Positions 1 to 34,618 of a DNA stretch of 34,618 nucleotides are shown here, one piece after another. A program made the translations under genes and the position numbers. How positions within the stretch are numbered: position 1 is the stretch's first letter; every line of letters begins with the position of its first letter. The notes below the pieces were generated by a model. The model searched no databases. It was not told the DNA's origin and saw only the letters and a program-made list of their open reading frames with translations. This DNA is from a virus: IMG/VR virus record IMGVR_UViG_3300018424_000087, positions 1 through 34,618 of that record. The stretch is one strand, 5' to 3'.

Positions 1-144
1 TATTTCTCGATCTGCATGGAGGACAGCGCATGGCGTTCATCCAATTCTGGTCAAGGGGGAGGCGGTCAATCACAGCGAAGTGTTCCGAACTCGGCCTCTC
101 CGAAGAGCGCAGACCATTCGGAACTAGAGGACGTAGACTTTTAG
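1..144 (+). CDS. ssb: C-terminal end of single-stranded DNA-binding protein (partial)
   Basis: Frame 1 is open from the window edge to a TAG at 142-144. The 47 residues have the layout of an SSB tail: an end of the folded part, then a Gly/Gln/Ser-rich flexible linker (GQGGGGQSQ), then an acidic tip ending LEDVDF with a terminal Phe. In bacterial and phage SSBs this tip docks partner proteins of replication and recombination. The OB-fold itself lies outside the window, so the assignment rests on the tail alone. The neighbours fit: an HNH protein starts 5 bases after the stop and a DUF3310 protein follows. An overlapping frame starting at 30 has a good SD but covers this tail and is probably not used. 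Confidence 0.72.
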   Translation, partial: YFSICMEDSAWRSSNSGQGGGGQSQRSVPNSASPKSADHSELEDVDF

Positions 145-149
145 TTCTC

Positions 150-425
150 ATGTTTAAATCAGAGGACTATCTCAAGGATGTTCGCAGTCATGCTTGCCTG
201 ATCTGTGGCAAGGATGGGGTTGATGCACACCATCTGAGATCCTCTGTTACTGGTATACATACCGGAATTGGCATGAAGCGGTGCGGCGATGATCTCGCCG
301 TGCCGCTATGCCGGACAGATCACATGCTTTGCCATGAGTTTGGCAGAGAGATAAAATTCTGGATCAAATACGGCGTCGATCCTATCCATTGGGCAGAGGA
401 AAACTTTAAAAAGTGGAAGACTTAG
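150..425 (+). CDS. HNH-type/DUF968-like putative nuclease
   Basis: The 91-residue product has the cysteine/histidine pattern of the DUF968/Ref-like HNH group: CLICG near residue 16, then DAHH, then a GDDLAVPLCRTDH block and CHEFG. These residues would form a zinc site and a beta-beta-alpha-metal nuclease fold. Related proteins sit in phage recombination and replication modules, and here the gene directly follows the SSB end. I chose ATG 150 because the family begins with a short 'YLKDVRSHACLICG' lead-in and the 40 codons back to ATG 30 lie over the SSB tail. No strong SD lies at the right distance from 150 (AGAGGA is about 18 bases away), so translation may be coupled to SSB termination. Nuclease activity is inferred. 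Confidence 0.7.
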   Translation: MFKSEDYLKDVRSHACLICGKDGVDAHHLRSSVTGIHTGIGMKRCGDDLAVPLCRTDHMLCHEFGREIKFWIKYGVDPIHWAEENFKKWKT

Positions 426-886
426 CCATTAAATTTGAAGCCCAACTTGTTTCTGCAAGCATGACAGCAAATGGCGGACACAAGATCGTCTTGAGAATAA
501 ACCCAGAAGACATATTGGATAACCCATACAACTCGCCAGAGAAGTCTATGGAGGCTTCAAAGGTGAGATCCCTAATGCTTCAACAACCGAACACAAGATT
601 CATATGCGCTCTTGTTCAGCTAGAATCTGACAGCGACCAGCCAGTCGAGCCTGAGTCTATAGTGAGGGCTAGGAAGATATCGAATGTTATCTCCATGCTT
701 TGCCGAACTGAGAATGAAGAGCTTCTTGAATGGTTGAGCCATAGATTTATATGGCTAGAAGAGGATAAAGATTCCCTTTCCGCCCTGAAGGAAGTAGCTG
801 GATTTAAATCTAGGTCCGAGTTAAAGTCCAACCCGGAAGCTGTTGAGTCTCTAGAAAGGATTGTCCGTGAGTACCGATCGAGCTAG
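413..886 (+). CDS. Hypothetical early protein, 157 aa
   Basis: I do not recognise the family. It begins at a GTG inside the end of the HNH gene (13-base overlap). AGAGGA stands 12 bases upstream, so the start is plausible but not certain. The N-terminal ~30 residues look like beta strands (IKFEAQLVSASMTANGGHKIVLRI). The rest is charged and helical, with a tryptophan/acidic patch (WLSHRFIWLEEDKD). There are no membrane segments or catalytic motifs. Its position between the HNH gene and DUF3310 suggests an accessory role in replication or recombination. Six of its ten isoleucine codons are ATA, the codon read by the tRNA encoded downstream. Confidence 0.6.
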   Translation: MEDLAIKFEAQLVSASMTANGGHKIVLRINPEDILDNPYNSPEKSMEASKVRSLMLQQPNTRFICALVQLESDSDQPVEPESIVRARKISNVISMLCRTENEELLEWLSHRFIWLEEDKDSLSALKEVAGFKSRSELKSNPEAVESLERIVREYRSS

Positions 887-1133
887 TCAAAACTTTGACC
901 CTGTAACCAAGCCTGCCCATTACACGGAAGACAGGGAGCATGAAACGATTGACGTGATAGAAGATTGGAATCTTGATTACCATCTAGGCAACGTAGTTAA
1001 GTATATTTCTAGAGCTGGTAGAAAGGGATCCTTGCTAGAGGATCTCAAGAAGGCAGATTTCTTTCTCCACAGAAGACTCGATATCGAGTACGAGCGAGAA
1101 GAAGAAAGGGCTAAGCGCGAATGGGAGGGGTGA
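867..1133 (+). CDS. DUF3310 family protein
   Basis: The protein carries the DUF3310 signature: a 'KPAHYT' block near residue 15, then 'IDVIEDWNLDYHLGNVVKYISR' split across the core, then AGRKGSLLEDLKKADFFLHR. The domain is common in phages and is also found in T7 gp1.7, a nucleotide kinase. Kinase activity is not established for the small stand-alone forms. GTG 867 is preferred over TTG 861 because AAAGGA at 855-860 is 6 bases from 867 and directly abuts 861. The start lies inside the preceding gene (20-base overlap). The C-terminus is a charged helix rich in Arg and Glu. Membership of the family is clear; the biochemical role is not. Confidence 0.85.
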   Translation: MSTDRASQNFDPVTKPAHYTEDREHETIDVIEDWNLDYHLGNVVKYISRAGRKGSLLEDLKKADFFLHRRLDIEYEREEERAKREWEG

Positions 1134-1300
1134 AAAATAGAAAAGGCGACTCCATCAATCGCGAATGGTACGAAGCTCACACCGATAATAAGTTAACCAG
1201 AGTTATGGTTGTGTACGGGGGGAAGAAGAGAATGGTCTGGGGTATAAAGAGCGGTGATTCATACCGCTTTGTAGACAAGTCCAAGGCTGTTCTCAGGTAG
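1121..1300 (+). CDS. Small hypothetical protein, 59 aa
   Basis: An ATG at 1121 inside the end of the DUF3310 gene opens 59 codons ending at TAG 1298-1300. AAAGGG at 1105-1110 gives a 10-base SD spacing. The product is basic, with NREWYEAH early, a likely beta strand (TRVMVVYGG), KKRMVWGIK, and a short SYRFVDKSKAVLR end, as expected of a compact beta-rich phage protein. No family is recognised. The overlap style matches the three genes before it, which supports its being real. The frame remains open for 45 codons after the TAG, but no evidence favours readthrough. Confidence 0.55.
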   Translation: MGGVKNRKGDSINREWYEAHTDNKLTRVMVVYGGKKRMVWGIKSGDSYRFVDKSKAVLR

Positions 1301-1303
1301 TTT

Positions 1304-1411
1304 GCTGGCAACCTGAAAGAAGGGTTGATCGGGAGCGATCCTTTACAACGGGGATGGATGAATATCTCGTTGCCAGCATATGATGACAGAGATAATCCAT
1401 CCCTCTCCCGA
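1304..1411 (+). ncRNA. Candidate structured RNA with H-type pseudoknot
   Basis: This gap between the last rightward ORF and the tRNA holds four mutually compatible helices. The outer arm is 1329-1335 with 1405-1411 (7 bp), then 1350-1359 with 1395-1404 (9 bp plus one G-U), then 1363-1368 with 1389-1394 (6 bp). The 3' strand 1389-1411 is thus fully paired. The hairpin loop starts with GTTGCCAGC (1369-1377), a perfect 9-bp complement of GCTGGCAAC at 1304-1312. This gives a pseudoknot with no linker at the helix junction and an 11-base A-rich third loop. It ends 4 bases before the tRNA. No known RNA family was recognised. Strand is assumed from the tRNA and the adjacent genes. Confidence 0.55.
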
Positions 1412-1415
1412 CCGT

Positions 1416-1492
1416 GGGCTCGTAACTCAGTCGGTTAGAGTGCCGTTCTTATAAAGCGGTGGTCGCGGGTTCGAGTCCCGCCGAGCCTACCA
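1416..1492 (+). tRNA. tRNA-Ile (anticodon UAU)
   Basis: The cloverleaf is complete. The acceptor stem is 1416-1422 with 1482-1488 (one G-U). The D arm spans 1425-1441, and the anticodon stem is CCGTT/AGCGG around the loop CTTATAA, with anticodon TAT at 1450-1452. A 5-base variable region is followed by the T arm GCGGG-TTCGAGT-CCCGC. Discriminator A and an encoded CCA end at 1492. The anticodon reads AUA. Most bacteria decode AUA with a lysidine-modified CAU tRNA, so a phage-supplied UAU species is a plausible translation aid. The 3' end lies one base from the stop codon of the convergent gene. Confidence 0.93.
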
Positions 1493-1493
1493 C

Positions 1494-1709
1494 CTACCTG
1501 TCAGCAATCCTCATGCTGATACTGATACCGTCTATAACATTCCTTATGCTTTTCCTAAGCTCGTAGATAAGGTTCTCATCTAGAACTTGTTCTACTTCAT
1601 CGGTAATCAGAAATCCCTCTGCGTTCATAAGACATACCTTTGCTTGATATAAACTAGCCAGAGATTTCTTCTGATTAGAAATCTCCGCTCTCAACATTTC
1701 CACCTTCAT
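1494..1709 (-). CDS. Small hypothetical protein, 71 aa
   Basis: This is the last leftward gene and it ends one base before the tRNA. ATG 1709 lies inside the end of the metallopeptidase gene (35-base overlap), with AGG about 7 bases upstream. The product is largely helical: residues 1-28 have a heptad-like pattern (MLRAEISNQKKSLASLYQAK), with a second amphipathic helix near the C-terminus (YELRKSIRNVIDGISISMRI). It has a single cysteine, no membrane segment and no recognised family. The overlap with the upstream gene suggests translational coupling. Function unknown. Confidence 0.6.
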   Translation of the reverse strand: MKVEMLRAEISNQKKSLASLYQAKVCLMNAEGFLITDEVEQVLDENLIYELRKSIRNVIDGISISMRIADR

Positions 1710-2073
1710 AAAAATACCTGTTCTCTACTTCGTACAATATTGAATAGAAGTTTTTATCATGACCACCATATTTTCTTTTCCAGTGTGGTCCGTGTTTGTA
1801 GTGCGAAATCACATGGCAGTATTCATGTATCAATACGGATATAGATTCACTTCTAGATAAGAACTTGCTGACTCTAATGAGCGGAGTACCACTTCCAAGC
1901 TCGACATAACCCAAGCAATCCTTTTCGGATTTGGGTAGTTTTTCGACCCTCAAACGAGTTTTTCGACCGTACTCATTTATTAGCCATTTATGTATCTGGT
2001 GCAACCTATCTCTCTTGGGTATCTGTTTACGAATACTTCGCCTTGATCCTTTCCATTCCGATCCATTCGACAT
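1675..2073 (-). CDS. SprT-like zinc metallopeptidase domain protein
   Basis: The 132-residue product contains HEYCH (residues about 83-87), followed some 18 residues later by GGHDKNF, whose histidine is the expected third zinc ligand. This HExxH-(n)-H(D) order is that of SprT/Spartan-like and related small metallopeptidases. ATG 2073 is preferred over GTG 2082 because AGGTGA lies 5 bases upstream of it. The start is inside the end of the phosphoesterase gene (47-base overlap). The N-terminus is strongly basic, which would suit nucleic-acid contact. SprT-like proteins can digest DNA-crosslinked proteins, but the substrate here is unknown. There is no signal peptide, so it presumably acts in the cytoplasm. 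Confidence 0.72.
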   Translation of the reverse strand: MSNGSEWKGSRRSIRKQIPKRDRLHQIHKWLINEYGRKTRLRVEKLPKSEKDCLGYVELGSGTPLIRVSKFLSRSESISVLIHEYCHVISHYKHGPHWKRKYGGHDKNFYSILYEVENRYFYEGGNVESGDF

Positions 2074-2905
2074 CGAAGTCACCTGACTTTACGTTATGCA
2101 GTACAGACAATCCTCTTCTCCACATCTGATTAGCCGGACCAGCCCAAGCCTCTGAGTGTTCAAAGTAACACCCAGCCACTAGGCCATGTAGGCTTTTACC
2201 CATGCTGTCCGTCCTTACGGAGTGGTCATATGTATGGGTATGGCCCTGTATGCAAGTCCCAAATTGCTTAGTCAGCAGACTAGCTGCCTGATGAAGTCCA
2301 GATATCGGCCTGCCCATAACGCCAGACGTGAAGTAATGCGCGAATGAGCATCCATGTATCTTTTTAGGTACAAGAAATGGAACCTCTTCCCATCCCAGAT
2401 CAGATAACCTTAGATCTTTTGTGGATATAATCTCCTCAAATCTAGGCTCTGAATCAATGAACTTCGATATTCTGTTTTCATGGTTACCCATGCAGAACAC
2501 AAGCTCTGGATTGTATTTATTTTCTTCTTTAGTTCCTTTGTTGTATTCATCTATCTGGTTGTGGAACCTGAGCATCCCATCAAGTCCAACATCTATATCT
2601 TTCCAGTAAGACGCTCCATTGAAAGACTTGCTTCCGGGTTTCTCAAAGGAGTTCAGCGAGTGCATGTCCCACAAATCGCCGAGGTTGACTACGTAGTCAG
2701 GCTTTATATCAACGACCATCCTGCCTAACCATTCGTATCTATGATTTGGTATACCCGGCTTTGCGTGACTGTCTGGTATGACCAGTATTTTCTTGCCGAG
2801 CTTAGGCTTTCTGTCGTTTCTTTTGTACGGAGGGGGTGGCTTCATCTGGTGTATCCCCCTCCTGATCTTCTCTTCCTCTGCGTCGATCTTTTGTTTGTTG
2901 TCCAT
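2027..2905 (-). CDS. Calcineurin-like metallophosphoesterase
   Basis: The metallophosphoesterase motifs appear in order: IPDSH (about residues 43-47, with H for the second metal ligand), NLGDLWD (74-80), MGNHEN (139-144) and GHTHTYDH (221-228). They would hold a two-metal centre that cleaves phosphomonoester or phosphodiester bonds. The substrate cannot be read from the sequence; phage members act on DNA ends, RNA or small phosphates. ATG 2905 sits immediately after the U-tract of an intrinsic terminator and lacks a clean SD. An in-frame ATG at 2845 (residue 21) has AGGAGG 12 bases upstream and may be the true start, giving 272 residues. The last 47 bases overlap the metallopeptidase gene. 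Confidence 0.85.
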   Translation of the reverse strand: MDNKQKIDAEEEKIRRGIHQMKPPPPYKRNDRKPKLGKKILVIPDSHAKPGIPNHRYEWLGRMVVDIKPDYVVNLGDLWDMHSLNSFEKPGSKSFNGASYWKDIDVGLDGMLRFHNQIDEYNKGTKEENKYNPELVFCMGNHENRISKFIDSEPRFEEIISTKDLRLSDLGWEEVPFLVPKKIHGCSFAHYFTSGVMGRPISGLHQAASLLTKQFGTCIQGHTHTYDHSVRTDSMGKSLHGLVAGCYFEHSEAWAGPANQMWRRGLSVLHNVKSGDFDVEWIGMERIKAKYS

Positions 2906-2937
2906 AAAAGAAAAAGCCCCCGCACTAAGCGAGGGCT
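2906..2937 (-). terminator. Intrinsic terminator after lysis cassette
   Basis: Read leftward, AGCCCTCGC and GCGGGGGCT form a 9-bp stem (one G-U) around TTAGT, followed by TTTTCTTTT. On the opposite strand the G-U becomes a C-A mismatch, so the structure suits leftward RNA. It lies 10 bases after the Rz1 stop and directly before the phosphoesterase ATG. Confidence 0.85.
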
Positions 2938-2947
2938 AATCTCCTTG

Positions 2948-3190
2948 TCAATCTCTGATAGAATCTATAGCATTGCAGAACATATCTATATCTATTAGAT
3001 ATTCTAGTATAGGTTCTGGTATGTCATCATTCCTTAGGGATGCTATCGCTTCTTCGTTCGGAGCTGGACAGGGAGGTACTATCGCCTCCACCGGACGCTT
3101 CACGCATCCTCCGCTCCCAACGCTTAATAAGAAGACTGCGAGAAGGGCGTGGGCCAACGAGCTTTTCCATTGCACGGATAGACCTCTCAA
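2948..3190 (-). CDS. Rz1: o-spanin, Rz1-like outer-membrane lipoprotein
   Basis: This gene starts inside the i-spanin gene in another frame and runs 79 bases past its end. The 80-residue product has a basic N-terminus, a hydrophobic stretch (ALLAVFLLSVGSGG) and a cysteine at residue 29 suited to lipidation. The SGGC lipobox lacks the usual Leu at -3. The mature part begins with a short proline-rich stretch (VPPCPAP), as in Rz1 proteins, then an acidic C-terminus. With the i-spanin it would bridge inner and outer membranes and complete lysis. The overlapping architecture is a hallmark of two-component spanins. The name rests on architecture rather than sequence similarity. Confidence 0.78.
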   Translation of the reverse strand: MRGLSVQWKSSLAHALLAVFLLSVGSGGCVKRPVEAIVPPCPAPNEEAIASLRNDDIPEPILEYLIDIDMFCNAIDSIRD

Positions 3191-3317
3191 CTTTCTTCTC
3201 TGCTGATTCTTTCTCAGAGCTGATCCTACCTACATATTCCTTGCCCATACCCCATAGGATAAAGACAATGAAAAGCATTATAGATAAAATCAATATTAAA
3301 ATAACAGGCTCAAGCAT
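3027..3317 (-). CDS. Rz: i-spanin, Rz-like inner-membrane protein
   Basis: The 96-residue product starts with one N-terminal membrane segment (ILILILSIMLFIVFILWGM, about residues 6-24). A charged periplasmic helix follows (EYVGRISSEKESAEKKVERS) and then a basic, Ser-rich end. This is the layout of Rz-type i-spanins. The start ATG 3317 shares one base with the stop of the holin gene (TGATG), so translation is probably coupled. The o-spanin gene begins within it. After peptidoglycan is cut, the pair would fuse or disrupt the outer membrane, which implies a Gram-negative host. Confidence 0.78.
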   Translation of the reverse strand: MLEPVILILILSIMLFIVFILWGMGKEYVGRISSEKESAEKKVERSIRAMEKLVGPRPSRSLLIKRWERRMREASGGGDSTSLSSSERRSDSIPKE

Positions 3318-3493
3318 CAGCCATTGCTGGCCTTGCCGAAGTTAGCGCCGAGCGTGTTGATGACATTGAGGACAAAGGCGACAATCTTGTTATCGCTTTC
3401 ATTCGGAGTCATCGTTGCAATCACAGCAAACGCTCCAACTAAATTAAGAACAACCTCAACCACGTTCGAGAAATTCTCAGTCAACCATTCCAT
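3317..3493 (-). CDS. Small holin-like membrane protein, 58 aa
   Basis: An ATG at 3493 overlaps the endolysin TAA (TAATG), with GAGGTG 7 bases upstream, and opens 58 codons ending in TGA at 3319-3317. Residues 10-28 (NVVEVVLNLVGAFAVIATM) form a plausible membrane segment. A polar turn follows (TPNESDN), then an amphipathic helix (KIVAFVLNVINTLGANFGKA). Similar small proteins with a 'DNKIV...ANFGKA'-like tail are seen in marine phage lysis modules. The position between endolysin and spanins supports a holin role. Function is inferred from context and hydrophobicity only. Confidence 0.68.
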   Translation of the reverse strand: MEWLTENFSNVVEVVLNLVGAFAVIATMTPNESDNKIVAFVLNVINTLGANFGKASNG

Positions 3494-3816
3494 TATCTCA
3501 CACCTCTATTCTTTGGCTGGAACTCTATGTGTATATGATCTTTCTCAAGTACAACATCGAACTCGCTGCCAAGTTCTTCAGCTAAGCCCTCTGTGAACTC
3601 AGCTAAACCTTTAGATTCTATTGCCCATATCCTTATATCAGCAGCATACCCAATATAATGAAGGGAACCGTGAGAATGCTTCCCGTCAACAATGGACGTT
3701 AGAACCATCTCGTTTATTCCCATACTGTTAAAGTATCCATGAGCTATATCTATACCTAGCACAAGCTCAGGCTTTATGCCGTTGATAGAAACTCCGTGCT
3801 TAGTCCTAATCGCCAT
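3493..3816 (-). CDS. Endolysin, M15-type peptidoglycan peptidase
   Basis: The 107-residue protein has the zinc-binding pattern of peptidase family M15: SLHYIGYAAD (residues 51-60; ligands His53 and Asp60) and EKDHIHIEF (91-99; His94/His96 region). Phage M15 enzymes cut peptide stems or bridges of peptidoglycan. It is a single catalytic domain with no signal peptide or cell-wall-binding domain, as is usual for Gram-negative phages, so it needs the adjacent holin to reach its substrate. ATG 3816 touches the end of the giant gene. The next gene starts at its stop codon. Confidence 0.85.
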   Translation of the reverse strand: MAIRTKHGVSINGIKPELVLGIDIAHGYFNSMGINEMVLTSIVDGKHSHGSLHYIGYAADIRIWAIESKGLAEFTEGLAEELGSEFDVVLEKDHIHIEFQPKNRGVR

Positions 3817-6800
3817 CAGTTTATTCCCCTAAAGAACGGTATAGGTCCGGGCATCATTTTAGTAAACTCCTGCGTGTTACTAAGAATCTGCTTTATTCTA
3901 TTATCTATACCATCAATTATATCTCTTTTTCGGGAATCATCCATATTCTTATCTAGGAAAACCCTAGTCTTCATAGACCTTAGTTCATTAAGATCTGTTT
4001 GAATGCTTTCAAGAGAACTCTTTATGGACAGAACATCAGCGTATTTCTCTCTCATTTCCATAGCTCTTTCGGGATCTTCTTTTTCTAGATCTCTGAGCCC
4101 TGAAACAATTCCCCTGACAGAGAAGAAGAAATCATTCCATCTTTGCGTCTGCCCTTCTGATGCGTTGGCACTTTGGAATATCGCACCGACGATCGGGATT
4201 TCATCCTGCCTCCAATTCATCATGATCGGCTTTCCGCTAACCAAAGACGTTACTGAATCGAGTAAGCCAAGCATGTAGCTACCCATAGTCCCAGCATATC
4301 CTTCTAGAACATGCTCGACAGAAAGGGGGCTAAGCGGTACTGGGCTCAGGTATGAAAGCTGCTTTGCGAACTCGCTGGTATAATATTTAGCTTGAAGTTC
4401 TTTCGGCCTATCTTGCATATACTCAGGAACGATAGGCTTGCCGGTAAACCAACTCTTATTAACCAAGACTTCAAATATCGGAGCCACCGCTTGCGGTCCA
4501 GTCAGCGGAAGCTCAAGCGAGTTGACGATTCCTCTAGTTACGGAATTCCCAGCTTCCCTAAGCGACTCATCTTGTAGTATGGCTCTAGTTATATGCTCTG
4601 GAATTACCTTGAATATAAGACCAACTTCAAAGGGGATGGGTATCTTTAAAGTTGTTTGACCGGGTAGCGTAATGAGCCAGTTGTCATCTCTTTCCGCGTC
4701 TGTCGCGCCCTTGTATTCTTCATCGTCTATGGATAGGGATGTATACAGGACAGTCATAGCTGCCAGAAACAGTCCCCTTCTCAAGAACGATGCTTGAGCT
4801 TCTTCCTTACCCAACCTGTTAGCTGAATACTCTCCAGTTAAAGACCTGTATATCACGTCCAAGCCTTGCATTCTCGCGTTGAAGAACGGAAGGGTTGGCA
4901 GTATGGTATTTAGGAAAGCATTGTTTCCCTTTCTGGTGAAGTTCAGAACTTCCATAGCCTGAAATATTGCTTCGGCTTCGGCCTCGGCTCTTCCAACGCC
5001 CTTGTTGAGCAGTCTCTGTAGAGTGTCCTCATAGACTACTTGCCTTGTCGCAGCATCGGAAACTTGAGATGCTTCACCCAGCGAATCCCATATTCTTGAG
5101 AAGATGGGAGTGACAGAATCAACACTCCCCTTCTTCATGGTCATTCCCTGCTTACGCATCTTCTTTCTGAAGTTTTCTTCAAACTTCTTAGGCTCGAACA
5201 CATAATCGTACCCGCCTACGATCCCAGCATTTTCAAGTACTGAGTAGGTCTGTGTTCTGTCGCCAGATAGATCACCAATGAATTTATTCATAGTGTCTAT
5301 TACTGGTTTCATTTCCACACCGGATGTAACATAAGAAGATACTGAATCCCTGAACAAGTTCCTGAATATAAACATAGGACTTCTTGCTACGGACTCTCGC
5401 AACCAAGAAGCTGGCTTAGCGAAGAACGGGGATATGGATACGTTCGGCCTTGTAAATCCCTCTATCGCAGCAACCAACTTATCATCAGTAACATCAAAGT
5501 ATCTCTCTTCTCCGTTGACCCTCACTGTGTAGTATGCGGGATCAACATATCCATTCTCATCCGCAAATACTTCTGTTGCGATCCCTGCATCGACAGCATC
5601 TTTCATGGTCTGCTGAGCTGCAAGATTCTTCATGCCAGCAGTTATTGATGCGCTTAGGTTTTTCATGATGCCCGTGAGGGGATCATCTAGCTGCTGCTCT
5701 CCACCCTTCATCCTTCTGGGTACTTTATTGTCTATAAGGCTAGGGAATAAACTCTTTAGCCTTCTCACTCTTCCCAGTGTGAGATCAATTCCTTCATCCT
5801 GAAGAATCTGCTTGAATATCTCCGGCCTTACGCCTTCTTCCCCGGTACCATCCAGATCTAAGTTTCTGTAGAAGGGAATGTAGTCAGCGTACTTAACAAA
5901 TACTCTCGCGAGTTCTTCGTTGATTACGCCTGTGTCTTTCAAGAACTCGACTAGGCTTCCATTCCATTCTTCGTAATCTCTTCTCACGCTCTCGAAGAGC
6001 TGTAGATTCCCGCTGCTATTTACATAGTCATTAACTCTGTTCACTTCTTCTTGTGACAGAGGAGTAAGCCTTCCTGATCTCATGATATTTGTAGATCTGT
6101 TTGCGACCATCCAAGTCGCCCACTCTCTATACAAATATTCATTAGATTCAAACAGTGGCTGAAGAGCCTGCGTTAAACTCTTTTTTGTCGGATCTATTCT
6201 TGCGATCCCGCCTCTTAAAACTACGGCTCCATTGTTTATCATTGCTGAAGTGAGACTGTTGGATCTGTCAGCTAAGAGCCATAGGGAATGAGCATTCGTG
6301 CTTGCGAGTAGCTCTCTCTCATCTTTCTTGCGTAAAGATGCTTTCTTATTTACTTTAGCTATGTAATCATATTTATCTAGGAATGCAGACCTGAATCTAG
6401 ATATGTATTCTTTTCTTTTTTCATCATCAAATATGATGGACTTTATCTTGTCAAAGAAAGACTCTTGAACATTCGGCTTTGCGTAAAGAGTGTTGAGTAT
6501 TTGTTCAATACTTCTATCTACTCTCGGCTCCGTCCTGACGATTCTATTTTTATTTGAAGCAGATAATCTTTCAGGCTTTGTATTTCCGTCTGCTATCGAC
6601 GCAGATCTGATGCTAAGTCTTTCGTCAGACTCGAAAGCAGGACGCTTTTTAGCGTAGAGTTTCTTAACTATTGATATGGCTTTGTCTTCGTAGATGACGT
6701 AGTTCTTTGCTTTCGGATCGTAACCCGGCGTTAGTGAGGCGGCATCATAGTAATGCCCCTTGATTCCGTACTTATTCAAAAGCTCTGAAGCGTACTGCTC

Positions 6801-9800
6801 TCTCTGCCCAAGGAATGAAAGCTCGTCGTAAAATTCAACGGCTAATGCGTCTCCGTCCTCTCCGTAGAGTTCATTAAACTCCTCGGACATATTTTCAGAT
6901 TCAAAAGCCTTCCTGAAAGCTTCCACAACCTTCGGGCTCTGGTCTCTCATAGAGCCGTTGTAATCAAATAGGTCTTCTTTTTCAGGTATTTCAACTTCGT
7001 AAAGTTGAGATTCTATATTAAAATCATCTTTTGATATAGAATTCATAGCATTAACAAACTCTTCGCTAACAAGCCTAGCAGCATTATCTTTTACTTTTTC
7101 AGATTCATAAAAGATTCCTATATTTTTAATCCCTCTAAATACTGCGTCGCTAATTGATGTAGCTATTTCAAAAAATCTATTTGAATACCAATCATCAGTA
7201 TTTAAAATATTAAGATCTGTGTTGACTTGTTTTCTAAGGTCTGATAAAGATGCTCTTGCAATTTCATTTTCTATACTTTTTCTTACTTCGCTTCTCTGGG
7301 CATCTGTGAAATCTATGTTGTCATAAATTTTTATTTTCGATATCTCAACCGCTTTATTAGCTATGTTAAATGTTGTAAATTGCTCGTCCAGTGGGTGAAA
7401 CCCAAACTCTTCTCCCTTGTAAGTAATTTTACTTAGAGAATTCGCATAGAATCTCCCAATAGATAACAAGTCAGTGAAGTAAAGTCCCCACCCAAAGGCT
7501 TGTGCGCCCTCACCAGTACCTATGAAATCCAAACTAAACTCGTCAAAGTCTTCACTAGACCCGTGATAAGCTTTCGCTAGCCGCTCGTCATTGAAGTCTC
7601 TAACAGCTCTGTTTGTGAAATCCATCCTAGAATATTCATTTACTCTAGGGATAGACCGTTGTGCATTCGGGCTCGGCTGATTTAGCTGAGTGTAAGGGGA
7701 TACTGAAAACCTTTCTGACTCATCTGACTGCCTTATTTCGTTCTCCCACATTTCAGTAGTGGCAGTATCCGCATCCATCAGATAGTCTACAGCTTTATCG
7801 AGTGCTATTTTGTAATTTAACGCACGATCTCTAAGAGCATCAAGCTCATCGAAAACGTATTCCATCTGCTGTTCTTGACTGAGATAATCAGCTCCCATAT
7901 CTACAGCCGCTCGCCGTGCTGTTACAAAGGCTTCACTATCCATTGCCAAGCCGGTCTTAGCTTCAACAAGTCTCCTTTCAAATCTAAGTTCGTTTTCTCC
8001 TTCCCTAAGCTGTCTATACGAATCTCCATATCTTCTATTCGCTGATAGATCTAAGGAGGATCTAGAGAAAGGTTTTAAATAAGAGGGAAGTATCGAAAGG
8101 TCAGAGCCAATCATTTCAAGAACTTTATCAATTTTCTCTTCTAGCTTCTGACCTAAAGACCCTATCTCTACAGACAACTCACCCGGTATCTCAAATCTTT
8201 CCCAAACATAGTAGTCTCCAGAAGAACGATTGTTTTCTACGTCATCGGACTGCCTTATTTCGTATTCTGGCATAGACCTTTCAATCAAAGTGTATTCTGG
8301 CATAGACCTGTCAATCAAAGTGTATTTATAATTACCTTTCTGCATTGTGAAAAGAGAGTCAAGCCGCTCTGCCTCTTCCGTTACCTCGTATCCAAACTTC
8401 TCACCAAGCTGCTTAGATCCTCTTCTGTATATTTTAATTCTTGATCTTTTTTGTTTTGAATTTTCTTCTCGTGTGGTAGTAGCAGCGGAGAAGAAAATTC
8501 TTCTAGGGTTTTTTAAAAGAATAATCTCTTCCATGATATCGAAAATAGTTTTGAATATTCTGATAGACCCTAATCCATGTAAGCCAGTTACTCCGTAACC
8601 CATTTCATCATCTTTAAAAACTACGTCGTAATCTCCGCTGTCACCGTAAGTACTTGCATTTAAAGTTATAGTGACATTATTTTCCGTGGCGAACGTAGCG
8701 AGTAGGCCGCCATCCCATGAAGGCCTCATTTCATAAGGATATGGAACCGCTCGATCGACAAGCGATGCGTACCTTTCCTCAAACTCTTCTTCATTTTCCC
8801 TTAGTATAAACTCGTACTCGCCGTCTTCTGTCTTTTCTAATATGAACTCTGATCCGCCCTCGGTCCTTTCTTCAATTAACCTGTATCCATACTTCTTCGC
8901 TAGATTATTTATTCCAGCCCCGTACAGCCTTTGCCTAGTCTTTACCAGCCTGAATGTTCCGTCTGGTTCCTCTCTAAGATCTGACGCAGCATCGAAGTAA
9001 AGAGATTTAAAGTCTTTATTCTTTATAACTTCTTCTGTTAAATCAAAAACTGTAGCGAATAATCTTCTAGCTTTTCGACTGCCTAACTTGCCTGTTCTAT
9101 CAAATTGAAGCCCCGGAGAAGCTAATGCATCCTCAAACGCTACATAGTATTCTCCGTCATACCCGAAAGCATCATAGTTAATTCTTGCTAATACAGAATT
9201 TCTTTTTATATTCTTGTCTTCATCATATTCAAAACTTTCGCCGACGGGAATAAGTATCGTTGCTCTTAACGAGCTTCCGTCTTTTCCACCAATTTCTCTT
9301 TCCGTTATAGAATATTCAAATCTTTTAGATTTATCTAGAATAGAAGATAATCTTTCATCGCTGATATCATCTATTTCTACTTCTTCTGAAAGGTTGACTT
9401 GATCTGGCGATACAGAAAATGGCGACGGAGCGACGGACATTCTCTCGCCAGAACCAACGCCGCTTTCATCCTGCACCGTGTAACTGTACTCGCCCTTCTT
9501 CGCTAAAAAGAAAGATTCCTTATCTCTTACAGTTTCCTCTACGGCGTACCCGAAGTCCTTGCCCACATCCTTCATCATGCGACGGTAGATACTCGCTCTG
9601 GATGTAGATTTCTCCCCTTTCCTGTTCAGTCTGCTGGCGGAGATGCTTAACTGTTCAGGGTTCTTAGACTCCACAAATTCCCTGAGTAGGTTGTGTACAG
9701 TCTTAAAGACCCTGAGAGCGCCGATGCCTTCCTTTCCAGTGTCCCCGTAGCCAAGTAGAGATTTCTTGTCTCTATCGTCTAGATCCCTAAATTCTGCGGT

Positions 9801-12800
9801 CCAACGTATGCTGCCCCCGTCGTTGGACGCAAAGAATTCAAATCTGCTTCCTGACTCAGAAACGAAGTTTGCAATAAACTCATTTGGATTTGAGTCAGAC
9901 ACCTCATACTCATACGGATCAACCCGACCCATAAACCTTGCAAGTCTTTCATCTACATCTACAGAAAATCTTGCGTCAACATCTTCTTGCGTCGTGTCTT
10001 CTTCTGGGATCTCTATAGGCAAAGCAGGCATGAGTTTATTTCTCTGCCCCTGTATCGTTCTGACTTCGCCCCGATCCCTTGCCTGTATCTTCTTCATGCC
10101 GCTGATAACATCAGCCGCATTGACGAATCCAGCTCCGCTTAAAGCGTTGAACATCTTCTCTAAGAACATCGCTATTCTTTCGATAAGAGTTCTGGGCTTA
10201 CCAGCGATCTGCCTTCTCACCTCGGGAACGCTGTAATACTGCCGGTACATCTCTGCCACAGCTTCTTCTAGTATATATTCAGCGTCGCCCATTCCTTGAT
10301 AGGTCTGAGATGCCCAGTCGAAGAATGTCTGACCGTCTCTGTTCCTTACCCGATAAGTTGAATTGGATAAGACATTCCATTCTTGAATGGTAAATAAGTC
10401 TAAGTCTCTCATTGCATGGACTATCTCATGGTCCATGATGCTGGCAATGAGAACTCGCATCTCTTCGTTGGTCTTGGCCTTGCTGACTGCTTCTAAGCTT
10501 ATAGCTATACGCCTGAACCCATCGTCATTAGGGCTGTAAGCTCCTTCGTTGATTCCGCTAGAGCCTATCTTTTCCCTTACAGATGCAATGACTTCCTTGC
10601 TGAGATTCGCTTCTTTCAGCTTGCTATCTATAATAGATAGAATCTCTTCACCCTTCTTAACGCTCCCTTCGGGAATGCTCTTGAGAACCTTAGCTCTCTT
10701 AGATACGGGAGTGAGTCTCTCGGGTTCTGCCGGTAACACAGCCGTGGAGACAGCCGAATCAATATCTCTTAAGAATCTTCTTTGAAGTGATTGCTTCTTT
10801 CTTTCCTTTGCTCGCTCGCTGTTGGCTTCCCAGTTAGATTCTCCGGGCTCAAAGGACTTCGAGTATTCATCCTTTAATGCTTCAGCAATATCTCTAGTCG
10901 GAGCGAAGGTTATCTCGGTAACATTCACCCTCTTGTTACTGGACGGATTCTCAGATCTAGATACTTCGCCCGTAGCTCTGTTCTTGAAATAATCATAGGG
11001 TGAAACAAACTGTCGAACTGCGAACCCTTCGCCGTCTATGACAGAGAACTTACCCTTGTAAGGCTCTATCTTCTGACCGCGATAGTCCGCGAGTCTGGCC
11101 GTACCTCTCATGTATCCGGGGAGTCCGGCAGATCCAGTCTTGGATCGTTCGACTGCGGCCTTTACGTCTGAATACTTGCCGACCAGCGGGTTACCAGTTG
11201 TCTTATCGAAAACTCTATACAAAGCCCTGTTCTGGTTTAGGAACTTTGCTTCTTTCTCTGCATCCTTTTTGTTTACAGATCCACCCACAACGGTTCCATC
11301 TTCGTCCACAACGAAGAAACCATTCTGAGAATCCATAACTTCAGTCACAACATTGCCAGCGGTTGATCTGCTGAGTATTCTTTTCTTATCCACAGCACCG
11401 GCTTTGATTACCGGAGAGCCGTTCTTATTGAGTAAAGGTCTTATATCCGCGTCTTCAGAAGATTCATCCATTTTAGATCTAAACGATACGGGCGCGTATT
11501 CGCCTGCGGATTTCATTTCTTCAGTTCTTGTCTTGGATAGATCACCTCTGACAGTCGCATCTGAAACAAAAGAATTGAAATCCTCTTCGTTGAATCTTCC
11601 GGTTACTCTTTCGTAATCACCACGATTTATAGAACCAGAATCCTGAGCTTCTTCGATTAAAGCTTCGTACTGAGCTTCTGTATACTTAGGCTTTCGCGCT
11701 TTCAATGACCCCTTTTCTTCTACCGCATATCCCTTCCTCTTCATCTCTTCGATGATGGAGTTGGCTATAATCCTAGAGCCTTCGGAGTCTGCGAACTGAA
11801 CAGGAGATTCTTGATTCTTCTTGAAGAACCTATCGTTCAATCTCTTTCTTACTGCATCTGAAGTAATCTTCTGCCCACTCTTGAAACCCTTTACCGCAGA
11901 ATCAAACTCCTCTGAAGTAAACGAGGGAAGGCTTACGCCATCCCCCTCTTCATCGAAGTATGATTGAACTGTCAGTCCAGAAAGAATTGTACGCATTGCA
12001 CTACGCTCATCTTGCGTAGTCTCATTTAAGTTTGAAGTTCTTCCTCCGGTACTTCGGTACACAAAGGATTTGAAAGCATTATCGTTTGTCTTTATATTTC
12101 TAGATCTGGCAGCGTCTATGACATGAGAAGCATCCACAGGGAACTCGTCTTTGGCTCTCTGTGCTTCCCTTTCGATATTCTCTCTCTGTCCAGATAGAGC
12201 TGCTTCTTCTGCCGCTACTCTGCTTTCGTACTGGTTGAGATTATCTTTGTATCTCGCTACAGATTCTTCGTATCTTCTCTGTAGAGTATCTTCTCTTCTT
12301 TTTTCGTATCCATTTCTTATTTCCTTTTCTTTTTCGGATAGCTTTTCCCAATTATCAAATGCCTTTTTGTTGGATCTGTACGCTCTAGCAGTTCCGAATG
12401 ATCCAAACGCGCCGACAACAGGAGCGGTTCCAGCTACAACATCCATCATCTCGCTGACGAAATTTGCGTCCTCGAACGAAATGGACTCTCCAGCTTGAGC
12501 CCTTTCAAGCACGGTCTGTGCAAGCTCTGTCGGAAACTCAAGCAGAGACTCTGTGAAAGCTTCTTTTGCAGATTCCTTCAAGCTAGGGAACGTGGCTGCT
12601 CTGGCTGTCCCACCGGCTAACCTGAGGGAATCTTTCACAGACTTGGCGGCGGCGATCTGAACTCCCCTGCCAAGTCCTGAAGTTAAGGCTATCGTTATGA
12701 AGTCCATTGCTGCTTGCGGTCCAGCAGCCAAAGCGGCAGAGTATAGGGTTATGTCATCAGGCGTTACCCTGCCTTCAGGGTCCTTGCTCTCGGCAACCTC

Positions 12801-13412
12801 ATATTGTCTTTGCAAATTGTCGCCAAGGAACTGTAGGGCGAGCGTGCCAACACCCGCCAAGGTTCCTAAAGCAACCTTCGCATATGGGTTGGGTATTGCT
12901 GCACCAGCCCTAGCGAGCATGGGAACAGCCCTGCCAATCATAGATGCTGCTCTTACGCCGAGTGAAGTTTGTGCCGCAGATGAAGCAGCTAATGAGGGAA
13001 GCGTGTACGGTATTGTCTGGCCTATGGCCTGAGCGCCAAACCTATAAGCCTCTGGTAACGCTCCAGATATCCCTTCTTTCTCATAGGCTTCTACAACATC
13101 TTCTCTGGTTGTCGGTAACGGCTGAAGCTTTCTCTGCTCTTCCTGAGTGGCTCTATATATTTCCCCGGCTTCATCTAGACTTTCTTGAGATCCGAACACG
13201 TCCCCGAAGATCATACTCGGAAGAGCAGATATAGATCCCTTCAGGGATTCAACGCCAGAAAGGAAGGCATTATCCAGCCCGCCAGTCAGCCCGGTGCTTC
13301 GCCTTCTAAGTTCTTTCTCTACATCATAAAAGGAAGTACCCTTTTTAAATTCAACGATCTCACCGTTGATGGGGACTTTAAAATCTCTGTCGAGAAAACC
13401 TTCTTTAGCCAT
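3816..13412 (-). CDS. Giant polyvalent virion/ejection protein (3198 aa)
   Basis: This is one uninterrupted frame of 3198 codons. Order seen: Gly/Ala-rich hydrophobic helices (about 110-340); a coiled coil (about 350-430); a gluzincin-like peptidase with HEIVH at 995-999 and EEAVAE at 1049-1054; three divergent copies of a ~165-residue domain (about 1150-1310, 1350-1536, 1541-1697); an ADP-ribosyltransferase domain (about 1945-2250) with AYHG at 1948 and FGWGLYFTD at 1973-1981; and a long C-terminal region including a segment near 2911 (NWLITLPGQTTLKIPIPFE) resembling large polyvalent-protein domain LPD38. Polyvalent proteins are carried in virions or conjugation systems and delivered with DNA to counter host defences. 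Delivery and targets here are inferred. The gene follows the ejection-protein block and precedes lysis. AGAGG lies about 12 bases before ATG 13412. Confidence 0.85.
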   Translation of the reverse strand: MAKEGFLDRDFKVPINGEIVEFKKGTSFYDVEKELRRRSTGLTGGLDNAFLSGVESLKGSISALPSMIFGDVFGSQESLDEAGEIYRATQEEQRKLQPLPTTREDVVEAYEKEGISGALPEAYRFGAQAIGQTIPYTLPSLAASSAAQTSLGVRAASMIGRAVPMLARAGAAIPNPYAKVALGTLAGVGTLALQFLGDNLQRQYEVAESKDPEGRVTPDDITLYSAALAAGPQAAMDFITIALTSGLGRGVQIAAAKSVKDSLRLAGGTARAATFPSLKESAKEAFTESLLEFPTELAQTVLERAQAGESISFEDANFVSEMMDVVAGTAPVVGAFGSFGTARAYRSNKKAFDNWEKLSEKEKEIRNGYEKRREDTLQRRYEESVARYKDNLNQYESRVAAEEAALSGQRENIEREAQRAKDEFPVDASHVIDAARSRNIKTNDNAFKSFVYRSTGGRTSNLNETTQDERSAMRTILSGLTVQSYFDEEGDGVSLPSFTSEEFDSAVKGFKSGQKITSDAVRKRLNDRFFKKNQESPVQFADSEGSRIIANSIIEEMKRKGYAVEEKGSLKARKPKYTEAQYEALIEEAQDSGSINRGDYERVTGRFNEEDFNSFVSDATVRGDLSKTRTEEMKSAGEYAPVSFRSKMDESSEDADIRPLLNKNGSPVIKAGAVDKKRILSRSTAGNVVTEVMDSQNGFFVVDEDGTVVGGSVNKKDAEKEAKFLNQNRALYRVFDKTTGNPLVGKYSDVKAAVERSKTGSAGLPGYMRGTARLADYRGQKIEPYKGKFSVIDGEGFAVRQFVSPYDYFKNRATGEVSRSENPSSNKRVNVTEITFAPTRDIAEALKDEYSKSFEPGESNWEANSERAKERKKQSLQRRFLRDIDSAVSTAVLPAEPERLTPVSKRAKVLKSIPEGSVKKGEEILSIIDSKLKEANLSKEVIASVREKIGSSGINEGAYSPNDDGFRRIAISLEAVSKAKTNEEMRVLIASIMDHEIVHAMRDLDLFTIQEWNVLSNSTYRVRNRDGQTFFDWASQTYQGMGDAEYILEEAVAEMYRQYYSVPEVRRQIAGKPRTLIERIAMFLEKMFNALSGAGFVNAADVISGMKKIQARDRGEVRTIQGQRNKLMPALPIEIPEEDTTQEDVDARFSVDVDERLARFMGRVDPYEYEVSDSNPNEFIANFVSESGSRFEFFASNDGGSIRWTAEFRDLDDRDKKSLLGYGDTGKEGIGALRVFKTVHNLLREFVESKNPEQLSISASRLNRKGEKSTSRASIYRRMMKDVGKDFGYAVEETVRDKESFFLAKKGEYSYTVQDESGVGSGERMSVAPSPFSVSPDQVNLSEEVEIDDISDERLSSILDKSKRFEYSITEREIGGKDGSSLRATILIPVGESFEYDEDKNIKRNSVLARINYDAFGYDGEYYVAFEDALASPGLQFDRTGKLGSRKARRLFATVFDLTEEVIKNKDFKSLYFDAASDLREEPDGTFRLVKTRQRLYGAGINNLAKKYGYRLIEERTEGGSEFILEKTEDGEYEFILRENEEEFEERYASLVDRAVPYPYEMRPSWDGGLLATFATENNVTITLNASTYGDSGDYDVVFKDDEMGYGVTGLHGLGSIRIFKTIFDIMEEIILLKNPRRIFFSAATTTREENSKQKRSRIKIYRRGSKQLGEKFGYEVTEEAERLDSLFTMQKGNYKYTLIDRSMPEYTLIERSMPEYEIRQSDDVENNRSSGDYYVWERFEIPGELSVEIGSLGQKLEEKIDKVLEMIGSDLSILPSYLKPFSRSSLDLSANRRYGDSYRQLREGENELRFERRLVEAKTGLAMDSEAFVTARRAAVDMGADYLSQEQQMEYVFDELDALRDRALNYKIALDKAVDYLMDADTATTEMWENEIRQSDESERFSVSPYTQLNQPSPNAQRSIPRVNEYSRMDFTNRAVRDFNDERLAKAYHGSSEDFDEFSLDFIGTGEGAQAFGWGLYFTDLLSIGRFYANSLSKITYKGEEFGFHPLDEQFTTFNIANKAVEISKIKIYDNIDFTDAQRSEVRKSIENEIARASLSDLRKQVNTDLNILNTDDWYSNRFFEIATSISDAVFRGIKNIGIFYESEKVKDNAARLVSEEFVNAMNSISKDDFNIESQLYEVEIPEKEDLFDYNGSMRDQSPKVVEAFRKAFESENMSEEFNELYGEDGDALAVEFYDELSFLGQREQYASELLNKYGIKGHYYDAASLTPGYDPKAKNYVIYEDKAISIVKKLYAKKRPAFESDERLSIRSASIADGNTKPERLSASNKNRIVRTEPRVDRSIEQILNTLYAKPNVQESFFDKIKSIIFDDEKRKEYISRFRSAFLDKYDYIAKVNKKASLRKKDERELLASTNAHSLWLLADRSNSLTSAMINNGAVVLRGGIARIDPTKKSLTQALQPLFESNEYLYREWATWMVANRSTNIMRSGRLTPLSQEEVNRVNDYVNSSGNLQLFESVRRDYEEWNGSLVEFLKDTGVINEELARVFVKYADYIPFYRNLDLDGTGEEGVRPEIFKQILQDEGIDLTLGRVRRLKSLFPSLIDNKVPRRMKGGEQQLDDPLTGIMKNLSASITAGMKNLAAQQTMKDAVDAGIATEVFADENGYVDPAYYTVRVNGEERYFDVTDDKLVAAIEGFTRPNVSISPFFAKPASWLRESVARSPMFIFRNLFRDSVSSYVTSGVEMKPVIDTMNKFIGDLSGDRTQTYSVLENAGIVGGYDYVFEPKKFEENFRKKMRKQGMTMKKGSVDSVTPIFSRIWDSLGEASQVSDAATRQVVYEDTLQRLLNKGVGRAEAEAEAIFQAMEVLNFTRKGNNAFLNTILPTLPFFNARMQGLDVIYRSLTGEYSANRLGKEEAQASFLRRGLFLAAMTVLYTSLSIDDEEYKGATDAERDDNWLITLPGQTTLKIPIPFEVGLIFKVIPEHITRAILQDESLREAGNSVTRGIVNSLELPLTGPQAVAPIFEVLVNKSWFTGKPIVPEYMQDRPKELQAKYYTSEFAKQLSYLSPVPLSPLSVEHVLEGYAGTMGSYMLGLLDSVTSLVSGKPIMMNWRQDEIPIVGAIFQSANASEGQTQRWNDFFFSVRGIVSGLRDLEKEDPERAMEMREKYADVLSIKSSLESIQTDLNELRSMKTRVFLDKNMDDSRKRDIIDGIDNRIKQILSNTQEFTKMMPGPIPFFRGIN
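8230..9958 (-). repeat. Triplicated ~165-residue domain inside the giant protein
   Basis: Three consecutive stretches share one order of features. Each has a lead-in (ERLARFMG / ERLSSILD / ERYASLVD), a Tyr-rich strand, and 'YDVVF/YYVAF/WTAEF'. Then come G-rich 'RVFKTVH/RLFATVF/RIFKTIF' helices, a 'SISAS/YFDAAS/FFSAAT' strand, a basic 'IYRRM/RLYGAG/IYRRG' helix and a GY turn, ending 'YSYTV/YEFIL/YKYTL'. They are too divergent to be recent copies. The function of the fold is not known; the strand-helix order is reminiscent of small transferases, but I cannot assign it. Confidence 0.6.
8262..8321 (-). repeat. 30-base tandem duplication in coding sequence
   Basis: Two 30-base units (8262-8291, 8292-8321) differ at one base (8280 versus 8310). 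They add ten residues, giving consecutive copies of 'YTLI(D/E)RSMPE' just after the third repeated domain. The near identity suggests a recent event. The frame is kept. Confidence 0.9.
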
Positions 13413-13413
13413 T

Positions 13414-14877
13414 CTATCTGATCGCCTCTAGCAAATCGTTAAGACTATCCGAACTCGCGCCAATCTCTGCCATTAAACCTTCTAGTCCATACTTTTCGTA
13501 CACAGACATAAGCCTGAGTCTTTCTTGAACTTGAAGGTCTAAGCCTATTCCTGAATTAAAAAGATAGTCGTCTATCAGTTTAATAATCTGGGCATTTGCC
13601 CTGTTGTAGCCACGAGATTTTTGGTAATCTGCCTGAGCCTTAAGCAAATCTATTGCATAAGGCTGTCTCTCTTGCTGCATAGCCAGTTGGGCTTGCCTTA
13701 TGTCCATTCCTTCAAGCTCCAACGCATCACTCTGCCTCTGTCTCGCTATTTCTCTATCGCGGTCCTGCATTGCTGTGACATAATCCATACCAGCAATTCC
13801 AGCTTTTCCTAAGTCTTGACCGAGATTCCCCTTCCCGGCAGCAAGCTCAAGTCCAGCCCTAGTCATGAACTGAAACAGGGGATTGAACTCGCCCGACTTA
13901 AACCTATCTGCGATCGTCGGGTCAGCCTTGTCCGTAGCCTCGCCACTGAACGTCTCGTCTGTGCTTATTGCTGTCTCTTCTTCAGGGACGTATCCCATTT
14001 CACTGTCGGTCAGGGCGAAATATTCACGCGGTTTAATCGGTTCATTATCTCCATAGATAGAACTTCTTAACGCCTGAATTCCGCCGCCTAGTGCAGTAGC
14101 CCCATATATCCCCCTGATACGGTTTGCTTCTCTCCCAATCAGACCAGCCCTCTCTGCCTGCCATCTCGGAGGAAAATAGGTATCCGGCAGGTCGATTGCT
14201 TTATCAATATTCCTAGTTGCCCTGCTCGTTGGGAACATAGATCTGATTTTGCTCATCCCTCTTGACCCAAGCCTCTTAGCTGCGGCAATAAGGCCACGCC
14301 TTGCTACTAAGGGTCCAGCCGCTAAGCCTCCCGTTGCAACGAGCGCCAACCCCTCAAGGCCCAATAATGCAGCTTCTCCGGGGTTCTCCTTGACCCAGTT
14401 TGCAGCAGTCTCTAGTATACCTAAGTCTTCTTCTGATATATCTTCATTGGTCGATCCGCCGGGGGCGAATCCGCGAACGGAACCCCCCGATGCAAACATC
14501 GGATATTGCATAGGATCTTGCTGCATATCTGGAGCCATCGAGGCAATTCCACCCTGAGGGTAAGGAACACCCTGTCCAGCGGTTGGCATCATCCCTTGCT
14601 GCGGCATCGCCTGTTGCTGTGGCATCATCTGTTGAGCCATAGCAAGATACTGATCTATCATCGGAGGCTGGCCTGACTCCCCCTCGGCTTTCTCGCCAGC
14701 AAATTCAGCAAGCTGCTGATTCCTTCTGCCGATTTCATCCATAGCAAATACCTGAGCAACAGGGCCAGAAGCTCCCTGTGCCACCTGAGAAACTTCATCC
14801 ATAGACATATTTTTAAGCATGTCCTGAAGCTTCAGGTAATCTATTGTGCTTGACTTCGTTTGCTTGGGGAGTGCCAT
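13414..14877 (-). CDS. Virion/ejection protein, 487 aa
   Basis: The N-terminal third is helical and then very rich in Gln, Met, Pro and Gly (about residues 80-130), ending in the motif MFASGGSVRGFAPGG. A hydrophobic Gly/Ala segment follows (about 165-190, ALLGLEGLALVATGGLAAG). A basic region and a long Gln/Arg-rich coiled-coil-like helix lie at about 360-440 (MQDRDREIARQRQ). This is a common build for internal or ejected proteins of marine podoviruses; no enzymatic motif is seen. ATG 14877 has AAGG 7-8 bases upstream. The stop is one base from the ATG of the giant gene, so the two are probably made and packaged together. The exact role is not recognised. Confidence 0.65.
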   Translation of the reverse strand: MALPKQTKSSTIDYLKLQDMLKNMSMDEVSQVAQGASGPVAQVFAMDEIGRRNQQLAEFAGEKAEGESGQPPMIDQYLAMAQQMMPQQQAMPQQGMMPTAGQGVPYPQGGIASMAPDMQQDPMQYPMFASGGSVRGFAPGGSTNEDISEEDLGILETAANWVKENPGEAALLGLEGLALVATGGLAAGPLVARRGLIAAAKRLGSRGMSKIRSMFPTSRATRNIDKAIDLPDTYFPPRWQAERAGLIGREANRIRGIYGATALGGGIQALRSSIYGDNEPIKPREYFALTDSEMGYVPEEETAISTDETFSGEATDKADPTIADRFKSGEFNPLFQFMTRAGLELAAGKGNLGQDLGKAGIAGMDYVTAMQDRDREIARQRQSDALELEGMDIRQAQLAMQQERQPYAIDLLKAQADYQKSRGYNRANAQIIKLIDDYLFNSGIGLDLQVQERLRLMSVYEKYGLEGLMAEIGASSDSLNDLLEAIR

Positions 14878-14880
14878 TTT

Positions 14881-15810
14881 TTAACCTTCTTTCGATCCGA
14901 AATAAGAACCTGCTGCGCCTAAACCGGCTATCCCAAGCCCGGCGACAGTCTGGCCGAGGCCGGGTCCGCCACCACCAGACTTTGTAGTCTGATTCATTGC
15001 GCTTGCGTAGGGAGTGCCAGCCAATAAGGCAGCAAAGTAATTTAGCTGATTTCTTTTATAGTCTCTTCGATCAAGAAAATCCTGATACGCTTGATCCCTA
15101 ATAGCTTGCTCCATCTCTCGCCCTCTGACCCCAGCCTGTTGTAATGCGTTGATTCTTTCAAACGCTTGGGTTTGCTGAGTTCTGGCTAGGTTTTCAAGCT
15201 GAGTTCCAGCATCTAGCCCGAGCCTTGCGCCAGCCTGCCTCGCAGCAACGTCGGACTGAAAGGCTTGTTGCGCTTGGTCGAAAGCCTTGAATCTTGTATC
15301 AGCTTCAAACTCTCTCATAGCTCTGAAGGCTTCATCCGAGATTGCGGCGGATTCTCTTGCTCCAGCTAGGGAACCCCTTCCACCTACCACTCCAGACTTG
15401 ATGGCGGCGTCCGACGTTCTTCTTCTCCCATCCCCGAGGGCCTGCTGGTAGTCCCTCATCATGCGACTTCTTCCGAGATCTAATACATTCTCCAGATACG
15501 GGTTCATGTACTGATCTGCCATGCCCGGAAATGTGGGTGTGTTAAAACCTATATTGGATGCTTGAGTGGCTATGCCTCTCGCTTGGGCAAGTTCCGGCCT
15601 AGCGCCCTGATCGTAAATAGACTGAACACCACTAAAAGCCTCTCGCTCCATCGGGTTAAATAGAGCGATCCGCCTTCCGGGGAACTCCTTATAGGGTTCT
15701 CTGGCTAAAGCCTTTCCAGACCTTGCAATTCCTTCCCAATAAGGCTTAGACCAATCGGGTAGATCTTGAATAACTCTTTGAGTGGAGCTTCCGCCTCCGC
15801 TAGAACCCAT
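14881..15810 (-). CDS. Virion protein, probable ejection or tail component, 309 aa
   Basis: The protein begins MGSSGGGSSTQRV, has an aromatic 'PDWSKPYWEG' block, and then 'FPGRRIALFNPMEREAF', an arrangement common in marine phage virion proteins. 'YMNPYLENVLDLG' and a long Ala/Gln/Arg-rich helical region follow (about 100-260). The Gly-rich tail is hydrophobic (GLGQTVAGLGIAGLGAAG). I place the start at ATG 15810, with GGGAG about 9 bases upstream, rather than TTG 15834, because it fits the family-like start and reduces the overlap with the upstream gene to 11 bases. Helical content and a terminal hydrophobic segment would suit a protein that enters the envelope during DNA ejection. That is inference. 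Confidence 0.65.
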   Translation of the reverse strand: MGSSGGGSSTQRVIQDLPDWSKPYWEGIARSGKALAREPYKEFPGRRIALFNPMEREAFSGVQSIYDQGARPELAQARGIATQASNIGFNTPTFPGMADQYMNPYLENVLDLGRSRMMRDYQQALGDGRRRTSDAAIKSGVVGGRGSLAGARESAAISDEAFRAMREFEADTRFKAFDQAQQAFQSDVAARQAGARLGLDAGTQLENLARTQQTQAFERINALQQAGVRGREMEQAIRDQAYQDFLDRRDYKRNQLNYFAALLAGTPYASAMNQTTKSGGGGPGLGQTVAGLGIAGLGAAGSYFGSKEG

Positions 15811-18355
15811 AATCTTCTCCCATCGCGCTCGCAAAGATTCCGTCGTTTATCGGCGCGGGCTGCTCAGTAGAACCAGTCTTCGACATTCTTACCTCATCTA
15901 AAAATCCGTACAGCTTTTGCGCTCCATTCTGATTGTTTCCATCTCCCAGATGAGATACAACATCTGCGGGTATGACAAACTCGCCGCTGGAAAGCGCCGC
16001 CGGATTTGATCCGTCCACGGTGGCGGGAATAGTGTCGTCCATACCACCAGCAATACCACCAATGTACCCGCCTTGGGCAAGGTTCAGGGCAGTGTCTAAG
16101 TAGTCGGGTAGCGGCGGATTACCAAATTCATCAATGTAAGAACTGGCTATCGACAATCCGCCAAAGTCATTACCTTCAAGCCTTGAATTGTACTCATCGT
16201 CGATTCTTGAGAATATCGGATGAGCTAATCCGGCAGTCATTAATGCAAACCTCGAAAGGTTATACATTGTGTCAAACTCTTCCGATGTGTAATTGCTAAG
16301 TTCTGTATCGAACTCAGTCTTCATCTTCTCAAATATTCCATCCCAACCCTCGTCTTCGTTTCCGAATACGAAACTCTGGACATCGAATATGTCGGGTGAA
16401 TCACTTCCAGATCCAATATCTTCTTTCTCTTGGAATGCGACAGATCTAAGACTTTTTCCAGTCTGTGAAAGATAATCATTTATTTCTTGAAGCATGAAAG
16501 ACTGAACATCTACGTCATCGTAAAACTGCCTGAATCCGGGGGCTCTAGTAAAAACTCTTTCGCTTTGCTGATTGTTATTTTCTTCGTATCCAGTCAAGTC
16601 AAAGAATATATTATTGACATGTTCATTTAAGAAGTTTTCTCCAGATGCGTCAAACAATCCTGCACTTTCATATTCCAAATCAGACTTAGGAACAACCGAG
16701 ACATAGTAATCAGTAATTTGGTCGTACACGGTCCTATATCCTGTGGCACCTCTTACTGTTCTAGGCTCGCCTCTCCTTGTCACGGCAACCCTCTCATCTG
16801 CCGGTGCCAAATTAAACTCCGACTCAGATACAGGCTTAAATTTGTTCATATCAAAAACAGGCGTTCTGGAAAATCCAGTCGTAAGTTCATCCATTAAATC
16901 ACTTGTGGATAATCCGTAGTCGCCATCCGAGAAATACATACTAAGTACATTCTCTGGACTTCTACTGTAATCTTCCCCAAGATCGTAAACCCCTTGACTG
17001 TTTACCGGAGGGATAAGAGATTCATCAATAGTCCTTCCGAACTCAGCACCTTGTTGCGCTCCCAAATTAACGCCAGACATATCTCCTGAGAAAAAATCAG
17101 GATATTCATTTAGCGGTTTAATTTCAGAAACTCTTTGAGTATTCGGATCGGTGGTGACAATTACATCCATGCCATTGTTGTCTAAAGTAATTATTTGATT
17201 TTCATTCAAGGCAGGAGCAAATTGATTGATTGATTCGTCGAATACAAAGGGATATTCTTTATTTTCGTCCCACGAAGCGTACTGTATCTGCCTTCCTTGA
17301 GAATCTACTTCTCCGACATTAGATATACCCTGATCGTTTCCAGAGCCTACATCCTCTTGATTGTCTACATCCTCTTGATTGTCTACAACCTCTTGATTAT
17401 CTACAATCTCTTGGTTATCTACAGCCTCCTGTTGGTTCAAAAGGCTGAGGAGTCCAGCAGGGTTGGATGCAAGGAAAGCAGCTTCTTCAGGGGTGTAGAC
17501 ACCGAGAGAGACTAGATCTCTCAATGTATCCATACCCATTTGTATTCTTTCAGATTCAGATCTAAACTCTGTCGGGATCTGCTGGGCTTGATAGAGTGAG
17601 GTTTGAAATCTATACCTGTCTCCAAACTCACCCATGAGAGATGCGCTTTCATTCACTTTATTACTAAGCGCAGCAAAATAGTTAGGATCGTTTATTTCCA
17701 GCGATCTTAGGAAATCTTCAGTGGATGAAAAACCCTGACTCGCAGCCTCTTGATTTAAAGATATTAAGAATAGCTCTGCATCCTGAATCACATTCATCAA
17801 CTCAGGCTCAAGCAATTCTCCTTCATACCCAATAATGTCCCTAAACTCAGCGTCCATCCAGTCTGCTCTGAACGGATCCCTTTCGGTCGGTGCGTATATG
17901 GCTTCTATCCCGGATGGAACCTCTGGCTGCATAAATCTATAAGAAAGATCTGTCTCACCTAAGTAGTCAAAGCTATAGGGGTCAAAATCAGAAGAAAGCT
18001 CTACAGGTACAGGAAGAACCCTTCCATCATAACTGTAGAATTGAGAACCCTCTGGTCTTTGATACTCAATAGGGCCTTGATATGCTTGAGGTTCTTGAGG
18101 TGCAGTTGGCGCAGCGTAGCTATAAGCGTCCGATAAGTACCCAAAAGCCCGACTAGGATCAAAAGACTGAAAATTAGACACCATCTCTGAGGCATTCGCT
18201 TGTCCTAGAGCAGCGCCAGTATCTAAACTGTCCGTGTTTAACGGGGTTTCAAACATGCTTTGAGCATTTGCTTGACCAAGCGCAGCTCCAGTATCTAGGC
18301 TGTCCGGGTTGATCGTCTGTATTCCGGTCTGATTAGGATCTTCAATAGCCATCAA
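15800..18355 (-). CDS. Large virion protein with internal repeats, 851 aa
   Basis: The N-terminus carries two copies of 'DSLDTGAALGQANA', followed by a Pro/Tyr/Gln-rich stretch. Near residues 307-336 the peptide VDNQE recurs five times. The C-terminal 130 residues contain AQGGYIGGIAGGMDDTIPA, then an 'LSSGEFVIPADVVSHLGDG' block and a helical end. This type of C-terminal block recurs in virion proteins of marine podoviruses. The protein is strongly acidic, with no enzyme motif and no signal peptide. The start may be ATG 18355 or the next codon. It overlaps the downstream 309-residue gene by 11 bases. A virion or ejection role is inferred from the shared GG motifs and neighbours. Confidence 0.62.
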   Translation of the reverse strand: MMAIEDPNQTGIQTINPDSLDTGAALGQANAQSMFETPLNTDSLDTGAALGQANASEMVSNFQSFDPSRAFGYLSDAYSYAAPTAPQEPQAYQGPIEYQRPEGSQFYSYDGRVLPVPVELSSDFDPYSFDYLGETDLSYRFMQPEVPSGIEAIYAPTERDPFRADWMDAEFRDIIGYEGELLEPELMNVIQDAELFLISLNQEAASQGFSSTEDFLRSLEINDPNYFAALSNKVNESASLMGEFGDRYRFQTSLYQAQQIPTEFRSESERIQMGMDTLRDLVSLGVYTPEEAAFLASNPAGLLSLLNQQEAVDNQEIVDNQEVVDNQEDVDNQEDVGSGNDQGISNVGEVDSQGRQIQYASWDENKEYPFVFDESINQFAPALNENQIITLDNNGMDVIVTTDPNTQRVSEIKPLNEYPDFFSGDMSGVNLGAQQGAEFGRTIDESLIPPVNSQGVYDLGEDYSRSPENVLSMYFSDGDYGLSTSDLMDELTTGFSRTPVFDMNKFKPVSESEFNLAPADERVAVTRRGEPRTVRGATGYRTVYDQITDYYVSVVPKSDLEYESAGLFDASGENFLNEHVNNIFFDLTGYEENNNQQSERVFTRAPGFRQFYDDVDVQSFMLQEINDYLSQTGKSLRSVAFQEKEDIGSGSDSPDIFDVQSFVFGNEDEGWDGIFEKMKTEFDTELSNYTSEEFDTMYNLSRFALMTAGLAHPIFSRIDDEYNSRLEGNDFGGLSIASSYIDEFGNPPLPDYLDTALNLAQGGYIGGIAGGMDDTIPATVDGSNPAALSSGEFVIPADVVSHLGDGNNQNGAQKLYGFLDEVRMSKTGSTEQPAPINDGIFASAMGEDYGF
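17347..17436 (-). repeat. Five 18-base tandem repeats (VDNQE units)
   Basis: Five units of exactly 18 bases begin at 17347, 17365, 17383, 17401 and 17419. The first two are identical; the others diverge progressively towards higher coordinates. They encode the six-residue repeat (Q/E)xVDN. In-frame copy number could vary by slippage. Confidence 0.9.
18192..18310 (-). repeat. Two 47-base direct repeats at the gene start
   Basis: Segments 18192-18238 and 18264-18310 encode the repeated peptide '(N/T)(P/T)DSLDTGAALGQANA'. The period is 72 bases (24 codons). The copies differ at several, mostly third, positions, so the duplication is old and the peptide has been kept. Confidence 0.8.
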
Positions 18356-18364
18356 ATGCTCCTG

Positions 18365-19663
18365 CTAAGCAATTCTTCCAGAGCCGGGGAGGGAGCTAAC
18401 CCCGCCCTGCATTCTTCTTTTCATAATCCCATAAGGACTAACGGGATCTGAATTTCTTATCGGCATCCCTTTGGGTGAAGCCGGAGTTGGCATACGGGGA
18501 GTGCTTCTCTGTTGATCTTCGGATTGAGACATCAAAGAGGACAAGCCAGATGCACCAGCTCTCGCAAGCCCAGCTTTCGATAGTCCGCTAGCTGCCTCCA
18601 GCCCAGCACCAGACATACCAGCGAGTTCAGTACCTGCGACGGTAGGGGCAGCACCCATAGCAGCGGCTTCTGCGGCAGTTACTCCGCCACCGAAGCCCGG
18701 AGCTAGTACACCGGCACCCGGAGCTAGTGCAGAAGATCCACCCATCAAAGAAGCTGTGGTCTGAGCAGCCTGAACCGCTGGCGTTGCTCCTGCCGCAGAT
18801 AAGAGAGGCACACCACCTCCTCCACCAGCAGCAGCTCCCGCGCCAGCTCCCGCTGCGCCTAGTCCTCCAGCTCCGAGAGTCCCAAGCATACCACCTATAG
18901 CTAGACCTTTAAGGGCTCCATCCTTACCTCCTGCCGCAGCACCTATCCCAGCTCCTGCACCCGCGCCAGCTAATGCGCCCACTCCGAGTTGGGCTACAAG
19001 CGGGAGGGCAGCGAACCAAGCAAAAGCCTCTGGATTTCCCGTATCTGGATTCACTGTTATCGGGCCGAGGAGAGATTGAAGTCCTCCAAGCTCCTGAGGA
19101 TTTATGTGCATCAACATGGTGTCGCCATTCCGACCCATCGAAGCTATCTCTCTGGACTTATCAACCATGCCTCCCTGCGCGTAGCTATTTACTCCGCCGG
19201 ACTCAAGCTCCATAGTGACTTGGTTGTACAGATCCATTGCAGGGTTGGACGATCCAACCTGACCGCCCATCGCAAACCCGCCTTGCGGCTGATTGTCCAT
19301 GGTTAACCCCTGCCACAGCTCGCCCATCCATCTATCGCCAGTCCCAGTATCCATATTGGGAGAGCCTTGCTGCTGGGGCTGACTGGCCGTCGCTGGTTGC
19401 TGGGGTCTAGGCATCCCAGTTACCGGACCAAGCGGGGATTGCTTTGGCATCTGGCTCATTCTCTTCGCCGCATCTTTTCGGTTCTGGAACTGCTTCGGAG
19501 AAGGGTCGTCCTTGGAGGGGAAAACACTACCCATAGTCTTGTTTCTCATGCCAGCATTCGGCATGGGAGTCCCTGCTATGGGCGGCAACCCAACAGGCTT
19601 GTTCGCCTGCGTTGATTCCGAATCGGAGATAGGTTCAAACTGACCGAAAGTTTTACTCATCAT
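18365..19663 (-). CDS. Gly/Ala-rich virion protein, 432 aa
   Basis: The first 170 residues are Pro, Gln, Met and Gly rich and contain GGFAMGGQVG and YAQGGMVDKS. Then 'NGDTMLMHINPQELGGLQSL' leads into 'TVNPDTGNPEAFAWF', a combination seen in structural proteins of uncultured marine phages. The second half is extremely Gly/Ala rich and hydrophobic (about residues 220-330), ending in a polar Pro/Ser/Arg tail. Such a segment could insert in membranes. The start may be ATG 19663 or ATG 19660. No enzyme motif is present. Position and the shared GG motif link it to the other three presumed ejection proteins. Confidence 0.62.
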   Translation of the reverse strand: MMSKTFGQFEPISDSESTQANKPVGLPPIAGTPMPNAGMRNKTMGSVFPSKDDPSPKQFQNRKDAAKRMSQMPKQSPLGPVTGMPRPQQPATASQPQQQGSPNMDTGTGDRWMGELWQGLTMDNQPQGGFAMGGQVGSSNPAMDLYNQVTMELESGGVNSYAQGGMVDKSREIASMGRNGDTMLMHINPQELGGLQSLLGPITVNPDTGNPEAFAWFAALPLVAQLGVGALAGAGAGAGIGAAAGGKDGALKGLAIGGMLGTLGAGGLGAAGAGAGAAAGGGGGVPLLSAAGATPAVQAAQTTASLMGGSSALAPGAGVLAPGFGGGVTAAEAAAMGAAPTVAGTELAGMSGAGLEAASGLSKAGLARAGASGLSSLMSQSEDQQRSTPRMPTPASPKGMPIRNSDPVSPYGIMKRRMQGGVSSLPGSGRIA

Positions 19664-19671
19664 AATATTGC

Positions 19672-20082
19672 CTAGACTACTTCTGTTCCAAAAATACTTA
19701 TAGATAAATCAGAGGTTGCACTCGCGTTCTTATAAGACTGAGCATATATTGCATCGCCGGAAACCAACCCTATTCCTAATGAAAGAACGTCAGTATCGCT
19801 TGCCGCTAAATCTTTGTTATAAACTACATATTGTTTATCATCAAACCCAGAACCACTTTTGACTACTCTTATTGTATACGGATGGGTAGCGGCTGATGAA
19901 TCTACATGGCAAACAACTATTGAAGATATAACTGCTTGTGAATAATCCCTTGAGTTAAACCTATCGGCAGAAGCAGCCGGTACTTGATAGATCAAGCAAC
20001 CAGCGGAGTCCGCGAGGGGTACTGTCGCAGGGTCAGAAGATAGAAGTACCGCCTGAGCAAGTATCTTGAATCCATCAGCCAT
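19672..20082 (-). CDS. Small beta-rich virion protein, 136 aa
   Basis: The protein starts MADGFKILAQAVLL and is mostly predicted beta strand: VISSIVVCHVDSSAATHPY, YTIRVVKSGSG, KQYVVYNKDLA, DAIYAQSYKNASATSD, ISIFGTEVV. The 'SGDAIYAQSY...SISIFGTE' ending is the pattern of small beta-sandwich proteins found with tail or fibre genes in marine phages. No enzyme motif is seen. The ATG lies inside the end of the 51-residue ORF (8-base overlap). It may be a tail or head accessory protein. Confidence 0.6.
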   Translation of the reverse strand: MADGFKILAQAVLLSSDPATVPLADSAGCLIYQVPAASADRFNSRDYSQAVISSIVVCHVDSSAATHPYTIRVVKSGSGFDDKQYVVYNKDLAASDTDVLSLGIGLVSGDAIYAQSYKNASATSDLSISIFGTEVV

Positions 20083-20230
20083 AAGTAACTATGCCTATAG
20101 GCGGAAACGCCATAGTCAATTTTATAATTTTATTATTTGATCGCCTATCTTCCTCTGTATAGTTTTCTTTCTTTCCAGCAGGAAGGTTGACGAAAATTTC
20201 TCTATTTAAGTTATCTTTATTTTCAGCCAC
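20075..20230 (-). CDS. Small hypothetical protein, 51 aa
   Basis: A GTG at 20230 shares its G with the stop TAG of the nozzle gene (TAGTG). It opens 51 codons ending at TGA 20077-20075, inside the next gene. GGAAGAAG lies just upstream. The product starts MAENKDNLNREIFVNLPAGK and ends in a short hydrophobic stretch (FPPIGIVTYG). The double overlap exactly fills the otherwise unexplained 147-base gap between two structural genes and supports its being real. No family is recognised. Confidence 0.55.
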   Translation of the reverse strand: MAENKDNLNREIFVNLPAGKKENYTEEDRRSNNKIIKLTMAFPPIGIVTYG

Positions 20231-22956
20231 TATCTTCTTCCATCCGGCTTGACTCGCATCCTTGAGTCGCCAAGCTCCCAGCCAGACTCTATCTGAGTGC
20301 TGTCATTGTCGTAGAATTTGACCGACATAGTTCTTCCACGGATTCTTGTGTTTACATATTCGATAGACTGGTCGAGAGTTAAGGATCTGGTGGTCGTTCT
20401 TGTTGACGCTGGATAATCTTTCGCGACAAGATCTACAGCGATCTCAGGCACGGTCGTATATAAACCTCTTATGTCTGGAATGAATCTATCTACAAAAATA
20501 GATTCGTCTCCATCATCAAGATCGAAGTATCCGCTTTCTATGTAAGAATCCATTTTTGACTGGTCGTCTTTATATCCATCTTCTTGGTTATAAATTATAG
20601 ATCTTTCGATCCCTTGATATGCACCAGAAGAATACTGACCTCTGTTGTAAGCGGAGTTTGGTTTTTCTCTCAAGCCAGAATCTGACCAAGCAGTTCTAGG
20701 CATAGATCCATACGCCCATGTACCATCTACATAATTGTACAAAACATACTTGTCAGGTTCATCTGACGTTCTGGATGGATAAAACCATATTACTTCATTA
20801 AACAACAAATTCGAGGCAGTAAATATAACTTCTCTCTTGAAGTAATTTAACTCTTCAAATACCTTTGAAAGCACAGAGCAATCTATTTTTTGAACAGTGG
20901 TTCCGTCAGTTTGGAAAAAGTTGTTATCTCCCATCCAGTACACAATTCCTCTGGCGGCCTTGTGTGCATTTATAGAAGCTAAAGAAACGCCGTCAGCAAT
21001 TTCTTGAAGTGCGAATACGGCATTCCCGCCAACCCAACTCAAAGAGTACATAGACGAATCTGTCCAGACGATTATCTGCTTGTCTGAGCGAGCGGCTGAG
21101 ATAATTCTAGAGCCTTTCTGTAGTGGCGTGCCGCCAGCAGCGTTAGAGCTTGTCGCTTCCCAAGATCCGGGTCTATCGTTATCGCACCATCTTATAAGCA
21201 TCGGGTCGTAATTGCCGAATGTATCAGTTGCTCCAAAAGCAATAATTTGCCTAGAGGCTGGATTTGTCATCAAGAATCCAACTTGATCGGGAACAGATCC
21301 ATGACCATCATCTGTCGATAATCCCAATGACGACATTGGAACTGCATCTGACAGCATGATTCCAGATGCGTATCCGTTAGGTGATGCGCTATGAGAAGAA
21401 GTTGAATACCTAGTGTTATAAGGGTATCCATTACTCATCTTCAAAGACGTGTTCCAGTAGAATGGCTTCGTCCTTGTTTTGCACCCGACTAAATCTTCTC
21501 CGAATGTGTCGAGCGACCAAATATTTAGATTGGAGTTGTCGTTCGTTATAGGAACTGTTGGATCTCCCCAAGCTGTCCAGTATTGATCTAAAAGGAATAC
21601 GGAAGATCCAGAGGCGTGAAAACTATCGACTGTCGAGTAATCCCCTCTGGTGAGGGTGTTGAATGTAGTCCCCGTAGTTGAAGCGTAACTTATTACCTCT
21701 GAATCTATAATAATGCTTCCAGAAGAGGGAAAGCTGGCTGTGCTTGCGACGGTCGCTGATCCAGTCGCTCCAGCGGCTAGGTTTGCACCTAGCGTTGTTG
21801 AAGTTGTTGCTGATGGAACCCCTCCCCAAGAACCAGCACTCCACCCACTGAACTCAATGAACGTGGACTCTGATGCTTGAATGTCCCTCATTATGATGGT
21901 GTCACCACCAGAACCTAGACCGCCCGAAGCGCCGACTAGATAGACTGGCAAACCCGATGAGTGATCTTTCGATCTTGAACCGAGTTGGCCTTTATTGCAG
22001 TTATATGTATATGGTCCAGCACCAGAGGGACCGCTAGTTATTTGTATATACTCATCTTCAATCTTGATGTAGTCATTATTTACAAAAGTATTTACACTTA
22101 GCTGTATTGTTGTGCCTGAGCTTAATATGCTTGTTGAGAGTTCTGCTGGAGTTCCTGTAACTGAATTCTCTAAAGCTATCTCGAAGTAGTCACCGTCCAG
22201 AACTCTGGTTACGCACCAGCTTTGAGTTGACCTCGCCGCATCGTACCCAGACGCGGGGTCAGTAGATCCGTCGAACAGCGGATAAAATAAAGATCTTCTA
22301 TCCAGACCCGTAGGGGCAGATGACATGCTGAGAAAATTTATGAAGTCCCCGGTAGTCAGCCCATGATCTACAAATTTTATAAGTACGGTACTTGACCCTG
22401 CGATTGGATATACCGGGTTTGAAAGTTTTTCTAAAAGAAACGCAGCATCCCCGGACGTGTGCGCTGATGTGATCGTAGAGAAGCTGCCACGTTCTAACAC
22501 GACGGTTGTACCGGCAAGCCCGCCGGTATCAACTATCATAAGCTCATCGCCTACAGAATTTGCATCACTGCTCATCCTGACTACATCACCGGCAAGAACG
22601 TCAAAGCTAAGCTCCGCGTTCGTGTTTGTGGATGTATTCGCCATGTCAAGGTCTAGCGTTCCCTGAGACTTGTACTCCATCGGCGTGATATCGTGATAGA
22701 TGCCACCAAGATCAACGTATAACTTCTTATCCGTCCCTACGGCCATCAAGTTGGCACCCAAAATAGATGACCAATTCAATAAGCTCCTAGATATTCCAAG
22801 AAATTCATTTTGAGAATACTTAGTCCAGCCACCAATTTTTTCAGGTCTGCCCTGCCTGAACCTAATCAAGTCACAGTCATACCAGTTTCCTTCAGCGGAA
22901 TACTGAGTTCCTTCTCTATTTATACCGGGAGGAAATGTGACTTTTCTATACGGCAT
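20230..22956 (-). CDS. Tail nozzle/stabilisation-like protein, 908 aa
   Basis: The N-terminus 'PPGINREGTQYSAEGNWYDC' followed by DLIRFRQGRPEKIGGWTKYS is the start seen in tail-hub or nozzle-like proteins of marine podoviruses. It also resembles the opening of P22 gp10-like DNA-stabilisation proteins. The body is beta-rich with repeated Trp/Gly turns (LLNWSSILGANLMAVGT, WVGGNAVFALQEIADG, NNFFQTDGTTVQKID), as expected of a propeller-like fold. The 300 residues in between are rich in Ser and Thr and look inserted. It lies directly downstream of the fibre gene, and the adaptor genes are upstream. A role closing the tail end of the DNA channel is inferred from this order. Confidence 0.68.
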   Translation of the reverse strand: MPYRKVTFPPGINREGTQYSAEGNWYDCDLIRFRQGRPEKIGGWTKYSQNEFLGISRSLLNWSSILGANLMAVGTDKKLYVDLGGIYHDITPMEYKSQGTLDLDMANTSTNTNAELSFDVLAGDVVRMSSDANSVGDELMIVDTGGLAGTTVVLERGSFSTITSAHTSGDAAFLLEKLSNPVYPIAGSSTVLIKFVDHGLTTGDFINFLSMSSAPTGLDRRSLFYPLFDGSTDPASGYDAARSTQSWCVTRVLDGDYFEIALENSVTGTPAELSTSILSSGTTIQLSVNTFVNNDYIKIEDEYIQITSGPSGAGPYTYNCNKGQLGSRSKDHSSGLPVYLVGASGGLGSGGDTIIMRDIQASESTFIEFSGWSAGSWGGVPSATTSTTLGANLAAGATGSATVASTASFPSSGSIIIDSEVISYASTTGTTFNTLTRGDYSTVDSFHASGSSVFLLDQYWTAWGDPTVPITNDNSNLNIWSLDTFGEDLVGCKTRTKPFYWNTSLKMSNGYPYNTRYSTSSHSASPNGYASGIMLSDAVPMSSLGLSTDDGHGSVPDQVGFLMTNPASRQIIAFGATDTFGNYDPMLIRWCDNDRPGSWEATSSNAAGGTPLQKGSRIISAARSDKQIIVWTDSSMYSLSWVGGNAVFALQEIADGVSLASINAHKAARGIVYWMGDNNFFQTDGTTVQKIDCSVLSKVFEELNYFKREVIFTASNLLFNEVIWFYPSRTSDEPDKYVLYNYVDGTWAYGSMPRTAWSDSGLREKPNSAYNRGQYSSGAYQGIERSIIYNQEDGYKDDQSKMDSYIESGYFDLDDGDESIFVDRFIPDIRGLYTTVPEIAVDLVAKDYPASTRTTTRSLTLDQSIEYVNTRIRGRTMSVKFYDNDSTQIESGWELGDSRMRVKPDGRR

Positions 22957-22959
22957 TTA

Positions 22960-25902
22960 TTACTTCCAAGCGTAAACGTAAATGTCCCAACTCGCCAATG
23001 TTAACTGTCCAGCAGAGCCGCCAGACCTATTTGCAATAGTCACCTCAGAGAGAACATTGCAGGCAACGTAAATATTTGTTGAATCCGCACCGAAAGAGAT
23101 TAAATCTTGCGAAGGGCCTGAGCCCTCATCTCGGTTAGATAATGATGTAACGTCTACTTCATCGCCGATTGCCCAGCCATTATCGGTAGCTATACATCTT
23201 ATTACACACCTAATTATTCTAGGTACACGGCCAAGGCCATGTGCTACATTAGCTGCGAAGCTGTCGGTTAGACCGCCCGAAGCAGCTCCACCTAGATTCG
23301 CGGCACTCTCATAGAAAGCACCATCTCCACTAGCCATGCCAGAGTGGTAGATTCGACCCCAAGTGTCTGCTGTTGCCGTATCTTTAGATCTTACTTCTAC
23401 TGTAGAGCTGCTTGATCTAAACCCGACTCCAGTAGACCCTCCCTGTTGTGTTATATTAAAGTATTTTCCTGAAGTACCGGGTAATGCAACTCCAGACGTG
23501 TTGTAGAAACGAAGTTGCTCAGTACCTAATCCGGCTGATGCTGATGAGTTTGTATATATTGATGCCTGCGTAGCTGACGGACCAAAAGTGAGTGAATCTT
23601 TTATATCAACTCTTGTTCCAGAAAATGTGGCTACTCCGCTTGCTGCAAGTGTAGTAACTCCAGCGACTGCACCAGCATTTGAAATACCGCCGTTAGAATT
23701 ATTGATTCCTCCTAATGAAACAGTAATTCCGCCGGTGGTTACATTAAGACCTGCGCTTGCAGTTAGAGTTGACGTAGATCTAAGCGTTCCTGTTACTAGG
23801 CTGTTTCCAGTTATGTTTGCTCCGCCGCTAGCAACAGTTAGACCAGTTAGTCCTCCGAGGGTTCCTGCCAGTGTGCTATTGCCGGTTATGTTTGCTCCAC
23901 CAGCAGAAACGGTCAATCCGCCAGTAGTGACTGTCGCTCCGCCGCTGCTTACGGTTAATCCTGTCAGCCCGCCAAGTGTTCCATTTATAGTACTATTCCC
24001 GGTTATAGAAGCTCCTCCGCTAGCAACAGTTAGACCAGTTAAACCACTGAGCGTTCCAGTTACTGTGCTATTACCAGATATGGACGCTCCTCCGCTGGTA
24101 ACAGTTAATCCTGTTCCTGCTGTTACGGTGGTTCCGGCGGTCACAGATCCGCTAACGGACAAGTCTGAACCCGAGAGGATCGCGATAGATCCCCAGCTTC
24201 CGAGCGAGCTATTTTTTATTTCTAACGTGCCGCTGTTATTTCTAAGCCCAAACCCGGTTGCGCCAGACGTAGAGGACATATTTAAATATCCGTTTGTAGC
24301 TACAACCTGAGCGCCATTAGTGTCTACCTTGAACTTGTCTCCGGCACCAATCTTTGAAGTAATTGAAGTTGCGTGATTTATCTCTCCAGTTGTAACCTTA
24401 CCGGCCGTGACAGTGTTAGATGCACCAGTTCCAACCGAGAGGCTAGTCCCTGTAATCGCTCCGCCTGCAATCGCTCCAGAGCTGCTAGCGGTTAGCGACG
24501 TTCCTGTGATTGCTCCCGAGCTTGTAATTGCTCCAGAGCCTATGGTGCCAGCGCCGGATATATTTCCCGTATTCGTTATACCACCACTATTGTTATCTAT
24601 TCCGCCAGAAATATCCGCTCCGCCTGCTGTGACGGTCAATCCTCCAGCAGTTGCCGTCAAGCCACCAGTGGTTGCTGTGATACCAGTTGCAGCAGTGATT
24701 GTACGATTGGACGAAATGGAACCAGTTCCCGATGTGGAGATATCTCCGTTGACGGTTGAGATTGCTCCGGTTCCCGATGTAGAAATATTTCCGTTAGCAT
24801 CTGCTGTGAAGTTGCTAGCAGTTACATTCCCGCCAGAGTCAATATTCCCTGATGCGTTTATTGCTGCTGTAGTAGTGGTTCCAGTTGCGCTAAGAGTTGT
24901 AAAGGAGCCTGATCCTCCAGAGATAGGAGAGTTCGTGATCGTGGACGCATTTAAAGTTGCTCCATCTATGGTTCCACCATCTATATCTACAGTAGAGAAG
25001 TTTCCTGCTGCCGGGGTCGTTCCCCCTACAATGGTGCCATCTATAGTTCCACCATTTATGTCTACGGTTGAGAAGTTGCCTGCGGCTGGAGTCGCTCCGC
25101 CTATAATGGTATTATTTATGGTCCCGCCGGTTATTGTTGCTGAAGATGTCGTTACAGACGTAGCATTTATAGTGGTTCCATCTATAGTGCCACTGTTTAT
25201 GTCTGCCTTGCTTATAACGACTGAGCCTGTGCCGTGTGGGGTTACGTCGATATTTCCATTGTCTGCACTATCAATTACTATTTTGCTTCTACCGGAAGTT
25301 GTTCCATTTGTCTGTAGAATTAGATCTTTAGTTGAAGATGGTGTAGTCAGGTATACATCATCAGTTCCAGAAGACTCTCCAAGGTTGGCAATATCTCCAG
25401 TGATTCTGAATGTTCCTGCCGTTGCGTTTGTTATCTCATCATTTTTAAATCTGATTTTATCTAGCTTGAGATTGGATAAAGCGTTTCTGGCATCTGTTCC
25501 ATCTAGGAATATTCTCGCTGTGTAGCCACTCGGAATGGTTACAGCGTTGCCACTACCTCTCGATAAAGCGACATCTTGCGTCGTTTCATTCATGGCAACA
25601 AAAGATGCTCTGTCCGCATTCGTACCGCCGACCTGTAAGGTCACTGTATGGGTCGCGCCTAAAGTCCCAGTGAATATAATTACAGATGATCTTCCTGCTG
25701 CGTCCGTCGCAGTCTCAGAAGCAGTGGAGCCATCTCCAATGTTTAGAGTGCTGGTTGTCCCGGTAAGGGCTACCGTTGAAACACCTCTAATGCTCTGTTC
25801 AAGAGATTGGAGATTGTTATTGGTTACATCTCCCCAAGAGCCAGCCCTATCGCCAGTACCGATGAGTTCGATGCCGAGTCCATCTGTATAAGTAGACGCC
25901 AT
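22960..25902 (-). CDS. Tail fibre protein with Gly/Thr/Ser repeats, 980 aa
   Basis: The N-terminus (MASTYTDGLGIELIGTGDRA then GSWGDVTNNNLQSLEQSI) is the virion-attachment start common in marine phage fibres. Residues about 220-320 hold copies of 'GGTTPAAGNFSTVDI(N/D)GGTIDG'. Residues about 590-700 hold five copies of a ~24-residue unit (GLTGLTVASGGASITGNST), with related degenerate repeats between. Such repeats suit a beta-helical, trimeric shaft. The C-terminal ~120 residues (DSFAANVAHGLGRVPRII onward) are non-repetitive, contain four cysteines and would form the tip. The receptor is unknown. ATG 25902 overlaps the stop of the adaptor gene (TAATG). The long rightward frames over this gene are shadows of its biased codons. 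Confidence 0.78.
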   Translation of the reverse strand: MASTYTDGLGIELIGTGDRAGSWGDVTNNNLQSLEQSIRGVSTVALTGTTSTLNIGDGSTASETATDAAGRSSVIIFTGTLGATHTVTLQVGGTNADRASFVAMNETTQDVALSRGSGNAVTIPSGYTARIFLDGTDARNALSNLKLDKIRFKNDEITNATAGTFRITGDIANLGESSGTDDVYLTTPSSTKDLILQTNGTTSGRSKIVIDSADNGNIDVTPHGTGSVVISKADINSGTIDGTTINATSVTTSSATITGGTINNTIIGGATPAAGNFSTVDINGGTIDGTIVGGTTPAAGNFSTVDIDGGTIDGATLNASTITNSPISGGSGSFTTLSATGTTTTAAINASGNIDSGGNVTASNFTADANGNISTSGTGAISTVNGDISTSGTGSISSNRTITAATGITATTGGLTATAGGLTVTAGGADISGGIDNNSGGITNTGNISGAGTIGSGAITSSGAITGTSLTASSSGAIAGGAITGTSLSVGTGASNTVTAGKVTTGEINHATSITSKIGAGDKFKVDTNGAQVVATNGYLNMSSTSGATGFGLRNNSGTLEIKNSSLGSWGSIAILSGSDLSVSGSVTAGTTVTAGTGLTVTSGGASISGNSTVTGTLSGLTGLTVASGGASITGNSTINGTLGGLTGLTVSSGGATVTTGGLTVSAGGANITGNSTLAGTLGGLTGLTVASGGANITGNSLVTGTLRSTSTLTASAGLNVTTGGITVSLGGINNSNGGISNAGAVAGVTTLAASGVATFSGTRVDIKDSLTFGPSATQASIYTNSSASAGLGTEQLRFYNTSGVALPGTSGKYFNITQQGGSTGVGFRSSSSTVEVRSKDTATADTWGRIYHSGMASGDGAFYESAANLGGAASGGLTDSFAANVAHGLGRVPRIIRCVIRCIATDNGWAIGDEVDVTSLSNRDEGSGPSQDLISFGADSTNIYVACNVLSEVTIANRSGGSAGQLTLASWDIYVYAWK
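23800..24115 (-). repeat. Degenerate ~72-base repeats in the fibre gene
   Basis: About five units encoding 'LTVxSGGAxITGNSTxxGTLxGLTG' follow one another, with one unit broken by an extra GGLTV stretch. Neighbouring copies are close in sequence, so recombination between them could change shaft length. Confidence 0.75.
24965..25130 (-). repeat. Near-identical repeats 'TPAAGNFSTVDI' in the fibre gene
   Basis: Two adjacent copies encode 'GGTIDGTIVGGTTPAAGNFSTVDI' and 'GGATPAAGNFSTVDI'-type units, with flanking GTIDG copies. Substitutions are mostly silent. Confidence 0.7.
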
Positions 25903-26615
25903 TATTGATTCACCATGCTTCTATTCGGCACATCCATTGCGTTGTATGCCGGGTTTCTAAAGCTACCACCTTGCTCAAACACCAAGGCTTGCAAAGCCTC
26001 TTTGAACTTAGTGTCATATAAATTAATCAAGTCAGCATCACCCTTCATAAATGTGTAAGCATTTGTAATACACGCATAGAGCAATGCTTCTTGTCCGTAT
26101 GTGCTGAGCCAAGTGGAGGAAGTCCCGGCTACTTCAGTTATAGACTCTGGTTTATAAAAATATTGAAATACTATAGGCTCAAGTACTGTGTAGTTCGTGT
26201 CTGGTCGAGGAAAAATTGTTACATACGGGTTGTAACCATCGGCTTCACTATTGTAAAAAGCGTACGCTTTTGGAGTTCCAGTTGAATTGCCGTAATATTC
26301 ATTACAAAAATTCAAGTCCTTAAGAAGCAGATACGAATAATACCCGTTTTCATCAGCCGGTAATCTCATTGATATCGGAGTTACTGGTGACTCTGCGGTA
26401 AGCCTGCTGGGGAGCGGGATTGAGGGAATCCCAACTCCAGCATTAAATGTCAATCCTTTACTCGTTGTATTGAATCCAGCAATGCCTACAGTCTTATAAA
26501 TCTTCTCCTCGGACATAGAGATGATGTTGTCCTTCTGGTCGGTATCTCCCCAGAAGTCGTTTTCTAACCACTCGTCTATTGCAGCGCGAAGACTATCTAA
26601 TGTGTAGGCAATCAA
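25902..26615 (-). CDS. Tail tubular protein A/adaptor-like, 237 aa
   Basis: The N-terminal helix (LRAAIDEWLENDFWGDTDQK) and 'ISMSEEKIYKTV' match the start of T7 gp11-like tail tubular proteins and related adaptors, in which a helical bundle precedes a beta domain. The middle is beta-rich with 'YNPYVTIFPRPDTNY'. The C-terminal helical part (TYGQEALLYACITNAYTFM) carries 'DADLINLYDTKFKEAL', also typical. These proteins form a ring below the portal. The gene lies between the small 61-residue gene and the fibre. Sequence similarity is only suggestive; gene order supports it. Confidence 0.62.
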   Translation of the reverse strand: MIAYTLDSLRAAIDEWLENDFWGDTDQKDNIISMSEEKIYKTVGIAGFNTTSKGLTFNAGVGIPSIPLPSRLTAESPVTPISMRLPADENGYYSYLLLKDLNFCNEYYGNSTGTPKAYAFYNSEADGYNPYVTIFPRPDTNYTVLEPIVFQYFYKPESITEVAGTSSTWLSTYGQEALLYACITNAYTFMKGDADLINLYDTKFKEALQALVFEQGGSFRNPAYNAMDVPNRSMVNQ

Positions 26616-26618
26616 TTT

Positions 26619-26804
26619 TTACTTCCCCTTCTTGGGCATCCTAGCTTTTCTGTAGCCTTTGCCGTGGACAGATCCGCCGCACGAATACTGTGCGTAGTTC
26701 TTATCCTCGAACTCGACAGGTAATCCGGTACGCTGCGCTTCCTGCATAGCCTTCTGATATCCAGTCTCGTCATACGAAAAATTCTTCATTCCAACTTTAG
26801 GCAT
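26619..26804 (-). CDS. Small basic phage protein, 61 aa
   Basis: The protein starts MPKVGMKNFSYDETGYQKAM and ends with CGGSVHGKGYRKARMPKKGK, a basic, glycine-containing tail typical of small virion-region proteins of marine phages. The middle 'AQRTGLPVEFEDKNYAQYS' is polar. No enzymatic motif is seen. It is 9 bases after the zinc-ribbon gene and 4 bases before the adaptor gene, so it is co-expressed with the head-tail connector set. Function unknown. Confidence 0.6.
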   Translation of the reverse strand: MPKVGMKNFSYDETGYQKAMQEAQRTGLPVEFEDKNYAQYSCGGSVHGKGYRKARMPKKGK

Positions 26805-26813
26805 TCTAAACTC

Positions 26814-27671
26814 CTATAAATCTATGTTGTGAAAAGCCACAACCTCTATGTAGTGGATGTCGATATCCCCAGCGTCAAAGTCCGGGCTTAATCCTGCTTC
26901 ATTTCTAGGATCAAAGTAATCAAGCCTTATGATAGGTATTGTGCCGGTCCAATCTGGATTGCTACTCATATCGAAGACAATCTTGAATCTGCTTGCCATA
27001 CTTTTGTTGGCCTGCTCAAATCCATCCGAAACCTGAACATTAGTGAACACTGGACGGAAGGAAGCCTTTTGCTGCCCTAAGGGTGGATTGGAGAACGGAG
27101 CCGGATACCAAAACAACTCACCTTGAAAGTCTTGAAAATACCTATCGTCCTGCTCGAACAACGGGAATCTGTTAACTGTAAACTCAGTTACAACATACTT
27201 GTACACAGAGCTGTCTATATTAACGTAATCCTCAGGGAATCCTAAATGAAGACCTAGCCCTTGCCATATGTACGGATCGCCCGGACTTCCAGAGTCTGGA
27301 TTTGAAACAAGATTCATAGATGAATTAGATTCATTCCAAGTCAAGATGCCGTTGCTAGCGGACCACCCATTAACTCTGTCGTATGGGGTAGTGTCGATAA
27401 CGGCAGATTCAAAAGTGGATCTATAAGCAGCCGGAAGATCTCTCCCGCTAATACCGCCGAGAGGTCTGGGATTGCGGAGGGCTTGGGGATCGTCGTATTT
27501 GATTCTTCCAAGCATATTCTGGGGATGATCTGAATCCCAACACTCTTCACAAACTAAAAGATTAGTGCTGACAAGATTGACGGTTTCAGGCTTGAGATCC
27601 TTTAGATCGTATCTAAAACCGCATCTGTCGCAGAAACCAAAAGCCTTCTTGCCCTTAGCGTAGGATGCCAC
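26814..27671 (-). CDS. Zinc-ribbon virion protein, 285 aa
   Basis: The first 50 residues hold two CxxC pairs, FCDRCGF (13-19) and VCEECWD (about 40-46), which would bind one zinc. 'DHPQNMLGR' and 'DPQALRNPRPLGG' follow, a combination conserved in marine podovirus connector regions. The remaining ~200 residues are beta-rich and Trp/Tyr containing (YIWQGLGLHLG, FYWYP-like strands), with no catalytic motif. The start is GTG 27671, immediately after the TGA of the gp4-like gene. A head-tail joining or tail role is inferred from the flanking adaptor genes. Confidence 0.66.
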   Translation of the reverse strand: MASYAKGKKAFGFCDRCGFRYDLKDLKPETVNLVSTNLLVCEECWDSDHPQNMLGRIKYDDPQALRNPRPLGGISGRDLPAAYRSTFESAVIDTTPYDRVNGWSASNGILTWNESNSSMNLVSNPDSGSPGDPYIWQGLGLHLGFPEDYVNIDSSVYKYVVTEFTVNRFPLFEQDDRYFQDFQGELFWYPAPFSNPPLGQQKASFRPVFTNVQVSDGFEQANKSMASRFKIVFDMSSNPDWTGTIPIIRLDYFDPRNEAGLSPDFDAGDIDIHYIEVVAFHNIDL

Positions 27672-28370
27672 TCAGTCGTACCCTCCGGGGAACAACCTTA
27701 GCGGCGACTTCTCCCGGTCCTCTTCAACTGCATACTGGAACTGCTCATCGTAGATTTGTTTCAGCATTTGAATTCTGTCTGCAACCTGAGGCTTTTTTAA
27801 CGCGATGTTGTAAGCCAGACCGGACACGAGAGCAGGCCAGAATCTTGCGGGAACATCCGCTTCATAAGCGCCTCCGGGTCCAGTGTCTTCCATCCTTCTA
27901 ATATATGTATAGACGAGTTTCTGGGTTGAATCGTTGGGAACAGGCCAAAGGTTCAGATTGATTTGGCCTCTCTGCCTGTCAACGTAAATCTGAGTTGGTC
28001 TTCCTTGGGCGAGCTTAGACGGAACGCTTTGAAAGGTGCTTCTCGATATTCTGCTCAGATCGTAGTCAACTTGCTTGTCAGCATTTCCAGCATCGGATCT
28101 GAGGACTGCTTCGAGTATCGAAACAGCAACATTCGGAGAAGAGTTAACTGCGGTGTACTGCCCCTGACCAGCGACCAGATCTTGAGTGTATTCGCTAACG
28201 CACCACAGGTTGATACCTCGGTTAGCCCACTCCATGAGTAAAAGATCTAAGCTCCTTCTAGCTGTCCGAAGATCATAGCCAGAAGTAATTATCAACCCCG
28301 CCCTCTCGAATGCTTCTTCTGCAATTTCTCCAACGTCAGGGAGAAATGAAACGCTGCCGCTAGTTGCCAC
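27672..28370 (-). CDS. P22 gp4-like head-to-tail adaptor, 232 aa
   Basis: The protein begins with 'DVGEIAEEAFERAGLIITSG' and 'YDLRTARRSLDLLLMEWANR', the recognisable core of gp4-like adaptor proteins of podoviruses, followed by 'GINLWCVSEYTQDLV'. The middle has a beta hairpin region (GQINLNLWPVPNDSTQKLVY). The C-terminal helices (RFWPALVSGLAYNIALKKP, then RIQMLKQIYDEQFQYAVEED) are as in the family. The adaptor binds the portal and accepts the tail. The start is GTG 28370 with GGAGG 6 bases upstream. It overlaps the upstream 98-residue gene by 11 bases. Confidence 0.78.
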   Translation of the reverse strand: MATSGSVSFLPDVGEIAEEAFERAGLIITSGYDLRTARRSLDLLLMEWANRGINLWCVSEYTQDLVAGQGQYTAVNSSPNVAVSILEAVLRSDAGNADKQVDYDLSRISRSTFQSVPSKLAQGRPTQIYVDRQRGQINLNLWPVPNDSTQKLVYTYIRRMEDTGPGGAYEADVPARFWPALVSGLAYNIALKKPQVADRIQMLKQIYDEQFQYAVEEDREKSPLRLFPGGYD

Positions 28371-28656
28371 GGATAACCTCCAAAACTTCCTTGTTAAAGT
28401 CGTCCTGCTCTTTTTTGATATGCCTTATGTCAGTCTTGAGGTCATTCAGTATCTCTTTATTGTGCCTTACTTCAGTTTCTATCCTTTCTATTTTTATCTT
28501 TACATCAGAAACTTCAGACTGCTCAGCAAGAGAACTATGTCCATTAGCAGAGGTGTGAGATAGCTGCATAGTAAAAAGGCCACCGACGGCAGAAGCCACA
28601 ATGCCGATGGAAGCCCAAAAAGTTGTTACGTTTATTGCTGAGTTTAAAGGTGACAT
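28360..28656 (-). CDS. Membrane-anchored coiled-coil protein, 98 aa
   Basis: One membrane segment lies near the N-terminus (FWASIGIVASAVGGLFTM, residues 13-30). A Ser/His-rich linker follows, then a long charged coiled coil (about residues 48-95; VKIKIERIETEVRHNKEIL). The architecture resembles small phage proteins described as holin accessory or XhlA-like, and also i-spanins, but no partner o-spanin overlaps it. It sits between spike and adaptor genes, far from the lysis cassette. Its ATG follows the spike stop after one base, without a clear SD. Function unknown. Confidence 0.58.
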   Translation of the reverse strand: MSPLNSAINVTTFWASIGIVASAVGGLFTMQLSHTSANGHSSLAEQSEVSDVKIKIERIETEVRHNKEILNDLKTDIRHIKKEQDDFNKEVLEVIRGN

Positions 28657-28657
28657 T

Positions 28658-31072
28658 CTACGGATTGCTTAAGGTCTGCGTCGGGCAAGTGCTAGATGTA
28701 ATGACAGCATTATCCGCTCGCACAAACACTTCAGCTTTGCACGCAATGTTGGTTGCCGCAGCGGTGAACGTCATGCTCGCAGTACCTGTACCAGTCGAAA
28801 CGAGGTTAAACTCAAGGACTGTTGCGTCATTTGTATGTCCTTGAACCGTCAATGTCACTCCGGGTTCAATCCAGATCTCTACCCTTTTGTGTATGTCGGT
28901 CGTTCCTGTAATTTCTGGCAGGGTCACAGTGTATGTAGCTCCGATAAGATCAATGGCAGTATATGAAGAGTCCCACGCGGAGATCGTGAGTCCGGGTCCG
29001 GTTCCGTAAAGTGCATTCTCGGTGTCACCAATTTCTGGGAAGTTTGAAAACGATGTGTTAGGCGGAGTCGGCTGGGCTGCTTCGACGTAGGCCACATCAG
29101 CAGCCGACCAGACCAGCATGTTCCCGTCCGTGTGCGTCACGGCGTTATCGACCACGGCAAAGTAGCCTTGGTTGAAGCCCTGCTGTCCCACGCCCCATCC
29201 CTTATCGGATGAGACGATGAGGGACATATCGTAGTTGCCGTACATGCTGATGACCGGGATGCCGTCGTAGGGTGTGCCCCAATGGTTGTCAGCCGTCGGT
29301 GGGTCGAGGAGGATCGGGACGCCGGTAGCACCCAGAGCCCCACCTTGATACCACTTGTACCTCATGCCGACGTTGGCACCCCACTCGGAGAAGTCGATGC
29401 CGTAAGCAAACCCGCCTTTCGTTCCGTCCTTGAGACACGAGGTTGCCCGGTTGTCGGTAGCACAACCTACGCCCTCGACACGGAAAGCCGCGTCGATCTG
29501 GTGGCGACCACGGAATCCCAGCTCGTTCTGAGCCGTGAATGCCGCGCCGTTGCTGATAGGCTTGATGTCGGCGGTCATGAGAACCTTGACGCCCGTGGTC
29601 TTGAACTCGCCGTAGGGGACTACATCCCAGTCGATGGACCCAGCCTCGGAGTACGAAGAGGTCTTCCAGACCGTGACGCCGTTCACCAGCTTGGTGTTAT
29701 CGTCCTGACTCACGCCCGTGATCGTGTAGCAGGGCGCGAAGCTCAGGGAGTCCGGGTCGAGCGACCACAGGTGCGAGTCGGGGTACTGCTGATCCACGCC
29801 CTGTCCCCACATTTGGGTGGTAAAGGATAGACCGTCAGCAGCGATGGCGGAAATCATCAGCCAGTAGCGGGACTCCGTGCCGGTGCCCGGCGTGGAGGCG
29901 ATGCTGTATGCGTCGTGAGAAACGCACCAGTTACCAGCCTCGATGCCCGTGCCGTTGACCGTCGTAGTGACCGCCCAGTCGTCCTTGGTGATTCCATTCT
30001 TGGTGTTGCCTACGATGACCGTGGAGCCGGGTTGCCCGTCCGGGGTGCGCGTGAACGCAGCGGCTGAGCCCGAGAAAACGAGGGGCTTGCCCACGCCGAT
30101 GTAGCGGCCCTCGGATTCTGAAACGTCAGATAGGGAGACAGCCACCTCGCCCGTGTCCGACGGTATAGCAGCCGTGCCGAAGGCGTTGCCCCAGTTAGGG
30201 GTCATCGCAAGGCGGATACCGTTAGCACCCTCATCACCCGAGGTATGCGATCCACCGGAACCCTTGATGTGGATGCCGATGCCGTTGGGGTCCGTGTCGC
30301 CCGATGTGATAAGGTCGAGGTTGATAGGCCACGCCTCGTTTGGCGTCCGGTTGATGTGCTCGATGTAGAGGCCCGAGGTCTTAGTCTTTAGGAGGCCGGT
30401 ACTCGGGCAGGTGAACCACGGCTTGGAGGAGTCAGCGCCCAGCGTGGCGGTCGGGCAGTTAGCCTTCACGCCGTTGGTGTTGAAGTCGGGATTGAACATA
30501 GTACCAACCACCCAGCCGGGGGATGTAACGGTGGTTTCTATGAAGTCTCCCTCGCCGTCTCCCCACTCGATAAACGAGAGTCCGTTCACGCCGGAGATAT
30601 AGGAGCCACTAGCCGAGCCTGTGAGCGTATCGCTGGCATTGCTGATTTGATCCCAACTTCCCTTGATAGTGAGCTTTCCGGTTCCTGCCGTTGTAATCTC
30701 AATAACTATATAACGCTTTTTAGACTTAAAAGATTCTACAGTTAGATCCGTAGTCGCTAACGCAGTAACAAGCGTGCATTCGCCACTGGCACTTAAGTCG
30801 CCGCCGCCGCCGCCATTCGGCGTGTCGCAGACATGAAGCTCGGCAGCAAAGCCCCCAGCTCCATTAGACCAGTCAAGCGAAAACAACGGATAAGAAAAAC
30901 CAAGGCTGTACACACCTGCTGTGTTTGAAGTAACAAAATCGACTGTCATCATGCCAAAGTCAACGGAGGTGTCACCATCCTTCGCTTGCTTCTTGACAGA
31001 CGGAGACGCTGCATACGATGGCGTTGCAAACGCTAGTATCGTAAGCAGTGAAATCAAAAAGTTTTTAATCAT
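28658..31072 (-). CDS. Spike-like protein with Sec signal peptide, 804 aa
   Basis: Residues 1-21 form a classical signal peptide: basic start MIKN, hydrophobic core FLISLLTILAFA, and a TPSYA-A cleavage site. The mature protein is beta-rich with many Gly, Ser and Thr and about ten cysteines, several spaced as pairs (ADNRATSC-like and CPTATL...WFTC). That would suit disulphides outside the cytoplasm. No catalytic motif was recognised. The central part (about 28960-30650) is clearly GC-richer than both ends: 67% and 63% in two counted lines, against 40-45% outside. This suggests an exchanged domain. The gene lies in the structural operon, with ATGA coupling to the upstream membrane protein. A receptor-binding spike or a secreted coat-modifying protein are both possible. 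Confidence 0.6.
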   Translation of the reverse strand: MIKNFLISLLTILAFATPSYAASPSVKKQAKDGDTSVDFGMMTVDFVTSNTAGVYSLGFSYPLFSLDWSNGAGGFAAELHVCDTPNGGGGGDLSASGECTLVTALATTDLTVESFKSKKRYIVIEITTAGTGKLTIKGSWDQISNASDTLTGSASGSYISGVNGLSFIEWGDGEGDFIETTVTSPGWVVGTMFNPDFNTNGVKANCPTATLGADSSKPWFTCPSTGLLKTKTSGLYIEHINRTPNEAWPINLDLITSGDTDPNGIGIHIKGSGGSHTSGDEGANGIRLAMTPNWGNAFGTAAIPSDTGEVAVSLSDVSESEGRYIGVGKPLVFSGSAAAFTRTPDGQPGSTVIVGNTKNGITKDDWAVTTTVNGTGIEAGNWCVSHDAYSIASTPGTGTESRYWLMISAIAADGLSFTTQMWGQGVDQQYPDSHLWSLDPDSLSFAPCYTITGVSQDDNTKLVNGVTVWKTSSYSEAGSIDWDVVPYGEFKTTGVKVLMTADIKPISNGAAFTAQNELGFRGRHQIDAAFRVEGVGCATDNRATSCLKDGTKGGFAYGIDFSEWGANVGMRYKWYQGGALGATGVPILLDPPTADNHWGTPYDGIPVISMYGNYDMSLIVSSDKGWGVGQQGFNQGYFAVVDNAVTHTDGNMLVWSAADVAYVEAAQPTPPNTSFSNFPEIGDTENALYGTGPGLTISAWDSSYTAIDLIGATYTVTLPEITGTTDIHKRVEIWIEPGVTLTVQGHTNDATVLEFNLVSTGTGTASMTFTAAATNIACKAEVFVRADNAVITSSTCPTQTLSNP

Positions 31073-31314
31073 TTAAAATATCTCCAAATTTCAAAAAGTC
31101 CCATTCCAGCCAACCAAAAAGCCATATCTTTTCTAGTGTCTGCAACTCTTTCGACAGGCCATTGAAGCCAAAACTCTCTCATGTAAAGTACGGCAGCAGA
31201 CGAATAAGCACCGCCGAGTGCAGATAAGGAAAAGCCGCAGATCAAATGCAAAGTCTGATCTACGGCTTCCCTTCCTCTAGGACTTAAATTCTTATACCAT
31301 TGAGGGTCTGACAA
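31069..31314 (-). CDS. Two-segment membrane protein, 81 aa (holin candidate)
   Basis: Two hydrophobic stretches, about residues 23-44 (LHLICGFSLSALGGAYSSAA) and 66-77 (FWLAGMGLFEIW), flank a polar loop containing 'REFWLQWPVERVADTRKDM'. Small phage membrane proteins with a 'REFxQxWP...DxxxD' loop are common in marine genomes and are sometimes called putative holins. The start is a TTG at 31314 with no convincing SD. Translation is probably coupled to the preceding stop 3 bases upstream. It overlaps the spike start by 4 bases (ATGA). A role is not established, and a holin is already present at 3317-3493. Confidence 0.6.
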   Translation of the reverse strand: MSDPQWYKNLSPRGREAVDQTLHLICGFSLSALGGAYSSAAVLYMREFWLQWPVERVADTRKDMAFWLAGMGLFEIWRYFK

Positions 31315-31317
31315 TGA

Positions 31318-31749
31318 TTAGGCCAAGTTGTTGTTCTGGATGTACTCGACAGTCAGGACGCCAACGCCCCCAGTGGAACTGCTGTCGTGATAGATCCGTA
31401 CATCAGAAGTTCCAACATCATTCCAAATATCATTGTCAGCGGGAGCAAGGACAGTTCTAGAGTTATCAGCAGGGGTAGTGGCTGCGGCAGTAAGTCCCGT
31501 TCCCGCTGATGTAATTCCCAAAGTTATATTTCCGCCAAAAACGGTAGTGGGGAAAAGAGTGCAGTTGATAATCTGACTACCCGCCGGAATGACGATATCG
31601 GTAGCCGTACCGGAAGCCGCTTCGGTAATTACCGCGCTCTGCGCCATAACAACAGATCCAACATTGGCAACATCACTACCAACAGTAGTGCCAGTCGTGT
31701 CTCGGATCGTTCCAGCCTTGATCGGTCCAGTAAAAGTCGTCGTACCCAT
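31318..31749 (-). CDS. Fibre-like/decoration protein, 143 aa
   Basis: The protein starts MGTTTFTGPIKAGTIRDTTG, a recognisable N-terminus of small capsid- or tail-associated proteins in marine podoviruses. It continues 'VGSDVANVGSVVMAQSAVI'. The rest is Gly/Thr/Ala-rich beta structure (DIVIPAGSQIINCTLFPTTV, GNITLGITSAG) ending in VLTVEYIQNNNLA. No enzyme motif is seen. GAGGTG lies 7 bases before the ATG and a predicted pseudoknot ends 3 bases before that SD. Its 70-base leader is exceptional in this packed operon and suggests separate control of its translation. Confidence 0.66.
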   Translation of the reverse strand: MGTTTFTGPIKAGTIRDTTGTTVGSDVANVGSVVMAQSAVITEAASGTATDIVIPAGSQIINCTLFPTTVFGGNITLGITSAGTGLTAAATTPADNSRTVLAPADNDIWNDVGTSDVRIYHDSSSTGGVGVLTVEYIQNNNLA

Positions 31750-31765
31750 AATTGTTCACCTCATT

Positions 31766-31814
31766 GCACGCAATTACCCTGTCAGTCCGCGTGCTGTCTT
31801 TTAAGTCTGACAGG
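31766..31814 (-). promoter_or_regulatory. H-type pseudoknot in the leader of the fibre-like gene
   Basis: Read leftward, CCTGTCAG (31814-31807) pairs with CTGACAGG (31785-31778). GCACGC (31794-31789) pairs with GCGTGC (31771-31766). The pairs interleave, giving an H-type pseudoknot with helices of 8 and 6 perfect bp and loops of 12, 3 and 6 bases. The 3' helix ends 3 bases before the SD GAGGTG (31762-31757). This geometry could control ribosome access, as the gene 32 leader pseudoknot does in T4. No known family was recognised. Confidence 0.55.
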
Positions 31815-31820
31815 ATTGGT

Positions 31821-32072
31821 TTACCACTTCTTGCAAGACCAGTATCCTGCGCTGAGCTTGGATTTTTTCTCGGTATCGCATTTGTGGCGAGCCCGGAAAG
31901 ACTTTTTCCGAGCAGGAATGTTTTTCTTAATTTTCATATTGGGATCACCAAATCGGACAAGTCTCACCTTGTCTCCCTCTTTGGCTAAAACCGCAAACTT
32001 CTTGGACTTACCCGGAGTTCTTTTGGGTTTATTATATCCAGAGAACTTTTCACCACGATAAGTAATAGCCAT
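31821..32072 (-). CDS. Conserved basic phage protein, 83 aa
   Basis: The protein is lysine/arginine rich, with 'KFAVLAKEGDKVRLVRFGDP' then 'NMKIKKNIPARKKSFRARHK' and the ending AGYWSCKKW. The 'SFRARHxC...YWSCKxW' signature is one I associate with small conserved proteins of phages and larger DNA viruses, which have no assigned function. The histidine and two cysteines could bind metal. It sits 2 bases after a basic DUF5872-like gene and before the pseudoknot leader. Nucleic-acid contact is plausible from its charge, but unproven. Confidence 0.66.
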   Translation of the reverse strand: MAITYRGEKFSGYNKPKRTPGKSKKFAVLAKEGDKVRLVRFGDPNMKIKKNIPARKKSFRARHKCDTEKKSKLSAGYWSCKKW

Positions 32073-32073
32073 A

Positions 32074-32478
32074 CTAAACCTTCTTCCTATGCTTAGCAGT
32101 TTTCTTTGCTATTGCCTTAGGCTGTTTTGAAAACTGTTTACCCTTCTTGGTGTCTTCGCGCTTCTTTTTAGAAGTCGCAGCATATTCTTTACTCGACAAA
32201 GCTTCTCTAGCTTTTTTCGGTAGATATCTTTCTCCGGTAGCCTTCTTTCCCTGAGTGCTGGGCTTACCGGACTTGGTTCCCCAATCTTCTTTAGTCCACT
32301 TTGACAAGGACTTTTGAGCTTTAGTCTTGCCGCCCTTAAAGCCGCCGCCAGCTTCCTTATATAGTTCATTAGCTCTCTGAGCTTTTCTAGCTGTCCACTG
32401 ACCCGGCTTTCCGCCTTTACCGCTAGCTGTGACCTGAGAAACAATTCTTTTTCTAAGAGAAGGGTTATCATAAGCCAT
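32074..32478 (-). CDS. DUF5872-like basic protein, 134 aa
   Basis: The N-terminal half shows the pattern 'GKGGKPGQWTARKAQRANEL', then 'YKEAGGGFKGGKTKAQKSLS' with KWTKEDWGT, and 'RYLPKKAREALSSKE'. I associate this pattern with DUF5872, found in phages and giant viruses. The C-terminus is a run of Lys-rich sequence (KKKREDTKKGKQ, KTAKHRKKV). The overall charge is very positive. Function unknown; DNA or RNA binding is plausible. ATG 32478 shares a base with the upstream stop (TAATG). The family name is from memory of the motif and should be tested. Confidence 0.62.
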   Translation of the reverse strand: MAYDNPSLRKRIVSQVTASGKGGKPGQWTARKAQRANELYKEAGGGFKGGKTKAQKSLSKWTKEDWGTKSGKPSTQGKKATGERYLPKKAREALSSKEYAATSKKKREDTKKGKQFSKQPKAIAKKTAKHRKKV

Positions 32479-32705
32479 TAGCTTCTCACAAAGTAATCAA
32501 TCATCCAAGTCAGGATGCTAAGAAAAAATATAAGGGCAGAGCCAACTCCGTAAACTTTATTCTTAAACTGATGAAGCTCTAGCCTTACCGAATCAATCTC
32601 GTCTATCATTGCATTAATAGAAGTTCGATCACTTCTAGCTCGATGTTCGAGACTTTTGATCTTCTCTTCAATAGAGCCGATCTCTCTTTCGGTTATAGGC
32701 GTCAT
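32478..32705 (-). CDS. Coiled-coil protein with C-terminal membrane segment, 75 aa
   Basis: Residues 5-50 form a charged coiled coil (EREIGSIEEKIKSLEHRARS). Residues 52-70 form one membrane segment (VYGVGSALIFFLSILTWMI), ending YFVRS. The layout is like XhlA/holin-accessory proteins of phages. The gene follows the structured element behind the capsid gene, and its ATG has only a weak SD (AAGTGA). It is unclear whether it is a lysis accessory, a superinfection factor or something else. Confidence 0.58.
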   Translation of the reverse strand: MTPITEREIGSIEEKIKSLEHRARSDRTSINAMIDEIDSVRLELHQFKNKVYGVGSALIFFLSILTWMIDYFVRS

Positions 32706-32717
32706 TCACTTTAAGCG

Positions 32718-32794
32718 AAATAGGTTGGGGAGAGGAGGAATCGCCCGATTAACCTCCCCTCCCCCCTGCGGGAACTTCCCACAGATACCTATTT
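32718..32794 (-). ncRNA. Three-way-junction RNA element behind the capsid gene
   Basis: Read leftward, the whole gap folds into three helices. P1 is AAATAGGT (32794-32787) with ACCTATTT (32725-32718), 8 bp. P2 is CTGTGGGA with TCCCGCAG (32784-32777, 32773-32766), 8 bp including one G-U, closed by a 3-base loop. P3 is GGGGAGGGGAGG (32764-32753) with CCTCCTCTCCCC (32738-32727), 12 bp including one G-U, capped by AATC/GATT. Junction strands are 2, 1 and 1 bases. Both G-U pairs become mismatches on the other strand, so the leftward RNA is the relevant one. It starts within the capsid stop codon. No U-tract follows. Confidence 0.6.
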
Positions 32795-33704
32795 ACGCAC
32801 CCTCAGAACCGTAGATTCCGAGCGGGTCCGAAACGCCGAAGCTGTATCGCTCGCGGCACTTGTATCGGACATTGCCGGTGTCGAAATCACCGTCCATCGA
32901 GGTCTGCATCGGGGTTCGCGTGAAACCCTTCATGCCATTCGGAACATCCGTAATGATGAACCAAGCATCGGGGTCAGTCAGGTAATGATTAATGCGATGC
33001 CCCTCAGGGATAACTCCGTTATTTCGGAGAGCATTGATGTCATTATCTGCCGTCCCGGCGCGACGATCCGTCTCAAGGAAGCGGGTGGCAACAAACTGAA
33101 GATCCGGGGGGATAATCAGTCTGCGCGCACGAGCCGCAATCTTAAGACCTCTCTGGTCAGTGAATCCAGCAATGTCGATAATTGCCTGCTCCAACGAAGT
33201 CTCGTTAAGATCAGACGCAACCGAAGGCTGATTGGCATTGACGCCACCATCGACTCTCGGATGAGACGCATTGAAAAGCGTAACTCCGTCACCACTGGTA
33301 AACGCGCCACCCGTGAACCCGTTGTTCAGCGGATAAGCAGCCTTGACCTGCTTGGTGTTCGCCGCAGCGCGAGCGAGCGCCTTGGTGTAGCGAGCCGAGA
33401 GCGAATCATAAAGATTATCCTCGATCTCCTCCTCCGTAATGGAAAAGCCAAGAGCAACCGTCTCGTGGTTGTAGCGAGCCGTAAAGGCTTCCTGCGCCGT
33501 ATCATAAGCGATAGCAGCACCCTCAGACTTTACCGGAGCCGAACCAAAGCCGGAAAGCTGGACTTCCTCCTCGAACGCTCTGTCCGAGGTTTCCATCTCA
33601 TAAATATCCTCATGCTCGTTTTCATACGAGCCATACTCCATACCGAAAAGAGCATTCAGCCCCGGCAGGAGTTCCTTCATCATTTGCGCTCTAGAAATAG
33701 CCAT
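32793..33704 (-). CDS. Major capsid protein (Mu gpT-like, HK97 fold)
   Basis: The 303-residue sequence matches the Mu-like major head subunit group. It has an N-terminal 'LPGLNALFGMEYGSYENEHE' region, then 'FEEEVQLSGFGSAPVKSEG', and 'YNHETVALGFSITEEEIEDN'. A glycine-rich loop is followed by 'FNASHPRVDGG', then RRLIIPPDLQFVATRFLET and a C-terminal 'RYKCRERYSFGVSDPLGIYG'. Length is in the usual range, and no protease domain is fused. AAGGAG lies 9 bases before ATG 33704, in the loop of a small TTAGT/ACTAA hairpin. None of the 17 isoleucine codons I counted is ATA, unlike the early genes. Strong expression is expected. Confidence 0.88.
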   Translation of the reverse strand: MAISRAQMMKELLPGLNALFGMEYGSYENEHEDIYEMETSDRAFEEEVQLSGFGSAPVKSEGAAIAYDTAQEAFTARYNHETVALGFSITEEEIEDNLYDSLSARYTKALARAAANTKQVKAAYPLNNGFTGGAFTSGDGVTLFNASHPRVDGGVNANQPSVASDLNETSLEQAIIDIAGFTDQRGLKIAARARRLIIPPDLQFVATRFLETDRRAGTADNDINALRNNGVIPEGHRINHYLTDPDAWFIITDVPNGMKGFTRTPMQTSMDGDFDTGNVRYKCRERYSFGVSDPLGIYGSEGA

Positions 33705-33720
33705 GATTAGTTACTCCTTA

Positions 33721-34314
33721 CTAAACGCCAGCGGCGATATTCGACTGATGCACACCCGGCGTCAGTCTAACTATCACATCGGGGGTGGTCGAGTTTTCGT
33801 TGGAGCCATCTTCTGGAACGCCAATAATTTGAAGCGCGAGAGTCCCGGTCGTAGCAATCGCACCAGCATTGAGGGTAATCCCAGAAAGTCCCAACGCCGT
33901 GCTGCCATCTGCGACAGCAAAGTTGCTAACCGGGGCGCGAGCGCCAATATCGGCGAACGTGACAGCAGCAGTAGCCTGAACCAAGAATGCCGCCTCGGGA
34001 TCGTCAACAATGTAAGCATAAGCATCGGTATTGCTGGCATTACCAACGTACCTTTGCGTAAACTTAGTCTCGCCGTCGGGGTTAACATATCTAAACCCAA
34101 CAGCAACACCTATTGTCGGGGTTCCTGCTACGGGCGTAGCGCCAGTGCTTCCATTCGTCCGAGTCACTTCTCCCGTGGCCGTCAGAGTCATAAAGTCTCC
34201 AACGAAACAATCGTAAGTAACAGCGGAAACGTCAATACGATACTCGCTAAACCCGCCAGTATTGTACGACTGACCGAATGCCGTTCCCTTGTAGGGACGC
34301 AATCCATAAGCCAT
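33721..34314 (-). CDS. Head decoration-like protein, 197 aa
   Basis: The protein begins MAYGLRPYKGTAFGQSYNTG and consists of beta strands with Gly/Thr turns (DCFVGDFMTLTATGEVTRTN, TPTIGVAVGFRYVNPDGETK). It contains 'RYVGNASNTDAYAYIVDDPE' and 'FLVQATAAVTFADIGARA', and ends 'VIVRLTPGVHQSNIAAGV'. This order, including a 'VDDPEAxFxxQ' block and a 'VHQ' ending, is shared by proteins that precede capsid genes in marine podoviruses. They are thought to decorate or stabilise heads. AGGAGAA gives the SD, 6 bases from the ATG. It lies 16 bases upstream of the capsid gene. Confidence 0.7.
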   Translation of the reverse strand: MAYGLRPYKGTAFGQSYNTGGFSEYRIDVSAVTYDCFVGDFMTLTATGEVTRTNGSTGATPVAGTPTIGVAVGFRYVNPDGETKFTQRYVGNASNTDAYAYIVDDPEAAFLVQATAAVTFADIGARAPVSNFAVADGSTALGLSGITLNAGAIATTGTLALQIIGVPEDGSNENSTTPDVIVRLTPGVHQSNIAAGV

Positions 34315-34320
34315 TTTAGT

Positions 34321-34376
34321 TTCTCCTAAAAATCAAGCGGCGACTTGTAGGAGAACTTCTCCTAAGAGCCGTCGCC
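34321..34376 (-). promoter_or_regulatory. Hairpin with possible SD-sequestering switch
   Basis: Read leftward, TAGGAGAA (34364-34357, including the upstream stop) can pair with TTCTCCTA (34355-34348). GGCGAC/GTCGCC (34376-34371, 34344-34339) would enclose it. The same TAGGAGAA recurs at 34328-34321 as the SD of the decoration gene, so the middle segment could pair with either copy. A ribosome on the upstream stop could shift the balance. A TTTTT run at 34332-34328 makes weak termination another option. Confidence 0.45.
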
Positions 34377-34618
34377 AAACTTGACGCGAGTGATCCTGTC
34401 CGGTCGGAGCAAGGGCATTCTCGCATCATTCTCTCTCATCAAGTTGTTATCAACGGCATCCATTTGGATTCTAGATTGCTCTCGCATGTAATCATTTCGC
34501 TCTTTAACTGTACGAGCGTCACACTTGCAAAGCATCAATCCACCGACAACGGCAGCTCCGTCAAACCTAGTGTCGATATCAGGAAGCAATCTAAGCTCGG
34601 GATGATCCTCAAGCCTAA
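34362..34618 (-). CDS. C-terminal part of an upstream head-region protein (partial)
   Basis: The frame is open from the window edge to TAG at 34364-34362. An apparent TTG start at 34589 is not needed, because the frame continues upstream (RLEDHPELR...) without a stop. The visible 84 residues include RFDGAAVVGGLMLCKCDA, then 'REQSRIQMDAVDNNLMREND' and 'MPLLRPDRITRVKFGDG'. It is mostly helical with a hydrophobic patch. Its place just before the decoration and capsid genes suggests a head-region or scaffold-type protein. I do not recognise the family. Confidence 0.6.
   Translation of the reverse strand, partial: RLEDHPELRLLPDIDTRFDGAAVVGGLMLCKCDARTVKERNDYMREQSRIQMDAVDNNLMRENDARMPLLRPDRITRVKFGDGS

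Follow-up and report, generated by a model that had tools for sequence, protein, structure and literature searches.

The window, a viral record of 34,618 bases, carries genes that all lie on the minus strand from 34,616 to 1,494. One of them encodes the major capsid protein, which is 68% identical to its counterpart in Planktothrix phage Pag-Yong1. The gap behind this gene is 87 nt long. A 77-nt RNA element fills 75 nt of the gap and leaves 12 nt before the next ATG. The capsid stop codon, UAA (TAA at 32795-32793), extends into the first base pairs of helix P1, which thus starts within it as the initial annotation had described. The first gene past the element has no match among PHROG profiles. 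Minus-strand ORFs run on from 32705 to 1494, as in the malE/puf class of operon, and probably form one transcript with the capsid gene. Among them is one late-positioned ORF of 3,198 codons (3816-13412, minus strand). Features of the locus are listed below.

Table 1. Features at the 3′ end of the capsid gene. MFE, minimum free energy; CM R1, covariance model.
Feature	Position	Strand	Remarks
Major capsid protein gene	32793..33704	−	PHROG 371 major head protein, E 5e-21
Whole three-way-junction RNA element, 77 nt	32718..32794	−, same strand as capsid gene	MFE, z, CM R1 match
P1 5′ arm, AAAUAGGU	32787..32794	−	Pairs with 32718-32725; compensatory changes in L010-L013
P2 hairpin, CUGUGGGAAGUUCCCGCAG	32766..32784	−	100% of cells paired in 9 relatives; U-G/C-G/U-A and G-C/G-U exchange
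P3 hairpin, 12-bp GGGGAGGGGAGG/CCUCCUCUCCCC plus 4-bp AAUC/GAUU past UU bulge, loop GGGC	32727..32764	−	99.3% of cells paired
P1 3′ arm, ACCUAUUU	32718..32725	−	Fold and comparison with relatives
Downstream gene, 75 aa, first cistron past element	32478..32705	−	

Refolding of the minus-strand RNA from 32794 to 32718 gave a three-way junction, with P1 of 8 bp, P2 of 8 bp (9 in the MFE structure), P3 of 12 bp and linkers of 2, 1 and 1 nt. This is exactly the arrangement that had been annotated; the annotation had missed a 4-bp extension at the tip of P3, past a 2-nt bulge. The MFE is −45.5 kcal/mol and the comparison with shuffled sequence, which the initial annotation had proposed, gave a z of −6.6, with none of 200 shuffles folding as well. 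The plus strand folds worse: over the 77-nt segment at 32719 it reaches −36.1, and the minus strand −44.9. Among 9,870 segments of 77 nt from both strands, none outside the element equals its stability. When intergenic gaps of 25 nt or longer were compared, the gap that holds the element had the strongest fold (z −5.6). The next (z −4.7) adjoins a tRNA-Ile gene with anticodon TAT, in the gap at 1134-1493 on the plus strand.

P3, and the fold as a whole, provide the stable G+C-rich hairpin of an intrinsic terminator. The U-tract that should directly follow the hairpin is absent from the element. P3 is followed by AACCUAUU (8 nt, three U residues) and P1 by CGCUUAAA (8 nt, two U residues). Hence, ordinary intrinsic termination is unlikely, and the initial annotation was right to consider it a poor explanation.

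Relatives of the capsid gene were taken from viral contigs, and the DNA behind their stop codons was compared; L-numbers denote these relatives. The junction is present in nine distinct rows of such downstream sequences. The P1 pair adjoining the junction is U-A, G-C or A-U among the relatives. One pair of P2 varies between U-G, C-G and U-A, and the next between G-C and G-U. In P3 of L012, a G-U is displaced by one pair. Six cells are changed on both sides, where shuffles gave 2.5 +/− 1.0. The covariation score is 0.108 against 0.066, with none of 500 shuffles as high and all slid versions lower, for nine rows from few, related lineages in which P1 provides most of the signal. Since the shuffles ignore relatedness, the result is to be read as support and not as a probability. 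In ten sequences, each P1 arm fitted its own partner better than swapped ones (permutation p 0.003). On the capsid mRNA strand, G-U occupies 16 cells of P2 and P3, and A-C none. This points to RNA, and a palindrome acting at the DNA level was rejected. Because relatives keep the fold through compensatory and G-U changes, we conclude from the comparison that it is a real RNA structure under selection. The covariation check among relatives that share this capsid gene, the main one proposed in the initial annotation, thus bears out its view of the fold.

P2 and P3 are also similar in sequence. Between lineages, 52-55 of 60 positions are identical, while four-fold sites of the capsid gene are only 57-66% identical. 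Either the sequence itself is under constraint or the segment recombines. The last 50 capsid codons are no more similar than the remaining gene, which speaks against a recombined block.

The P2 and P3 patterns, run independently over 2.9 million viral contigs, found the identical 13 public contigs besides the window. In every one of these that includes the capsid gene, the element lies behind it. The covariance model, which scores the element of the window at 110 bits (the sequence itself being part of the model), found a single full copy per record. The multiplicity of REP-type sequences was not seen, and additional matches were antisense or at chance level. A mobile or repeated element was rejected, given that both patterns led to the same contigs and always to the capsid gene where present. 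There was no match to the element among cultured phages in the collection searched.

The gene that follows the element is less constant. The 32478 gene is found there in the window's subclade and in L012, and is replaced by an unrelated gene in L010, a homologue of the 31821 gene in L011 and a homologue of the 32074 gene in L013. As the downstream gene varies while the element stays, the element appears to serve the capsid gene and not its neighbour; control of the downstream gene's start was rejected for the same reason. Readthrough of the capsid stop codon was also rejected. Frame 0 stays open in the window, whereas in L010 and L011 a UAG codon that follows CCG closes it within P2. Inspection of the sequence before the capsid stop revealed no slippery site for frameshifting. 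A three-way ribozyme of the hammerhead type can be set aside because linkers of 2, 1 and 1 nt are too short for the catalytic core, and there is no such Rfam match.

We also determined what other relatives carry at this site. The more distant relatives comprise 176 distinct downstream sequences with capsid identity below 82.5%. A loose test for a terminator called for a hairpin of −8 kcal/mol or better, then at least 5 T in 8 nt; a strict test called for 4 consecutive T. All 176 distant relatives pass the loose test (32 of 176 when shuffled) and 158 pass the strict test (shuffled, 10). Conversely, the strict test detects a terminator in one of 14 members of the window's clade (shuffled, 5 of 140). 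The loose test is passed by four (L005, L008, L009 and L090), all marginal and little above the 19 of 140 obtained with shuffled sequence. Neither test detects a terminator in the window.

In the capsid tree, the nine junction carriers and five carriers of long hairpins poor in U form one group (support 99/92). L014, a long-branched carrier of a terminator, is nested inside the group at weak support. The long hairpins, which are closed by a stem, likewise start right behind the stop codon. Covariance model R1 matches exactly at this site in L009 (E 8e-7), L006 and L007 (0.001) and L008 (0.013), where calibration and E-values are rough. The single hairpins of L005-L009 thus share with the element its site, a P1-like closing stem and a purine-rich P3 5′ arm, but are without P2, which was either gained once or lost in L005-L009. 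Canonical terminators (e.g. those of L015, L018 and L065) share the site, a purine-rich 5′ arm (mean purine 0.74) and a pyrimidine-rich 3′ arm (mean purine 0.24). Compared with them, the element has lost the U-tract, has a longer hairpin and has added P1 and P2. Taken together, the terminators of relatives, the long hairpins and the model matches indicate that the capsid 3′ site is of terminator type. Within one phage lineage, the window's clade, the U-tract has been lost from this site and a larger, conserved RNA fold has arisen there. The best explanation is that the element descended from, or replaced, a capsid terminator.

The presence of a terminator at the site in all 176 relatives, and the constant association of the element with the capsid gene, support a role for the element at the capsid mRNA 3′ end. 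The reading that we favour, at about an even chance, is that, in the late operon, it forms an exonuclease-resistant 3′ end of the malE-malF/puf type for this mRNA. Most RNA polymerases would read through the element, and the longer transcript would be cut or would end further downstream. Exonucleases acting 3′ to 5′ would then trim back the RNA and halt at the very stable junction. Hence, the capsid-coding segment would be protected and would yield more mRNA than the genes behind it. Because P1 sits under the ribosome at the stop codon, P2 and P3 would be free to fold during translation, and P1 would close the junction once the ribosome departs.

There are precedents for such an arrangement. 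In Escherichia coli operons, stabilised upstream genes end at stable hairpins that are free of a U-tract and block 3′ to 5′ exonucleases, malE-malF being an example (PMC5927463). Rho-ended transcripts have been interpreted as trimmed back to hairpins of this kind (PMC13289151). The malE-malF and puf intercistronic stem-loops (mRNA decay terminators) and the U-tract-free hairpins of E. coli (PMC5927463) resemble the element in being stable, conserved and placed behind an abundant upstream gene in an operon, with no U-tract. Unlike them, the element is a three-way junction rather than single hairpins, is found in phage and is present in a single copy. Its unusual stability just after the upstream gene, and the lack of a U-tract behind it, are sequence features of this protective class; protection itself we infer. 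A more specific proposal is that the element is a compact branched RNA, evolved from the capsid terminator, that resists exonucleases by junction geometry and conserved loops and not by hairpin strength alone. This we regard as rather unlikely. The natural series of terminator, long hairpin and three-way junction may illustrate how phages set a high ratio of capsid to other proteins via mRNA 3′ ends.

The main rival is a leaky terminator poor in U residues. The strong hairpin, together with the slightly U-rich 3′ arm of P1, would stop some polymerases and yield more capsid transcript, as T-phi of phage T7 does. Position is the best argument for this reading, given the terminators of the more distant relatives. 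T-phi follows T7 capsid gene 10, and in the T7-like phage LUZ100 the capsid gene is directly followed by a strong terminator (PMC10134795). The element shares with both the position directly behind the major capsid gene, in a late operon, but is branched and without a U-run. A terminator able to function despite a poor U-tract would also account for the same sequence facts. There is a run of U7 about 10 nt past the junction in L013, and four clade members do reach the loose threshold. Set against this are the strict test, which most distant relatives pass and almost no clade member does, and the three U residues after P3 in the window. Furthermore, a proper U-tract terminator does occur elsewhere in this genome (2944-2909, minus strand); it is the clearest in the window, with AGCCCUCGC-loop-GCGGGGGCU followed by UUUUUCUUUU. 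Thus, host or phage polymerase apparently uses such terminators. A leaky terminator is possible but, on this evidence, doubtful.

RNase III sites separate the mRNAs of phage T7. The element could likewise be a site at which RNase III, or another endonuclease, splits the capsid mRNA from the downstream mRNA. P3 offers a long helix, of 12 + 4 bp, and P1 and P2 contribute duplex. However, RNase III prefers roughly two helical turns, and the helices here are broken by the junction and shorter than that; cutting P3 would also destroy the protected end. We consider such a site unlikely. Least probable of all is a functional RNA with a ligand of its own, either a protein-binding site (e.g. for feedback of capsid or scaffold on translation) or an RNA that is processed out. 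Conservation of P2 and P3, loops included, beyond the needs of pairing would fit such a role. Conversely, the related hairpins of L005-L009 have no P2 and have different loops at the same place. The element matches no Rfam 15 family at the gathering threshold, and a search relaxed to E<=10 yielded nothing beyond tRNA and chance microRNA matches. The interpretation in the initial annotation is partly supported: the RNA structure is real, the comparison favours a role at the capsid mRNA 3′ end, and of the four options that it listed (RNase III site, 3′ stabiliser, leaky terminator and functional RNA) the stabiliser and then the leaky terminator are the likeliest.

Other structures were seen near the capsid gene. 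On its 5′ side, between genes 34362 and 33721, a conserved hairpin covers a stop codon and ribosome-binding region (34332-34385, minus strand). The sequence is GGCGACGGC...TAGGAGA-GT-CTCCTA...GTCGCC, then GATTTTTAGGAG. Relatives at 67% protein identity retain this hairpin, and in L014, L015 and L017 it is re-paired with different sequence. As a lead only, the conserved structure on this side of the cassette means that a two-gene capsid segment may be bracketed by protective structures (34385-34332, minus strand, on the 5′ side). Within the ORF at 31069-31314, a near-perfect 15-bp hairpin lies in the coding region (about 31225-31274, minus strand), with a U-rich stretch behind it in the window. 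It shows compensatory changes (AAGCCG/CGGCTT to GAGGCCG/CGGCCTC) in relatives down to 69% protein identity. Finally, the words CCTGACAG, CTGACA and GACAGGAG are repeated at 31750-31820 and in many capsid relatives (e.g. L065 and L074). In many relatives they lie upstream of the homologue of the 31318-31749 gene, as a possible operator, promoter or RNA element.
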